NCBI GenBank assembly: GCA_022571215.1
Contig: JACZYG010000014.1
Location: 1 to 64,000 of the forward strand
Reading direction: 5' to 3'
Length of the DNA: 64,000 nt
Source of the DNA: Fidelibacterota bacterium
GTDB lineage: Bacteria > Fidelibacterota > SORT01
Shown here: positions 1-64,000 of the stretch, piece after piece
How the letters are laid out: the number at the start of each line of letters is the position of its first letter
How positions within the stretch are numbered: position 1 is the stretch's first letter
Made by a program: the position numbers and the translations under genes
The notes under the pieces: generated by a model
The model's input: only the letters and a program-made list of their open reading frames with translations
Told to the model about the DNA's origin: nothing
The model's database searches: none

Positions 1-90
1 GCCACATCAGTCTGACATATGTCGGGTAATGACGGAGATTTTTAGATTGTTCGGAAAGACTGTGAATAGGGGTAATTTCAACTCCTGAAC

Positions 91-360
91 CACCCGGTCT
101 TTCGTCCCGAACAATCGGGACAAAATCCTCCCCTCCTTAAAAAGGAGGGGATAAAGGGGTGGTTGTCATATTGGAGCGGTCAGGGCAAGCCCTAACCCGC
201 ACAAAAACCTCCTCCCTTGAGGGAGGTGTCACGGAGTGACGGAGGGTGTTATCGTACAACATACGCAGGTTTTTCCTGTTTAGTGTGAATCACACCCCCC
301 GCCTGACATCAGTCGGGCAGGCTCGTCCGGCTAAGCCGGACACTCCCCTCAAGGGGAGAG
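91..360. repeat. Mosaic of palindromic intergenic repeat modules upstream of dnaE
   Basis: The 373 bases before the polymerase gene hold no convincing gene. They contain several modules found elsewhere in the window: a perfect inverted repeat around GTCCCGAACAATCGGGAC (about 104-122), a CCCCTCCTT/AAGGAGGGG stem (130-150) followed by GGGGTGGTT, a GCGGTCAGGGCAAGCCCTAA hairpin (near 175-195), a CTCCCTTGAGGGAG/GTCACGGAGTGAC double hairpin (213-247), and CCGGCTAAGCCGG plus CCCCTCAAGGGG stems (330-360). The last stem ends about 15 bases before the next start codon. Confidence 0.8.
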
Positions 361-373
361 AAGATAAAGGAAA

Positions 374-3364
374 ATGTTCATACACTTACATACACATTCG
401 AACTACTCGTTTTGCCGGGGCGCAAACACCATCAGAGAGCTATGCACAGCCGCAAAAGTGGCGGGGATGGAGAAACTCGCTCTCACCGACACCAACGGTC
501 TCTTCGGGATGCACTGGTTCATAAAAGCCGCCAAAGAAGAGGGTGTGCTGCCGATAATCGGCGCTCAGATGACGGACGAGACCACAAACGCCGTCCTCCT
601 GGCTAAGAACAGAGAGGGCTATGGGGCTCTCTGCCGTATCATCTCGGAGCGGCACCGACTGCGGGAGACAGGCGAGCCGGAATTTTCCCTCACCAATCAC
701 CTACAACGCGACCGGCAGGGGCTTATCGTCCTTGCCGGTTCTATTCCTCTGTTGGAAACGTTAGCGGCTGACAACGGCACCTCCGACCTTTACGCCGAGC
801 TTTCGCCTTTGACGGAACGGCGGCGGCTTCTCCTTTTCAGTCGTTCATCGGGGATTCCGCCTGCCGCCACGAACGCCGTCCATTTTGTGCTTCCCGAGCG
901 GATAAAGCTTCATCGGCTCCTCCGGGCAATTGCTTTGAACACGACATTGAGCCGAATCCCCGAATCGGAGATCGTCACCGACGAGTGCTGGTTCAAAGGG
1001 GCGGGCAGTATGGGAAAAGCGAATCCCGACGCGCCGGAAGCTTTGGAGAACACTCTGCGTATTTCGGAGGCGTGCAAGTTCGAGGGAGAGGGAGCGGGTT
1101 TCGTTTTTCCTTCGTTCGACGGTATGAGCGAGGATGAAGCGTTCAGCGAATTAGAGTCGGCGGTGTGGGAGGGAGCGAAAAGCCGTTACGGCGATGTGAG
1201 CGATAAGGTACGGGGGCGTGTCGCTCACGAACTCCGACTCGTTAAGGAGAAACGGTTCGCCTCATATTTTATGGTGGTGCGGGACATCGTCTCCCGTTCC
1301 GATCGCACCTGCGGGCGCGGTTCCGCCGCCGCAAGCATAATCGCCTATTCGCTTGGTATCACACACGTTGACCCGATAAAGCATAACCTGTTTTTCGAGC
1401 GGTTTTTGAACGAAGGTCGGCTGGACCCGCCCGATATAGACATTGATTTTCCCTGGGACGAACGGGACGCTGTCCTCGACTATGTCTTTAAGAAATACGG
1501 CACTGAACACAGCGCAATGGTGTCGAATCATGTACGGTTCAAGGCGCGCTCGGCGCTCCGTGAGGTGGCGAAAGTTTACGGTATTCCCGACAATGAGATT
1601 CGTTCGATGACAAAACGGATGAAGCACCTTTACGATGTGAAGAACACTTCCTCCGCTATGAGCCAGATGCATTTCAAGGATGTGGAATTTCCCGAACCGT
1701 GGCCCGAGATAATCAATATGGCGGACAGCATTTCGGGCTTTCCGCGGAATATGTCCGTCCACTGCGGCGGTGTGGTCATCACTCCCGACAGCATCACGAG
1801 TCATGTGCCTGTTATGCCCGCTCCTAAAGGGGTGAACATCATTCAGTGGGAGAAAGAGCAGACGGAACGCGCCGGACTGGTGAAGATAGACCTGCTGGGC
1901 AACCGCTCTCTCGCGGTTATCAGAGACGCTCTCGCCGCTGTGAAAAAGAACTACGATATATCCATAAACTACGCCCGATGGAATCCGCTTATCGACCCTG
2001 CAACGCAGGAACTCATCAAGGCGGGGGACACTTTAGGCGTTTTCTACGTGGAATCGCCCGCAATGCGGCAGCTGCAGAAGAAAGCGAAGACAGGCGATTT
2101 TGAGCATCTCGTCATACACTCAAGTATGATACGTCCCGCGGCGAATAAATTCATCAACGAATACGTCCGCAGACTGCACGGCGGCGAGTTCGAGCCGTTG
2201 CATCCGATGATGCTGGAGCTGATGCCCGAAACTTACGGTATTATGTGCTATCAGGAGGACGTGGCGAAGGTGTCTATGCTTTTCGCGGGCTTCTCGCCTG
2301 CCGAGGCTGACGTTCTGCGGAAGATAATTTCGTGGAAGGACGCGGAACGGGAGCTGCGTGATTACAGGGAGAAGTTTTATTCCGGCTGCGCCCGGAACGG
2401 CTTCGCAAAATCGCTTTCGGAGGAGCTCTGGGAGATGATAATGTCGTTCGCCGGATACTCGTTCTGCAAGCCGCACTCCGCTTCGTTCGCTATGGTGTCG
2501 TACAAGTCGGCGTATCTCCGGGCGCACTACCCGGCGGAGTTTATGGCGGCGGTGATCTCCAATCAGGGTGGATATTATTCCACTTTCGCCTATATCTCCG
2601 AGTGCAGACGGATGAAACTGAAAGTGCTTATGCCTGACGTGAACGAGAGCCGATACGAATACACCGGCGTGGATAATCGTGTGCGGGCGGGGCTTATGCA
2701 GATAAAGGGGCTGGCTGCGGAAGCTTCCGAAATGCTTTTGGAAGAACGGAAGAGGAAACGGTTTCGCTCGTTAGATGATTTTATGCGGCGTTTGGAGATG
2801 CACCCGTCCGATCTGCGTCTGCTCATAAAATCGGGAGCGTTCGACGGGATAGAGCCCAGGCGGACCCGACCCGAACTGATGTGGCGGCTGTCGCAGTGGA
2901 CGGCGCGGAAACGTGAACGGCAAACGGCTCCCGTAACCCTCTTTGAGGAGACTGTTCCGGACAGACTGCCCGAATCGCCCGAATATAGCCCGAAGAAGCT
3001 CCTCTCGCACGAGCAGGAGACGCTGGGCTTCCTGCTGAGCCGGCACCCGCTGACGCTCTACCGCGACCGGATACGGAAGGTTGAGCCTGTCCGCGGAAGC
3101 AATCTCCACCTGCACATCGGCAAACGCGTCCGCACCATCGGCTGGCTCGTGACGGGGAAGATAGTCCGCACGAAAAACGACGAGCTGATGGAGTTCTACT
3201 CGTTCGAGGATACGACCGCGCTCTACGAAACGGTCTTCTTCCCGAAAACCTACGCCCGCTTCTGCAACATGATCTCCACCATCCGTCCGTACGTCCTCAC
3301 AGGCACGGTCGACTCCGAATTAGACGCCATCACGCTGAATGTGGATGATGTGAGGTTTTTGTAG
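374..3364 (+). CDS. dnaE: DnaE-type DNA polymerase III alpha subunit, short DnaE2/ImuC-like paralogue
   Basis: A 996-residue C-family replicative-type polymerase, shorter than the ~1150-residue main DnaE. The N-terminal PHP domain begins with HLHTHSNYS, but three usual metal ligands look replaced: the Asp after the SF is in an FCRGA context, ALTDHG has become ALTDTNG, and the GAE has become GAQ. It probably lacks PHP proofreading activity. The palm is intact: GRGSAAAS, PDIDIDF at residues 353-359 and KIDLLGN with Asp506. Tandem HhH and a C-terminal OB fold (about 905-996) follow. DnaE2 proteins act in error-prone repair with ImuA and ImuB, but neither is adjacent. ATG at 374 has a weak AAGGA upstream. 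The family is certain; DnaE2 versus another short paralogue is an inference. Confidence 0.85.
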   Translation: MFIHLHTHSNYSFCRGANTIRELCTAAKVAGMEKLALTDTNGLFGMHWFIKAAKEEGVLPIIGAQMTDETTNAVLLAKNREGYGALCRIISERHRLRETGEPEFSLTNHLQRDRQGLIVLAGSIPLLETLAADNGTSDLYAELSPLTERRRLLLFSRSSGIPPAATNAVHFVLPERIKLHRLLRAIALNTTLSRIPESEIVTDECWFKGAGSMGKANPDAPEALENTLRISEACKFEGEGAGFVFPSFDGMSEDEAFSELESAVWEGAKSRYGDVSDKVRGRVAHELRLVKEKRFASYFMVVRDIVSRSDRTCGRGSAAASIIAYSLGITHVDPIKHNLFFERFLNEGRLDPPDIDIDFPWDERDAVLDYVFKKYGTEHSAMVSNHVRFKARSALREVAKVYGIPDNEIRSMTKRMKHLYDVKNTSSAMSQMHFKDVEFPEPWPEIINMADSISGFPRNMSVHCGGVVITPDSITSHVPVMPAPKGVNIIQWEKEQTERAGLVKIDLLGNRSLAVIRDALAAVKKNYDISINYARWNPLIDPATQELIKAGDTLGVFYVESPAMRQLQKKAKTGDFEHLVIHSSMIRPAANKFINEYVRRLHGGEFEPLHPMMLELMPETYGIMCYQEDVAKVSMLFAGFSPAEADVLRKIISWKDAERELRDYREKFYSGCARNGFAKSLSEELWEMIMSFAGYSFCKPHSASFAMVSYKSAYLRAHYPAEFMAAVISNQGGYYSTFAYISECRRMKLKVLMPDVNESRYEYTGVDNRVRAGLMQIKGLAAEASEMLLEERKRKRFRSLDDFMRRLEMHPSDLRLLIKSGAFDGIEPRRTRPELMWRLSQWTARKRERQTAPVTLFEETVPDRLPESPEYSPKKLLSHEQETLGFLLSRHPLTLYRDRIRKVEPVRGSNLHLHIGKRVRTIGWLVTGKIVRTKNDELMEFYSFEDTTALYETVFFPKTYARFCNMISTIRPYVLTGTVDSELDAITLNVDDVRFL

Positions 3365-3420
3365 ATAATTAATGATTTCAATCAGTTTGGTAGTGATTTA
3401 TAAATAAGAAAGAGTTCAAA

Positions 3421-4062
3421 AATTCCCCTCTACTAAGAGGGGAGTACTCCGTAGGAGGGAGGGGTGTAATTATTCCTTAAAGTTAATACTAGGAAGTAAT
3501 AAAGATAACACCCTCCGTCACTTTGTGACACCTCCCTCGAGGGAGGAGGCTTGAATTCCCCTCTATCAACCAGCCCGACATCGGGCTGGCGGGGAAGGGT
3601 GTTCCGTAGGAACTCCTATGGAGGATTCGAGACACAATAGTATCGAGAAGACGGGGTGTGTCAAGAATTATATCATTCAGCGACATTATCCTTAATCCAT
3701 TCATCATAAAAAGAACTGCTTCATAAAGATTATTCCGTTGAGCAGAAAGAGCTCATTACACACCCCAGCCTTTTGCTATAAGATTTCTTAAGGATTGGCT
3801 ACCCCTCTTGATAGAGGGGAATTGTTGTGCTCTCCCCTTGAGGGAGGTGGAACGGAGGTCGCCCACGAGGCCGATAATGCGGATTGAGGTTTAGGGTTTA
3901 CTCGCTACCGTCATTGCGAATCCGCCAGCTGGCGGATGTGGCAATCTCAGATCTTTATGCAGCAGGTAAAATCGTTATATACGAAATCAACGTTCCGAGA
4001 TTGCCCGCCTGACCAATGTCGGGCAGGCTTCGTCGTGTATACACCACTCCTCGCAAAGACAC
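3421..4062. repeat. Palindromic repeat mosaic between dnaE and the SPOR gene
   Basis: This 800-base gap has no supported gene. In order it carries CCCCTCTactaAGAGGGG with TACTCCGTAGGAG (3421-3470), GTCACTTTGTGAC plus CTCCCTCGAGGGAG (3507-3550), CAGCCCGACATCGGGCTG (3570-3591), and a 66-bp module from 3756 to 3822. The 66-bp module has a near-identical inverted copy at 24315-24380. A longer unit (about 3911-4062) contains ATCCGCCAGCTGGCGGAT, CAATCTCAGATC and an ACTCCTCGCAA end; it is shared with about 5262-5362 and 24629-24744. Confidence 0.85.
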
Positions 4063-4181
4063 TGTTTAAATTATCAATGAGGACAGGATAAATCCTGACT
4101 CGCGGATAAGAACGATAAATGACTTGATATTCTCCCTCACGCGGGTTATCGTTCAGTGACACTTCCGAACGCTTAAAATCT

Positions 4182-4634
4182 ATGGGAGAGCTTTTGTTTC
4201 GCATTACACTCATAATTTCGGCTACTGTTCTTATTACCATCGGCTGCGGTTCCGGTGAAAAAAAGGAAGAGGCTGCTATCAATGTAGAGACCACAGAAAC
4301 ACAGATTGTCATTAGCGATTCTACGGCTTCGCCGGAAGTGGCGACGTTGAGTAAGGCTACACTAAAGCCCGAGCCGGTTCCGGTCAGAAAAGGGAATTTT
4401 ACCGTTCAGATAGGATCGTTCCGCAGTGAACCGAGAGCGCATGAGGCGATAATCAAGTATAAGAAGATGGGTTATGACGCTTATATCGAGGAGACCAAAG
4501 TAGGAAGGAGCGATCGTATTTGGTTCCGCGTGCGGATTGGACGATTTCAACGGAGTTCAGAGGCGAAACGGATAGCGGACGAACTCAATGCAAAGGGAAA
4601 CGTCAAAGCGTGGGTGGATAAAGTCTCGAGATAA
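4182..4634 (+). CDS. SPOR-domain lipoprotein
   Basis: 150 residues. The N-terminus has a short charged start, a hydrophobic stretch (about residues 6-20) and a Cys in the context TIGCGSG. This reads as a lipoprotein signal, although the -3 residue is atypical. A charged linker follows, then a C-terminal SPOR domain (about 70-148) with the paired pattern FTVQIGSF...AY and FRVRIGRF...A. SPOR domains bind denuded septal glycan strands, so a division-site or envelope role is likely. The protein has no operon partner and lies just ahead of rpmB, separated from it by a promoter. The fold assignment is firm; the exact role is not. Confidence 0.8.
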   Translation: MGELLFRITLIISATVLITIGCGSGEKKEEAAINVETTETQIVISDSTASPEVATLSKATLKPEPVPVRKGNFTVQIGSFRSEPRAHEAIIKYKKMGYDAYIEETKVGRSDRIWFRVRIGRFQRSSEAKRIADELNAKGNVKAWVDKVSR

Positions 4635-4653
4635 AATAAGAGCTCTTTTCTGC

Positions 4654-4682
4654 TTGACATATCAAACGAATATTCGTATTAT
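4654..4682 (+). promoter_or_regulatory. Sigma-70 promoter for rpmB
   Basis: A consensus -35 TTGACA (4654-4659), a 17-bp spacer and TATTAT (4677-4682, five of six matches to TATAAT) lie directly upstream of rpmB and after the stop of the SPOR gene. Transcription would begin near 4689, leaving a short leader. This is one of the best-matching promoters in the window. Confidence 0.75.
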
Positions 4683-4715
4683 TTCCCGCATTCTGAAAAT
4701 GGAGAAATGAGAAAG

Positions 4716-4907
4716 ATGTCAAGAGTTTGTGATATATGCGGTAAAGGTCCCCTATACGGGAACAAGGTGAGTCATGCTCACAATACGAGCAGAAGAAGAT
4801 GGCTGCCGAATCTGCAACGGGTGAGGGCTAACCTCAACGGCACTGTTAAAAGGATCCGCGTTTGTACGTCCTGCCTGAAAGACGGTAAGGTGGTCAAAGC
4901 GGCTTAG
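4716..4907 (+). CDS. rpmB: 50S ribosomal protein L28
   Basis: A 63-residue L28 beginning [12 protein letters not shown], the usual family start. An in-frame ATG nine bases earlier (4707) sits only two bases from the GGAG at 4701-4704, whereas 4716 is 11 bases away, so 4716 is preferred. CDIC and CTSC form a zinc-binding pair (the C+ form). L28 is a late-assembling large-subunit protein near the E site. The gene is monocistronic: its own promoter lies upstream and a terminator follows. Confidence 0.93.
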
Positions 4908-4929
4908 ATTTATTCTTAGAGAAATTGTT

Positions 4930-4967
4930 AAAGGGAGAGTATTCTTACTCTCCTTTATTTTGTTTTT
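4930..4967 (+). terminator. Rho-independent terminator of rpmB
   Basis: AAAGGGAGAGTA pairs with TACTCTCCTTT across a four-base loop, with one bulged G, followed by TATTTTGTTTTT. It begins 23 bases after the rpmB stop. Confidence 0.8.
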
Positions 4968-4984
4968 CGTGATTGGATAACTCA

Positions 4985-5406
4985 TCACACACCCCGTCTT
5001 TTGTCCCGAACAATCGGGACAAAATCCACCCCTCTTGATAGAGGGGAACTTTTAGTCCTCTCCCCTTGAGGGGAGTACTCCGTAGGAGGGAGGGGTGTAA
5101 TCGTTCGGTACAGTAAAATAATAAAAGATTTCAACCATCACACTCCCTCCCGATAAATCGGGATAAACTCACCCCTCTTTTTAGAGGGGAACTTTTTGCA
5201 TCCAAGATGCGATACTCCAAAAGGATTGGCATTACAATCCCAAATCCGCACCTCTCCGTCTTTGCGAGACCTGATTTATCAGGTCAAAGCAATCTCAAAT
5301 CTATCCAACACGGCAACTATGGGATTGCTTCGTCGTGACTAAGTCACTCCTCGCAAAGACACTGTCAAAATTATCAACGCGGTCAGGATCAATCCTGACT
5401 CGCACA
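4985..5406. repeat. Palindromic repeat mosaic between rpmB and ftsZ
   Basis: No gene is supported here. The block starts with a CACACCCC-framed module whose insert is the 11-bp inverted repeat TTTTGTCCCGA/TCGGGACAAAA (4985-5050). It continues with CCCCTTGAGGGG and ACTCCGTAGGAG (5056-5100), a second framed module carrying TCCCGATAAATCGGGA (about 5140-5195), GCATCCAAGATGC (5199-5211), a CAATCTC/GAGATTGC-type unit (about 5262-5362) and GTCAGGATCAATCCTGAC (about 5382-5399). Confidence 0.85.
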
Positions 5407-5426
5407 TCACGCAGGAGAACTTAATT

Positions 5427-5455
5427 AAAACAAAAAACCCGTCTTTCGACGGGTT
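5427..5455 (-). terminator. Rho-independent terminator at the end of the dcw cluster
   Basis: On the minus strand AACCCGTC pairs with GACGGGTT around a four-base loop, followed by a run of T (bases 5437-5432) and TGTTTT. It lies about 38 bases beyond the ftsZ stop and closes the division operon. Confidence 0.88.
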
Positions 5456-5492
5456 CTTTGTTTTTCTCTTTGGGGGTGACGACCCTCTTTTT

Positions 5493-6665
5493 TTACAAAC
5501 TGGCTATACTGCCCTGTTGTTTCCTCAGGAACGCCGGTACTTCTATGTCGTCTGTGGGTATCGCTATTTCCGGCGGTACCGATACAGGTTTTACCATTGT
5601 CGAACCGTCTTCCGTCTGACGCTGTACGGCAGGTTTCTCCAACTCTTCCGGATTCGCGCGGTAGAAAGCGTAATCTTTCTCTTCCGCTGCCGGCATGGAG
5701 AGAGGATTCTTATTGAAGCCTGTCGCTATCACAGTGACGCTTATCTCATCGCCCATTGAGGGATCAATTACCGCTCCGAAGATGATATTCGCGTCTTCAC
5801 CCGCTTCCTGGTAGATGATAGAGGACGCTTCTTCCACGTCACAAAGCGATAAGCTTTCGCCGCCCGTGATGTTGATGAGCACTCCGAGAGCGCCGCTGAT
5901 GTCCGTATCCTCTAAGAGCGGGCTGTTTATCGCCTGCTGAGCGGCAATAACCGCTCTTTCCTCGCCTGAGGCGGTACCCGTACCGAGCACTGCATCGCCC
6001 ATATCCGCCATTACCGTCCGGACGTCGGCGAAATCGAGGTTGATGATACCGTGAAAGGTGATCAGGTCGGAAATTCCCTTAGTCGATTGATACAGCAATG
6101 TATCGGCGATCTGAAAAGCGTTCAGAACGGAGGTATCGCGGTCGACTATGGAGAGTAACCGCTGGTTAGGTATGACTATTATAGTATCCACATGGCTGCG
6201 GAACTCCTCTATGCCCGCTTCGGCTCTAAGGGTCCGTTTCGGAGCTTCGAAGATGAACGGCTTTGTAACTATCCCTACTGTCAACGCTCCAAGGTCTTTA
6301 GCGATCTCGGCGACGATAGGAGCGGCGCCCGTTCCCGTTCCTCCGCCCATGCCCGCCGTCACGAATACCATATCGGTATCGGCGAGCACTTTGGCTACGG
6401 CGTCCCTGTCCTCTTCGATAGCCTTTTTGCCGATCTCGACGTTTGCTCCTGCGCCCAGACCTTTCGTGATACTTTGACCGATCTGTATCTTTGTCTTGGC
6501 GTCGTTATGATCGAGCGCCTGCGCATCTGTGTTAATCGCCACGAACTCCACTCCTTCCAATCCGGAACGGATCATGCGATTTAGGGCGTTACCACCCGCG
6601 CCGCCTACTCCAACTACCTTCATCTTGGCTCTTTGTTCGAGAACCTCAGTGAATTCAAATAGCAT
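5493..6665 (-). CDS. ftsZ: Cell division GTPase FtsZ
   Basis: A 390-residue tubulin homologue that polymerises into the Z ring. The GTP-binding tubulin signature GGGTGTG is at residues 107-113, with GGAGGNA near 21-27. The synergy (T7) loop NLDFADV at 209-215 supplies the catalytic Asp residues. A variable linker leads to the C-terminal peptide VPAFLRKQ, the binding site for FtsA. It is the last gene of the cluster, 38 bp after ftsA and just before a strong terminator. Length and motifs are typical. Confidence 0.98.
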
Positions 6666-6703
6666 AATTGCCTCCTACTTTGTGTTTATCCTTCATTTAT
6701 TCT

Positions 6704-7960
6704 TTAAACAAAAAAATCTGTAACAGTGTGTATGATCTTCTCCATTACTCTCCTGAAAGTGGGTTTCTCATTCGGGAGGTAAGATTCCGATGCTCCTTCC
6801 GGGCTGACCGCATAATTCAGCAGACCTATCACCGTGGCGAACTGCGGTTCCGAAACGAGATCGGTAAGTCCCTTGACGGGGGCGGGTTTACCTATCTTGA
6901 CCGGCTGTTCGAAGATATCCTGAGCGAGCTCCACCAGACCGTTGAGTTTTGCTCCTCCGCCCGTCAGAACAACGCCGCCTGCGAGCATATCGTACCGGTC
7001 GCACTTCTTCATCTCCATCTTCGCCATTTTCAGTATCTCTTCAACTCTCGGCTCGATATATGAGGCGAGAAGCATGCGGGATATTTCTCTCGGCGATCTA
7101 CCGCCTATGCTTTTGAGCTTCAGATATTCGTCTTTGCTCACAAGCGATTGTTTAGCGCATCCGTATTCGCATTTTATCTCTTCCGCCTGCTCACGGGGAG
7201 TCCTGAGCATATAAGCGATATCGTTGGTGACGTTATCACTCCCGAGTCCCACGACGGCTGTGTGCCTTACCGCGCCGTTGAAGAAGAGGGCTACATCGGT
7301 CGTACCGCCTCCAAAATCTATGAGGGTCACGCCGAGTTCTTTCTCCTCCTCATCAAGAACGGCGTAACTGCTCGCTAACGGTTCGAGCACTAAATTATTC
7401 ACGATGATGTCCGAGCGGTTAACGGCTTTGACGATATTTTTGCACGACGTTGCGGAACAGGTGACTATATGCACCTTCGATTCTAATTTCATCCCGGTTA
7501 TGCCGATAGGCGATTTTATTCCGTACTGATCGTCAACGGCGTATTCCTGCGGGAGTACATGCAATATCTCTCTATCGAGTCCCGTGAGGACGGCCATCGC
7601 CGCTTCGGTAACCCGTTCTATATCATCTTCGGTTATCTCTCCGTGACGCAAGCCGCGTTTGGATTCCGATTTGGATACGGCTATCACGGCATCGCTGTTC
7701 ATACTTCGGATATGATTTCCGCCTATGCCGACGTAAGCTCCGTTTATGTTCACACCAGCCATCCGTTCGGCTTCTTCAACAGCATTGGAAATGGAGGAAA
7801 TAGTCTTTTCAAGGTTCACAACGACCCCGCGTTTGAGACCATGGGACGGGACGGTACCGACACCGAGTATGTTCAGCTCGCCCGAAAGTTCCTGCTCCGC
7901 GATGACAGCGCATATCTTTGTTGTTCCAATGTCTATACCCGTAACTATCGATTCTCTCAT
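6704..7960 (-). CDS. ftsA: Cell division protein FtsA
   Basis: A 418-residue actin-fold ATPase that tethers FtsZ to the membrane and recruits later divisome proteins. The phosphate-1 loop GIDIGTTK (residues 8-15), the family-specific 1C subdomain, LIDFGGGTTD (phosphate 2) and the adenosine motif VVLTGGGAKL are visible. The last 15 or so residues (FRRVMEKIIHTVTDFF) form the amphipathic membrane-targeting helix. It lies 17 bp downstream of ftsQ and upstream of ftsZ, the usual order. Confidence 0.97.
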   Translation of the reverse strand: MRESIVTGIDIGTTKICAVIAEQELSGELNILGVGTVPSHGLKRGVVVNLEKTISSISNAVEEAERMAGVNINGAYVGIGGNHIRSMNSDAVIAVSKSESKRGLRHGEITEDDIERVTEAAMAVLTGLDREILHVLPQEYAVDDQYGIKSPIGITGMKLESKVHIVTCSATSCKNIVKAVNRSDIIVNNLVLEPLASSYAVLDEEEKELGVTLIDFGGGTTDVALFFNGAVRHTAVVGLGSDNVTNDIAYMLRTPREQAEEIKCEYGCAKQSLVSKDEYLKLKSIGGRSPREISRMLLASYIEPRVEEILKMAKMEMKKCDRYDMLAGGVVLTGGGAKLNGLVELAQDIFEQPVKIGKPAPVKGLTDLVSEPQFATVIGLLNYAVSPEGASESYLPNEKPTFRRVMEKIIHTVTDFFV

Positions 7961-7977
7961 AATTTGCTACTCCTGTT

Positions 7978-8742
7978 TCAAGAGCGTTCTTTAACTATTA
8001 CCTGATTATCAAAACGAAGATCCACGTAGTGGTATCGCGCCAGACCGCCTATCGGCTTCACAGTCGCCATAAGAGAGCGGATCCGGTCTAATTTATTTTC
8101 AAAACCTGATTTTCCGAGATAGATCCGTGTTCCTTTCCGGGCGCCTATCAGATTTACTTCCCCGTCGGGCGTGAGGTGAATCTCGGAGATGCTGTTGTAA
8201 AGGGGGATCGAGCCTTCACTAAGAATTTTTGCCACGTTCAGCGCCTTCTGAAAGAGCGGGTTATTTATTTTGCCGCCGTACGCCGGCAGGTTCAGATCTT
8301 CCATACCCGTTATTATGGGGAGATCGAAACTCTTATGCGAACGGGGGGGAAGCAGATGTCCATTCAGATCGGTACAATAAAGTTCATCGAGGGCGATGAA
8401 CGCAAACGGTTTTCGTTCTATAACGACGATGGAGAACGTGTTCGGCAGTTCACGCGATATAACCGCCTTCCTGATGAAGGGATTAGATTCCAACCGCGCC
8501 GCCGCGGTCTGCAGGTCGGCGGAGAGCATCTCATCTCCGAAACTGAAACCTGTCAGTATGAAAATATCATCCGCCGAGACTGTCTCGTTGCCCCGAATCT
8601 TGACGCTTTCGAGCGAAAAAACCTTAAACGCCTCGGCATAAGTCACTAACGCAACGGCAAGAAGGATCGTTGTCGTCACCATCATTAAGATATATAGCGC
8701 CTGCTTGATGAACGGTAATATTGAGATGACAAATTCCTTCAT
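7978..8742 (-). CDS. ftsQ: Cell division protein FtsQ
   Basis: About 254 residues: a short cytoplasmic N-terminus, one membrane segment (about 10-35), a POTRA domain beginning FSLESVKIRGNETVS, and a beta domain. FtsQ bridges early and late divisome components in the periplasm. The start is placed at 8742 because its ATG overlaps the murB stop as TAATG, implying translational coupling. A GTG twelve bases upstream (8754) is in frame but lacks room for a Shine-Dalgarno. Confidence 0.93.
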   Translation of the reverse strand: MKEFVISILPFIKQALYILMMVTTTILLAVALVTYAEAFKVFSLESVKIRGNETVSADDIFILTGFSFGDEMLSADLQTAAARLESNPFIRKAVISRELPNTFSIVVIERKPFAFIALDELYCTDLNGHLLPPRSHKSFDLPIITGMEDLNLPAYGGKINNPLFQKALNVAKILSEGSIPLYNSISEIHLTPDGEVNLIGARKGTRIYLGKSGFENKLDRIRSLMATVKPIGGLARYHYVDLRFDNQVIVKERS

Positions 8743-9674
8743 TAGATAAACCACTCCTCAAATCCTACCAGCTGTAGTTCGAGCTCAAGTTCCACGCCGA
8801 ATTTATCCTGAACCGTTTTCTGAGCAAGGGCGATAAGATGCATGACATCCTCCGCTTTTGCATTGCCGCTATTGAGTATGAAATTCGCGTGTTTGTCGGA
8901 AATTATCGCTCCGCCTGCGCGTGTTCCCTTCAAACCGGCATCCTCAATGAGTTTGCCCGCTGAATCACCTTCAGCCGGATTCTTGAAGATGCTTCCCGTG
9001 GAGGGGAGGGTGACAGGTTGTTTAGTGTTGCGCTCTTTAACGATCTCCCGTGAATTTCCATACAGCTCGGACGCATCCTCTACGAGCTCGAGCTCAAACT
9101 CCGATTCAAGAATGATGGCTCCCTCCGGAAGGTTGGATTCTCTATATTCGAACTGAAGTTCTATCGCGCGAAGTTCCACGAATTCGCCGTCTTCAAGCAA
9201 GAGAGTGAGCGATTTCAGTTTCTGGGAGATTTCTGAGCCGAAAGCTCCCGCGTTCATGAAGAGCGCGCCTCCGAGAGAACCGGGAATACCCGCTAATTTC
9301 TCTACGCCCGCCAGGTTATGTTTTCTGCATGTGGCGACAAATTTCGCAAGACTGACACCCGACTCCGCCTTTACTATGTTGCCTTTGACCTCGATGGAGC
9401 TAAATCCTGTCTTGAGGTCGATTATCAATCCCCTATATCCCTTGTCATGCACAAGAATATTGCTTCCTCCGCCTAAATTGAAATGCGGAAGCTGCTGCTC
9501 GCGCGCGAACTCCATGAGAGTTTTAACATCTTCTTTATCAACGGGAAGAGCGTAAATATATGCCGGTCCGCCTATATTATAGGTGGTATGCTCCGACATC
9601 GGCGTGTTAAATTTCAGCTCGCCTTTCACCGAATTTTCCAGATTGCGAAGATCCTGTTGGTTAACTAACTGCAT
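8742..9674 (-). CDS. murB: UDP-N-acetylenolpyruvoylglucosamine reductase MurB
   Basis: A 310-residue flavoenzyme that reduces UDP-GlcNAc-enolpyruvate to UDP-MurNAc with NADPH. The FAD-binding PCMH domain shows NLGGGSNILV (about 62-71) and PGSLGGALFMNAGAFG (about 130-145). The substrate domain has YRESNLP and STGSIFKNP, with the catalytic Ser. The start overlaps the murC stop by 14 bp and the stop overlaps the ftsQ ATG. The murC-murB-ftsQ order is common in dcw clusters. Confidence 0.97.
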   Translation of the reverse strand: MQLVNQQDLRNLENSVKGELKFNTPMSEHTTYNIGGPAYIYALPVDKEDVKTLMEFAREQQLPHFNLGGGSNILVHDKGYRGLIIDLKTGFSSIEVKGNIVKAESGVSLAKFVATCRKHNLAGVEKLAGIPGSLGGALFMNAGAFGSEISQKLKSLTLLLEDGEFVELRAIELQFEYRESNLPEGAIILESEFELELVEDASELYGNSREIVKERNTKQPVTLPSTGSIFKNPAEGDSAGKLIEDAGLKGTRAGGAIISDKHANFILNSGNAKAEDVMHLIALAQKTVQDKFGVELELELQLVGFEEWFI

Positions 9675-11064
9675 CTTTTTCCGCTCTCTCTAATTTTTGT
9701 ATGAACTCTTCCCCTATCTTATAAATATCCCCTGCTCCGATGGTGATTATCATGTCGCCTTCGGTCGCGAAATCGATCAAAAAATCTGAAATCTTCTCCT
9801 TTTCAGGGAGATAATGAACCTCTTTATGTCCCGAACTTTTCACCGCGTCAGCAATCAGTTTACCCGTGACCCCTTCGATGGGAGCTTCACGGGCGGGGAA
9901 TATATCGGTGATTATCACCACATCTGCATGATTGAACGAGCTGCCGAACTCGTCCTTGAAATCTCTCGTCCGTGAATAGAGGTGAGGCTGAAAGACCGCT
10001 ATCACCCGTCTGTCCCACCCGGTCTGAGCGGCGGAGAGGGAGCTCTTCACCTCTGTCGGATGATGAGCGTAATCGTCCACTATCATCATGCCGGCTATCC
10101 GTTTCTTTATCTCGAACCGCCGGCGTACGCCTTCGAATTCGCTCAACGCTTTCGCAATGGTGTCAAAGGGTATATCAAGTTCGAGCGCAAGGGCGATAAC
10201 GCCGAGAGCGTTCTTAACGTTATGAACACCGGGCATACGAAGATGAATCTTGCCCAAGTCCGTACCTTCGTTAATGAGATTGAATCTGCTTTCGCCTGAT
10301 TCGTAGCTGATGTCAACAGCCCGCACCTCAGCGTTTTCGTCCAGACCGTAAGTGATAATTCGCTTCTTGATGTCAGGAAGGATCGCCTTCAGGTGCGGTT
10401 CGTCTATACATGCGATAACCGCTCCGTAAAAGGGAACTCTCGAAGCAAAAATGAGGAATGTATCTTTGATGTCATCCAAGTCTTTGTATATGTCAAGATG
10501 TTCTATTTCAATATTCGTGATAATAGCGATAGTAGGGGAGAGGGTGAGAAACGAACGGTCAAATTCATCCGCTTCCGCTACTATATAATCGCCGTCGCCG
10601 AGCCGCGCGTTGGTCGCTAAACTTCTAACGACTCCTCCCACAATAATCGTCGGGTCGAGTCCTGCTTCAGTCATGACCATGCCCGCTATAGAAGTTGTAG
10701 TGGTCTTTCCGTGAGTGCCCGCCACCGCCACAGCATACGGTTTAAGCCGTACGAGCTCAGCGAGCATCTCCGCCCTGCGAATCACGGGAATCCCCTTCTC
10801 CTTTGCGGCTTCGATTTCGGGATTATCATCCGTCACCGCGGATGAATGAACCACCACATCGGCATCTCCGATGTTTTCGGCCGAATGACCTATATAGATT
10901 GTTCCGCCCATCTTTTGCAAATTCCGTGTAATATCCGTTTCGGTCATATCCGAACCCGACACGGCGTACCCCTGATTCAAAAGAAGCTCTGCAAGACCGC
11001 TCATACCGATACCGCCGACTCCGACGAAGTGCAGATGTTTGGTATGTCCTAATTTTACCATCAT
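9661..11064 (-). CDS. murC: UDP-N-acetylmuramate--L-alanine ligase MurC
   Basis: A 467-residue Mur ligase that adds L-Ala to UDP-MurNAc. The N-terminal Rossmann domain has HFVGVGGIGMSGLA, the central ATPase domain has GTHGKTTTTS (near residue 115), and the C-terminal domain has DDYAHHPTEV. The first ATG overlaps the murG stop as ATGA; a second Met follows directly. The MurC identity rests on the GTHGKTT form of the P loop and the YAHHP motif. Confidence 0.98.
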   Translation of the reverse strand: MMVKLGHTKHLHFVGVGGIGMSGLAELLLNQGYAVSGSDMTETDITRNLQKMGGTIYIGHSAENIGDADVVVHSSAVTDDNPEIEAAKEKGIPVIRRAEMLAELVRLKPYAVAVAGTHGKTTTTSIAGMVMTEAGLDPTIIVGGVVRSLATNARLGDGDYIVAEADEFDRSFLTLSPTIAIITNIEIEHLDIYKDLDDIKDTFLIFASRVPFYGAVIACIDEPHLKAILPDIKKRIITYGLDENAEVRAVDISYESGESRFNLINEGTDLGKIHLRMPGVHNVKNALGVIALALELDIPFDTIAKALSEFEGVRRRFEIKKRIAGMMIVDDYAHHPTEVKSSLSAAQTGWDRRVIAVFQPHLYSRTRDFKDEFGSSFNHADVVIITDIFPAREAPIEGVTGKLIADAVKSSGHKEVHYLPEKEKISDFLIDFATEGDMIITIGAGDIYKIGEEFIQKLERAEKDAVS

Positions 11065-11723
11065 GCCTTTGCCATCTCTATCATCTTGAAGAGCGAGTTG
11101 ATTATTTTCAATGCGGCGTCTTCATGAGCTACCGCCTTGCCCGCCTCGGACATCTCTTTTAGTTTCAAATCGTCATTCAACAGCCCGAATACAGTTTTCT
11201 CTAATTTGCCCGAGGGTAAGTCCACCTGATTGACCACCACAGCGGCGCCCGCGTCTGCCATAAGCTTCGCGTTGTAATCCTGATGCTTCTCCGCGGCGTG
11301 AGGGAGCGGGATAAGAATAGAAGGAAGCCCGACCGCTGCGAGTTCCGCAATGGTCAACGCTCCTGCCCTGCAAACGGCGATGTCCGCGGAGGAATACGCG
11401 CCCGCCATGTCCGAGAGGAAGGGCAATATCTTGACGTTATCCCGTTCGCCTACGGCTGTGATTATCTTCTGATAGTCGTTCGTTCCTGTCTGCCAGAGAA
11501 GTTGGAGTTCCGGGTGAGTGATGTATTTTTCTAAATTCTCCAATATGTGCATGTTTATCGGGCGGGAGCCTTGACTGCCTCCGAAAATAAGCAGAGTTCG
11601 TTTCCCCTCGGAGAGACCGTACGACTTTGAAGTGAGCGTTTTCGCTCTTCTGAGAAGTTCGCCTCTTATCGGATTTCCGCTAATTTCCATTTTTATGCTT
11701 TTTTTTTTAGATGTTTCATACAT
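11061..11723 (-). CDS. murG: MurG C-terminal half (frameshifted from the N-terminal half)
   Basis: A 220-codon open frame encoding the C-terminal Rossmann domain of the lipid II-forming GlcNAc transferase MurG. It contains ISGNPIRGE, LLIFGGSQGS and the donor-binding TIAELAAVGLPSILIPLPHA region. It overlaps the N-terminal frame by 31 bp and continues it one base out of frame across an A10 run. Residues before MEISGNPIR are the continuation of the KKK stretch. No good Shine-Dalgarno precedes its own ATG, so independent translation looks unlikely. Either one extra A restores a single ~363-residue protein, or expression uses slippage at the run. Confidence 0.9.
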   Translation of the reverse strand: MYETSKKKSIKMEISGNPIRGELLRRAKTLTSKSYGLSEGKRTLLIFGGSQGSRPINMHILENLEKYITHPELQLLWQTGTNDYQKIITAVGERDNVKILPFLSDMAGAYSSADIAVCRAGALTIAELAAVGLPSILIPLPHAAEKHQDYNAKLMADAGAAVVVNQVDLPSGKLEKTVFGLLNDDLKLKEMSEAGKAVAHEDAALKIINSLFKMIEMAKA

Positions 11724-12187
11724 TCTTCATAACTCAGCTCGACGCGGTCGACTCGTCCCGCCAATAATCGTGTAGTCAGACCCGGGTATGAATTCTGTTC
11801 GTGTATCAGAGTCGGAATACCTAACAAGGTCGCTGCATAAAGGGGGGGACCGGAGACGAAACCGCCTGTGCCTACTACGGCATCGGGTTTCTGTTTCATA
11901 AGGTACCAGAATGACTGGAGCGTTGCTATTATCAACTTAAACGGAATAAAAAGATTTTTCAGCGCCGTTAAAAACAGGTTTTTCTCTCTGCTGATACCTG
12001 AGATCCAGATAGGGAAGAAATCGAAATCGCTGTCGGGAATGATCTTTCCCTCGATCCCCTTTTTGGTACCGATGAATTTGATATCCGCCGACTTTTGCGC
12101 CAATTTAAGCCGCTCGGCGATGGCAAGCGCGGGGAAGAGATGTCCGCCTGTGCCGCCTCCCGCAAAAATGACCTTAAGATGTTTCAT
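11693..12187 (-). CDS. murG: MurG N-terminal half, ends at the A10 frameshift
   Basis: 164 residues forming the N-terminal Rossmann domain of MurG, the membrane-associated enzyme that transfers GlcNAc from UDP-GlcNAc to lipid I. It carries GGGTGGHLFPALA near residue 10, GTGGFVSGPP, and the HEQNSYPG acceptor-site motif. The frame stops 11 codons after the conserved SYEE stretch, directly after a poly-A run encoding KKK. The start overlaps the cluster tightly, 1 base after ftsW. MurG is essential and no other copy is visible here, so functional product is expected despite the break. Confidence 0.9.
   Translation of the reverse strand: MKHLKVIFAGGGTGGHLFPALAIAERLKLAQKSADIKFIGTKKGIEGKIIPDSDFDFFPIWISGISREKNLFLTALKNLFIPFKLIIATLQSFWYLMKQKPDAVVGTGGFVSGPPLYAATLLGIPTLIHEQNSYPGLTTRLLAGRVDRVELSYEECMKHLKKKA
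11699..11708 (-). other. A10 homopolymer at the murG frame junction (slippage site or base-call error)
   Basis: On the coding strand the sequence reads CT followed by ten A and then GCATAA, so the reading frame stops at TAA. An eleventh A would give CTA AAA AAA AAA AGC ATA and join both MurG halves without loss of conserved sequence. Long A runs are sites of transcriptional slippage and of ribosomal -1 shifting, and are also common sites of sequencing error. Confidence 0.8.
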
Positions 12188-12188
12188 T

Positions 12189-13334
12189 TCAGTCAGAACT
12201 CCTTTTATATCTCTTTTTATTTTTCTTGGTTGAAGATGAAATATTAAGTATCACCCCGACCGAGCCGAGCGTAAAGAGGATGTTGGAACCTCCATAGCTG
12301 ACCAGAGGGATCGGCAAGCCCGTAACGGGGAGCAATCCTGAGACGACAGCGGCATTGACCGCAGAATAAAGAAATATCGAGGAGGCAAGTCCGACAGCGA
12401 GGTAGAGTCCAAAGCTGTCTTTGGAGGATTTAGCCACTTTTAACGATCTGAAAAAGAACATCAGAAACATTGTTGAAATGATCAACACGCCCAAAAACCC
12501 CATCTCCTCGCCGATAATGGCAAGAATGAAATCGGTATGAGGAGTAGGAAGGAAAAGGTTCTTGCTTATGCTTCCGCCCAGTCCTATTCCGAGAAAACCG
12601 CCGCCTCCGAGGCTCATCAGCGATTGCTGCATCTGATAGCCCGCTCCCGATACGTCTCCGCCTTCGAAATATGATTTGATTCTCGCTATCTGATAGCTGG
12701 AACCGAAGAGAGAGAGGAGCATCAACAGGCTGCCGACGGAGCCTATGGCAAAGAGATGGCTCATTCGCGCGTTACCCACGAAGAGCATGATGAATACGAC
12801 AGTAACCAATATAGCGGTCGTGCTGAAATCAGGTTGTTTCAGTATCAGCAAAGATGATATGCTGAGCACGATCACCATCGGAAGGAGTCCGTCAGAGAAG
12901 TAGACCATTTTATCTTTCTTCTTTTCAAGGAAGTACGCTATGTAGGTTATCAGCGAAAACTTCATAAACTCGGAGGTTTGTATACTAATGCCGCCGACGT
13001 AAATCCACCGGGCTGTGGCTCCCGTTCCCCAAAAACGATGATGAATCAAACCGGCGGTCAAAACTATTAACGCAATTATCAGGAGCGGCAAGGCGATTTT
13101 TTTATATAGCCTGTAATCTATATGCATCGTCAGAGCCATAAGCCCGAAACCGATGAGTATTCGCACAAAATGACCCTTCAGATAGATAGCGCTGTCGCCC
13201 ATCTCCCTGCCGATTGCCGAGCTTGCGCTGTAGAGCATCACCATGCCGGTACCCGCTATCAACACGATAATGAACAGGAGTTGCTTGTCGTAATTTCCCA
13301 AACTGAAAGGCATATTCGAGGCAATCCGGTTCAT
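12189..13334 (-). CDS. ftsW: Lipid II polymerase FtsW (SEDS family)
   Basis: 381 residues with about ten hydrophobic membrane helices. SEDS markers are GTGATARWI in an early periplasmic loop, GGGGFLGIGLGGS, and the PIPLVSYGGSN motif near the C-terminus. FtsW polymerises septal glycan together with the transpeptidase FtsI encoded upstream. The start overlaps the murD stop (ATGAATGA) and the stop lies 1 base before murG. FtsW rather than RodA is indicated by its position between murD and murG. Confidence 0.96.
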   Translation of the reverse strand: MNRIASNMPFSLGNYDKQLLFIIVLIAGTGMVMLYSASSAIGREMGDSAIYLKGHFVRILIGFGLMALTMHIDYRLYKKIALPLLIIALIVLTAGLIHHRFWGTGATARWIYVGGISIQTSEFMKFSLITYIAYFLEKKKDKMVYFSDGLLPMVIVLSISSLLILKQPDFSTTAILVTVVFIMLFVGNARMSHLFAIGSVGSLLMLLSLFGSSYQIARIKSYFEGGDVSGAGYQMQQSLMSLGGGGFLGIGLGGSISKNLFLPTPHTDFILAIIGEEMGFLGVLIISTMFLMFFFRSLKVAKSSKDSFGLYLAVGLASSIFLYSAVNAAVVSGLLPVTGLPIPLVSYGGSNILFTLGSVGVILNISSSTKKNKKRYKRSSD

Positions 13335-14695
13335 TCATCCGCTCCGTAGGAATTGACCTCGTTTTTGAACACGTTGCCGCGTTCTTCGTAATTTTTGAAC
13401 ATATCAAAGCTTGCGCAGCCGGGCGAGAGGAGCACGACTTCGCCCGCCTCGGAGATCATGATCGCCGTTTCCACCGCCGCTTTCATACTTGTCGCAAAAT
13501 GCACATCACTGATCGTCCAAAACGCCTTAGCGATCTTTTCGTCCGCTTCGCCGATAAGAATAAGTCTTTTTACTTTCTTTGCCGCGAGTTCCGTCAGAGA
13601 ATTGAAATCACCGCCTTTATCTCTGCCTCCGGCGATAAGCACCAGGGGCTCATCAAACGAGTCAAGAGCGACCGCCAAAGAATCCACGTTTGTAGATTTT
13701 GAGTCATTGACGTAACATACTTTGTCGAGCACACGAACCGTTTCGAGACGGTGTTCGACACCTTCAAAAGATAGAAGGGCGCTTCCAGACCTGATAGTGG
13801 AAGCGCCCCCTGTTGTGGTGAGAATCATGCAAGCCGCGGCGTTGGCTACGTTGTGCATTCCGCGGAGCTTGAGGTCTTTAATGTCTAAAATCTTCTCGTC
13901 TACGCTGTCAATTCTTAATCTGAGTTCAGAACCTTCCAACCAACATCCCTCTTCAAGTTCCTCTTTGACGGAAAACGACAATTTTCTGCTTTTGGACAGC
14001 GAGGCGATTCGAGTCGATTCTTTGTCATCGAAATTGTATACAAAGCAATCTTCGGAGGTCATATTTTCCACGATGCGTTCTTTCGCTCCGATGTAACTCG
14101 CAATATCGGTATGCCAATCGAGATGATCGGGTGTGACGTTCAGAACGGTTGCGAGGGAAGGATGAAAATCGCTTATCCATTTGAGTTGAAAACTGCTCAG
14201 TTCTAAAATATAATTCGTATCGGCGCTGTCGCCCTTGATGACCAGCGACGAGAAAGGAGTTCCGATATTCCCTCCGACACGCACATCGTCAAAAGAGAGT
14301 TTCATCATCTCGCCTAACAGGGAAGTGCAGGTGGTTTTCCCGTTGGAGCCTGTGATGGCGGTTATCTTTCCAGTGGCAAACCAACTTGCCGCTTCTAATT
14401 CGCTGTAAAGAGGCAGTTTAGAATCGATCACACTCTTGATCACGTCGGAAGTTTCGGGGATACCGGGGCTGGTGACAACGAAGTCGGCTTCCAGAGCCCT
14501 GTCGGTGTGACCATCGGTTTCATACGCGATGTTCATACCGCTCGCTTCTTTTATAGCGGTAGCGAGGTTTTCAGCTCTGCCGCTGTCGCTCATGAACAGC
14601 TCCGCGCCCGCTTCCGATAGGAGCCGGGCAGCCGCTATACCGCTGTTCGCCATTCCGAGCACCGTAATTTTTTTATTTGACACTTCATGCTTCAT
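13331..14695 (-). CDS. murD: UDP-N-acetylmuramoyl-L-alanine--D-glutamate ligase MurD
   Basis: A 454-residue Mur ligase adding D-Glu to UDP-MurNAc-L-Ala. It has an N-terminal GMANSGIAAARLL dinucleotide-like fold, the ATP loop GSNGKTTCTSLLG (near residue 116), NVTPDHLDWH in the central domain, and VLIAGGRDKG in the C-terminal domain. About 200 bp containing interspersed repeats separate it from mraY upstream, the only loose joint in the cluster. Confidence 0.97.
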   Translation of the reverse strand: MKHEVSNKKITVLGMANSGIAAARLLSEAGAELFMSDSGRAENLATAIKEASGMNIAYETDGHTDRALEADFVVTSPGIPETSDVIKSVIDSKLPLYSELEAASWFATGKITAITGSNGKTTCTSLLGEMMKLSFDDVRVGGNIGTPFSSLVIKGDSADTNYILELSSFQLKWISDFHPSLATVLNVTPDHLDWHTDIASYIGAKERIVENMTSEDCFVYNFDDKESTRIASLSKSRKLSFSVKEELEEGCWLEGSELRLRIDSVDEKILDIKDLKLRGMHNVANAAACMILTTTGGASTIRSGSALLSFEGVEHRLETVRVLDKVCYVNDSKSTNVDSLAVALDSFDEPLVLIAGGRDKGGDFNSLTELAAKKVKRLILIGEADEKIAKAFWTISDVHFATSMKAAVETAIMISEAGEVVLLSPGCASFDMFKNYEERGNVFKNEVNSYGADE

Positions 14696-14725
14696 CTTAA
14701 TTTTTTAGCAAACTTTTTTGCGTAC

Positions 14726-14846
14726 TGTGCGAGTCAGGATTCAGATTGACCGCAAGATTAAGAACTACAGCGTCAGGGTAAGCCCCGACTGCCACGTGGT
14801 TTTTCATCCCCTCCTTACTAAGGAGGGGACTAAGGGGTGGTTGATA
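14726..14846. repeat. Repeat block inside the dcw cluster between mraY and murD
   Basis: It holds TGCGAGTCAGGATTCAGATTGACCGC, split here as GAGTCAGGATT and AGATTGACCGC, then GCGTCAGGGTAAGCCCCGAC (about 14770-14790) and CCCCTCCTTactAAGGAGGGG followed by GGGGTGGTT (14809-14843). These are the same modules seen in the long intergenic mosaics. No gene is supported in the gap, so the repeats are presumably transcribed with the operon. Confidence 0.8.
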
Positions 14847-14894
14847 CACTGACCGCGATTCTAACCCATTATATTTATCATTCAGTCTCATCCG

Positions 14895-15998
14895 TTATCT
14901 CAATTTGAAAGTGCTTAAGCTGATTATTGCGGAGAGAATACCTATTATCCAGAACCGCACGACTATCTTTGACTCATCCATCCCTTTCAGTTCAAAGTGA
15001 TGATGGATCGGCGCCATTTTAAAAAACTTTACACCCTCGCCGAATTTTCTTCTGGTATATTTGAAATACAGAACCTGAATGATCACGGAGAGTGTTTCCA
15101 TTAGAAAGACCGAGCCGACGAATACGAGCAGGATCTCCTTTTTAATCAAAATCGCCACAACACCAAGCGCTCCTCCGAGCGCCAACGCTCCCGTGTCACC
15201 CATGATAACCTGCGCGGGTTTACTGTTGAACCAGAGGAATCCGAGCGTCGCTCCGACCATTGCGGAGAGGTAGACGGTCATCTCACCCGAGCCGGGCAGA
15301 TAATCAATGTAGAGATAGTTGGAGATTATCGAGTTCCCCGTGGCATAGGCCATGACCGTAAAAGCGAGAGCGGCGATACAAACGAGTCCTGTCGCGAGTC
15401 CGTCAAGTCCGTCGGTCAGGTTGACGGCGTTCGAGAACCAGGTGACGGCGAAAACGACCATCGGGATATAGAAAACACCGTAATCAATTTGATAATCCTT
15501 AAAGAAGGGGAGGTAGCTGCGGGTGCCGACGGACTCCCATTCGGGAGAGAAGTAGACTATTCCGCCGATTATCAGTCCGAGCGAAATCTGTCCGAAGAGT
15601 TTATATCTCGCTATAAGTCCTTTTTCGATCTTTTTAACAACCTTGAGGTAATCGTCAAGCCAGCCGACAAATCCCATCCATAAAGTCGCAAAGAGCGCAA
15701 GTTGGACGTAGTTGTTAAGCAGATTAGCCCAAAGCAGAGTCGGCAGAATGATGGCTGTAAGAATCAACAGCCCGCCCATCGTAGGCGTACCCTTTTTCGC
15801 ATGATGAGATTCCGGTCCGTCAGACCTTATCTCTTCTCCGAGTCCATGTTTATGCAATAGCCTGATGACAAACGGTCCGACCATAAAGCTGATCAGCAAG
15901 GCGCTGATTGCTGCGCCCGCGCTGCGGAAAGTGATATACTGAAAGACATTGAAACCTGAAACGTAGTCTCTTAAAGGATATAAAAGATGATACAGCAT
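14895..15998 (-). CDS. mraY: Phospho-MurNAc-pentapeptide transferase MraY
   Basis: A 367-residue integral membrane enzyme that moves phospho-MurNAc-pentapeptide to undecaprenyl phosphate, forming lipid I. About ten membrane helices are evident. Family motifs are GTPTMGGLL, GWLDDYLKV (catalytic Asp pair), NAVNLTDGLDGLA and the IHHHFE loop. The ATG overlaps the murF stop by one base (TGATG). Lipid I is passed on to MurG, encoded four genes downstream. Confidence 0.98.
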   Translation of the reverse strand: MLYHLLYPLRDYVSGFNVFQYITFRSAGAAISALLISFMVGPFVIRLLHKHGLGEEIRSDGPESHHAKKGTPTMGGLLILTAIILPTLLWANLLNNYVQLALFATLWMGFVGWLDDYLKVVKKIEKGLIARYKLFGQISLGLIIGGIVYFSPEWESVGTRSYLPFFKDYQIDYGVFYIPMVVFAVTWFSNAVNLTDGLDGLATGLVCIAALAFTVMAYATGNSIISNYLYIDYLPGSGEMTVYLSAMVGATLGFLWFNSKPAQVIMGDTGALALGGALGVVAILIKKEILLVFVGSVFLMETLSVIIQVLYFKYTRRKFGEGVKFFKMAPIHHHFELKGMDESKIVVRFWIIGILSAIISLSTFKLR

Positions 15999-17368
15999 CA
16001 GTTCTTCTCACCGCCCATGAGAGCTATCACATCTTCCATTTGCATACCCCGTGAGCCTTTAACGAGTATCATATCACCGGGATTTGAAAAATCCATGAGC
16101 CGCTCGGTCATCTCTTCTTTGCTCTCAAAGTGCGCCGCTTCCTTGCATCCCTCTTTTTCGGCCTCATCTACAGTAGCTTTGGATTCCGTGCCGTAGGCGT
16201 AAACGGCATCGAAACCCGCAAACGAGATCTTTCGCCCTATCTCCCTGTGTTCTTCTTCGCTGTGGGATCCTAACTCGAGCATATCTCCTAAAACGACTAT
16301 CTTTTTGGAAGAGGAATTGAACGCGGAGAGCGAACTCAATGCCAGCCCGACAGAAGCGGGATTTGCATTGTAACTGTCGTCAATGACTATTCTGCCCGCG
16401 ACTTCTATCCGGTACATGCGTCCCTTTAATCCATGATAAGACTCTATCGCTTCGCAGATGTCGGGAAGCGGAACGGCGAACTTCAGACCGATAGCCGCTG
16501 CCGCAATGGCATTTTCCGCCATTTTTTTGCCCAATACATTTAAAGTGAACGGCTTGCAACCGTTGAATTCGATGACGGCGCGAGAATCATCCTCGATTCT
16601 CACTATCTTCCCGTTCATATCGGCATTTCCATGAAGACTATAAGTCAATTTTTTATCTAAATTCTCGGCTAACTCCTTTATGTACCTGTCATCAATATTC
16701 ACGATGGCAGTCCCACCGACCGCCATGCCCGTGAATAGTTCTCCCTTAGCTTTCGCAACCTGTTTCATGTTTCCGAAAAATTCCGTATGCGCCAACTCTA
16801 CATTGGTGATAAGAGCAACGTCCGGCTCGGCGATGGAGCAGAGATAAGTCATTTCGCCCGGATGATTTATCCCCATTTCTATCACCGCAAAATCCGTGGA
16901 GTCGTCCATCTCAAGCAGAGTGAGAGGGACTCCGATATGATTATTCAAATTCCCCTTGGTTTTGTGTATCTTCCCTATCTTCGAAAGAACGAGAGCGGTC
17001 ATCTCCTTAACTGTCGTTTTGCCGTTAGAGCCTGTGATGCCTACTATCGGTTGATTTTTCAACTTTCGATGCAAATTGGCGTATTGACCGAGAAAAATTT
17101 GCGTATCGACGGTGGTATATATACCAACTGATTCGTTAAGTTCCCGTTCATTCTCAGCGAACCATGTCCGTGAAACAACGACCCCTGATGCTCCGTTAGA
17201 AACGGCTGAGTCAAGAAAGTCGTGACCGTCGAATTTGTCACCCTTTATCGCTACGAACAGATTTCCCTCGTTTAGAGTCCTGGAATTTATCGATACGCCC
17301 GTCAGTTCTCTTCTCAACGGCTGAATTTCAGTCACGCCCTGTACCTCGCTAAGAGAAACAAAATTCAT
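15998..17368 (-). CDS. murF: UDP-MurNAc-tripeptide--D-Ala-D-Ala ligase MurF
   Basis: A 456-residue Mur ligase completing the UDP-MurNAc-pentapeptide. The N-terminal domain resembles MurE (SINSRTL, GDKFDGHDF). The ATP loop is GSNGKTTVKEM, and DDSYNANPASV is the MurF signature in the C-terminal domain. It follows murE by 4 bp and overlaps mraY by one base. Confidence 0.97.
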   Translation of the reverse strand: MNFVSLSEVQGVTEIQPLRRELTGVSINSRTLNEGNLFVAIKGDKFDGHDFLDSAVSNGASGVVVSRTWFAENERELNESVGIYTTVDTQIFLGQYANLHRKLKNQPIVGITGSNGKTTVKEMTALVLSKIGKIHKTKGNLNNHIGVPLTLLEMDDSTDFAVIEMGINHPGEMTYLCSIAEPDVALITNVELAHTEFFGNMKQVAKAKGELFTGMAVGGTAIVNIDDRYIKELAENLDKKLTYSLHGNADMNGKIVRIEDDSRAVIEFNGCKPFTLNVLGKKMAENAIAAAAIGLKFAVPLPDICEAIESYHGLKGRMYRIEVAGRIVIDDSYNANPASVGLALSSLSAFNSSSKKIVVLGDMLELGSHSEEEHREIGRKISFAGFDAVYAYGTESKATVDEAEKEGCKEAAHFESKEEMTERLMDFSNPGDMILVKGSRGMQMEDVIALMGGEKN

Positions 17369-17372
17369 ATCG

Positions 17373-18830
17373 TCATTTGCTCCCCATAATCTCTGCTATG
17401 GTCTCTTTGTCGCTAAACTTAGTCTTGACTCCCATCGTCTCCTGATAATCTTCATGACCTTTTCCGGCTATCAGAACAACATCGCCCGTCGTGGCGATTT
17501 TCAATGCCATCTTCAGAGCTGCCCGCCTATCAGGTATGGAGTCAAACGGCGTCTTCGGGTCTATTCCCTTTATTATCTCACTGATAATGTCTTCCGGTTT
17601 CTCGTTACGCGGATTGTCTGAGGTTATGATGACGAACTCCGAAAGGGTGGAGGCGATCTCTCCCATGACGGCTCTTTTTTCCTTATCCCTGTCACCGCCG
17701 CATCCAAAAACCGTAACAAGTTTTCCCGTTCCGCTCAACAACTCGCGAGCGGCTGTTATAGCATTTCTCAGAGCGTCCGGCGTGTGCGCATAATCCACAA
17801 GTACGGTGAAGTCGGCATTTACCGTAATCTTTTCAAGCCTGCCCGGTATTTGAGGAAGCTCACCGAGATCGCCGTCCGGTTTTGCTCCTACCGCCTCTGC
17901 GGCAGCATAAGCCGCCATAAGGTTATAAACATTAAATTCACCGACCAGCGAGGAAGTGATCTCTATATCATTCTCAGGAGTGGCAAGATCGATCCTTAAT
18001 CCGTCAGAAGAGTGGGAATAGGATGCAGCATGATAATCAGCAGAAGAATCTGACATCGAATAGGTTACTATCCCGGCAGGAGAGGAGGAAACTACCTTTT
18101 CCCACGCCGGGTCGTCTTTATTCACGACCGCCTTCGCGGACCGGCTCAAACCATTGAACAGCATCGCTTTTGATTCCCTGTATGAATCGAAATCACCATG
18201 AAAATCAAGATGGTCGTGTGTCAGATTGGTGAAAAGAGCCACATCAAAAGCAAGCCCCGCAGCCCTCTTCATCTTAAGACTATGCGAAGAGACTTCCATT
18301 ACTGCATGAGTGGAGCCTGCTTTTAATGCGTCCCGCAAAAATTTATTTATCTCGGGCGCTTCCGGTGTGGTCAATTTGCTTTCGGTCATACCGCTGCCGA
18401 AATCATTTCCAACCGTTCCCATGATAGCGGTCATATGACCTGTTGATTGCAGAAGATATCGAAGTATAAATGCCACAGATGTCTTTCCGTTCGTTCCCGT
18501 AATTCCTAAAAGCTTTAAGTCATGCGAGGGATGACCGTAAAATGCGGAGGAGGCAAATGCGAGAGCCGAGCGGGAGTCCGAAGTTTTCAGCAGCGTAACA
18601 AATGATCCGTCAATCTCTTCTTCAGTTACCACCGCGCTGCAACCCTTATCGATAGCGTCATTAATAAACTCCGCGCCGTCGAACTGTTGCCCTTTCAGAG
18701 CGAAGTATACGTCACCTTCCCGGACAGCGCGCGAATCATATGCTATCCCGCTGATAGGTTTGTCCTGCCCCGAAATAATCGAATATTCCAATCCTTCCAT
18801 GATCTCAAATAGTGTATGCGTTCCGCTCAT
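17373..18830 (-). CDS. murE: UDP-MurNAc-L-Ala-D-Glu--meso-diaminopimelate ligase MurE
   Basis: A 485-residue Mur ligase adding the third stem residue. It has AYDSRAVREGD and GQQFDGAEF in the N-terminal domain, the ATP loop GTNGKTSVAF, TPEAPEI, and the carbamylated-Lys region near MEVSSHSLKMKR. The C-terminal TSDNPRNE contains DNPR, the motif associated with meso-diaminopimelate rather than lysine, which predicts a DAP-type peptidoglycan. The start overlaps the ftsI stop by 4 bp. Confidence 0.97.
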   Translation of the reverse strand: MSGTHTLFEIMEGLEYSIISGQDKPISGIAYDSRAVREGDVYFALKGQQFDGAEFINDAIDKGCSAVVTEEEIDGSFVTLLKTSDSRSALAFASSAFYGHPSHDLKLLGITGTNGKTSVAFILRYLLQSTGHMTAIMGTVGNDFGSGMTESKLTTPEAPEINKFLRDALKAGSTHAVMEVSSHSLKMKRAAGLAFDVALFTNLTHDHLDFHGDFDSYRESKAMLFNGLSRSAKAVVNKDDPAWEKVVSSSPAGIVTYSMSDSSADYHAASYSHSSDGLRIDLATPENDIEITSSLVGEFNVYNLMAAYAAAEAVGAKPDGDLGELPQIPGRLEKITVNADFTVLVDYAHTPDALRNAITAARELLSGTGKLVTVFGCGGDRDKEKRAVMGEIASTLSEFVIITSDNPRNEKPEDIISEIIKGIDPKTPFDSIPDRRAALKMALKIATTGDVVLIAGKGHEDYQETMGVKTKFSDKETIAEIMGSK

Positions 18831-20845
18831 TCTGATCCGGTTTCCATAGTCAACAGTACTTCGCTTCCGCTAACGACCCGTTCTCCGGCAGACGGTTTCT
18901 GTCTTTTTACAATACCGCCTCCCGAAAATTTCGGGTTTAAATTGCGTTCACCCAAAATCTTCAACGCGTATCTCAGGCTCATCCCCTTGACGTTCGGCAT
19001 GATGTTGTCCGGAATCGCTTCATCTTGCGAAGTCTGTTTCGGTTCTATATACCGTACCGTTTGAAGGCTCAGGAGAGAGCTTTCGCGATTCACGTTTTTT
19101 CGGAGCGCCGAATTCGACCGCTCGATCTTGGTTGAAGTTCCTGAAACGAACAGTTGCGGGTTCGCATTCGCTATCCGTGTAAATATCCTCTTCACAATCG
19201 GAGCGGCAACCTTTCCGCCGTAAGGATTGCGGGTTTTAGGATTATCAACAATTATAAGGCAGAGAAATTCAGGTTTATCTGCGGGGAAAAACGCCACGAA
19301 TGAAGCATAGTACTCGTTTGAGTGCTTGCCGTCTTTTATCTTCTGAGAAGTACCGGATTTTCCCGCAACCCTGAACCCCCTCATAAAAGCCTTCTTGCCG
19401 GTTCCCACTTTAACCACGCCTAAAAAAAGATCTCTTAGTCTGTCGGAGGTTTCGGGCGACATCACACGCCGGATAACCTTCACATCATCGGAAAATTCTA
19501 CTGTACCGTCGCTCGATATTGCGGAACTGATGATTCGCGGTCTAAGAAGGTATCCTCCATTCGCCGCGGCTGCGTAAGCCATTGCGAGTTGAAGCGGAGT
19601 AACCGAGACCTCATATCCGATAGCGATCTCAGCCAGGGAGAGGGAAGACCATTTTTTCAATCCTCTTAGGACGCCATTCGATTCACCGTCCAAAGATATT
19701 CCGGTTTTATTGCCGAATCCGAACCCTCTTGCCGTTTTATATATATTCTCCCGCCCGGCGTTTTGGGCTATCTTTATGACTCCCACGTTACTTGAATTGT
19801 AGAATACTTGATTGAAGGTCAGCCAACCGTAAGGTCTATGGTCGGAAATTGTAACGTTTGAGACATCTATTTTCCCGTTTTCGCAAAATATCAGGTCCGA
19901 TTCGCTGTAAAGATTGTTCTCAATGGCGGCCGTGGCCGTGACAAGCTTGAAAGTCGAGCCGGGTTCGTAAATATCGGTTATTGTTCTGTTCTTATAGTTA
20001 GCCACAGGATATTTCGTGTACTTATTCGGATTGAAACCGGGCGCGCTGCCCATTGCGAGCACGTCACCCGTAAGGGGCTGTATGATAATACCGATAACAT
20101 TCTCAGCCTTTTTACTCCGGTAAGCGGACTCTATCTCTTCCTGAAGGATTATTTGATATTCACGGTCTATCGTGAGGATCAGATCCCCGCCCGGAATCGG
20201 CTCGACGGTGTGGGAGAGGAGACCGGAGAGGTCTCTGCCCTTGCCGTCCACCTTAAAACTCTTATGTCCGTCGGCGCCGCTGAGGAACTCATCATAGGTT
20301 TTTTCGAGTCCTTCGATTCCCCTGTTGTCAATATCAGTAAAGCCGATGATCTGCGCTGCGATTTCATCGTAGGGATAATAACGTTTGTTCTGCTTGATAG
20401 CTGAAATACCTTTAAAATCACGCTGAATTATCGCCAGACTCTTAGCCGGAGAGACCTTACGCTCCATCCATACGAAATTCTTATCGGTTAACAGCTTCTC
20501 CAAATAATAGGATGAGGATTTACCGAACGTTTCACTAAACAGTTTTGCCATTAGCTCGGGATTCTCAATAACAGGAGGGTGCGCCCCCAAGTCATAATGT
20601 GGAAGATTCATCGTAAGTGGAGCGCCGTTCCTGTCTCTAATAATGCCGCGTTCCGCTTCAAGCGTTATTTCCTGATTATATAGGCTATTACGAGCCAATT
20701 GAACGTTTTCGTGATTAACAACTTGCAGCCAGAAAAGCTTGCTCATTATCAGGAGCCAGCCGGCTAAAACTATAACAGATAAAACAGCAAGGCGTACATT
20801 CACTTTAGAACTGTTCACGCTTGATGTTCTGCTTTTCCGCTTCAC
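18827..20845 (-). CDS. ftsI: Septal transpeptidase FtsI (PBP3) with a C-terminal PASTA domain
   Basis: 672 residues. One membrane helix lies at about 18-42, a pedestal domain follows with RGIIRDRNG, and then the transpeptidase domain: STFK at 297-300 (nucleophile Ser297), SSN at 351-353 and KSGT at 496-499. A linker of about 50 residues leads to a single PASTA domain (about 614-670, MPNVKGMSLRYALKIL). It cross-links septal peptidoglycan made by FtsW. PASTA domains on FtsI are less common in model diderms but frequent in several other phyla. Confidence 0.97.
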   Translation of the reverse strand: MKRKSRTSSVNSSKVNVRLAVLSVIVLAGWLLIMSKLFWLQVVNHENVQLARNSLYNQEITLEAERGIIRDRNGAPLTMNLPHYDLGAHPPVIENPELMAKLFSETFGKSSSYYLEKLLTDKNFVWMERKVSPAKSLAIIQRDFKGISAIKQNKRYYPYDEIAAQIIGFTDIDNRGIEGLEKTYDEFLSGADGHKSFKVDGKGRDLSGLLSHTVEPIPGGDLILTIDREYQIILQEEIESAYRSKKAENVIGIIIQPLTGDVLAMGSAPGFNPNKYTKYPVANYKNRTITDIYEPGSTFKLVTATAAIENNLYSESDLIFCENGKIDVSNVTISDHRPYGWLTFNQVFYNSSNVGVIKIAQNAGRENIYKTARGFGFGNKTGISLDGESNGVLRGLKKWSSLSLAEIAIGYEVSVTPLQLAMAYAAAANGGYLLRPRIISSAISSDGTVEFSDDVKVIRRVMSPETSDRLRDLFLGVVKVGTGKKAFMRGFRVAGKSGTSQKIKDGKHSNEYYASFVAFFPADKPEFLCLIIVDNPKTRNPYGGKVAAPIVKRIFTRIANANPQLFVSGTSTKIERSNSALRKNVNRESSLLSLQTVRYIEPKQTSQDEAIPDNIMPNVKGMSLRYALKILGERNLNPKFSGGGIVKRQKPSAGERVVSGSEVLLTMETGSE

Positions 20846-20879
20846 TCTATCTACCTATAACATAATGGTTTATGGATAT

Positions 20880-21218
20880 TCATTTGACCTTCGCAGCGAG
20901 TCTTACAGGCTCCGGATCAGGGAAGACCATATTCAATTCATTCTTCGCCTTGTCAGTTATACGATCCGATCTGGACAGATGGGCTATCTCAGCGTCAAGC
21001 AAGTCTACAGCCGTGCGGTCTTTCGATAACTGCCTGTTCAGCGAGGAAATATCGTTCAAAGTGGAGGTGACCTCATTATTCAGCCAAACGTAGCCGATCA
21101 TCATAGCGAATGAACCTATCGTAAGTAAAATGAATCCTAATGCCGAACCCTCGCCCTTCTTTTTAGAGCGTTTGGCTCGTTTTGGTCTTTTAATTCCTTT
21201 ATTTAACGAATTAAACAT
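20880..21218 (-). CDS. ftsL: FtsL-like divisome membrane protein
   Basis: 112 residues: a Lys/Arg-rich cytoplasmic N-terminus (about 1-28), one membrane segment (about 30-48), then a heptad-patterned region LNDISSLNRQLSKDRTAVDLLDAEI expected to form the FtsL/FtsB-type coiled coil (cited in part; residues about 56-80). FtsL sequences are poorly conserved, so the assignment rests on topology and its position between rsmH and ftsI. It would activate FtsWI together with FtsB and FtsQ. Confidence 0.8.
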   Translation of the reverse strand: MFNSLNKGIKRPKRAKRSKKKGEGSALGFILLTIGSFAMMIGYVWLNNEVTSTLNDISSLNRQLSKDRTAVDLLDAEIAHLSRSDRITDKAKNELNMVFPDPEPVRLAAKVK

Positions 21219-21222
21219 TTTT

Positions 21223-22167
21223 TTATACCTTCTCCGCCGCTCTCAGCCGCGCGCTTCTCGAACGGGGATTGCTTCTAATTTCCGATTCTGTCGGTCTTAT
21301 CACCTTTTTAGTGAGTAGATTCAACAGTTTCACCTGTTCTCTGTAACCTGTCGGCATTTCAGGAGCTTCTATACGAGATTTCGACATATCCCGCAATTGA
21401 TTCTTAACTATCCGGTCCTCAAGGGAGTGGTAGGAGAGAACAACTATCCTGCCGCCTTTATTCAGAAGTTCGACCGCTATGGTAAGACCCTTTTCGAGGC
21501 TTGATAGCTCTTCATTTACAGCTATACGCAGCGCCTGAAAAACTCGCGCGAGTGATTTCGTTTTCATACTGCCCATGATGACTCTCTTAACGATGGAGGA
21601 GAGGTCGGAAGTGGTTTCAACAGGCGATTTTTTCTGAAAATTAACGATTGCGGAGGCGATCTTTCTGCTGTGCCTCTCTTCACCAAATTCGTAAATGAGA
21701 TCCGCTAACTCCCTTTCGGGCAGCGATTTAATCAAATCAGTTGCGTTGATGCCTGAATCCTGATCCATTCTCATGTCGAGAGGACCATCGGAGGAGAAGG
21801 AGAAGCCGCGTTCGGGGCTGTCTATTTGAGCGGAAGAGACGCCAAGGTCGAGCAGGACGCCGTCAACGCCCTTAACTCCCATCCGTTCGGCAATCTCGTT
21901 CATCATCGAGAAGTTACCTTTGCATAACTCGACTGTAGTTGTAGAGTTTTTGAATCGTTTTTTGCAGTGCTCAATTGCGGTAGCATCTCTGTCAATCCCT
22001 ATGTAAAGGGCTTTATCGGTTAATTTATCAAGTAAAACTTTAGCGTGACCGCCACCTCCGATAGTTCCATCAATATAAACCCCATCGGGGTCTCTGATTA
22101 AAATCCTCTTTACTTCTTCCGCCATAACCGGGGTGTGTCTTTCGTTTCCGCTGACATCAGACCCCAT
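21223..22167 (-). CDS. rsmH: 16S rRNA (cytosine-1402-N4)-methyltransferase RsmH
   Basis: A 314-residue SAM-dependent enzyme (formerly MraW) methylating N4 of C1402 in the ribosomal P site. Markers are HTPVMAEEV at the N-terminus, the SAM loop DGTIGGGGHAKVLL, GVLLDLGVSSAQID, and SYHSLEDRIVK near the C-terminus. It sits 12 bp after mraZ and 4 bp before ftsL, as in most dcw clusters. Confidence 0.97.
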   Translation of the reverse strand: MGSDVSGNERHTPVMAEEVKRILIRDPDGVYIDGTIGGGGHAKVLLDKLTDKALYIGIDRDATAIEHCKKRFKNSTTTVELCKGNFSMMNEIAERMGVKGVDGVLLDLGVSSAQIDSPERGFSFSSDGPLDMRMDQDSGINATDLIKSLPERELADLIYEFGEERHSRKIASAIVNFQKKSPVETTSDLSSIVKRVIMGSMKTKSLARVFQALRIAVNEELSSLEKGLTIAVELLNKGGRIVVLSYHSLEDRIVKNQLRDMSKSRIEAPEMPTGYREQVKLLNLLTKKVIRPTESEIRSNPRSRSARLRAAEKV

Positions 22168-22178
22168 GACGGATTCAA

Positions 22179-22652
22179 CTATAAAACTATCTTTTCGGCG
22201 AGAGCCGCTAATTGCTCTTCGGTCAACTGTTCATCGTCCGAACTCTTCTTGTCCAGCTCTCCCGGATCCCAAATCTCTATTTGTTTCAACATTCCGATAA
22301 TAACAGCCTCATTGCTCAGGCCTGCAACTTCTAAAAGGCTTTTAGGTATTGTGATCCTCCCCTGGCTGTCATACCTGCAAATGGTAGCGTACCGTGTCAA
22401 ATCTCTAAGCCATTTCTGGTCTATCGGGTTCATGCGAAGGAGTTTTTTCGTCAGATTATCTTCGAATATGGACCAATCTTCAAACGGCATGGCGACAAGG
22501 CATTTGTCCTTCGCGATACTCTTTGAAAGGACAAAAGTCCTGTTATTCGCAGGATGCAGTACTTTTCTGAAAGGGGCAGGCACATTGACCCTGCCTTTTT
22601 CGTCTATCGTGTACCGATATTCGCCTAAAAATGAATTTGGCTCTGGTGTCAT
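22179..22652 (-). CDS. mraZ: Transcriptional regulator MraZ
   Basis: About 157 residues with two MraZ/SpoVT-AbrB domains: FLGEYRYTIDEKGRVNVPAP near the N-terminus and YATICRYDSQGRITIPKSLL in the second half. MraZ binds tandem TGGGT-type boxes upstream of its own gene and represses the dcw operon. The longer frame to 22715 would start within the predicted -10 element, upstream of the transcript start, so the ATG at 22652 is chosen. An in-frame GTG directly before it is an alternative. Confidence 0.92.
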   Translation of the reverse strand: MTPEPNSFLGEYRYTIDEKGRVNVPAPFRKVLHPANNRTFVLSKSIAKDKCLVAMPFEDWSIFEDNLTKKLLRMNPIDQKWLRDLTRYATICRYDSQGRITIPKSLLEVAGLSNEAVIIGMLKQIEIWDPGELDKKSSDDEQLTEEQLAALAEKIVL

Positions 22653-22693
22653 CACCTTGTCGCTTATTATTATAGTTAAAAAATTGGGCTTTA

Positions 22694-22738
22694 ACCCACT
22701 ATTACCCCATAACATACACTATTACCCATTGATGTCAA
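22694..22738 (-). promoter_or_regulatory. mraZ promoter with embedded MraZ boxes
   Basis: On the minus strand a TTGACA (22738-22733) is followed after 16 bp by TATGTT (22716-22711). Four pentamers recur at exactly 10-bp steps: TGGGT (22728-22724), TGTAT (22718-22714), GGGGT (22708-22704) and TGGGT (22698-22694), with AATAG repeated as spacer between the first two and the last two. This matches the known TGGGN-N5 MraZ operator layout and overlaps the core promoter, consistent with autorepression. Confidence 0.8.
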
Positions 22739-23029
22739 GGAAAATATTCAATTTATTCGAATCTACTTTAAGTTAAACCGCTCTGACCCTTATATGATAA
22801 AGGTTAGAGTAAATCATCTTTTTTTAGGTTTACTTGAATTGAAAGGGGGAATTACCCAATATTGCTACAGTAACCCGCCCGCACCTAACGGAGTTGTTTA
22901 ACTACATTCTGCGTGTGGAGAACTTTTATACATAGATATTGTATTGGTGGCGATTATATGGGGTGGAAGTGGGGGGTGCCAATAACTCTTTACTTTTTAT
23001 GTACGGTCAGGGCTTCGGAAGATTCTGCG

Positions 23030-24016
23030 TTAATTGTCAAGTGATAATCGTTCATAATCAGGATCGAAGAGTATTTGATTTTTCAATACTCCAATGACAA
23101 TGTGAAGCAGTCTTCTCATACAAGCAGCCACCGCCACCATCTTAGGTTTTCCTTTAGATATTAGTTTCATGTAGAACCGACTGATTATGGGATTATATCT
23201 GATGGCAGCTAATGTCGGCATAAATAGAGCGGCTCTCAACCTTCTGTTACCTGTCTTACACAGTCTGCTCTTTCCCTTGCGCATACCGGATTGCCTTTCA
23301 CTTGGCGCCAGACCGGCGTGGGCTACCTGCTTCTTTGGCTCAAGACTCCCGTTTATCTCGCTAAGTAAGATTCCGGCAGTGAGATCTCCTATTCCCGGAA
23401 TAGATGTCAACAGTTCTTTGTTCTTTTTAAGGTCCGGGTGGTTATCCAGATGCTCTCCTATTTGCTTTTTTACCTTTTCGATCTGCTTGTCGAATGATTT
23501 AATCATCTGCTTAACAGAGGACTTGATAACCGGAGTCTTCGCAGACTCAAGGTAGCTCATCTCATCGGCCCGTTTACGGATGAGATGATCCAGATGCCGG
23601 GTCAATGCCCTTAACTCGCGCACATCTTCGGCAAGAGCAGGCGTAGGAGAAGGTTTATGTGTTGCCATATATCGGGCGATCATTCGGGCATCAACACTAT
23701 CGTTCTTTGTTCTGATCAACTGAGACTGGATAAATCGTTTTACCTGGATAGGATTGAGCAGACTGATCTCAAAATCAGTGTGCATCCTCATCCACTCTAC
23801 CATCTCTGTTTCGTATCCGCCGGTGGATTCTATGCCCATATGGACAGCGTCTGCTTTGCAGCGAGACTTCTCTTTCAGCACCCAGCTCTTGATTTCATTC
23901 CACCCGCGTCTGTTGTTGCCGAGTTTCTTAGACGAACGTTTGATAGAACCATCGGACGATTCGATAGCGCTCGCGAAGTCATGCTTTGCCATGTCGATAC
24001 CAAGATACAACTTCAT
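23030..24016 (-). CDS. IS110-family transposase (RuvC-like DEDD plus Transposase_20)
   Basis: 328 residues. The N-terminal DEDD RuvC-like domain has LGIDMAKHD (Asp7), MGIESTGGYE and KNDSVDARMIARY, supplying the expected acidic residues. A coiled linker (about 130-190) leads to the C-terminal domain with IPGIGDLTAGILLSEI and HAGLAPSERQSG, including the catalytic Ser region, then KTGNRRLRAALF. The length is typical and the frame intact, so the enzyme may be active. IS110 recombinases are directed by an RNA encoded in the element's end; the candidate lies directly upstream. Confidence 0.95.
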   Translation of the reverse strand: MKLYLGIDMAKHDFASAIESSDGSIKRSSKKLGNNRRGWNEIKSWVLKEKSRCKADAVHMGIESTGGYETEMVEWMRMHTDFEISLLNPIQVKRFIQSQLIRTKNDSVDARMIARYMATHKPSPTPALAEDVRELRALTRHLDHLIRKRADEMSYLESAKTPVIKSSVKQMIKSFDKQIEKVKKQIGEHLDNHPDLKKNKELLTSIPGIGDLTAGILLSEINGSLEPKKQVAHAGLAPSERQSGMRKGKSRLCKTGNRRLRAALFMPTLAAIRYNPIISRFYMKLISKGKPKMVAVAACMRRLLHIVIGVLKNQILFDPDYERLSLDN

Positions 24017-24039
24017 CTTTTACCCCCATTCTTTAACGT

Positions 24040-24205
24040 CTCTCCTCAACGAACCACCCAGTCCTTCCCGTTTCTTATCTTGCTCATGCAGGGTCAACAG
24101 CCCTTAGATTCTGCCCAGATTTAACCGGAAAGCGGGCGGGAGCCAATCTTCCGAACAGGTTCACAGACCTAGGAGTCCAAGCCGGCTTCAATCCGCCCGG
24201 AGATA
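24040..24205 (-). ncRNA. Candidate IS110 bridge RNA
   Basis: Noncoding region 5' of the transposase, transcribed with it on the minus strand. Two stem-loop domains are visible. The 5' loop is closed by CGGGCGG/CCGCCCG (24199-24193 with 24139-24133) and contains an AGGT/ACCT hairpin. The 3' loop contains AGGG/CCCT (24104-24101 with 24093-24090). TTCGGAAGATT in the 5' loop (24155-24145) equals plus-strand bases 23014-23024 at the target side of the right junction. GCAGAATCT in the 3' loop (24114-24106) equals the element end at 23028-23020. The order fits right-target guide then left-donor guide. Left-target (AGTCC, five bases) and right-donor guides are weak or unassigned. Confidence 0.65.
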
Positions 24206-24302
24206 TACGTCTTATTGCTGTTATAAATAACATCATAATATACAAAAATTCTAACAAACGATAACATACAAGGAGTTTAGGCAATTAGTCCCCTAACCCG
24301 CA

Positions 24303-25083
24303 CGAGTCCGATAATTCCCCTCTATCAAGAGGGGTAGCCGATCCTTTAGAAATCTTAAAGCAAAAGGCTGGGGTGTGTAATAGAGATATATGATAAAAAT
24401 TTGACGCGTTTTGCAACTGACAACTTCTGACACACCCCGTCTTTTATCCCGAACAATCGAGATAAAATCCTCCGTAGGAGTTCCTTCGGAACACCCCTCT
24501 TGATAGAGGGGAATTACGCGCATCAGAGATGCGATGTGCGCGAGTCATCCCGAAGCTTCGGGATGACACACCGCATAACCACATTATAAAGGCGTCAGGA
24601 CAAGTCCTGACTGCCACTAAATACTTTGTCTTTGCGAGGAATCCGTCAGCTGACGGATGACGCGGCAATCTCATGCTGATAAAATTAATCTGAGATTGCT
24701 TCGTCGTTTCCTCCGCATTCTTCGGAGATCACTCCTCGCAATGACTGCGAGGTGCGGTCAGGGCCAGCCCGACATTGCTCTGGTGGGCAATCTCAAAATT
24801 TAAATTAACAGATTAGCCTTTACACACCCCGTCTTAGATAATCCGCGATTATCTAATCCACCCCTCTTAATTAGAGGGGAACATAAGGATTTTATTCTTT
24901 GATTTTAAACAACCCCTTTGTCCCCTCCTTAGGAAGGAGGGGATGAAAAGTTCCTCTCCCCTTGAGGGGAGTGTCCGGCTTATGCCGGACGAGGGGTGTA
25001 ATCGTACGATGATAATTATTCTGGAGAGAAGATCAGAATCACACCCTCCGTCACTCCATGACACCTCCCTCGAGGGAGGAGGA
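24303..25083. repeat. Long palindromic repeat mosaic between the IS element and arfB
   Basis: About 800 bases without a supported gene. Modules in order: an inverted copy (24315-24380) of the 3756-3822 module; a CACACCCC-framed module with a TCCCGAACAATCGAGATA insert (about 24431-24514); GCATCAGAGATGC; GTCAGGACAAGTCCTGAC (about 24592-24609); a long unit with ATCCGTCAGCTGACGGAT and an ACTCCTCGCAA end (24629-24744); another framed module whose insert is AGATAATCcgcGATTATCT (24823-24880); CCCCTCCTTAGGAAGGAGGGG; CCCCTTGAGGGG plus GTCCGGCTTATGCCGGAC; and GTCACTCCATGAC plus CTCCCTCGAGGGAG ending at 25083. Confidence 0.85.
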
Positions 25084-25120
25084 TCGAACACGCTCGAAAT
25101 ATCAGAAGCGGCACTGCCGC

Positions 25121-25543
25121 TCAGTCATCATCCTTGACATCACCCCGGAGGCGTTTGACCCTGCCTCTATTTTTCTTATTTTTCAGTCGTTTTTCTATCG
25201 AGGCGCGGGTCGGTTTGGTTTTACGGCGAGGTTTCGGCTTATGAAGCGCTTTAAGGATGAGAGCTTTAAGTCGTTTCAGCGCTTCCTCGCGGTTTTGCGA
25301 TTGTGAACGGGAAGTTCTTGCGTCAAGAACGATAATTCCGTCTGAAGTGACCCTCTTGCCTGCTAATTTCAGCAATTTCGGTTTTATCTCTTCAGGAATG
25401 GAGGTGGAGTTCCGCAGGTCGAATCGAAGTTGAACCGCAGACGCTACCTTGTTGACGTTTTGTCCGCCCGGGCCGGATGAGCGCACGAAGTCGAAGTGGA
25501 GCTCGGAGGATCTGATAGTTATATTTGAGTTTATTTCGAGCAT
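25121..25543 (-). CDS. arfB: Alternative ribosome-rescue factor ArfB (YaeJ-type peptidyl-tRNA hydrolase)
   Basis: 140 residues. The release-factor catalytic domain has the GGQ motif in RSSGPGGQNVNKV (about residues 22-34), and the tail is Lys/Arg-rich (about 105-140) as in ArfB, which enters the empty mRNA channel of stalled ribosomes. The length excludes a canonical RF1 or RF2. It is not obviously co-transcribed: about 140 bp of repeat separates it from the kinase gene. The GGGGTGG nearest its ATG belongs to the repeat module upstream. Confidence 0.93.
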   Translation of the reverse strand: MLEINSNITIRSSELHFDFVRSSGPGGQNVNKVASAVQLRFDLRNSTSIPEEIKPKLLKLAGKRVTSDGIIVLDARTSRSQSQNREEALKRLKALILKALHKPKPRRKTKPTRASIEKRLKNKKNRGRVKRLRGDVKDDD

Positions 25544-25548
25544 AATAA

Positions 25549-25640
25549 ACCACCCCTGCCTCTTCGAGGCATCCCCTCCTTAAAAAGGAGGGGAACTATG
25601 CGCATCAGAGATGCGATGTGCGAGTCAGGCTTTCCCCGCC
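25549..25640. repeat. Repeat modules between the hybrid kinase and arfB
   Basis: AACCACCCC is followed by the perfect hairpin TGCCTCttcGAGGCA (25557-25571), then CCCCTCCTTaaaAAGGAGGGG (25573-25593) and GCATCAGAGATGCGATGTGCG. This is the same AACCACCCC...CCCCTCCTT frame as at 130-168 and 14809-14843, but with a different inserted hairpin. On the minus strand its edge lies 5 bases from the arfB start codon. Confidence 0.8.
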
Positions 25641-25683
25641 GATGGTGGCGTATGCCGCTCCCCGCAATGACAGCAATGCGGCA

Positions 25684-28563
25684 TCATTTTTCGAGTACTT
25701 CCCGTATCTTCATTCCGAGCGACGATGCCGTGAATGGTTTTTGCAGGAAGGAGAGACCTTCGTCTATCATTCCGTGTTTGGCGATCACATCGTCCGAATA
25801 ACCCGATATGAAAAGCACTTTCATATCCTTCCGCTTCTTCGCAAGTTGTTCGGAGAGTTCCCGCCCGTTCAGTCCGGGCAGTATAAGGTCGGTTAGGAGA
25901 AGATGAATTTTATTATTGAATTTCTTGGAGATTTTCATCGCTTCCTCAGAATCTGCGGCATGTATTACCAAATATCCGAGGTCTTTGAGTATTTCAGTCA
26001 GCACCTCTCTGACCTCCGCATCGTCCTCTACGAGTAAAATGACCTCGTCTCCGCGATAATCTTTTTCAATAATACTCTCTTGTTTTATCTCTTCTACCAG
26101 CTTGTCGATTCTCGGCAGGTATATCCTGAAAGTAGTGCCTTTCCCGGGTTTGGTATGACAGGTGATCTCACCGGAGTGTTGTTTCACGATGCCGTAGACT
26201 ACGGAAAGACCGAGTCCGGTTCCTACTCCTTTATCCTTCGTAGTGAAAAACGGTTCAAATATATGGTCTTTTATTTCGTTGGTCATGCCCAGACCGTTAT
26301 CAATGACGGAAATAAGCACGTAATCACCTTCGGAAAGATCAAGTCCGGCATTAATATGGTCAGCGTTCACTGATACGTTTTCGGTCAATATGGTAACAGT
26401 CCCCTTACCGCCGAGCGCGTCCTTGGCGTTTATGACGAGATTCAAAAGTACCTGCTCAATCTGAATAGGATCCGCCTTAATGTTCCAAAGCTCCGTCGCC
26501 GGTTTTATCTTAACGGAAACATCTTCTCCTATGGAGCGTTGTAAGAGTTCACCTACTGAGAGGAGGGTTGTATTAATATTGATGACATGAGGCTCAAGAA
26601 CCTGTTTTCTTCCGAACGCCATCAGCCTTGACGTAAGTTGCGTGGCGCGCGTAGCGCTTTTGTTTATCGTGGTTAGCGCTCGTTTTACCGGGTCACCATC
26701 TTCGAGGCGCGAAAGGTGCATCTGAGAGAGCGCAAGGATTGGAGTCAGCGCATTGTTAAAATCGTGCGCTATCCCGCCGGCAAGGTTTCCTATAACCTCC
26801 ATACGCTGAGCGTGACGGAGCTGCTCTTCGGCGTTCATCCGATCCGTCATATCCGAGCCGATGCTTGCCGCGCCGAATATTTTACCGGACGAATCTCTAA
26901 GAGGAGTATTATTCCAGAAGAAAAGTAATCTGCCTCCGTTGCTGGTTATTATTTCGTGCTCATGGTGAGAAGAAATTGAACCGGTGGAAACATTATCCAA
27001 ATACGTTTTTTTAATCTCATCTTTTATCTCTTCGGGAAGGAAGATGTCGAACCAGTTTTTGCCTAAAATGTCTTTCTTCTCATGACCGGTTTTTTCGGAC
27101 AGGTAATCGTTGCAAAAGAGAATATTACCTTCAAGATCAAGTAGAATGGCTATCATCCTCAGGTTTTCAAGCAGTTCACGGAATCTCCGTTCGGTTTGGA
27201 GCAAGGCTTCCTCGGATTGCTTATGTTGAGTTATATCTCTGATAATTCCCTGATACCGCGAAACTTTTCCGTCTGCAGAAAGTCTTATAGTCGCAGAGAG
27301 CAGACAATCTATAGGTGTGCCGTCCTTCATTTTGAGTTTTAGTTCATAATCTCTGACATACCCGTGGGATTCTAATTCTTGTATAAATGTAAGTCGGTGA
27401 TCAGGATTGACGTAGGTGTCACTCGCGGTAATCTCCTTGATTTCTTCACGGGTGTAACCGAAGAGCTCAAGACCCGATTGGTTTATCTCTAAGAAGTGTC
27501 CATCGGCATCGGTAACATAGATAGTGTCCCGTGATTCTTCAAATATTGACCTGTATTTACGTTCGCTTTCAGCCAACTCGAATTCAGCTTTCTTTCGCTG
27601 TGTTATATCCCTTGCGACAGCCTGAAAACCTTTTACAACGCCTTTATCAATAATAGGTTGAACGTTTTGACCAAGCCATATTTCCGTGCCGTCGCCTTTA
27701 ATGGCGGGGAATTCGAAGTAGGTATTCGGAACTTTATCCCGAAACTGTTTTGTATAGAATTTTTCGGCGATTTTGCGATAATCCTTCCTGATGAGACTAA
27801 GATAATTTTTTCCTAACAGCTCCTCTTTGGAAAACTTCATGAGGACACAGGCATTGGGATTGAAGTAAGTCGAATTGCCCTTCCTATCGGTTTCGTATAT
27901 CATATCGCTCGCGTTATCAATAATATGCCTGAATCGGGCTTCGCTCTCCTGAAGAGCCTTTTCCATTTTTTTTCTTTCTTTAATATCTTTCCGAAGTTTA
28001 TCCAGCGCCTGGTTCAGCTCTTCTGTGCGTTGTTTGACTTTTTCTTCAAGCGTCTTGTTGAGACTGATTATTTCCTGCTCTATCTTTTTGCGTGAAGAAA
28101 TATCCCTTGCGATACCGAGAACGAGTTTACGTCCACCGATCTTAACCGGGTGAGTACGCACCTCCAGATCGACCTTTGAGCCGTCTTTTCTCTTGAAAAC
28201 AAAAACTGTAGGACCCGTAGATTTTCCCCGGGCATTATTGTATAAATGTTTTGCCGCAGTGATGATTCCACCCGGTGAGAGCAGCGTAAGCTTTAGGAAG
28301 CTCTTTCCGATGAGCTCTTCCCGTTTATAACCGGAAATTTTTTCAGCCATCAAATTCCCGTCGACAAAGAATCCCATGAGATCGAAAAGATAATATGCAT
28401 CGGGAGCGTATTCAAAAATTACGTTGAGATCTTCAGCGCTTAAACCGTTTTTAAAATAGCTTGAATATAGGGAGTCCGGAGCTTCTGCGTCGGTTGCCGA
28501 ATCCTTTGCTGACAGCTTTAATTCTTTTTCTGATGTTCCTTTTCTTTTTTTAGATTTTTTCAA
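25684..28563 (-). CDS. Multi-PAS hybrid sensor histidine kinase with C-terminal receiver
   Basis: 959 residues without membrane segments, so a cytosolic sensor. Four PAS domains follow one another (about 45-155, 208-325, 335-448, 458-575), with a coiled coil between the first two. The kinase core has the phospho-acceptor His600 in GGIAHDFNN, an N box around Asn712, DNGLGM and GTGLGLS. A receiver domain occupies about 840-957, with acidic residues Asp847/Asp848, phospho-site Asp892 in LTDLILPG and Lys942. A TTG start is used and no strong Shine-Dalgarno is visible. No separate response regulator is adjacent, so the output partner is unknown. The PAS ligand cannot be told from sequence. Confidence 0.92.
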   Translation of the reverse strand: MKKSKKRKGTSEKELKLSAKDSATDAEAPDSLYSSYFKNGLSAEDLNVIFEYAPDAYYLFDLMGFFVDGNLMAEKISGYKREELIGKSFLKLTLLSPGGIITAAKHLYNNARGKSTGPTVFVFKRKDGSKVDLEVRTHPVKIGGRKLVLGIARDISSRKKIEQEIISLNKTLEEKVKQRTEELNQALDKLRKDIKERKKMEKALQESEARFRHIIDNASDMIYETDRKGNSTYFNPNACVLMKFSKEELLGKNYLSLIRKDYRKIAEKFYTKQFRDKVPNTYFEFPAIKGDGTEIWLGQNVQPIIDKGVVKGFQAVARDITQRKKAEFELAESERKYRSIFEESRDTIYVTDADGHFLEINQSGLELFGYTREEIKEITASDTYVNPDHRLTFIQELESHGYVRDYELKLKMKDGTPIDCLLSATIRLSADGKVSRYQGIIRDITQHKQSEEALLQTERRFRELLENLRMIAILLDLEGNILFCNDYLSEKTGHEKKDILGKNWFDIFLPEEIKDEIKKTYLDNVSTGSISSHHEHEIITSNGGRLLFFWNNTPLRDSSGKIFGAASIGSDMTDRMNAEEQLRHAQRMEVIGNLAGGIAHDFNNALTPILALSQMHLSRLEDGDPVKRALTTINKSATRATQLTSRLMAFGRKQVLEPHVININTTLLSVGELLQRSIGEDVSVKIKPATELWNIKADPIQIEQVLLNLVINAKDALGGKGTVTILTENVSVNADHINAGLDLSEGDYVLISVIDNGLGMTNEIKDHIFEPFFTTKDKGVGTGLGLSVVYGIVKQHSGEITCHTKPGKGTTFRIYLPRIDKLVEEIKQESIIEKDYRGDEVILLVEDDAEVREVLTEILKDLGYLVIHAADSEEAMKISKKFNNKIHLLLTDLILPGLNGRELSEQLAKKRKDMKVLFISGYSDDVIAKHGMIDEGLSFLQKPFTASSLGMKIREVLEK

Positions 28564-28947
28564 TAAAGTTCTTTAATATCTGATTTTGCGCCGCTCCTGT
28601 AATAAACTGAAATAAAAATTAATTATCAGATAATTTCGTCTAATAAATAATAAAAAATATATCGGTAAATATAAAGCTTTTCATTCATTTTTGAAAGAGG
28701 AAATACGCTGATTTTACCCTCATCCGCTCAAATTTTTATATATAACAGCTATCATGTTGTTATTTATAACTATAGCATAGTCAATCTGACCCCACACTCA
28801 TCTCAATAAGAAGCAAAAAACGTCACTGAGTCAGCATCCTTAAGATATTGTAAATGTGAGATATATCAACAATAAATTGTTTGTTGATGGAGAACACACA
28901 ACGTTCTTCTCGTTTGGTTAACTTGGTTGTGAGTGGAGAGAGATAGA
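28564..28947. other. A+T-rich intergenic region between divergent genes
   Basis: This 384-base gap lies between the minus-strand kinase and the plus-strand TerB-like gene. It is strikingly A+T-rich and contains a perfect ATTATCaGATAAT palindrome (28622-28634) and a GTTATTTATAAC palindrome (near 28758-28770). It presumably carries both promoters, but no convincing -35/-10 pair could be fixed. Confidence 0.5.
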
Positions 28948-29331
28948 ATGAGCGGTAAAAATAAAGCGGATATTAAGAAAGAAGCAGCTTCGAGGAAAGC
29001 TTTTATCGGACTTTGTATAGCAATGGCGGGATGCGATTCAAAGATGGATATTAAAGAAATCTCGAAGCTCAGAAAAGTCATGGACAGGTACGGATTTTCC
29101 GAAGAAGAGGTTGTGAGCGAACTCAAGGATTTTTCCAAAATGAACATCGAAGAGGCGTTAATATACGGAAGACGATGTATGGCCGCGCTTCCAAGCCTTG
29201 ACAAAGACCTAAGGAAGAGATTGATAATATCGCTGTCTGAAATAGCGTTGGCAGAGGACGATTTTCAGGATACCGAAATGAAAGTGATGAACACCGTTAT
29301 GAACTGGATAGATTTTGGTGAGACCCGGTAG
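28948..29331 (+). CDS. TerB-like domain protein of unknown role
   Basis: 127 residues, all-helical in appearance. The pattern FIGLCIAMAGCDSKMDIKEI near residues 19-38 and SEIALAEDDFQDTEMKVM near 97-114 resembles the paired acidic helix-loop motifs of the TerB/DjlA-N fold. The ATG at 28948 has GGAGAG 7 bases upstream, which is better than the in-frame GTG at 28933. No tellurite-resistance genes are nearby, so the name refers to the fold only. It stands alone between the kinase and the HU-like gene. Confidence 0.6.
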   Translation: MSGKNKADIKKEAASRKAFIGLCIAMAGCDSKMDIKEISKLRKVMDRYGFSEEEVVSELKDFSKMNIEEALIYGRRCMAALPSLDKDLRKRLIISLSEIALAEDDFQDTEMKVMNTVMNWIDFGETR

Positions 29332-29888
29332 AGGAAATCTCAGCGGCTTAGCCTCAACGCAAGCTCAACTCTTTTGATACGTTTTATTTAGTCGGGATTT
29401 TGCTCATCGCCCGTTCTGTGAGCGCTGTTATTGTAAGAGCGTTTCTGCCATGAGCGATGGGGAACATAAGCAATCGCAGAAACCCGAACCTGCTCCGTAG
29501 CGGACGATCTCGGAATAGTTTCTTCAGCGTGAGATTGCCACGTCATCCGTCAGCCCGACGAACTCCCCGCCAGCACCGCGACATCGGTCAGGCAGGCAAA
29601 GACGTAGCCTCTCCCTTTTAGGGGGTATCCTCCATCTGGCGACGGGAGTTGATTGATTTTGAATTAGACCGTTAAAACTGTTTCTCGTAAGGCTATTAAT
29701 AGAGAAGTATCATATTTGGACCATTTTAATGGTTTTTATATAGAATGTGGTCAGGACTAAGAAAGTCATGAAGGAGTCCATGAAGAATGCCCACGACGCA
29801 TGACTGACCCGCAATTCAATAATTGAATATTCAGATAAGGCGAAATGAAGTCAGCATAAAATTTTTGGGGAGAGGGGGGAAGGTTTTT
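29332..29888. other. Intergenic region with degenerate repeat remnants
   Basis: No gene is supported. Around 29535-29600 there are decayed pieces of the GAGATTGCCACGTCATCCGTCAGC and CCGACATCGGTCAGGCAGGC repeat types (each cited in part), less palindromic than the copies elsewhere. The rest, down to the HU-like gene stop, shows nothing recognisable. Confidence 0.5.
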
Positions 29889-30179
29889 TCAAACAAGACT
29901 CAAACTCTTCACATCCTGTTTTACCAATTCCTTTGCCGGTTTGAACTCAGGGACATGAGCGATGGAGTTTTGAATAATCTCCCCGATAATAGGATTGATT
30001 TCCGCGTATTCCGGGATGATGGAGTTTTTAAAAGTCTCAAGCCCGTTAAGGGTGACACTTCCTTGGTCATTTAAGGCAATTTTTATGTTGGTTGCCAAGG
30101 ACCTGAGTACTTTCGCCGTCTCTTCAACGGTAACACCGCAATTCCGGGCTATTGCCCTTATGAAGTTGGTTCCGTTCAT
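29889..30179 (-). CDS. Divergent HU/IHF-like nucleoid protein
   Basis: 96 residues. The N-terminal helices NFIRAIARNCGVTVEETAKVL (shortened here) and the C-terminal VPEFKPAKELVKQDV match the HU fold, whose usual ending is PAFKPGKALKDAV. The DNA-binding arm differs: the family RNPxTG tip is replaced by INPIIGE. The start is set at 30179, where AAGG precedes ATG in AAGGTTTATATG; an upstream in-frame ATG would add 14 residues without homology. It is expected to bend DNA as a dimer; specificity is unknown. Confidence 0.72.
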   Translation of the reverse strand: MNGTNFIRAIARNCGVTVEETAKVLRSLATNIKIALNDQGSVTLNGLETFKNSIIPEYAEINPIIGEIIQNSIAHVPEFKPAKELVKQDVKSLSLV

Positions 30180-30230
30180 ATAAACCTTCCCTTTTCCCCA
30201 AAAAAACGTAAACTGATTCATATCCGGATA

Positions 30231-30336
30231 TAGGGCAATTGTTGTGCCAATTTAATCGGTTGGCAGTTTTTGGCGTAAACGCTACACTATTTATTTGTTA
30301 AACAGCAAAACCGGAAATTATCGGCAATATATTGCC
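30231..30336. promoter_or_regulatory. Cluster of palindromes upstream of the HU-like gene
   Basis: Three inverted repeats lie just upstream of the gene: TATCCGGATA (30231-30240), TGCCAA-N9-TTGGCA (30245-30265) and the 14-bp perfect palindrome GGCAATATATTGCC (30323-30336), the last two sharing a GCCAA/TTGGC half-site. They could be operators for autoregulation. No consensus promoter was found among them, so the role is inferred. Confidence 0.4.
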
Positions 30337-30400
30337 AATTTTAACCAATAAACGGTAATATACTGCACATATTACATTTTAGGTTTTACAAGGTTAGAAA

Positions 30401-30458
30401 GAATATGCTCCGCATATTCGGTTGCGCCATGAATCTATAACCTCAGTATGCGGAGCAT
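30401..30458. other. Mutually exclusive hairpins around GCTCCGC
   Basis: GAATATGC/GCATATTC forms an 8-bp hairpin with a 3-base loop (30401-30419). ATGCTCCGCATA within it (30405-30416) is also the exact reverse complement of TATGCGGAGCAT at 30447-30458, so a longer hairpin with a 30-base loop is possible instead. The site lies beyond the 3' end of the minus-strand gene at 30497. Confidence 0.5.
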
Positions 30459-30496
30459 TGTGGTTGTTGGAAGTCTAATAAATCAAACAGGGTGGA

Positions 30497-30991
30497 TCAT
30501 TTTACTGGCCTATCAAGTGAGGGCATCATTACCGGCTGCCAGGAGACGATGCCGTCTTTATTGATTATCGCTGAAAATTCTAACCCTGTATAATTGCCTC
30601 TTGCTATAAGCGTGAAATGATCTTCTGAAATATCCGTTACTTCAAAGGTGCCCCATTCATAAGTTGAATCAACAGCGAAATTCTTAAGATCAGACATGGT
30701 AATAATTTTTGGAGCATTCATGCCCCTTGATACCGGTGTACTCCAGTATAATTTTGCCGTTTCCGATATTTGCTGTACCCCCTGCATAAGTTGATTAAAT
30801 TCCATCAAAAGGACTTTCCGCTCAATGTTAAAATCCGCGAGCAGATATTCATATTGAGCGAAAACTTTATTCTGAAATATTTCGTTCTCCACTTTTACTT
30901 CATGAATAACATACCAGCCGATGCTCGAAGTAATTAATATCCCGAAAATCGAAATTACCAATACTATTAAAGCCGATTTATTTTGATTCAT
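30497..30991 (-). CDS. Membrane-anchored hypothetical protein
   Basis: 164 residues, not recognised. A single N-terminal hydrophobic segment (about 8-28) is followed by an extracytoplasmic domain with a helical stretch (about 30-80) and a probable beta-rich C-terminal part (about 105-155). The overall plan resembles pilin-like or minor-pseudopilin anchors, but no prepilin peptidase site (G before the hydrophobic stretch) is present. A good GGAGG lies 10 bases before the ATG, which supports translation. No operon partner. Confidence 0.6.
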   Translation of the reverse strand: MNQNKSALIVLVISIFGILITSSIGWYVIHEVKVENEIFQNKVFAQYEYLLADFNIERKVLLMEFNQLMQGVQQISETAKLYWSTPVSRGMNAPKIITMSDLKNFAVDSTYEWGTFEVTDISEDHFTLIARGNYTGLEFSAIINKDGIVSWQPVMMPSLDRPVK

Positions 30992-31307
30992 TGTAAGGAA
31001 TCCTCCAGGTTTGAGTCGTTGGCGGCAGAGGGAGCTGCCGCCGTTAAATCTGACTCGTTAACTTCAGTCATTTATTTGCTTCCGCGCGCTGTAAATGAAT
31101 CATTTTTCCTGCTGTTATTATTCATGTCCCTTCCCAAAGGAGCCATCAGTATTACAATCCGTACCCGAGTTTAACCTTTTTTATAATGTTATAGTTCCCG
31201 CTTGTCTTATTTCTCAAAAATCTCATGCCCCAAAGATATGCATTAGGAAATTCTACGATATGACTTAGAGCACGTTATACACTATATAGGCGTTATACAC
31301 GGTGTTT

Positions 31308-31357
31308 TTGTGACCTGCATCATAAAAACAGGATTATTTATGTTATCCAGGTCACAA
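31308..31357. other. 50-bp nested hairpin in a gene-free gap, next to tandem CGTTATACAC repeats
   Basis: TTGTGACCTG (31308-31317) pairs perfectly with CAGGTCACAA (31348-31357). Inside, CATAAA and TTTATG form a second 6-bp stem. Just upstream CGTTATACAC occurs twice, 18 bp apart (31273-31282 and 31291-31300). No ORF of interest covers this 536-base gap (30992-31527). Confidence 0.5.
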
Positions 31358-31483
31358 TAGGTTTAATTCTATGATTCTACGCAAAATGTGGAAGCAAAAA
31401 TCCGCTCCTGATTTATTGTTTATTTTCTATTTAGAATTTGGTAAAAAATTATGACGATAAGTTTACAAACTCTAAATTATTTC

Positions 31484-31511
31484 TTGACTATTTATGGAGG
31501 CATGGTAAATT
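31484..31511 (+). promoter_or_regulatory. Promoter of the tRNA-Thr/Tyr/Gly cluster
   Basis: TTGACT (31484-31489), a 16-bp spacer and TAAATT (31506-31511) lie 17 bases before the first tRNA. The surrounding DNA is A+T-rich. Placement fits a stable-RNA promoter, although the -10 matches consensus at only four positions. Confidence 0.5.
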
Positions 31512-31527
31512 TACGCTGCCGTAAAAC

Positions 31528-31600
31528 GCCACCATAGCTCAGTTGGAAGAGCAGGGGTTTTGTAAACCTCAGGTCGCGGGTTCGATTCCTGCTGGTGGCT
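31528..31600 (+). tRNA. tRNA-Thr(TGT)
   Basis: A complete cloverleaf: acceptor GCCACCA/TGGTGGC, D stem GCTC/GAGC, anticodon stem GGGGT/ACCTC with one wobble or mismatch, anticodon TGT at 31561-31563, T arm GCGGG-TTCGATT-CCTGC, discriminator T. CCA is not encoded. First gene of the tRNA cluster preceding tuf. Confidence 0.95.
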
Positions 31601-31611
31601 CACGCTTAAAA

Positions 31612-31694
<83 letters not shown>

Positions 31695-31699
31695 CTTTA

Positions 31700-31803
31700 C
31701 TTAGTTATGGTGCGGGTTAGGGCTTTTTTTGAAAGCCCCTCGAAACCCTGACGAAGAGAGGAAGATGTTTTACGGTCAGGATAAATCCTGACTCGCACAT
31801 TAA
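31700..31803. repeat. Repeat modules between tRNA-Tyr and tRNA-Gly
   Basis: GTGCGGGTTAGGGC and GCCCCTCGAAACCCTGACG (about 31710-31753) and GTCAGGATAAATCCTGAC (about 31772-31789) with the GCAC edge, members of the TCAGG hairpin family. They sit inside the tRNA transcription unit, so they would be part of the precursor RNA. Confidence 0.75.
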
Positions 31804-31874
31804 GCGAGAGTAGCTCAATGGTAGAGCCCCGGCCTTCCAAGCCGGATATGCGGGTTCGATTCCCGTCTCTCGCT
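31804..31874 (+). tRNA. tRNA-Gly(TCC)
   Basis: A 71-base cloverleaf: acceptor GCGAGAG/CTCTCGC, D stem GCTC/GAGC, anticodon stem CCGGC/GCCGG, anticodon TCC at 31836-31838, T arm GCGGG-TTCGATT-CCCGT, discriminator T. Confidence 0.95.
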
Positions 31875-32009
31875 CATAGTAGCTTAAATGACGATAGACG
31901 AAGATGATTCTTCCTACCCTACGAATAAGGATTATGGGGGACCGGCATGAGAAGTATTTTCATTGGAGTAATTATAAGTTTGCTCACCGGATATTACTCC
32001 AAGATTTAA

Positions 32010-32231
32010 TTAAGGAGTGAATTTAAAAATAAAAAACTTATCGGAAATTACATAGTTGATTTCTTTGCCCCTAAATTAAATTTGATTATCGAAATTGATT
32101 GTATTACGCATGGTTTTAAGATTGAAGAAGATAAAGTTATACAAGAATTTCTTGAATCATTATCATTGACTGTGTTAAGATTCAGCGATTCAGATGTGAG
32201 GAAAAATTTGAACGGTGTGATTCATCCTTAG
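32010..32231 (+). pseudogene. Truncated DUF559 (Vsr-like) endonuclease remnant
   Basis: A 73-codon open stretch with no start codon. It encodes the C-terminal half of a DUF559 nuclease: LIGNYIVDFFAPKLNLIIEID, then ITHG, then SLTVLRFSDSDVRKNLNGV (quoted in parts). This matches the family's IG-x-YIVDF, IE-x-D, H and VLRF-x-x-x-EV pattern. The N-terminal helices and the usual RRQ motif are missing, and the family's DGGQH reads DCITH here. A stop lies immediately upstream in frame. Base composition is more A+T-rich than neighbouring genes. Likely a decayed accessory gene. Confidence 0.7.
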
Positions 32232-32257
32232 GGATAAGATTTGTGTAAATCGAACAA

Positions 32258-32303
32258 TTACACCCTCCGTCACTTCGTGACACCTCCCTTCAGGGAGGAG
32301 GTG
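32258..32303. repeat. GTCAC/CTCCC double-hairpin repeat
   Basis: ACACCCTCC, GTCACTTCGTGAC and CTCCCTTCAGGGAG in series. This is the same module as 213-247 (inverted), 3507-3550 and 25041-25083, with changes in the hairpin tips. Confidence 0.8.
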
Positions 32304-32399
32304 CGGGATCTTATCAATTTCTGTTTTAATCAATTTATACTCGTAATCCGGAAAGCAGATAAAAAAGACAAATTTATTTTTAAATAGGTACTTTTTTTC

Positions 32400-32460
32400 T
32401 TGACAGATATATCTTTCTTTCATAACTTTTAAAGCTGTCTTGCTTGCGTAAATTTTACGC
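32400..32460 (+). promoter_or_regulatory. Candidate promoter and palindrome upstream of tRNA-Thr(GGT)-tuf
   Basis: A perfect -35 TTGACA (32400-32405) has only a weak -10 (TAACTT, 32423-32428) at 17 bp. Downstream, GCGTAAATTTTACGC (32446-32460) is a near-perfect palindrome in the expected leader. The position suits transcription of tRNA-Thr and tuf, but the -10 is poor. Confidence 0.4.
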
Positions 32461-32502
32461 TTGAATTGAGGCGGCTGAGGATCGATTTTACGGGTATTTT
32501 AC

Positions 32503-32575
<73 letters not shown>

Positions 32576-32639
32576 CTGAGATAGAGCGTCCTTTTTTATA
32601 GTAGGACGGAAAAATTGAAAATGATTTAGGAGGAGATTG

Positions 32640-33830
<1,191 letters not shown>

Positions 33831-33833
33831 AGG

Positions 33834-33983
33834 ATGAGAGATAAGATTACTCTTGAATGCGTAGATTGCCACCAGAGGAATTACGACACGACTAAAAATA
33901 AACGGCTGCATCCGGACAGGGTTGAACACAAAAAGTATTGCCGGTTTTGTCAGAAGCACACAACCCATAAAGAGACTAAATAA
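33834..33983 (+). CDS. rpmG: 50S ribosomal protein L33
   Basis: A 49-residue protein beginning [12 protein letters not shown]. It has two CxxC pairs (CVDC and CRFC), so it is the zinc-binding form of L33, with the TTKNKR and HTTHKETK regions typical of the family. It lies 3 bases after the tuf stop, with AAAGG overlapping that stop, and before tRNA-Trp and secE, where L33 is found in many bacteria. Confidence 0.94.
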
Positions 33984-33998
33984 TTATTTTTAACATAA

Positions 33999-34072
33999 AG
34001 GCCTGTAGCTCCAATTGGTAGAGCGCCGGTCTCCAAAACCGGATGTTGGGGGTTCGAATCCCTCCAGGCCTG
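33999..34072 (+). tRNA. tRNA-Trp(CCA)
   Basis: A cloverleaf with acceptor AGGCCTG/CAGGCCT, D stem GCTC/GAGC, anticodon stem CCGGT/ACCGG, anticodon CCA at 34033-34035, T arm GGGGG-TTCGAAT-CCCTC, discriminator G. It lies between rpmG and secE as in many bacteria. Confidence 0.96.
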
Positions 34073-34099
34073 CATAGCGGGCACGGGTATAGAAGGAAT

Positions 34100-34285
34100 A
34101 TGATAACAAAAATAAGATTGTTTTTCGAAAGCGTCGTCTTTGAATTAAAGAAGGTCTCATGGCCCAGTTGGGCGGAACTCAAAGGATCAACCATTGTTGT
34201 AATCGTGTTTTCTTTGATATTGGCTGTGTTTCTTTTCGGGATCGACCGCACACTCGGCGGCGTTGTAGGATTTTTACTTCAGTAA
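34100..34285 (+). CDS. secE: Protein translocase subunit SecE
   Basis: A 61-residue single-spanning subunit of the SecYEG channel. It has the amphipathic helix FFESVVFELKKVSWPSW (about 7-23), with the conserved VxWPSW segment, followed by one membrane helix (about 30-55). The ATG at 34100 follows AGAAGGA; the longer upstream frame runs back into tRNA-Trp and is rejected. Located directly before nusG. Confidence 0.95.
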   Translation: MITKIRLFFESVVFELKKVSWPSWAELKGSTIVVIVFSLILAVFLFGIDRTLGGVVGFLLQ

Positions 34286-34290
34286 AGGTT

Positions 34291-35169
34291 ATGAATAAAT
34301 TAAATAAAAAAGATGATATGCCCGAAAGGGAGGCGATCGAAGAAGCGATAGACGGTTCCACGATGGAAGACGGCACTGAAGCGGTTGACAGCGTTGCTCA
34401 GCCATCAAAAGTCAAGGCTGAAGCGGAGGAAACCGGTGTAGAAACCGAGGGTGATTCTGTTGCGGAAGAGGTGGATGATGAGCTTGATGCCGAACCGGTC
34501 GAGAAATCCGAAACCGCTCCGGAAGAATCTAAGGAAGCGGATGCCTCCCAACAGACCGACCCGGAGGTAGACGCGACATCAGAGGAAGCGTCGGAAGACG
34601 ATGCTGATTCTGACGGAGAGCATAAAATTGACATCAGCCGGGCAAAGTGGTATACCATCAGAACTTTCAGCGGTCAGGAGAAGAAGGTAAGAGACTCTTT
34701 GTTAGCGAACATTCACCGGGAAGGAATGGATGACAGTATCTTCGAGGTGCTGGTTCCTACGGAGAACGTTATCGAGATGCGTGACGGAAAGAAACGTTCG
34801 CGCGTTAAGGTGTTTTTCCCCGGTTATATTCTTGTCCAGATGGATTTGAATATAGAGACACAATTCCTGATAGAGGAAACATACGGCGTGTTGAATTTCA
34901 TCGGACCGGGTAACAGGCCTCAGCAGCTCAAAGAGAAGGAATTGAGGCGGATATTAGGCGATTCGGAAGAGCGTAAGAAGAAGAATATAATGGCTGCTCC
35001 GTACGCTGTCGGTGATTCGATTAAAGTTGTTGACGGTCCCTTCAATGATTTCTCCGGATACGTGCAGGAGATAAACGAAGAGAAACAGAAGGTCAAAGTG
35101 ATGGTGTCCATATTCGGCAGAGCGACACCGGTGGAGCTTGATTTTCTTCAAGTAGCATTAGAGAAGTAG
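34291..35169 (+). CDS. nusG: Transcription elongation/antitermination factor NusG with long acidic N-terminal extension
   Basis: 292 residues; typical NusG has about 180. Residues 1-117 are dominated by Glu, Asp, Ser, Thr and Ala and look disordered. The NGN domain then begins at AKWYTIRTFSGQEKKV (about 118) and includes FFPGYILVQM. The KOW domain covers about 238-290 (GDSIKVVDGPFNDFSGYV). NusG binds the RNA polymerase clamp and couples it to Rho or ribosomal S10. The extension is in frame with no internal start close to the NGN domain. The ATG follows secE by 5 bases, with AAAGG upstream. Confidence 0.95.
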   Translation: MNKLNKKDDMPEREAIEEAIDGSTMEDGTEAVDSVAQPSKVKAEAEETGVETEGDSVAEEVDDELDAEPVEKSETAPEESKEADASQQTDPEVDATSEEASEDDADSDGEHKIDISRAKWYTIRTFSGQEKKVRDSLLANIHREGMDDSIFEVLVPTENVIEMRDGKKRSRVKVFFPGYILVQMDLNIETQFLIEETYGVLNFIGPGNRPQQLKEKELRRILGDSEERKKKNIMAAPYAVGDSIKVVDGPFNDFSGYVQEINEEKQKVKVMVSIFGRATPVELDFLQVALEK

Positions 35170-35175
35170 AGGATT

Positions 35176-35604
35176 ATGGCAAAAAAAGTAGAAGCAGTTA
35201 TTACGTTACATATCAAAGCGGGGGAAGCCTCTCCCGCGCCGCCAGTTGGACCGGCGCTCGGTCAGCATGGCTTGAACATTATGGAGTTTTGCAAGGCGTA
35301 TAATGCCAAGACGGATAAGATGCGCGGATATATTATTCCCGCTAAACTCACCGTCTATTCGGATCATACGTTTTCGTTTATCACAAAGACGCCTTTAGCA
35401 TCCGATCTGCTGCTGAAAGCGGCGAAGATAGAGAAGGGTTCGGGCGAACCTAATAAGGAAAAGGTTGCGGACATCAGCAATGCAGAGGTCAAAAAGATAG
35501 CCGAGATTAAGATGGTCGATCTGAACGCGAGCGATATTGAGGCGGCGATGAAGATTATCGCAGGTACGGCTCGCAGCATGGGGATATTAGTAGAGGGTAA
35601 ATAG
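35176..35604 (+). CDS. rplK: 50S ribosomal protein L11
   Basis: A 142-residue L11. The N-terminal domain has the [19 protein letters not shown] motif and the C-terminal rRNA-binding domain ends with [13 protein letters not shown]. It forms the GTPase-associated region with L10 and L7/L12, whose genes follow. It lies 6 bp after nusG, in the conserved nusG-rplK-rplA order. Confidence 0.97.
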
Positions 35605-36300
35605 ATGAAGCATTCGAAAAGATATAACGAAAGTTCCAAGCAGGTTGACAGATTAAGAGAGTATTCCCTGAACGATGCAGTGGATTTATTAAAGGATTTT
35701 CCGGCAACGAAATTCGATCAAACGGTAGAAGTCGCCATTAGCCTGGGAATAGATCCCAAGCACGCGGATCAGCAGATAAGGGGCACGGTTTCTCTTCCTC
35801 ACGGAATCGGGAAATCGATAAGAGTGCTCGCGATAGTCAAAGGCGAGAAGCAGAAGGAAGCGAAGGACGCGGGCGCCGACGAAGTAGGTTTTGAAGATAT
35901 ATTGGAAAAGATCGAAGGCGGATGGGCGGATATAGATGTCATAGTCGCCACGCCTGAGGTTATGGGTCAGCTCGGCAAATTAGGCAGGATTCTCGGTCCG
36001 AAGGGATTGATGCCGAATCCCAAGAGCGGCACGGTTACGAACGACATAGGCAAAGCGGTTAAGGAATTGAAAGCGGGCAGATTGGAGATCAGAACAGATA
36101 AGTTCGGAGCCGTCCACACCGCAGTCGGGAAGCTCTCGTTCGAGAAAGACCAGATAGCAGAGAATATCCGAAGCCTTGTCAGCACTCTGATGCGGATGAA
36201 ACCCGTAGCGTCAAAGGGCGTTTACTTTAAGAATATGACGATCTCGTCATCAATGGGTCCCGGGATTAAGGTGGAAAAGACATCGGCGGGAGCAAAATAA
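35605..36300 (+). CDS. rplA: 50S ribosomal protein L1
   Basis: 231 residues. It forms the mobile L1 stalk and in many bacteria represses its own operon. Visible motifs include FDQTVEVAISLGIDPKHADQ (shortened here) and GRILGPKGLMPNPKSGTV (the L1 signature). It is adjacent to rplK with no gap. Confidence 0.97.
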   Translation: MKHSKRYNESSKQVDRLREYSLNDAVDLLKDFPATKFDQTVEVAISLGIDPKHADQQIRGTVSLPHGIGKSIRVLAIVKGEKQKEAKDAGADEVGFEDILEKIEGGWADIDVIVATPEVMGQLGKLGRILGPKGLMPNPKSGTVTNDIGKAVKELKAGRLEIRTDKFGAVHTAVGKLSFEKDQIAENIRSLVSTLMRMKPVASKGVYFKNMTISSSMGPGIKVEKTSAGAK

Positions 36301-36334
36301 GATTTGAACATTTTATTCAACGGAGAAATAATAA

Positions 36335-36853
36335 ATGCCTAATGCTCGGAAGTTAGAAATTGTAAAGGAGCTCAGTGAAAAGCTTTCCAAGGCGAAAGGG
36401 ATCTATCTCGCGGATTTTGCCGGCTTGACGGTTCAGGAGGCGGTTGATTTCAGAAAGAAGCTTAAAGAGAACGGCATCGAGTACCGTGTCGCTAAGAACA
36501 CTCTGATAAAGCTTGCGGCGAAAGAGGCAAAAATCGAAGGACTTTCAGAGTATCTTGTAGGTCCAACGGGAATCGCCCTGAGTTATGATGATCCCGCGAG
36601 TCCAGCAAAGCTGATATACGATTTCGCGAAAGAAAACGAGAAGATGGATGTGAAGGCGTTCTGGATGGAAGGCGAACTGTTCGGAGCGGAGAAATTCGAG
36701 GAGGTCGCTAAATTGCCTCCGAGAAATGAGCTGCTAAGTCGTCTTATCGGCGATCTCCAGAGTCCGATGAGAACTCTTGCGGCCACTCTTCAAGCCTCTA
36801 TGTCCAAATTGGTAGCGACGTTGAACGGACTGAAAGATTCGAAACAAGAATAA
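36335..36853 (+). CDS. rplJ: 50S ribosomal protein L10
   Basis: A 172-residue stalk base protein that binds 23S rRNA and L7/L12 dimers. It has FAGLTVQEAVDFRKKLKENG (shortened here) and VAKNTLIKLA in the rRNA-binding domain, and a C-terminal helix for L12 binding. It is 34 bp downstream of rplA. No clear L10 leader structure was identified. Confidence 0.96.
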   Translation: MPNARKLEIVKELSEKLSKAKGIYLADFAGLTVQEAVDFRKKLKENGIEYRVAKNTLIKLAAKEAKIEGLSEYLVGPTGIALSYDDPASPAKLIYDFAKENEKMDVKAFWMEGELFGAEKFEEVAKLPPRNELLSRLIGDLQSPMRTLAATLQASMSKLVATLNGLKDSKQE

Positions 36854-36898
36854 TTAGATTTTAAATACAAACATGATAAGCAGGAGGATATACCAATA

Positions 36899-37279
36899 AT
36901 GGCAACCATCAAAAAAGATGATGTAATCTCTTACCTCGAGAAAGCGAACATGCTTGAGATCTCCGAGTTAATCGGAGATATAGAGGAAAAATTCGGAGTA
37001 ACCGCAGCAGCGCCGGTAGCGGCAGCCGCGGTAGCAGGCGGAGAAGCGGGCGGAGCGGCTGAAGAAAAGACCGAGTTCGACGTTTTTCTTTCAGATATAG
37101 GTTCTCAGAAAATTCAGGTCATCAAGGCGGTCAGAGCTATGACCGATCTTGGATTGACGGAAGCGAAGGAGGTAGTTGACAAGGCTCCCGGAAATGTAAT
37201 CGAGGGCGCCACGAAGGAAGACGCCGAGAAGGCAAAAGCAGCTTTAGAAGAGGCTGGCGCAACAGTAGAGCTGAAGTAA
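36899..37279 (+). CDS. rplL: 50S ribosomal protein L7/L12
   Basis: 126 residues: an N-terminal dimerisation domain (about 1-32), an Ala/Gly-rich hinge, and a C-terminal factor-binding domain with [20 protein letters not shown] (shortened) and [14 protein letters not shown]. It recruits translational GTPases. AGGAGG lies about 11 bases before the ATG. Confidence 0.97.
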
Positions 37280-37340
37280 ACATCCGTTTCGCGCAAGAAT
37301 ATCTGAAGTCACAAGCGAACTATCGCAAGGAGGAACGCTC

Positions 37341-40300
37341 TTGAAAAGAGTAAAGGGTCAATTCTTGACTCGGCAGTCCTTTGCAAAGATTCCGGTTTCT
37401 GTTGATATGCCGAATCTTCTTGACATTCAGCTGCTATCGTACGAGGAATTTTTACAGCAGAATGTTAAACCCGAGAATAGGGAGAATAAAGGACTACAAG
37501 CCGTATTTGAGACAGTATTTCCAATTGAGGACAATCAAGGCAATTTTAAGATTGAATTTATAAATTATTTTGTAACCAGCCCTAAGTACACGGTTGAAGA
37601 GTGCCAGGACAGAGGAATGAGTTACAGCGCGCCGCTGAAAGCGAATCTTCGACTGACGGTTGCAAGCGAAGAAGATAAGAACGTGGTCGCCGAAGTTATC
37701 GAGCAGGAGGTCTTCTTCGGAAATGTTCCTTATATGACAGACAGGGGAACGTTCATCATCAATGGCGCCGAAAGAGTTATCGTCAGCCAGCTGCATCGTT
37801 CACCGGGAGTGTTCTTCGACCAGAGCATCCATCCGAACGGAACACGGTTGTTTTCAGCGAGGATCATACCTTTCCGCGGTTCGTGGGTGGATTTCACCAC
37901 GGATATAAACGACGCGCTCTTCGCTTTGATAGACAGGCGAAAGAAATTTCCCGTAACGACTCTGTTGCGCGCGATCGGCTATTCGAGCAACGCCGATATT
38001 CTCGAGTTATTCGGTATGGCAAAAGAGCTCAAGGTAGGCTCTAAGAACATTGCCGATCATTACGAATCCGCAATTGCAGAAAATATAATCAATAAGGAGA
38101 CGGGGGAAATACTCGCGGAGGCGGGAACTCCTCTCAGCGAAGAGGTCGTTGCTATTCTGAAGAAAGAGAAGGTAAAAACCGTTACCATCTTCGATCCTAC
38201 AAACGAGAAAGACGCTGAGGTCATCGCCAACACACTCAAGAAGGATACATCCACCGACGAGGAATCGGCGCTTCGGCTTATCTATAAACAACTGAGATCC
38301 GGGGAACCGCCGAATATCGAGACTGCCAGGAAATTCGTTGACAGGCTCTTCTTCAGTCCGGCGAAATACGATCTCGGAAGCGTCGGCAGGTACCGTATAA
38401 ACAGAAGGTTTGATCTTAAAACGTCTGACGACGTAACGGTTCTCACCAGAGAAGATATTGTCGCGATAATTAAACATCTGATGGAAGTCAAGAAGGGCAA
38501 CGAACCTACAGACGATATCGATCATTTAGGAAACAGGCGGATAAAGACCGTCGGAGAACAGCTGAGCAATCAGTTCAGCATTGCTTTTGCGCGTACCGCA
38601 AGGACAATTAAGGAAAGGATGAACGTAACGGACAGCGAAACGCTGACTCCTTCCGACCTTATAAACTCGCGGATAATCACATCGGTTGTGAATACGTTCT
38701 TTGGAACGAGTCAACTCTCGCAGTTTATGGATCAGACAAATCCGCTTTCGGAATTGACTCATAAGAGGCGTCTGAGCGCGCTCGGACCGGGTGGATTGAC
38801 GAGAGAACGGGCAGGATTCGAAGTTAGAGATATTCATTATACTCACTACGGCAGGCTCTGTCCGATCGAGACTCCGGAAGGTCCGAATATCGGTCTGATC
38901 TCCTCGCTTTGCACATTCGCAAGGATAAATCAGTTAGGTTTCATCGAGACTCCGTATATGCAGGTCAGGCATAACGGCAGATCGCGAGTAACGAAGAAAG
39001 TCCAATTTCTTTCAGCCGACGACGAAGATAAAATGATGATAGCTCAGGCAAATGCTCCTTTAAGTGAAAAGGGAGAGTTTTTGGAGCCGACCACCCGTGT
39101 GAGATTGCGGGCGGACTATCCTCTTGTGGATGTTAAATCCGTAAAATATATGGATGTCGCACCCCAGCAGATTGTCAGCGCCGCCGCGGCGTTGATACCG
39201 TTCTTAGAGCATGACGATGCCAACCGCGCGCTCATGGGTTCAAATATGCAGCGACAAGGAGTTCCGTTGTTAAGACCGGGCACTCCGATAGTAGGAACCG
39301 GAATGGAGCGGATAGTGGCGATAGATTCCAAGGCGGTCGTGCTTTCTGACGTTGCCGGAGTCGTTCAAAGCGTAACGGCGGATAAAATAGTCGTACGCAG
39401 AGATATTTCCGAGTCTGAAGCGCTTCACCAGATAACCGATGAAGGGGTAAGGGAGTTCGATCTCATCAAATTCCTTCGGACGAACCAGGACACATGCGTG
39501 AATCAGAAGCCATTGGTCAAGGTCGGTGACAAGATAAAGGTCGGTGATATTCTTGCCGACGGCGCCGCAACCGAAAAAGGCGAGCTGGCGCTCGGACAGA
39601 ACGTCCTGGTCGCCTTCATGCCATGGAGAGGCTATAATTACGAAGACGCAATTGTCGTAAGCAAGCGGCTTGCGAGAGACGATATCTATACTTCCATACA
39701 TATTGAAGAATACGAGATCCAGGTCAGAGACACCAAAAGAGGCGAGGAAGAGCTCACGAGGGAGATTCCTAACGTGAGCGAAGAAGCCACGATGGATTTA
39801 GACGATAGCGGTGTTATAAGGATGGGAGCTGAAGTCGAACCCGGAACTATTTTAGTGGGTAAGGTCACTCCCAAAGGCGAGACCGATCCCACGCCGGAAG
39901 AAAAGCTCCTCAAAGCCATCTTCGGCGAGAAGGCGGGCGATGTGAAGGACGCATCGCTGAAAGCCTCACCGGGCGTTCATGGCGTAGTCGTAGACACCAA
40001 AGTATTCACGCGCCGGAGCAGAGATTTCAAACAGGAAGAGAAGAAGAAAGCGGCGAAGATAAGGCTTGAATTCAATAGACGTTTAAAATGGCTTCGCGAA
40101 CTCCGTAACGTAAAATTGACTAAGATTTTAGAAGGCCAGAAAAGCATGAGTCTACGTGACGTTGAAACCGGCAAGAGCGTTCTGAAAGCCGGTCTCGAAT
40201 ATACCGCCGAGCGAATTGAAGCGGTAGATTTCGACAATGTCAGCAAGGACAACCCCTGGACCGACAATGAAAAAGCCAATGAATCCGCCTTCAAATTGAT

Positions 40301-41117
40301 GGGGAACTATGAAGCGAAAGTTGCCGGAATAGTTGAAGAAAGGGAGAGAGAGACATTCAAGCTCAAGGCGGGTGACGATCTTCCCCCCGGAATAATTCAA
40401 TTGGTAAAAGTTTATATCGCCTCCAAGCGGAAGATATCCGTAGGTGATAAGATGGCAGGCCGCCACGGCAACAAGGGCGTAGTCGCGGAGATAGTTCCAA
40501 TAGAGGATATGCCTCACCTTAAAGACGGCACGCCGATAGATATGATCCTTAATCCGTTGGGCGTTCCCTCGCGCATGAACTTAGGGCAGATATACGAAAC
40601 TCTGCTCGGTTACGCAGGATATAAACTCGGAAAGTATTATGAGACTCCCGTGTTCGACGGCGCGCAAGCTTCCGAGGTACAGGACGAGTTGAAGAAAGCG
40701 GGAATCGCTGAGGACGGCAAGACGGAGCTTTATGACGGAATCACGGGTGAGAAATTCGATCAGAGGGTGACGGTAGGAATGATATATATGCTGAAGCTCT
40801 CGCATCTTGTGGACGATAAAATGCATGCACGTTCAACCGGTCCCTATTCGCTTATCACTCAGCAACCGCTCGGCGGTAAGGCGCAGTTCGGCGGACAGCG
40901 ATTCGGAGAAATGGAAGTATGGGCGCTTGAAGCTTACGGAGCGGCTCACACTTTACAGGAGATGTTGACCGTCAAATCCGATGATGTCGAAGGCAGATCA
41001 AAGACTTACGAGGCTCTGGTCAAGGGTCAGAACCTGCCTGAGGCGGGCATCCCCGAATCGTTCAACGTGCTGTTACGGGAGCTGATGGCTTTGGGATTAG
41101 ACATTGAACTCAGATAA
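37341..41117 (+). CDS. rpoB: DNA-directed RNA polymerase beta subunit
   Basis: 1258 residues. It starts with TTG at 37341, six bases after AAGGAGG. The rifampicin pocket reads [20 protein letters not shown] and is wild type at the usual resistance positions. [14 protein letters not shown] near the active site and the C-terminal [20 protein letters not shown] are conserved. It forms half of the catalytic cleft with beta', encoded next. It follows rplL by 61 bases without a visible terminator. Confidence 0.98.
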
Positions 41118-41156
41118 ATATGATTATGACGCTGATTTACCCCTTAGGAGGATAGT

Positions 41157-44100
41157 TTGGCATATATAAAACCACGACAGGCGAAGTTCAAAGAAGAATT
41201 CACTGAAATAATAATTTCACTCGCTTCACCTGATGCAATACTTTCACGTTCTTACGGTGAGGTACTCAAGCCGGAGACGATCAACTACCGTACTTATAAG
41301 CCGGAAAAGGACGGACTCTTTTGCGAGAAGATTTTCGGTCCGGTGAAGGATTGGGAGTGTCATTGCGGAAAATATAAGAGACCGCGTTATAAAGGAATAA
41401 TTTGTGACCGGTGCGGAGTTGAGATAACCCGCAAGAAAGTCCGAAGAGAGCGGATGGGACATATCACTTTAGCGGTACCGATAGTCCACATCTGGTATCT
41501 CCGCTCGATACCGAGCAAGATCAGTTACGTTCTGGGGATGTCGGTCAAAGAGCTCGAGAAGATAGTCTATTATGAGAACTACGTTGTCGTAGCTATCGGC
41601 AGGACGACATTAGAAAAAAATCAGCTCCTTACCGAAGATGAATATAATGAGGTTCTTGAAAAATACGGTGAAGAGATAGAGGAAGGCGATGAACCGCTGA
41701 TAGTCGAAACGGGCGGTGACGCTATCCGTAAAATGCTGTCAATTATAGAGGTACCGGTGCTTATGGCGGAGTTGCATGAAAAAGTCATGACCGAAACTTC
41801 CGTTCAACGGAAGACAGACGCGCTCAAACGGCTTCGCGTAGTAAAATCCTTCGCTGAAAAAGAAGGCAAGAAGTTGAATAAGCCCGAGTGGATGGTGATG
41901 AACATAATTCCTGTCATACCTCCGGAACTCAGGCCTCTCGTGCCTCTTGACGGCGGCAGGTTTGCCACGAGCGATCTGAACGATCTGTATCGCCGTGTCA
42001 TCATTCGCAACAATCGTCTGAAGCAGCTCATGGAGATACGCGCTCCTGAGGTCATTTTGAGAAACGAAAAACGGATGCTTCAGGAAGCGGTGGATTCACT
42101 TTTTGACAACTCACGCAGACGCACGGCAGTGAGAAGCGGCACCCGAAGACTGCTCAAGAGCCTTTCGGATATGCTCAAGGGCAAGCAGGGGAGGTTCCGC
42201 CAGAACCTGCTCGGAAAACGAGTTGATTATTCGGGACGTTCCGTAATTGTTGTCGGACCTGATCTGCAGCTGCATCAGTGCGGACTGCCGAAAGAGATGG
42301 CGATAGAGCTCTTCAAGCCGTTCATCATCAACAAACTCATCGAACACGGTTATCAGAATACCGTCAAGGGCGCAAAAAGGATGGTCGAGAGGAAAGATCC
42401 TCAGATATGGGATGTATTGGAAGAGGTGATCGAAGATCATCCGATTCTTCTCAATCGCGCGCCTACGCTGCACAGGCTCGGTATACAGGCGTTTCAACCT
42501 GTTCTTGTCGAGGGGAGGGCTATTCGAATTCATCCTTTAGTCACTACGGCGTTTAACGCCGACTTTGACGGTGACCAGATGGCAGTGCATATTCCGCTTT
42601 CTGTTGAAGCTCAGCTCGAAGCGCGCGTGTTGATGCTTTCGAGTCACAATATTCTCTCTCCCGCGCACGGTATGCCTATCGCGCTGCCTTCACAGGATAT
42701 GGTATTGGGATGCTACTATTTGACGAAGACTCTTCCGGGCGCAAAGGGCGAGGGTATGGTGCTCAGCTCTCCGTCGGAAGCGGTAATCGCCTATGACCAC
42801 AAAGAGATAGCGTTACATGCCATTATAAAGGTGCGGATGAACGGCGAACTCGTTGAGACGACCGTCGGCAGGGTTATCTTCAACGCTATTGTTCCGAAAG
42901 AATTGGAGTATGTCAACAGGGTGGTCACCAAAAAGCATCTTGAAAAGGTGGTGGGTGAGGCATTCAGGCTGTCGGGCAACTATGCGACAGTGAAATTCCT
43001 TGACGGATTAAAGAGACTCGGCTTCGAACATGCGACAATGGCCGGAATCTCGTTCGGTCTCGACGATGTGGTCATCCCGCCCGAGAAGGATAAATTGGTG
43101 GAAGACGCGCGTAAACAGGTTGATCAGATCATGGCGCAATATGATGCGGAGATCATTACAGACGGCGAACGGTATAATAAAGTAATTGATATCTGGACGT
43201 CCACGAGTTTGAAGATCGGGGACGCTATGATGACCCACCTCAAAGAAGCGGATCATGGATTTAATCCGGTCTACATGATGTCCGATTCGGGAGCGAGAGG
43301 AAACAAGGAGCAGATCCGGCAGTTAGCCGGTATGCGCGGTCTGATGGCGAAACCGCAGAAGAGTCTAACCGGCGGCACCGGTGAGATCATCGAAAATCCG
43401 ATCACATCGAACTTCAAAGAAGGGCTTACGGTGCTCGAATACTTTATATCCACTCATGGAGCGAGAAAAGGACTTGCTGATACGGCGTTGAAAACGGCCG
43501 ATGCGGGTTATCTGACGCGGCGTTTGGTTGACGTCGCCCAGGACATGGTATTACTCGAGGAGGATTGCAAGACTATCCGAGGCATTTCGGTCTCGGCGCT
43601 TAAAGAGGGTGAAGAGGTCAAAGAGCTTCTTAAAGACAGAGTTCTTGGAAGAGTTTCGCTTGATGACGTATACGATCCGATAACGGAAGATTTTATCGTA
43701 GGCGCAGGCAAAGAGATAGACGAAGCGATTGCCGAGCAAATTGAGAAGAGTTCGGTAGAAACCATGTCAATACGTTCAGCGTTGACCTGCGAAGCCAAAC
43801 GCGGTCTTTGCATTCGCTGCTATGGTCGAAATCTCACCACAGGAAAGATGGCGAACATCGGCGAGGCGGTAGGCATCATGGCTGCCCAGAGTATCGGTGA
43901 GCCGGGAACGCAGTTGACTCTTCGTACGTTCCACGTCGGCGGTATCGCAAGCGTCATCGCAGCCAGAACCGAGATGAACGCCAAGGTGGCTGGAATAATC
44001 AAATACGACAAGGCTCTCAAGGTTACAGAAAAGAGAAAAGAGGGAAGGATAGCCCTTACAAGAAACTCCAAGATCCATATTATAAACAAAAACGGTCAAA

Positions 44101-45413
44101 ATCTTGTGAACTATAATGTTCCTTATGGAGCTGGAGTCCTCAAGAAAGACGGCGATTTGATAGAAAAGGATGAAGTGATATTCAAATGGGATCCGGACAT
44201 GGATGTCATTCTTGCTCCTGAAGACGGCAATGTCAAATTCCAAGAGATAATTGATGGACAGACGATGCGTGAGGAATCTGATGAAGCGGGTCGTAAGCAA
44301 CGTTTTATCATTGAATCCAGAGACAAGAAATTGTCGCCGAAGATAGAGATAGTCAATAAAGGGAAGGAGTCTTCTTCCAGTTCAAGAATCCCCGTTCGTT
44401 CACAGCTCATGGTAGTTGATGGACAGATGGTGGCACAGGGTGATATTCTTATCAAGAAGCGTCGCGAAAGCAGGAAAGCCGGAGATATTACCGGTGGTCT
44501 TCCGAGAGTCGCGGAACTGTTCGAGGCGAGACAGCCTAAAGAACCGGCTGTTGTAACGGAAATTGACGGTGTCGTCAGCTACGGTAAATTGAAAAGAGGC
44601 GTACAGGAGATCTACATTAACGAGGGAAAAGAAGAGGACGAGAAGAAATATAATGTTCCTTACGGAAAGCATATTCTTGTCCATCCCGGCGATATCGTTG
44701 TGGCAGGCGAGGCATTGTCCGAAGGCTCGATCGTGCCGCAGGATATTCTAAGCATTCTCGGACCCGGCAGGGTGCAGGAGTATTTAGTTGACGAAATTCA
44801 AGCCGTTTACCGGTTCCAGGATGTGCGTATCAACGATAAGCATATCGAGGTCATAGTCCGGCAGATGATGCAGAAACTCGAAGTAAAAGACCCGGGCGAT
44901 ACCGATTATCTCGAAGGTGACCGCGTGAATAAGGTGGATTTCCTTAATGAGAACAATAAGATGGAAGGGATCGTGGTTATTACCGATTCGGGCGACTCAA
45001 AAATAGCCGTCGGCGAGGTATTGGATAAAGAACGCTTTAAACAAACCAACGAGCGTTTGAAGAAGGTAAAGAAAGCTCCGATGAAATCCCGCCCAGCTAA
45101 ACAGGCAACCTCTAAACCGCTGCTTCTCGGGATTACGAGAGCATCGCTTAATACGGACAGCTTTATCTCCGCCGCTTCATTCCAGGAGACGACAAGAGTG
45201 CTCACCGATGCGGCTGTCGCAAGTAAGGTAGATCCGCTGAGAGGGTTGAAAGAGAGCGTTATAATGGGACGGTTGATACCCGCCGGAACGGGTACCATAA
45301 ACACGAAGGATATGGAACTGATTGTCGAAGATGATATTGAAACGGGCGTCAGCGAACAGATATCCGAATTGGAAGAAAGGGAAGCTGATGGAGTGGAAGA
45401 AAAAAGTCTGTAA
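41157..45413 (+). CDS. rpoC: DNA-directed RNA polymerase beta' subunit
   Basis: 1418 residues with a TTG start preceded by TTAGGAGGAT. The N-terminal zinc finger has CHCGKYKR and CDRCGVE. The catalytic Mg-binding motif NADFDGDQM and the clamp and bridge-helix region follow ([19 protein letters not shown], shortened). The second zinc site is near [15 protein letters not shown]. The C-terminus ends in an acidic tail of about 30 residues. It follows rpoB by 39 bases. Confidence 0.98.
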
Positions 45414-45428
45414 GTCGTCTAAAAAAGG

Positions 45429-45460
45429 TTGACAATAATGTTTATTCTATTACCTTTAAT
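45429..45460 (+). promoter_or_regulatory. Possible promoter for the rpsL-rpsG-fusA-tuf unit
   Basis: A perfect TTGACA (45429-45434) lies in the 80-base gap between rpoC and rpsL. The matching -10 is weak (TACCTT at 16 bp, or a looser TTTAAT at 20 bp). The gap itself and A+T richness support a separate transcription start. Confidence 0.35.
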
Positions 45461-45493
45461 CGGCTTTACAAGAAATGAATAATAAAGGATGAT

Positions 45494-45868
45494 ATGCCGA
45501 CAATAAGTCAATTGATTAGAAAAGGTCGTTCGACGAAGAAGAAGAAAACTTCGGCGCCGGCGCTTGCTGGTTCCCCTCAAAAAAGGGGCGTTTGCACGCG
45601 TGTTTACACCACCACTCCTAAGAAACCGAATTCAGCGCTCAGAAAAGTGGCGAGAGTTCGTCTGACCAACGGTTTTGAAGTGACCGCCTACATACCGGGT
45701 GAAGGACACAACCTTCAAGAACACTCTATCGTGCTCATCGAAGGCGGAAGGGTCAAAGACCTCCCGGGAGTAAGGTATCATATCATCCGCGGCACGCTCG
45801 ACACGAGCGGAGTGAGCGACAGAAAAACCAGCCGGTCGCGATACGGCACAAAAAAGCCGAAGGCATAA
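45494..45868 (+). CDS. rpsL: 30S ribosomal protein S12
   Basis: A 124-residue decoding-centre protein. [11 protein letters not shown] and [12 protein letters not shown] carry the residues where streptomycin resistance arises; both Lys are wild type. The basic C-terminus KKPKA is typical. It starts the str operon: rpsL, rpsG, fusA, tuf. Confidence 0.97.
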
Positions 45869-45871
45869 GAT

Positions 45872-46345
45872 ATGGCGAGACGAAGAAGACCGGAAAAACG
45901 CGTGATACTTCCCGATCCGAGATTTAACGATCTTGTGATCAGTAAGTTCATAAACAACCTGATGCTTAAAGGTAAAAAGAGCATAGCCGAAAAAATCTTT
46001 TATGAATCTCTCGAAATCATAAAAGGCAAGCTCAAGACCGACACGCCGGAAGACGTATTCAAAAAGGCTCTCGAAAACGCCACACCGATGTTGGAAGTAC
46101 GTTCACGCAGGATCGGAGGTTCGACCTATCAGGTGCCGATCGAGGTCAATCCGAAGAGAAAACAGGCATTGGCAATGAGATGGCTGATAGATTTCTCACG
46201 ATCCGGCAGCGGCAAAAGCATGGCGATTAAACTCGCAAATGAATTGATCTCCGCCTCAAAGAACGAAGGCTCGACTATTGAGAAGAAGCGGAACACGCAT
46301 AAGATGGCTGAGGCGAACAAGGCGTTTGCCCACTTTAGAATTTAA
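45872..46345 (+). CDS. rpsG: 30S ribosomal protein S7
   Basis: 157 residues. It nucleates 30S head assembly. It starts MARRRRPEKR and has DPRFNDLVISKFINNLM, RSRRIGGSTYQVPIEV and KKRNTHKMAEANKAFAHFR. It lies 3 bases after rpsL. S7 is the str-operon repressor in E. coli; whether that holds here cannot be seen. Confidence 0.97.
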   Translation: MARRRRPEKRVILPDPRFNDLVISKFINNLMLKGKKSIAEKIFYESLEIIKGKLKTDTPEDVFKKALENATPMLEVRSRRIGGSTYQVPIEVNPKRKQALAMRWLIDFSRSGSGKSMAIKLANELISASKNEGSTIEKKRNTHKMAEANKAFAHFRI

Positions 46346-46360
46346 GAGAATAAAGGAATA

Positions 46361-48442
46361 ATGAGCTCAAGGCAGGAATTAGAAAAGGTTCGTAATATCG
46401 GCATCATGGCGCACATAGATGCCGGAAAAACGACGACGACCGAAAGGATACTCTTTTACACAGGTAAACTTCATCGGATGGGAGAGGTGCATGACGGCGC
46501 CGCGACCATGGATTGGATGGAACAGGAGAAAGAAAGGGGTATCACCATTACAAGCGCAGCCACAACCTGTGAGTGGGAAGGTCACAAGATAAATATTATC
46601 GATACGCCGGGTCATGTTGACTTCACCATGGAAGTCGAAAGGTCTCTCCGCGTTTTGGACGGAGCCGTAGCTCTTTTCTGCGCGGTAGGTGGAGTCGAAC
46701 CGCAATCGGAAACGGTTTGGGGCCAGGCGGATAAATATAAGATACCGCGAATTGCCTTCGTCAATAAGATGGACAGGGTTGGAGCGGATTTCAAATATGT
46801 TGTGGATATGATGAAGGAGCGCTTAGGAGCGAACCCGCTTCCGCTTGTGCTGCCTATAGGCGCGGGCGAGATGTTCAACGGCATAATCGATCTTCTTGAA
46901 ATGCGAACGGTTATCTACAGCGAAAGCTCTCAGGGGATGACTTTCGATTACGGCGAAATCCCTAACGATATGCTGCCGGAAGCCGAAGAGGCGAGAAAGC
47001 ACCTTATGGAGGAAACCGCCACATTCGATGACAACCTTTTAGAAGACTATTTAGAAGGCAACGAAATCTCGGTTGAAAGAGTGATCGAGGCTCTTAGGAA
47101 AGCCACCATCGCGAATAAGGTCGTCCCCGTAATTTGCGGGTCCGCCTTCAAGAATCAAGGCGTTCAACGTCTGTTGGATGCGGTTAATCATTTTCTACCT
47201 TCTCCTCTTGACGTGCCTCCCGCGATGGGTCATCATCCGTATTCGGATGACGTGGTGGAGCGTGAGCCGAGCGATGACGAACCGTTCAGCGCGTTGGCTT
47301 TTAAGATAGTTACCGACCCGTATGTAGGACGTTTGACTTACGTGCGTGTTTATTCCGGCAAAATAGAAAAGGGCGATCATATTTATAATAACACCACCGG
47401 CAAGAAAGAACGTGTCAGCAGAATACTTCTGATGCACGCGAATAAGAGAGAGGATTTGAAATCCGCAAGCACAGGCGATATATGCGCGATGGTCGGGCTG
47501 AACAAGACCAAAACCGGGGACACGATAAGCGAAAAAGATCATCCGATAATCCTTGAGTCAATGCATTTTCCCGAACCGGTTATCTCGGTGGCAATAGAAC
47601 CCGTCTCCAAAGCGGATCAAGATTCGCTCTCGACCGGATTGACAAAACTCTCGGAAGAGGACCCGACATTCAGGATAAAGACCAACGAGGAAACAGGACA
47701 AACCATAATCTCAGGAATGGGTGAACTTCACCTTGAGATACTCGTTGACAGACTCTTGAGAGAATTCAAGGTCGAAGCGAAAGTCGGTCGTCCGCAGGTG
47801 GCGTATAAAGAATCCATCACCAAGCAGGTTGAGGCGGAAGGCAAATTCGTGCGTCAGAGCGGTGGCAGAGGTCAGTACGGGCACTGCAACATCATACTCG
47901 AGCCGAATGAACCGGGCAAAGAATTTGAATTTATAAATAAAATAGTCGGCGGAGCGATTCCGAAAGAATACATTTCGTCGGTTGCCAAGGGTATCGAAGA
48001 AGCGATGACGAATGGCGTGATTGCGGGATTCCCGCTTATTGATATAAAGGTAACGTTAGTTGACGGTTCCTACCATGATGTTGATTCATCTGAAATAGCG
48101 TTCAAAGTAGCGGGTTCGATGGCATTGAAAGCCGGAGCCAAGAAAGCCGGTCCGATCCTCTTGGAACCTATTATGGCGGTTGAATCGGTCACCCCCGATG
48201 AATACCTCGGCGATGTGGTCGGCGACATTACCGCCCGCAGAGGGAAGGTGCAAAGCATGACTCCGCGGAACAAGGTGCAGGTCATTGCGGCGATGGTTCC
48301 GTTGGCGAAAATGTTCGGATATGCGACAGACCTTAGATCTATGACACAGGGGAGAGCGGTATTCAGTATGCAATTTTCCCATTACGAGAAGATGCCGAAG
48401 CAGGTCGAGGGAAAGATTCTCGAAACAATAAGCGCGGTATAA
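46361..48442 (+). CDS. fusA: Elongation factor G
   Basis: A 693-residue translocase GTPase. It has [15 protein letters not shown] (P loop), [18 protein letters not shown] and NKMD. Domain IV contains the [10 protein letters not shown] region and the C-terminus ends in domain V. The GTPase motifs are intact and the size is usual. The last bases before tuf2 carry only its Shine-Dalgarno. Confidence 0.98.
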
Positions 48443-48475
48443 TCGGGTGACGGCAATAAATTTAGGAGGAGATTG

Positions 48476-49666
48476 ATGGCTAAGCAAAAGTTTGAGAGGA
48501 CAAAGCCACATGTAAATATCGGCACTATCGGTCACGTTGATCACGGCAAAACCACCTTAACCTCGGCTATAACGATGTACTTGAGCAAAAAGGGACTTGC
48601 TGATCCTCGTTCGTTCGATTCTATAGATAACGCTCCCGAGGAGCGTGAACGCGGCATCACGATAGCGACGTCTCATGTCGAGTATGAAACGGAAAACCGT
48701 CACTATGCCCATGTTGACTGTCCCGGTCATGCCGACTATATAAAGAATATGATCACCGGCGCGGCTCAGATGGACGGCGCTATATTGGTCGTGTCCGCCG
48801 CTGACGGTCCGATGCCCCAGACCCGCGAGCATGTGCTTCTCGCCCGTCAGGTTAACGTTCCCTCTATAGTTGTTTATCTGAACAAGACTGATATGGTTGA
48901 CGATCCCGAGCTGATAGAGTTGGTGGAACTCGAGCTTCGCGAACTCCTTTCCAAGTATGAGTTTCCCGGCGATGATATACCTATTATTAAGGGGAGCGCT
49001 CTTGAGGCGCTCAACAACCCCGATGACGCCGAGAAGACGAAGAGCATCCAGGAGTTGTTGGATGCCGTTGACAATTACATCCCGATGCCCGAGCGAGATA
49101 TAGACAAACCGTTTCTGATGCCTGTAGAGGATGTTTTCTCTATTACGGGTAGAGGCACGGTAGGCACAGGCAGGATAGAGCGTGGAGTAGTTACGGTAGG
49201 GGAGGAGATGGAGATGGTCGGTCTCAACGCCGAGGGGAAGACGACTATCACTGGAGTTGAGATGTTCCGCAAGCTTCTCGATCGCGGCGAGGCTGGCGAT
49301 AACGTCGGTCTTTTGATGCGTGGAGTCGACAAGGACTATCTGAAGCGCGGCATGGTCATAGCCAAGCCGGGCAGCGTTACGCCTCATACGAAGTTCAAGG
49401 CGGAAGTATATATCCTTTCGAAGGACGAGGGTGGTCGTCATACTCCGTTCTTTAAAGGCTACAGACCTCAGTTTTATTTCAGGACGACCGATGTGACCGG
49501 TCTGGTGAAGTTGCCCGAGGGCACCGAGATGGTGATGCCTGGTGACAACGTGAGTCTTCAAATTGAATTGATAATGCCTATAGCGATGGATAAGGAACTC
49601 CGGTTCGCCATCCGCGAAGGGGGACACACGGTTGGCGCGGGTGTCGTAACAGAGGTGATAGAGTAA
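48476..49666 (+). CDS. tuf: Elongation factor Tu, copy 2
   Basis: 396 residues, identical in protein sequence to copy 1 at 32640, with scattered silent differences that are most frequent in the middle third. The same TTTAGGAGGAGATTG precedes both start codons, while sequences beyond that and after the stop differ. This copy sits in the str operon after fusA and 42 bp before rpsJ, the ancestral tufA position. Confidence 0.98.
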
Positions 49667-49708
49667 GTTAATGTATTCAAATAAATATAATTCAGGACAA
49701 GGTATATA

Positions 49709-50017
49709 ATGCCCGGACAAACTATAAGAATAAGACTCAAAGCGTACGACCACACTCTGGTCGATAAATCTACCGCATTGATAATGAAAACGGCAAGGTC
49801 AACGGGAGCTGTGGTATCCGGTCCGATTCCGCTTCCTACACGCAGGACGATATATACCGTGTTACGCTCGCCTCACGTCAACAAGAAATCGAGGGAGCAA
49901 TTTCAAACGAAGATTCATAAGCGGTTGCTTGATATATTGAATTCCACACCCAAGACGGTTGACGCGCTGATGAAGCTCGATTTGCCGTCAGGCGTTGACA
50001 TCGAGATAAAGGTCTGA
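49709..50017 (+). CDS. rpsJ: 30S ribosomal protein S10
   Basis: A 102-residue head protein and partner of NusB/NusG in antitermination and coupling. It has [11 protein letters not shown] and the [20 protein letters not shown] region (shortened). It begins the S10 gene run, 42 bp after tuf2; no S10 leader of the L4-regulated type is evident. Confidence 0.97.
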
Positions 50018-50019
50018 AC

Positions 50020-50658
50020 GTGGCTGGAATTCTCGGAAAGAAATTAGGAATGACGCGATACTTCACCGAGGAGGGACGAAGTTTTCCCGTCACTTTGGTG
50101 GAAGTTACCTCGTGCGTCGTAACCCAGATAAAGACTATCGACAGCGACGGTTATGATGCCGTTCAGGTCGGATACTTCCACAAGAAAGAATCAAAGATCA
50201 ACAAACCTATTCTCGGAATATTCAAAAAAGCGAACGTCGAGGCGAAATTAGGATTGACAGAATTCAAAGGGCAGATGACGCTTATGGACGGGGAAGAGGA
50301 GAAGCCGGTCGAAGTCGGTTCGAAGCTTACGATTGACCAGTTTCAGGCGGGTGAAAAAGTCCGCATCAGGAGCAAGTCTAAAGGAAAGGGATTTGCCGGA
50401 GTAGTAAAGAGACATCACTTCAAGGGCGGTCCGGCATCACACGGTCAGGGGGACAAATTGCGGTCGCGAGGCTCGGTAGGCGCAAGTTCCTATCCGTCAA
50501 GAGTCATCAAGGGAATGAAGATGGCAGGCAGAATGGGCGGTGAAAACACTACTCTCCGCGATGTTCAGATCCTCGAGATAGACAGCGAGAAGAATCTGCT
50601 TGTCTTAAAGGGACCGATACCGGGAGCGATTAATTCTACTGTAAGAATTTGGAAATAG
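50020..50658 (+). CDS. rplC: 50S ribosomal protein L3
   Basis: 212 residues with a GTG start 2 bases after rpsJ (MAGILGKKLGMT). FAGVVKRHHFKGGPASHG and RMGGENTT mark the tentacle that approaches the peptidyl-transferase centre. One of the first proteins in 50S assembly. Confidence 0.97.
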   Translation: MAGILGKKLGMTRYFTEEGRSFPVTLVEVTSCVVTQIKTIDSDGYDAVQVGYFHKKESKINKPILGIFKKANVEAKLGLTEFKGQMTLMDGEEEKPVEVGSKLTIDQFQAGEKVRIRSKSKGKGFAGVVKRHHFKGGPASHGQGDKLRSRGSVGASSYPSRVIKGMKMAGRMGGENTTLRDVQILEIDSEKNLLVLKGPIPGAINSTVRIWK

Positions 50659-50659
50659 A

Positions 50660-51319
50660 ATGAGAGTAAACGTATTTACAGCAGGCGGGGAAGAGAGCGG
50701 AAAGAAGATCAATCTCAATCCGTTGGTATTCGAGGTGGAGCCGAGCAAGGATGCTATCTTTTCTTCCGTAGTCGCCGAGATGTGGCATCTGAAGCAGGGT
50801 TCACGAGCCACGAAGAGCAAAGCGCAGGTGAAAGTGAGCGGAAAGAAACCGTGGCGTCAGAAAGGCACGGGCAGGGCAAGAGTAGGAACCTTAGGCTCTC
50901 CTATCTGGAAGGGCGGCGGTCATACATTTGCGATCAAACCGGGCGTGCGTTCTCATAAGGTAAACAAGAAAGTAAAGCAGCTAGCCCGAAAAAGCGCTTT
51001 TTCCGTTCATGTGAAAGCAGGCACTTTGAAAGTTGTGGAAGAACTGAAATTCGAGACCCATAAAACCAGCCAGATGCGAACGCTGCTGAAAAATCTTGGG
51101 ATTGGCGGTGTCAACAGCCTGCTGATACTAAAGGAACTAAGCGAGAATATCCTGCTCTCGGCGAGGAACATTCCGAACATTATGGTCGTCAGCGCAGGCA
51201 GCAGCTCAACGTTAGACCTCGTAAGCTCGAAGAAGGTAATTTTGGAGTCCGGAGCGGTCGAGATATTGAACAATCTGTTTGATAAAGATAAAAAAGCCTC
51301 CAAAGGAGATTCCGAATGA
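50660..51319 (+). CDS. rplD: 50S ribosomal protein L4
   Basis: 219 residues. KPWRQKGTGRARVGTLGSP forms the loop lining the exit tunnel. L4 is an autogenous repressor of the S10 operon in some bacteria. It has a Lys-rich C-terminal tail, and its stop overlaps the rplW start (ATGA). Confidence 0.96.
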   Translation: MRVNVFTAGGEESGKKINLNPLVFEVEPSKDAIFSSVVAEMWHLKQGSRATKSKAQVKVSGKKPWRQKGTGRARVGTLGSPIWKGGGHTFAIKPGVRSHKVNKKVKQLARKSAFSVHVKAGTLKVVEELKFETHKTSQMRTLLKNLGIGGVNSLLILKELSENILLSARNIPNIMVVSAGSSSTLDLVSSKKVILESGAVEILNNLFDKDKKASKGDSE

Positions 51320-51630
51320 GCGGTTCACTATTGATGGTGCCTATAATCACCGAAAAGATGCATAATCTTCAGGAGTCCGATAACAGTTACGCTTTCAAGG
51401 TGTTACCGAGCAGTAACAAACTTGAGATAAAAAAAGCGGTCGAAGAGAGGTTCGGCGTTCACGTGAAACAGGTACGGACGATGAATCTCAAAGGTAAAAG
51501 CCGGATCATGTCCGTCAAAAGCGGCGGTCGCGTCATACGCACGTCAGGTAAAAAGTCGAACTGGAAGAAGGCAATAGTTACGCTGCTGCCCGGAGAGTCG
51601 CTCGATATTTACGGAAACGAACCATCTTAA
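51316..51630 (+). CDS. rplW: 50S ribosomal protein L23
   Basis: A 104-residue protein at the tunnel exit and a docking site for trigger factor and SRP. MVPIITEKM, YAFKV and the KKAVEERFGVHVKQVRTMN core are conserved. The start overlaps rplD. Confidence 0.95.
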   Translation: MSGSLLMVPIITEKMHNLQESDNSYAFKVLPSSNKLEIKKAVEERFGVHVKQVRTMNLKGKSRIMSVKSGGRVIRTSGKKSNWKKAIVTLLPGESLDIYGNEPS

Positions 51631-51647
51631 TTCGAGATTTGGAATAG

Positions 51648-52472
51648 ATGCCGATTAAACAATATAAACCGACCACACCGGCGCAGAGGTATAAGACTAC
51701 TTCGACCTTTGCCGAGATAACGAAAACGAAGCCTGAGAAGAGTCTTGTAACCCCCTTGAAGAAGACGGGCGGCAGGAACAATAATGGGCGAATCACTTCC
51801 CGCAGGCGGGGCGGCGGTCATAAACGGAAGTACCGTATCATAGATTTTAGAAGAGATAAAACGGGGATTCCGGCGAAGGTAGCGTCTATCGAGTACGATC
51901 CGAACAGGTCCGCGAGGATCGCTCTGCTCTTTTACGCGGATGGAGAGAAACGATACATTCTTTATCCTGTCGGAATGAAGGTGGGCGACAGCGTGATGTC
52001 AGGTCCGGATGCTCCGTTGAAATCCGGTAATTCGCTTCCGTTGGCTGATATTCCTACAGGCACGATGGTGCATAACGTCGAGATGACTTCCGGAAAAGGG
52101 GGACAGGCTGTACGAAGCGCGGGCACTTCCGCTCAGGTTATGGCAAAAGATGGCGGTTATGTCACGTTGAAGATGCCCTCAAGAGAGATTCGCATGGTTC
52201 GCAAGGAGTGTGTGGCAACGATAGGACAGGTCGGCAACAGAGACCATGAACTTATAGTTATCGGTAAGGCAGGACGCAGCCGCTGGTTAGGCAGAAGACC
52301 TAAGGTTCGCGGTGTCGTGATGAACCCGGTAGACCATCCGATGGGTGGAGGTGAAGGTAAATCTTCCGGAGGCAGACATCCCGTCTCGCCGTGGGGAAAA
52401 CCTTCCAAGGGAGGTAAAACCCGCGGAAAGAAACTGTCGGATAAATTAATCATTAAGAGAAGGACAAAGTAA
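51648..52472 (+). CDS. rplB: 50S ribosomal protein L2
   Basis: A 274-residue protein needed for peptidyl-transferase activity and subunit joining. It has [19 protein letters not shown] (N-terminal extension), and the C-terminal [16 protein letters not shown] contains the essential His. The length is typical. Confidence 0.98.
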
Positions 52473-52475
52473 GGG

Positions 52476-52763
52476 ATGCCAAGGTCAGTCAAAAAAGGAC
52501 CGTACGTGGACGAACGGCTTATGAAGAAAGTCCAGGAGTTGAACAAGACCCGCGGTAAGAAGGTGATACAAACATGGTCGCGTAGAACAACGATACCTCC
52601 GGATTTTGTGGGTCATACAATCGCGGTGCACAACGGAATCAAGTTCATCCCTGTTTATATTTCGGAAAATATGGTAGGACACAAGCTCGGCGAGTTCTCA
52701 CCGACACGCACGTTCAGGGGTCACGCCGGCAGCAGCAAAGATTCATCATCAAAGGTACGTTAA
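52476..52763 (+). CDS. rpsS: 30S ribosomal protein S19
   Basis: 95 residues. It starts [15 protein letters not shown], and contains [21 protein letters not shown] (shortened) and [16 protein letters not shown]. It contacts S13 and the A-site tRNA. It lies 3 bases after rplB. Confidence 0.97.
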
Positions 52764-52766
52764 AAA

Positions 52767-53132
52767 TTGAACGCAAAAGCCATTAAAAGATATTCAAGAC
52801 AAGGACCCCGCAAGGTTCGCCTGTTAGCGGACCTGATCAGGGGCAAGAATGTTGAAACAGCTATAAATATTCTGCATTTTTCCAGAAAGAAGGCGGCGAC
52901 GGAATTAGAGAAAACGGTACGCAGCGCAATTGCCAACCTCGTAAACTTAGAGGGCGGAGATGTGGATCCGGAAAAGCTGTTCGTCAAGGAGGTCTATATT
53001 GACGGGGGTCCGTCAATCAAGCGATTCCGTCCGAGAGCAATGGGCAGAGCGACTCCGATATTGAAGCGAACAGCTCATATGACCGTAATAGTCGCTACCA
53101 TGGACGAACGAAAGAAAAGAGTAAGGGCTTAA
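52767..53132 (+). CDS. rplV: 50S ribosomal protein L22
   Basis: 121 residues with a TTG start 3 bases after rps[19 protein letters not shown] is the family opening, and the beta-hairpin loop reaching into the tunnel is near [14 protein letters not shown]. Macrolide-interacting region intact. Confidence 0.96.
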
Positions 53133-53136
53133 AAGT

Positions 53137-53787
53137 ATGGGACAAAAAGTACATCCGATAGGATACAGGCTCGGCTATATAAAGACCTGGGATTCTAACT
53201 GGTTCGACGAGAAAAACTTCGCCCAAAAACTGAACGAAGACATAATGCTGAGGCGTTACGTGAACAAGCGTCTCGACAAAGCGGCGGTTTCGAAAATCAA
53301 GATAGAGCGAACCAACAAGAGGATAACGATAACAATTCACACGGCGAGACCGGGCATAGTTATCGGAAGCAAGGGTTCGGAAGTCAACAAGCTCCGCGAG
53401 GAGCTCAGAAAGCTTACGGACAGGGAAGTGCAAATAAATGTCAGTGAGATCAAACGACCTGAACTCGACGCATTTCTCGTTGCGCAAAACATCGCGAAAC
53501 AGTTGGAAGAAAAAGTCTCGTATAGAAGAGCGATAAAGAAATCCATCATGTCCACCATGAGAATGGGCGCAGAGGGAATTCGTATTGGAGCGGGCGGAAG
53601 GCTCGGAGGCGCTGAGATGGGCAGGAGAGAACGGTTTCAGGAAGGCAGAGTTCCGCTGCATACCCTGCGCGCCGATATTGATTATGCAAGCACAACGGCA
53701 TTCACGACATACGGATGCGTAGGCGTCAAGGTTTGGATCTACAACGGTGAGGCGCAGCCGTTGAAATGGAGTGAGAAGAAAGAATAA
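53137..53787 (+). CDS. rpsC: 30S ribosomal protein S3
   Basis: 216 residues. It starts [13 protein letters not shown], contains a KH domain with [14 protein letters not shown], and has the C-terminal [14 protein letters not shown]. It lines the mRNA entry with S4 and S5. It lies 4 bases after rplV. Confidence 0.97.
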
Positions 53788-54201
53788 ATGTTAGAACCGA
53801 GGAAGGTAAAACACAGGAAACATCATCGCGGTAAAAGAACAGGATTGGCATATCGCGGTTCAAAAGTATCCTTTGGAACCTATGGTTTGAAAGCGCTCGA
53901 GGCGTGTTGGATAACCGGCAGGCAAATTGAAGCGGCGCGTGTCGCAATCACTCGAAAGGTCAAAAGACACGGAAAGCTCTGGATACGGATATTCCCCGAT
54001 AAACCCGTAACCCAAAAACCCGCCGAAACAAGAATGGGTAAGGGAAAGGGTTCACCGGAATACTTCGTGGCAGTAGTGAAACCGGGTCGGATTCTGTTCG
54101 AGATAGACGGCGTTGACCAGGAATTAGCCAATGAAGCGTTCAGACTCGGACAGCATAAATTACCGATAAAAACCAAAATTGTTAAGAGGGATGAAGCGTA
54201 G
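53788..54201 (+). CDS. rplP: 50S ribosomal protein L16
   Basis: 137 residues. It starts [15 protein letters not shown] and has [19 protein letters not shown]. It helps position A-site tRNA. The ATG directly follows the rpsC stop. Confidence 0.97.
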
Positions 54202-54203
54202 AT

Positions 54204-54452
54204 ATGAAAAAAGAGGAATTAAGAGAACTCACGGAGGTAGAGGTAACGAACCGGCTCCGCGATTCTATCGAGGAGATGGAAAACCTCAAGTTTCAACACT
54301 CGCTTCGGCAGCTGGAAAACCAGCAAAGAATTAAAATAGTGCGCAGAAACATTGCGCAGTTGAAAACGGTCATACACGAAGATAAGCTGGGGCTTAGCGA
54401 GATGCCCGGCAAAGCGAATGAGAAAGATGATGTTAAGGAGGAGAAAGAGTGA
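54204..54452 (+). CDS. rpmC: 50S ribosomal protein L29
   Basis: An 82-residue two-helix protein ([16 protein letters not shown] and [14 protein letters not shown]). It has an acidic C-terminal tail of about 20 residues beyond the usual end. It is located at the tunnel exit near L23. Its stop overlaps the GTG of rpsQ. Confidence 0.93.
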
Positions 54453-54709
54453 GCAGTGACGGCGGAAGAAGGAAGACGCTTACGGGTGTTGTAATGAGCG
54501 ATGTGAACGATAAAACCGTGGTCATAAAAGTTGAAAGGCGGTTCTCTCATCCGAAATACGGCAAGATGGTGCGGAAATCTAAACGGTTCATGGCTCACGA
54601 TAAGGATAATTCCTGCAGCGTCGGCGACACGGTCAGAATAACGGAATCAAGACCGATCAGCAAACTGAAGAGATGGCGCGTGTCGGAAATTATCGAGAAG
54701 GCTAAATAG
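54449..54709 (+). CDS. rpsQ: 30S ribosomal protein S17
   Basis: An 86-residue OB-fold primary binder of 16S r[23 protein letters not shown] (shortened) and [15 protein letters not shown] are typical. It starts with GTG overlapping the rpmC stop as GTGA. Confidence 0.95.
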
Positions 54710-54711
54710 GG

Positions 54712-55080
54712 ATGATCCAGACGCAAACAAAATTGATAGTGGCTGATAACACCGGCGCAAAAAGCATCATGTGTATAAAAGTTTTGGGGGGCACGAAAAA
54801 ACGTTACGCTACTTTAGGCGATACCATTGTAATTACGGTCAAGAGCGCGATACCTAACGGCATGGTGAAAAAGGGGCAGGTTGTGAAGGCGATAATCGTA
54901 CGTGTAAAGAAAGAACGGGCGAGAAAAGACGGCTCTTATATCAGATTTGATGAAAACGCCGCGGTGCTCGTCAACGATGCTCAGGAACCGATAGGCACCC
55001 GTATCTTCGGTCCGGTAGCGAGAGAACTTCGCGAGAAGAACCATATGAAGATAATTTCCATGGCTCCGGAGGTAGTGTAA
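54712..55080 (+). CDS. rplN: 50S ribosomal protein L14
   Basis: 122 residues. It has [20 protein letters not shown] (shortened), [16 protein letters not shown] and [13 protein letters not shown]. It sits at the subunit interface and is the binding site for RsfS-type silencing factors. It lies 2 bases after rpsQ. Confidence 0.97.
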
Positions 55081-55081
55081 G

Positions 55082-55387
55082 ATGGTAAAAGCAGGCGATC
55101 AGGTCCTTGTCATATCGGGGGCGAGCATTGCGAAAAAAGGGAAAGTGCTCAAGAGTTTCCCGAAGAAGAACAGGGTAATTGTTGAAGGGCTTAATCTTGT
55201 AAAAAGACATTCAAAACCGTCCCAGAAGCATCCACAGGGCGGCATAATGGAATTTTCCGCTCCAATTCACATATCGAACGTGATGCTTATATGCAGTAAA
55301 TGCAATACTCCGACGCGGGAAAAACATAAAACGCTGGATGACGGCAGTAAGGTGAGAGTTTGTTCTCACTGTGGAGAGATTACTTAG
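55082..55387 (+). CDS. rplX: 50S ribosomal protein L24
   Basis: 101 residues. It has an N-terminal KOW motif ([30 protein letters not shown]) and a C-terminal zinc ribbon with CSKC and CSHC. Initiates 50S assembly. The end overlaps the Shine-Dalgarno region of rplE. Confidence 0.96.
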
Positions 55388-55389
55388 AA

Positions 55390-56211
55390 GTGGCTGAAGA
55401 TAAAGATAAAGTGACAAAGCCGAAGGCAAAAAAAGCCGCTAAAGAAGCGGCGAAACCGAAACCGGCGAAAGCAGCGACGGCAGATAAAACTGTCAAGGCA
55501 GCAGCGAAGCCAGAGGCAAAGCCGGCTGTAAAGAAAGCGGCAAAAGCTGATAAAGCTGTTAAAACAGCGGCAAAGACAGCAGCAGAACCGACGGCAAAGA
55601 AGACGGTCAAGGCGACGAAGAAAGCCGCTAAGACACCGGGAGATTACGTGCCTCGCTTAAAGGTATTCTATAACGACAAAGTGATACCCTATATGATCGG
55701 TAAATTCGATTACGCAAATCCTAATATGGTGCCGAAGATCAGTAAAATATCTATAAATTCCCGAGTATCGACCGCGAGGGACGAGGTCAAGGACCTTGAA
55801 TCTATCACAGAGGACATAACTGTCATTGCCGGTCAGAAAGCGGTCGTGACGAGAGCGAAGAAAGCTATCGCGAATTTTAAAATCAGGCAGGGAGACCCTG
55901 TCGGCGCTACGGTAACGATAAGAGGAAGAAGGATGTACGAGTTCCTCGACAGGATGATATCTATCGCCATACCCCGAGTGAGGGATTTTAACGGTCTGAG
56001 AGAGAAATCCTTTGACGGTTACGGCAATTTTTCCTTCGGCGTAAAAGAACAGATAATTTTTCCCGAGATCGACTACGATAAGGTTAATAAGATCAGAGGG
56101 ATGGACATAACAATCGTAACCACAGCCAACACCGATGAGGAAGGCTACGAGCTGCTGAAATCGCTCGGAATGCCATTCAGGATCATCGAATCGGCGGGAC
56201 CGGGTAATTAA
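55390..56211 (+). CDS. rplE: 50S ribosomal protein L5 with Lys/Ala-rich N-terminal extension
   Basis: 273 residues if started at GTG 55390, against about 180 for normal L5. Residues 1-86 consist almost entirely of Lys, Ala, Pro, Thr and a few Asp/Glu in KAAKA-type repeats resembling histone H1 tails. The L5 body begins near [12 protein letters not shown] and includes [18 protein letters not shown] and the C-terminal [11 protein letters not shown] second GTG at 55648 (Val87), with GGGAG six bases upstream, could start a normal-length L5. L5 binds 5S rRNA in the central protuberance. Both forms might be made; the extension is in frame without interruption. Confidence 0.93.
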
Positions 56212-56214
56212 GTA

Positions 56215-56400
56215 ATGGCAAAAAAATCATGGATAGCAAAGCAAAAAAAGACTCAAAAGTTTGCCGTACGGGAGTATAACCGCTGCCAAAGATGCGGTCG
56301 CGCTCGTTCGTATTACAGGAGATTCGGACTTTGCAGAATATGTTTCAGGGAATTAGCCCTCAAGGGTGAAATACCCGGTATCACCAAGGCAAGTTGGTAA
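56215..56400 (+). CDS. rpsN: 30S ribosomal protein S14, zinc-binding type
   Basis: A 61-residue short S14 with CQRC and CRIC zinc ligands and [25 protein letters not shown] is the typical start. It assembles late in the 30S head. It lies 3 bases after rplE. Confidence 0.96.
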
Positions 56401-56413
56401 GGGAGAGCATTAG

Positions 56414-56812
56414 ATGTCGCACACATATCCGTTAGCGGATTATCTGACGAGAATTAGAAACGCTCAAATGGCAGGAAAGAGATGGGTGGACGTTCCGTCA
56501 TCAAATTTAAAGAAGGCAGTCTCTCTGATACTTCGCCGTGAGGGATATATCAGGGACATCATTCATGTGGATGAAGGACCTCAGGGCAGATTAAGAATTT
56601 ATCTGAAGTACGTAAACGAGGGGAAAGGTGTCATCGAAGGTATTGATTGCGTCTCAAAACCCGGAAGACGCGTTTATTGCAGCGCAAGCAAAATTCCGCG
56701 GGTGAGAAACGGACTTGGAATAGCGATAATCAGCACCTCTTCGGGTGTTGTTACCGGAATCGAGGCTAAGAAAAAAAATCAGGGCGGAGAAGTTCTCTGC
56801 CGGGTTTGGTAG
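56414..56812 (+). CDS. rpsH: 30S ribosomal protein S8
   Basis: 132 residues. It has LADYLTRIRNAQMA near the N-terminus and STSSGVVTGIEAKKKNQGGE at the C-terminus. S8 is the spc-operon translational repressor in E. coli through the L5 start region; no such site was recognised here. Confidence 0.96.
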   Translation: MSHTYPLADYLTRIRNAQMAGKRWVDVPSSNLKKAVSLILRREGYIRDIIHVDEGPQGRLRIYLKYVNEGKGVIEGIDCVSKPGRRVYCSASKIPRVRNGLGIAIISTSSGVVTGIEAKKKNQGGEVLCRVW

Positions 56813-56822
56813 AGGTAATTGA

Positions 56823-57407
56823 ATGTCGAAAATAGGTAAAGAGCCGATTCCGTTACCGGACGGTGTCGAACTGAAGATATCGGGGAGACTCCATACGGTA
56901 AAGGGTCCCAAGGGCGAACTGTCTCAGGAAGTGGATGAGCGGATCACCGTAACGGCAGCAGACGGAATCGTTACTCTTACAAGAGCGAACGATGAAAAGT
57001 CAGTCCGCTCTCTGCACGGGTTGTATAGAGCGTTATTAGCTAATATGGTCATCGGCGTAAGCGAAGGATATGAAAAGACTCTCTTATTGATAGGGATAGG
57101 ATTCGCGGCCGAGATGAAAGGGAGAAAAATGCTTCTCCATCTCGGATTTTCTCATCCCGTTCTCTTCGAATTACCGGACGGGATCGACTTCGAAATTAAT
57201 AAACCCGATCCGCAGCAGAAGTCGGAATTTCGCAATATGCAATCTCAAATAGTTATCAAAGGAATTGACAAGCAGTTGGTCGGACAAGTCACCGCGAACC
57301 TCAGAGCGCTTAAACGGCCGGAACCCTATAAGGGCAAAGGAATCAGATATATTAACGAATATGTAAGGAAGAAAGCGGGTAAGCAGGTTGCGACCGCCGC
57401 CGCTTAA
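56823..57407 (+). CDS. rplF: 50S ribosomal protein L6
   Basis: 194 residues, slightly long. It starts [16 protein letters not shown], and its two homologous domains end in [18 protein letters not shown]. The C-terminus adds [12 protein letters not shown]. Located near the sarcin-ricin loop. Confidence 0.96.
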
Positions 57408-57421
57408 AGTTAGAGGAAGAA

Positions 57422-57793
57422 TTGAAGGATAAAAATAAATTAAAAACCGCGCTAAGGCTGAAAAAAGCGAAAAGGATAAAGTCGCGCATGAGAGGTACCG
57501 CGGAGAAACCGCGTTTAGTCGTTTTCCGTTCTCTCAAGCATATATACGCGCAATTAGTTGATGATGTCTCGGGACGCACTCTTGTATCGTCTTCGACAAC
57601 AGAAAAAGATGCCGGAGGAAAAAATCTGTCCGGCGGCAAAGTCGAGCTGAGTAAATCAGTCGGTAAGAAATTAGCGGAAGAAGCGAATAAGCAGAAGATC
57701 AGTAAAGCTGTTTTTGACAGAAACGGTTACTTGTATCACGGACGCGTAAAAGCCGTTGCCGAAGGCGCCCGTGAAAACGGTTTAAAAATTTAA
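57422..57793 (+). CDS. rplR: 50S ribosomal protein L18
   Basis: 123 residues with a TTG start preceded by [27 protein letters not shown] and [20 protein letters not shown] identify it. With L5 it binds 5S rRNA. Confidence 0.95.
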
Positions 57794-57803
57794 GGATAAA
57801 TAA

Positions 57804-58319
57804 TTGCGTCGAATCAGTGCATCAGAATTAGACCTTCTCGATGAGAAGGTTGTGAAGATCAATCGCGTGTCCAAAGTAGTCAAAGGCGGACAACGCTTCG
57901 GGTTCAACGCTCTTGTCGTCGTGGGAGACGGAAAAGGACATGTCGGAATAGGCCTCGGCAAGGCGGGTGAAGTTCTCACATCAGTGAACAAGGGAAAGGA
58001 CGTCGCAAAAAAGAATATTGTGAAAATATCGCTTTTGAACGGAACTATCCCTCACAAAATAATAGGAACGTTCGGCGCGGCTAAAGTAGTGCTGAAACCG
58101 GCGTCAGCCGGAACAGGAATTATAGCCGGCGGCGCGGTGCGAGCCGTTATGGAACAGGTAGGTATCCATGATATTCTCGCTAAATCGATAGGTTCGCCAA
58201 ATCCGCATAACGTCGTAAAGGCAACGATGAACGGTCTGATGGGTCTGATGGATGCAACGGCGGCATCACGTAAGAGGGGAATCTCAATCAAACAGATGTT
58301 CGGGATGGATACAGAATGA
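57804..58319 (+). CDS. rpsE: 30S ribosomal protein S5
   Basis: 171 residues with a TTG start (AAGGATAAATAATTG). [19 protein letters not shown] and [13 protein letters not shown] mark the S5 domain; [19 protein letters not shown] follows. It contributes to mRNA helicase activity and accuracy. Its stop overlaps the rpmD ATG. Confidence 0.96.
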
Positions 58320-58516
58320 CGGCTAAGGAAAAAGAGAGCGGCAAACTGAAAATCACTCAGATCAAAAGCGGTATCGGTTATCACCATACGGCGAAGAAGA
58401 CCCTGATAGCGCTCGGGCTAAGGAAGATGCATCAGACAGTAGTGCAGCCGAATAACGCCGCGATTCGAGGGATGATATTCAAAATCAATTATTTATTGAA
58501 GGTGGAAGAGGCGTAG
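58316..58516 (+). CDS. rpmD: 50S ribosomal protein L30
   Basis: 66 residues with the L30 core [20 protein letters not shown] and [16 protein letters not shown] short charged N-terminal extension precedes it. It overlaps rpsE by 4 bases. Confidence 0.94.
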
Positions 58517-58954
58517 ATGGGTTTAGAGAATTTAAGACGACCCGGAGGACCGAGAAAAGCCCGAAAGAGAATCGGCAGGGGACAAGGCTCGGGCACCGGC
58601 GGCACATCCGGAGCAGGACATAAAGGAGCGCGTTCACGCAGCGGGTTCAAACGGAAAAGGGGATTTGAAGGCGGACAGATGCCGTTGCAGCGTCGCGTGC
58701 CGAAGGTAGGATTCACCAACATATTCAGGGTCGAATATCAGGTGGTGAACGTTCGGGACTTAGGCAGAGCGAAGGACAAGGAGATAACGCTCGAAACTTT
58801 GTTGGCGAGCGGACTCGTGAGAAACTTGAACAAACCGGTAAAAATATTAGGCACAGGCGACGTGACGGAAGCGTACGACGTTTCAGCAAACGCTTTCAGC
58901 AAAAGCGCCGTTGAAAAGATAGAGGCAGCCGGAGGCAGCACAACCACGTTATGA
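58517..58954 (+). CDS. rplO: 50S ribosomal protein L15
   Basis: 145 residues. The Arg/Gly-rich N-terminus RKRIGRGQGSGTGGTSGAGHKG (shortened to its RGQGSGTGGTSG core) and the C-terminal globular domain are typical. Its stop overlaps the secY start as ATGA. Confidence 0.96.
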   Translation: MGLENLRRPGGPRKARKRIGRGQGSGTGGTSGAGHKGARSRSGFKRKRGFEGGQMPLQRRVPKVGFTNIFRVEYQVVNVRDLGRAKDKEITLETLLASGLVRNLNKPVKILGTGDVTEAYDVSANAFSKSAVEKIEAAGGSTTTL

Positions 58955-60291
58955 TAGATAAAATATTAGCGATAACAAAGATACCGGAGCTTCGTAAAAG
59001 GATAATTTTTACGCTGCTCATTATCATCGCTTACCGGATAGGCGGGCACATTCCTATTCCGGGTATTGACAGTCAGGCGTTGGCGATAGCGGTACGTTCT
59101 CTCGCCAATACTCTGTTCGGACTCTACGATATGTTTGCGGGGGGCGCATTCGCGAAGGCTACCATCTTCGCTCTCGGTATCATGCCCTATATCACGTCAT
59201 CAATCATTATACAATTATTAGGCTCGGTAATACCTTACTTCCAAAAACTTCAGAAAGAAGGAGAAGAGGGAAGAAAGAAGATCACCCAGCTGACGAGATA
59301 CGGCACAGTGGCTATCGCAACGGTACAGTCTTACGGTATCGCCATCTATCTTATGGGGCTTCGCTCAAGCGCGGGGGGCGAGTCGCTGCCCGTTGTGCCG
59401 GGAGATCCAGGCGCGGGATTCATTATTACGTCTATGCTGACTCTCATCACGGGAACGGTAGTCATCATGTGGCTTGGCGAGCTCATCACGGAACGGGGAA
59501 TAGGCAACGGTATCAGTCTTATCATCATGGTTGGAATCCTCGCTCGATTCCCGAACGTAGTTATCATCGAAGTTGATCTTGTTCGTGAAGAGGTGCGTGG
59601 AATATTCACGGAAGTCCTGCTCATTGGCTTGATGTTCATAATAGTCGCATTCGTTGTGCTGCTGACTCAGGGAACCCGGAAAATACCCGTTCAATATGCG
59701 AAACGTGTCATAGGGCGGAAACAGTACGGCGGTCAAACTACGCATATTCCGTTAAAGGTAAATACCGCAGGCGTTATGCCCATAATATTCGCTCAGTCAA
59801 TAATGTTCGTTCCAAGCACCATAGCGACTATTTTTCCGAATACCGTATGGCTTCAGGATTATTTCCTCAGATATTTCTCTACCGATCATCCGTTCTATTG
59901 GTCGGTTTTCGGACTCATGATAGTGTTTTTCACCTATTTTTATACAGCAATAGCTTTCAATCCGATTGAAGTGGCGGACAATATGAAAAAATCCGGCGGG
60001 TTCATCCCGGGTATCAGACCGGGTAAAAAAACGTCGGAATTCATTGACAACATTTTGACAAGAGTGACCCTCCCCGGCTCTTTTTTCTTAGCGTTCATAG
60101 CAATATTTCCGTATATACTGATGCAGATAACCGATGTGCAATACGATCTCGCTTCATTCTTCGGCGGAACAAGTCTGCTAATTATCGTCGGTGTGGCGTT
60201 GGATACGCTCCAGCAAATCGAATCTCATCTCATCAGCAGGCACTATGACGGCTTCCTGAGAAGCGGCCGGATCAAAGGCAGGCGGAGGTAA
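58951..60291 (+). CDS. secY: Protein translocase subunit SecY
   Basis: A 446-residue channel protein with ten predicted membrane helices. The plug-region GGHIPIPGID, ALGIMPYITSSIIIQLL, GIGNGISLIIM and the C-terminal cytoplasmic loop with PGIRPGKKT are conserved. It forms the translocon with SecE, encoded at 34100. Confidence 0.98.
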   Translation: MIDKILAITKIPELRKRIIFTLLIIIAYRIGGHIPIPGIDSQALAIAVRSLANTLFGLYDMFAGGAFAKATIFALGIMPYITSSIIIQLLGSVIPYFQKLQKEGEEGRKKITQLTRYGTVAIATVQSYGIAIYLMGLRSSAGGESLPVVPGDPGAGFIITSMLTLITGTVVIMWLGELITERGIGNGISLIIMVGILARFPNVVIIEVDLVREEVRGIFTEVLLIGLMFIIVAFVVLLTQGTRKIPVQYAKRVIGRKQYGGQTTHIPLKVNTAGVMPIIFAQSIMFVPSTIATIFPNTVWLQDYFLRYFSTDHPFYWSVFGLMIVFFTYFYTAIAFNPIEVADNMKKSGGFIPGIRPGKKTSEFIDNILTRVTLPGSFFLAFIAIFPYILMQITDVQYDLASFFGGTSLLIIVGVALDTLQQIESHLISRHYDGFLRSGRIKGRRR

Positions 60292-60298
60292 GAATTTC

Positions 60299-61072
60299 AT
60301 GGTTATCCTGAAGACAAAAGAAGAGATAGCGACCATCCGTGAAGCCGGTAAGATACTTTACGGCGCCATGCAGCTGGTGGAGGAAAAGATACAGCCGGGA
60401 ATAACGACGGAAGAAATCGATCTGATTGTGGAAAATTATATAATTGAGCACGATGCGACCCCTTCGTTTAAAGGTTTTCAAGGATTCCCGAGAAGCATTT
60501 GCACCTCTGTCGGTTCGCAGGTCGTTCACGGAATACCGGGCGACAGGGTTCTCAAAGCGGGGGAGATAGTAAGTATTGATATCGGCGTAAATAAAAACGG
60601 CTACCACTCCGATTCCGCGAAGACTTTTGTGCTCGGTGATGTAGACGATGAGGTTCGCCGCCTGGTTGATGTGACGGAGAAGGCTCTCTATCTCGGCATA
60701 GCGGAAGCCACAGTAGGAAACAATATCGGAGATATTTCACGCGCTATTCAAACACACGCCGAATCCAATGGATTCGCGGTAGTTAGACAATTAGTAGGGC
60801 ATGGCCTCGGACGTTCTCTTCACGAAGATCCGAAGGTTCCGAACTTTGTTGAAAGAGATCCGGGGCCGGAGCTTGAAAAAGGAATGGTGCTTGCGATAGA
60901 GCCGATGATCAACATGGAAGAAGTTGATGTGTTGACGGAACAAGACGGCTGGACGATAGTGACCAAAGACGGTAAACCGTCAGCGCATTTCGAACACACT
61001 ATAGTAATACTGGAAACAGGTCCGAAGATACTGACGAACGGGACCTCTATCAATTGGGAGGACATAATTTAA
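60299..61072 (+). CDS. map: Methionine aminopeptidase, type I
   Basis: A 257-residue pita-bread metalloprotease removing the initiator Met. The metal ligands are Asp94, Asp105, His168, Glu201 and Glu232, with His77 and His175 in the substrate site. It lacks the N-terminal SH3-binding zinc extension. It lies 7 bases after secY, and its stop overlaps the region of the infA start; the secY-map-infA order is common. Confidence 0.97.
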   Translation: MVILKTKEEIATIREAGKILYGAMQLVEEKIQPGITTEEIDLIVENYIIEHDATPSFKGFQGFPRSICTSVGSQVVHGIPGDRVLKAGEIVSIDIGVNKNGYHSDSAKTFVLGDVDDEVRRLVDVTEKALYLGIAEATVGNNIGDISRAIQTHAESNGFAVVRQLVGHGLGRSLHEDPKVPNFVERDPGPELEKGMVLAIEPMINMEEVDVLTEQDGWTIVTKDGKPSAHFEHTIVILETGPKILTNGTSINWEDII

Positions 61073-61291
61073 GTGGCGAAAGAACCGGGCATAGAGGTTG
61101 AAGGCAAGATACTTGAAACGCTTCCGAACGCAACGTTCAAAGTGGAATTGGAGAACGGACATGAAGTTTTGGCTCACATATCGGGCAAGATGAGAATGCA
61201 TTATATAAAAATACTACCGGGCGATAAGGTGACATTAGAATTATCACCCTATGACTTAACAAGAGGCAGGATAACTTATCGCCATAAATAG
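61073..61291 (+). CDS. infA: Translation initiation factor IF-1
   Basis: A 72-residue OB-fold factor occupying the A site during initiation. [20 protein letters not shown] (shortened), [19 protein letters not shown] and [11 protein letters not shown] are near consensus. It starts with GTG directly after the map stop. Confidence 0.97.
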
Positions 61292-61303
61292 GCGGATGGA
61301 ATT

Positions 61304-61417
61304 ATGAAAGTTAGAGCATCGGTTAAAAAGATCTGTGACAACTGTAAAGTGATCAAACGTAAAGGCGTTGTGCGGGTCATCTGCAGCAACCCAAAGCATA
61401 AGCAGCGTCAAGGATAA
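61304..61417 (+). CDS. rpmJ: 50S ribosomal protein L36
   Basis: 37 residues: [19 protein letters not shown], then [14 protein letters not shown]. Zinc ligands are Cys, Cys, Cys and His. It lies 12 bases after infA, as is usual. Confidence 0.96.
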
Positions 61418-61420
61418 ACA

Positions 61421-61448
61421 ACCAGCCCGACATTAGTCTGGCAGGGAG
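61421..61448 (+). repeat. Repeat fragment between rpmJ and rpsM
   Basis: ACCAGCCCGACATTAGTCTGGCAGGGAGG matches the ACCAGCCCGACATCGGGCTGGC repeat at 3569-3592 (both cited by position). The GGGAGGA at its right edge is the Shine-Dalgarno of rpsM. Confidence 0.7.
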
Positions 61449-61456
61449 GAAAAGAT

Positions 61457-61834
61457 TTGGCACGAATTGCCGGCGTAGACATACCGCGTGAGAAGAAGAT
61501 ATGGATAGCGCTTACCTATCTGTTCGGGATCGGTAGGACGAGGTCGTATAAGATTTTAGAGATCGCAGGCGTTGATCCTGAGGTGAGAACAAACACTCTG
61601 GACGACGCTACGATTGCGAGGATCAGAGAGATAATCTCAGACAATTATGTCATTGAAGGCGCGCTGCGAACAGATAGGACGATGAACATCAAACGGCTGA
61701 TGGACATCGGCAGTTACAGAGGCTTACGCCACCGCAGAGGATTGCCTGTTCACGGACAGCGGACAAGCACCAATGCCCGTACGCGTAAAGGCAAAAAACG
61801 AGCTGTCGCCGGTAAGAAAAAGGTGATGAAATAA
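61457..61834 (+). CDS. rpsM: 30S ribosomal protein S13
   Basis: 125 residues: [14 protein letters not shown], then the H2TH region [14 protein letters not shown], and the C-terminal [20 protein letters not shown] (shortened). It starts with TTG, six bases after GGGAGGA. It contacts L5 across the subunit bridge B1. Its stop overlaps an ATG opening a 47-codon ORF. Confidence 0.97.
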
Positions 61835-61977
61835 TGCAGAGTGAATTAATATTTGAATCAGAAACGCCGTTTGAAAGAGAAGATGCGGTCGGGGCAAGCC
61901 CCAACTCGCACATAGAGCTGTCAGGATTAAAAAAGAGTCTCTTTAGCACACCAAACCATCACAATTTTAGGAGGTAA
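61834..61977 (+). CDS. Small ORF coupled to rpsM, spanning a repeat
   Basis: 47 codons starting at an ATG that overlaps the rpsM stop (TAATG) and ending in TAA immediately after the AGGAGG that serves rpsK. It begins [17 protein letters not shown] and ends TPNHHNFRR. The middle is encoded by a TCGGGG/CCCCAA hairpin repeat (61884-61912). It resembles no family known to me. The coupling-competent start is suggestive, but the ORF could be chance opened by the repeat. It lies where rpsM and rpsK are normally adjacent. Confidence 0.35.
61884..61912. repeat. TCAGG-type hairpin repeat inside the alpha operon
   Basis: GCGGTCGGGGCAAGCCCCAA with the ACTCGCAC edge. The GGGG/CCCC stem replaces the GGGA or GGAT/ATCC stems of other copies (near 176-195, 5382-5399, 31772-31789), preserving pairing. 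Confidence 0.8.
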
Positions 61978-61979
61978 CA

Positions 61980-62372
61980 TTGGCTGCCCCGAAGAAAAGC
62001 CGAAAGAAAAAGAAAAGATCTAAGGTAGACGCCAACGGTATCGCGCACGTTAAGGCTACCTACAATAACACCATCGTTACATTGACCGATATATACGGAA
62101 ATGTAATATCGTGGGCTTCAGCAGGACGCGCGGGATATAAGGGTTCACGAAAGAATACACCGTTTGCGGCTCAGCTTGCCGGCGAAATGGCGGCAAAAGA
62201 AGCAATGGAGCTCGGGCTAGTGAGGGTAGAGGTGAGAGTCAAGGGACCGGGAGGCGGACGAGAATCGGCGATCAGATCGCTGCAAGCAACCGGGCTTGAA
62301 ATTATTGCCATCAAAGATGTAACTCCTATTCCACATAACGGTTGCCGTCCTCCTAAACGGCGAAGAGTATAG
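61980..62372 (+). CDS. rpsK: 30S ribosomal protein S11
   Basis: 130 residues with a TTG start after the near-perfect Shine-Dalgarno [50 protein letters not shown] (shortened) and [12 protein letters not shown] identify it. It lies in the platform near the mRNA exit. Confidence 0.97.
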
Positions 62373-62379
62373 GAGAAGA

Positions 62380-63009
62380 ATGGGTAGATACATAGGACCG
62401 GTTTGTAAGTTATGCCGCAGGGAAAAAGAAAAACTCTTCCTTAAAGGCTCGAAATGCACAACATCAAAATGTCCGTTGGAGAAACGGGGCTATGTGCCCG
62501 GTCAACACGGGCAGAACAGGAGGAGCAGATTATCCGATTACGGCGTTCAGCTCCGTGAGAAACAGAAGATAAAAAGAATTTACGGACTGTTCGAGAAGCA
62601 GTTCAGGAATTATTATAAAAAAGCCGACAGGATGAAGGGTATCACAGGCAACAATCTCATTCTTTTACTCGAAAGAAGGCTTGATAACATAGTTTACAGG
62701 CTCGGATTTGCTCCATCACGCAAAGCGGCGAGACAACTCATTACTCACCGTCACTTCAACGTGAACGGAGGGGTAGTGAATATCCCGTCATATATCACGA
62801 ACGAAGGCGACCTCATTGAGGTTCGCGATAAAGCAAAGAAGATGGAGGTGATACATGCCTCCATGAGAAGGATAAAAGCGGAAAACGCCACTCCCTGGCT
62901 CGAATTGGATAAAGCCAACATGCTCGGAAAGGTAATCGAAATTCCCGAGAGAGAGCAGATACCGCTTGAAGCTAAAGAACATTTGGTAGTCGAACTTTAC
63001 TCAAAGTAG
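62380..63009 (+). CDS. rpsD: 30S ribosomal protein S4
   Basis: 209 residues. The N-terminal zinc-binding form has Cys9, Cys12, Cys26 and Cys31. An S4 RNA-binding domain follows (LERRLDNIVYRLGFAPSRKA). S4 nucleates the 30S body and often represses the alpha operon. It lies 8 bases after rpsK. Confidence 0.97.
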   Translation: MGRYIGPVCKLCRREKEKLFLKGSKCTTSKCPLEKRGYVPGQHGQNRRSRLSDYGVQLREKQKIKRIYGLFEKQFRNYYKKADRMKGITGNNLILLLERRLDNIVYRLGFAPSRKAARQLITHRHFNVNGGVVNIPSYITNEGDLIEVRDKAKKMEVIHASMRRIKAENATPWLELDKANMLGKVIEIPEREQIPLEAKEHLVVELYSK

Positions 63010-63026
63010 CATAGGAAAATAAATTA

Positions 63027-64000
63027 ATGAATAAGATCAATGTAAGAATGCCCGAAGCCGTAGTAGTGGATGAATCCACATATACCGCAACAAGCGGAGA
63101 ACTTTCATTAGGGCCGTTAGAGAAGGGATACGGACTTACGCTCGGTAATTCACTGAGAAGAGTCCTCCTGAACGCCATTCCGGGAGCAGCCATCACATCG
63201 TTTAAGATTGAGGGCGTAAACCATGAATTCACCACTATCGAAGGTGTCACGGAAGACGTATCGGAAATGATACTCAACATGAAAGAGGTCAAGGTCAAGA
63301 TGATCGAAGGTACGGTAGATAAGGTCACCTTGGAACTGAAAGGACCGGGAAAATTCACCGCCGGCGACATACAGAAAGTATCCACAAATTTAGAGGTGTT
63401 GAATCCTAAGCATCACATCGCAACGCTCAACGAAGATGCCGATTTTTCAATCGAGTTCAGGTTCGAGGTCGGAAGAGGATATTCTCCGGCTGATAAGAAT
63501 AAGATTCCTGATACGCCGATAGGCACCATCTTCATAGATGCGATCTTTACTCCGGTGAAGTCCGTGAATTACGAGATCTCTCCCGCGAGAGTCGAAGGCG
63601 CGACAGACTTCGAAAAACTCACGCTCGATGTTGAAACAGACGGCAGCATCACTCCTGACGATGCGGTCAGTCAGGCGGCAAAGATTTTAAGGGATCATCT
63701 GAATCTGTTCATCACCAACGAAGGCGAGAACAGATATGAAGAGCCGAGCGAAAAAGAAGAAGACCTCGCCCGTACCAAGAAACAGCTCCAGCGCAGCATT
63801 GATGAGCTGGAACTCTCCGTACGTTCTCATAACTGTCTTAAAGCGGCGGAGATAAACACTTTAGGCGATCTGGTTTCAAAAAGTGAGGCGGAGATGCTGA
63901 AATTCAAGAATTTCGGAAGGAAATCACTCCTCGAACTTCAGCAAAAATTAGGCGAACTCGGACTCAACTTCGACATGGATGTGCAACATTACATCGGTGA
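63027..64000 (+). CDS. rpoA: DNA-directed RNA polymerase alpha subunit (cut by the window end)
   Basis: 324 codons are present before the window ends. The N-terminal assembly domain has YGLTLGNSLRRVLL and GPGKFTAGDI. An acidic linker (about 230-250) leads to the C-terminal domain with ELELSVRSHNCLKAAEINTL (shortened) and NFGRKSLLELQQKL. Little of the protein is missing, judging by the usual 320-335 residues. rplQ would be expected next. Confidence 0.97.
   Translation, partial: MNKINVRMPEAVVVDESTYTATSGELSLGPLEKGYGLTLGNSLRRVLLNAIPGAAITSFKIEGVNHEFTTIEGVTEDVSEMILNMKEVKVKMIEGTVDKVTLELKGPGKFTAGDIQKVSTNLEVLNPKHHIATLNEDADFSIEFRFEVGRGYSPADKNKIPDTPIGTIFIDAIFTPVKSVNYEISPARVEGATDFEKLTLDVETDGSITPDDAVSQAAKILRDHLNLFITNEGENRYEEPSEKEEDLARTKKQLQRSIDELELSVRSHNCLKAAEINTLGDLVSKSEAEMLKFKNFGRKSLLELQQKLGELGLNFDMDVQHYIG

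What the first reader, a model, noticed from the sequence alone, without database searches (positions are those of the whole stretch)
24040..24205. IS110 bridge RNA whose guides match the element's own junctions
Seen: upstream of the transposase, on the same strand, two structured loops. The 5' loop contains TTCGGAAGATT, identical to plus-strand 23014-23024 across the right junction. The 3' loop contains GCAGAATCT, identical to the element end plus core. Known: IS110 bridge RNAs are ordered left-target, right-target, left-donor, right-donor guides, with target loop 5' and donor loop 3'. Inference: the two matches fall in the right-target and left-donor slots in the right order and polarity, with core CT. 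The left-target match is only five bases (AGTCC, 24174-24178 against 24287-24291), and I could not assign the right-donor guide.
Basis: partly seen in the sequence, partly recalled or inferred. Interest (0 to 1): 0.68.

Follow-up and report, generated by a model that had tools for sequence, protein, structure and literature searches.

The report
IS110 element with its bridge RNA
This is a complete, intact-looking IS110-family jumping gene whose own guide RNA carries four short guides that match the element's ends and the exact genomic site it sits in; it is a well-resolved new example of the recently described bridge-RNA system, not a new kind.

Summary
Window 23030-24016(-) is an IS110-group recombinase with all five catalytic residues, and a two-loop bridge RNA lies just upstream at 24045-24202(-). 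The 11-nt match across the right junction is an 8-nt right-target guide plus three handshake bases. The left side was wrong: the left core is 24271-24272, not near 24287-24291. There the left-target guide pairs with the flank over 12 nt (nine Watson-Crick, three wobble). The missing right-donor guide is 24079-24087, AU[GA]GCAAG, the discontiguous layout of IS621. The element is 23022-24270 plus one CT (1,251 bp). Joining the flanks restores a dispersed palindromic repeat found unoccupied four times in the same genome; a second copy of the element (contig end) sits in the same repeat. Three relatives (G237, G145, G241) carry the same RNA with different target guides, each matching its own site and not the others'. 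Sixteen base pairs show two-sided changes against about six in shuffles. The circle junction would form TTGACA-17-TATGTT. Expression and activity were not tested. New member of a known kind; modest interest.

The parts
23022..24270 (-). IS110-group insertion sequence (1,249 bp between the two CT cores)
   Evidence: Ends fixed by four empty copies of the target repeat and a second element copy in the same genome and by relatives' ends
23030..24016 (-). IS110 recombinase (DEDD RuvC-like + Tnp domain), 328 aa, intact
   Evidence: Pfam PF01548 and PF02371 above cut-off; IS621 1.2e-42; D8 E63 D106 D109 S243 match IS621 catalytic residues
24045..24202 (-). bridge RNA body: target-binding loop (5') and donor-binding loop (3')
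   Evidence: covariance model and pair counts on four elements
24219..24232 (-). small hairpin UGUUAUUUAUAACA, possible 5' stem-loop of the RNA
   Evidence: single-sequence fold only; weak
24171..24182 (-). left target guide GCTTGGACTC-CT (guide core 24171-24172)
   Evidence: 12 pairs with the left target, three of them wobble
24157..24170 (-). apical stem-loop of the target-binding loop, AGGU...ACCU
24148..24155 (-). right target guide TTCGGA-AG
   Evidence: 8/8 pairs with CT-TCCGAA of the right flank; each relative pairs with its own flank only
24145..24147 (-). handshake bases ATT after the RTG; complementary to AAT of the donor end
   Evidence: scheme from PMC11208158
24106..24114 (-). left donor guide GCAGAAT-CT
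   Evidence: identical to the right end plus core
24090..24104 (-). apical stem-loop of the donor-binding loop
24079..24087 (-). right donor guide AU[GA]GCAAG, seven pairs with CT-TGTAT, two bases skipped
   Evidence: same scheme as IS621 AUUUGCAAG; compensatory change in G145
24271..24272 (-). left core CT
   Evidence: empty sites
23020..23021 (-). right core CT
   Evidence: empty sites; relatives
24273..24304 (-). left half of the target repeat, containing left target GCCTAAACTC (24273-24282)
   Evidence: matches unoccupied copies L057-L060
23001..23019 (-). right half of the target repeat, beginning with right target TCCGAA (23014-23019)
23035..23040 (-). TTGACA, the -35 half of the predicted circle-junction promoter (right end)
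   Evidence: sequence; 17 bp from TATGTT in the joined circle; inferred function
24263..24268 (-). TATGTT, the -10 half of the predicted circle-junction promoter (left end)
   Evidence: sequence; inferred function

Best explanation
The segment encodes the bridge RNA of a complete IS110-group insertion sequence. After excision as a circle, the joined right and left ends would form a promoter that transcribes the RNA. Its donor-binding loop (LDG 24106-24114, RDG 24079-24087) pairs with the element's own RE-CT-LE junction. Its target-binding loop (LTG 24171-24182, RTG 24148-24155) pairs with a palindromic dispersed repeat, GCCTAAACTC-CT-TCCGAA. The recombinase then joins the two at the CT core by serine-type strand exchange. 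Shown here: the anatomy, the four guide matches, the empty sites, covariation of target guides with sites across relatives, and conservation of the catalytic residues. Inferred by homology to IS621: transcription, RNP assembly and catalysis.
For: IS110 domains and IS621 as best solved relative; catalytic residues conserved; 11-nt and 9-nt junction matches rare in shuffles; all four guides pair in the right slots and polarity; four empty target repeats and a second element copy fix the ends; RTG-by-RT matrix of four elements pairs 6-7 bases on the diagonal and 0-2 off it; 16 pairs with two-sided changes against 6.2 in shuffles; model finds IS621 and other IS110 upstream regions on the right strand; same scheme as published IS621 structure.
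Against: No expression or activity data. Left-target pairing needs three wobbles; LTG and RDG exact runs are at chance length if position is ignored. Donor-loop handshake bases do not pair with the target. In G237 the second core base of the LTG does not pair, and its left target was read from paralogous empty sites. The covariance E-value for IS621 is weak (0.023).
Confidence: 0.95

Rival explanations
1. The guide matches are chance, or a side effect of the palindromic repeat, and the segment is only a 5' leader of the transposase gene.
For: LTG and RDG exact match lengths are at chance level when position is ignored; single-sequence folding is not better than shuffles.
Against: Four elements in four different target sequences each pair with their own site and not with the others'; two-sided changes in both loop stems; empty sites place the junctions exactly where the guides predict.
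Confidence: 0.02
2. One reading: left core at 24289-24290, LTG GGACT pairing with GGGGA-CT.
For: Five-base match GGACT; GGGGACT is also present beside the second copy on contig C8.
Against: All four unoccupied repeats continue through GCCTAAACTC-CT into the right half, so 24273-24291 is target DNA, not element; relatives' left ends start CT-TGTA; the RDG pairs with CT-TGTAT.
Confidence: 0.02
3. A bridge-RNA element that is no longer active: anatomy intact, but not expressed or not mobile in this host.
For: One full copy and one partial copy at a contig end with 92% identity over the matched left end, so no sign of a recent burst; three wobbles in LTG pairing.
Against: Intact ORF, catalytic residues, both ends and all four guides preserved; absent from same-genus genomes at this place.
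Confidence: 0.25

Closest known systems
IS621 of Escherichia coli (IS110 group; Durrant 2024 PMC11208160, Hiraizumi 2024 PMC11208158)
   Same: Recombinase domains and catalytic residues; RNA in the long left end on the recombinase strand; order LTG, RTG, LDG, RDG; CT core; RD CT-TGTAT; RDG AU[NN]GCAAG with two skipped bases; handshake AU after the RTG; insertion in a REP-like palindromic repeat.
   Different: Sequence diverged (phmmer 1.2e-42); different donor left side (GCAGAAT against CAGTAT); different target; RTG pairs six bases beyond the core against two in IS621; donor-loop handshake bases do not pair with this target.
Unnamed IS110 elements of other Neomarinimicrobiota genomes (G237; G145 = JADFRD010000084.1; G241)
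   Same: 76%, 65% and 36% recombinase identity; same RNA architecture; G237 and G145 share the right end GCAGAAT-CT.
   Different: Different target guides and targets: CT-CCTGGAC (end of another transposable element), CT-ATTACA and CT-GACAA. G241 also has a different donor end (CGGTTG) with matching donor guide and handshake bases.
IS1111 group (seekRNA elements, PMC11187229)
   Same: Same DEDD/Tnp recombinase superfamily and RNA-guided target choice (literature).
   Different: IS1111 elements have the RNA in a long right end; here the left end is long (254 bp) and the right end only 8 bp (23022-23029).

Membership tests
IS110 family, IS110 group (bridge-RNA recombinases) | DEDD RuvC-like plus Tnp (Transposase_20) domains with catalytic serine | tested here: met
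IS110 family, IS110 group (bridge-RNA recombinases) | Long left end upstream of the recombinase carrying the RNA, short right end | tested here: met
   left end 24017-24270 (254 bp), right end 23022-23029
IS110 family, IS110 group (bridge-RNA recombinases) | Two-loop RNA structure conserved in relatives | tested here: met
   four elements, 16 pairs with two-sided changes; bias noted because the structure came from these sequences
IS110 family, IS110 group (bridge-RNA recombinases) | LTG, RTG, LDG and RDG pair with target and donor around a shared core | tested here: met
IS110 family, IS110 group (bridge-RNA recombinases) | No terminal inverted repeats; insertion shares only the core with the target | tested here: met
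   flanks join at CT to the empty repeat without further duplication
IS110 family, IS110 group (bridge-RNA recombinases) | Covariance model relates the RNA to IS621's bridge RNA | tested here: inconclusive
   IS621 found in the right place and strand, but E = 0.35 with R1 and 0.023 with R2
IS110 family, IS110 group (bridge-RNA recombinases) | Promoter formed across the RE-LE circle junction | tested here: inconclusive
   TTGACA-17-TATGTT present in sequence; transcription not tested
IS110 family, IS110 group (bridge-RNA recombinases) | RNA-guided recombination activity | not testable with these tools
   needs an assay
IS1111 group | RNA encoded in a long right end downstream of the recombinase | tested here: not met
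   right end is 8 bp

The most novel reading that the evidence does not exclude
Within one phylum, close sister IS110 elements keep one donor loop and change their target guides so that each homes to a different, lineage-specific repeat (REP-like palindromes or another transposon's end), with 6-7 nt right-target guides: natural retargeting caught at 65-76% protein identity.
Probability: 0.4. Interest if true: 0.4.

Novelty: new member of a known kind. Interest (0 to 1): 0.3.

Why it matters
It gives a fully resolved natural bridge-RNA element from an uncultivated phylum, with all four guides, both junctions and empty sites. It is paired with sister elements that share the donor loop but carry different target guides. 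That is a small natural experiment in retargeting, and a candidate recombinase with a longer right-target guide than IS621.

Tried and rejected
Rfam scan of the segment and of the target repeats: no family. Viral contigs: no relative. Single-sequence RNA folding: not better than shuffles. MAFFT alignment with distant IS110s was poor, so covariance models were used instead. A left core at 24274-24275 (AAA-CT-CCTTG) was considered first and rejected: the relatives' left ends and the RDG layout fix CT-TGTA. Literature search for IS110 with Marinimicrobia: no paper held. Whether this element is already listed in ISfinder could not be checked.

Full report
What was checked. The window lies in a 2.56-Mb genome of the phylum Neomarinimicrobiota: one of its same-phylum genomes, G145, has a contig of the same length and sequence as JADFRD010000084.1, titled Candidatus Neomarinimicrobiota. 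Shuffled RNA reaches the 11-nt match in 11 of 5,000 trials and the 9-nt match in 122 of 5,000.

The protein. ORF 23030-24016(-), 328 aa, has both IS110 Pfam domains above cut-off. Its best solved relatives are IS621 (1.2e-42) and ISCro4. The IS621 catalytic residues D11, E60, D102, D105 and S241 align with D8, E63, D106, D109 and S243.

The ends. The own genome holds six exact copies of TTGCCTAAACTCCTT; 20 relatives hold none. Four copies are unoccupied: their left halves read GGGG(G/A)(G)CTTGTTGCCTAAACTC-CT and run on into T(C/T)GG.. and a GCCC(T/C)GAC half. The window's flanks, joined at CT, read GGGGACTAATTGCCTAAACTC-CT-TCCGAAGCCCTGACC, the same palindromic repeat. The end of contig C8 carries a second copy of the element's left end after the same left target. 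So the left core is 24271-24272 and the right core 23020-23021. Two same-genus genomes have the same gene neighbourhood without the element; one (G002) has a related repeat, GCGGTCAGGGCTCC...AAGTCCTAACCCGCA, at that place.

The four guides. With these ends: RTG 24148-24155 pairs perfectly with CT-TCCGAA; LDG 24106-24114 equals GCAGAAT-CT; LTG 24171-24182 pairs with GCCTAAACTC-CT over 12 nt, three of them wobbles; RDG 24079-24087, AU[GA]GCAAG, pairs with CT-TGTAT by seven pairs with two bases skipped. The published IS621 structure has the same RDG scheme (A157-U158, two flipped bases, G161:T12, C162-G165) and a wobble in its LTG (PMC11208158). The same assignment on an IS621 locus (L062) reproduces its LTG and RDG pairing, a positive control. 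The donor-loop handshake bases do not pair with the target here. Among the five copies of the repeat whose right half is known, the occupied one is the only one that pairs with the RTG without a mismatch over its six non-core bases.

Relatives. G237 (76% identity), G145 (65%) and G241 (36%) carry the RNA upstream of their recombinase. Right targets are CT-CCTGGAC, CT-ATTACA and CT-GACAA. Each RTG pairs 6-7 bases beyond the core with its own target and 0-2 with the others'. G145's left target pairs 9 bases beyond the core. G237's contig ends exactly at the left core; its left target was read from two paralogous unoccupied sites and pairs over eight bases, including the first core base but not the second. 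G145's RDG compensates a donor change (A to G with T to C), and G241's different donor end (CGGTTG) is matched by its LDG and handshake bases. G145's genome holds three further sites within three mismatches of its joined target.

Structure. On four sequences 93.9% of cells pair, against 39-53% when the partner is slid by 1-3 columns. Sixteen pairs have changes on both sides, against 6.2 in shuffles. The structure was derived from these sequences, so the percentage paired is biased; the two-sided changes are the stronger point. A model from the three closest finds G241 at 1.1e-5. With G241 added it finds upstream segments, on the right strand, of Enterobacter (1.1e-4), Leptolyngbya (0.006), IS621 (0.023) and other IS110 loci; these E-values are rough.

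Expression. In the excised circle the right-end TTGACA and left-end TATGTT would lie 17 bp apart across the core; G241 would have TTGACA-17-TATGAT. Reconstitution of a promoter in the circle is established for IS110 (PMC11208160). Transcription here is inferred, not shown.

Verdict. IS110 targeting of repetitive palindromes and guide-target covariation are already published for thousands of elements (PMC11208160), so this is a new member of a known kind, of modest interest.

Noticed in passing
window 24313-24381; also window 3755-3823 and genomes G001-G004: A dispersed intergenic repeat of about 70 nt (AGCCTTTTGCTTTAAGATTTCTAAAGGATCGGCTACCCCTCTTGATAGAGGGG), 81-97% identical between copies, shared across the family's genomes; no Rfam family.
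   Followed up: partly
own genome C1:341755, C2:6834, C19:59886, C43:68736, C8:48449 and window 24270-24284: REP-like palindromic repeat GTCAGGGCTCCGAAGGAGTTTAGGCAACAAGCCC that is the target of the element; six exact 15-mers in this genome and none in 20 relatives.
   Followed up: partly
window 22179-25543: The element lies upstream of mraZ and the rest of the cell-division cluster, between mraZ and an arfB-like release-factor gene; same-genus genomes keep this gene order without it. Any effect on the cluster's promoter is untested.
   Followed up: partly
L030 (G237 C170 end), L079, L080: The G237 sister element is inserted in the end of another transposable element; the contig breaks exactly at its left core.
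   Followed up: partly
L036 (own genome C28:2930-3910), L037, L038: More distant IS110-like recombinase ORFs (24-29% identity) elsewhere in the same genome.
   Followed up: no
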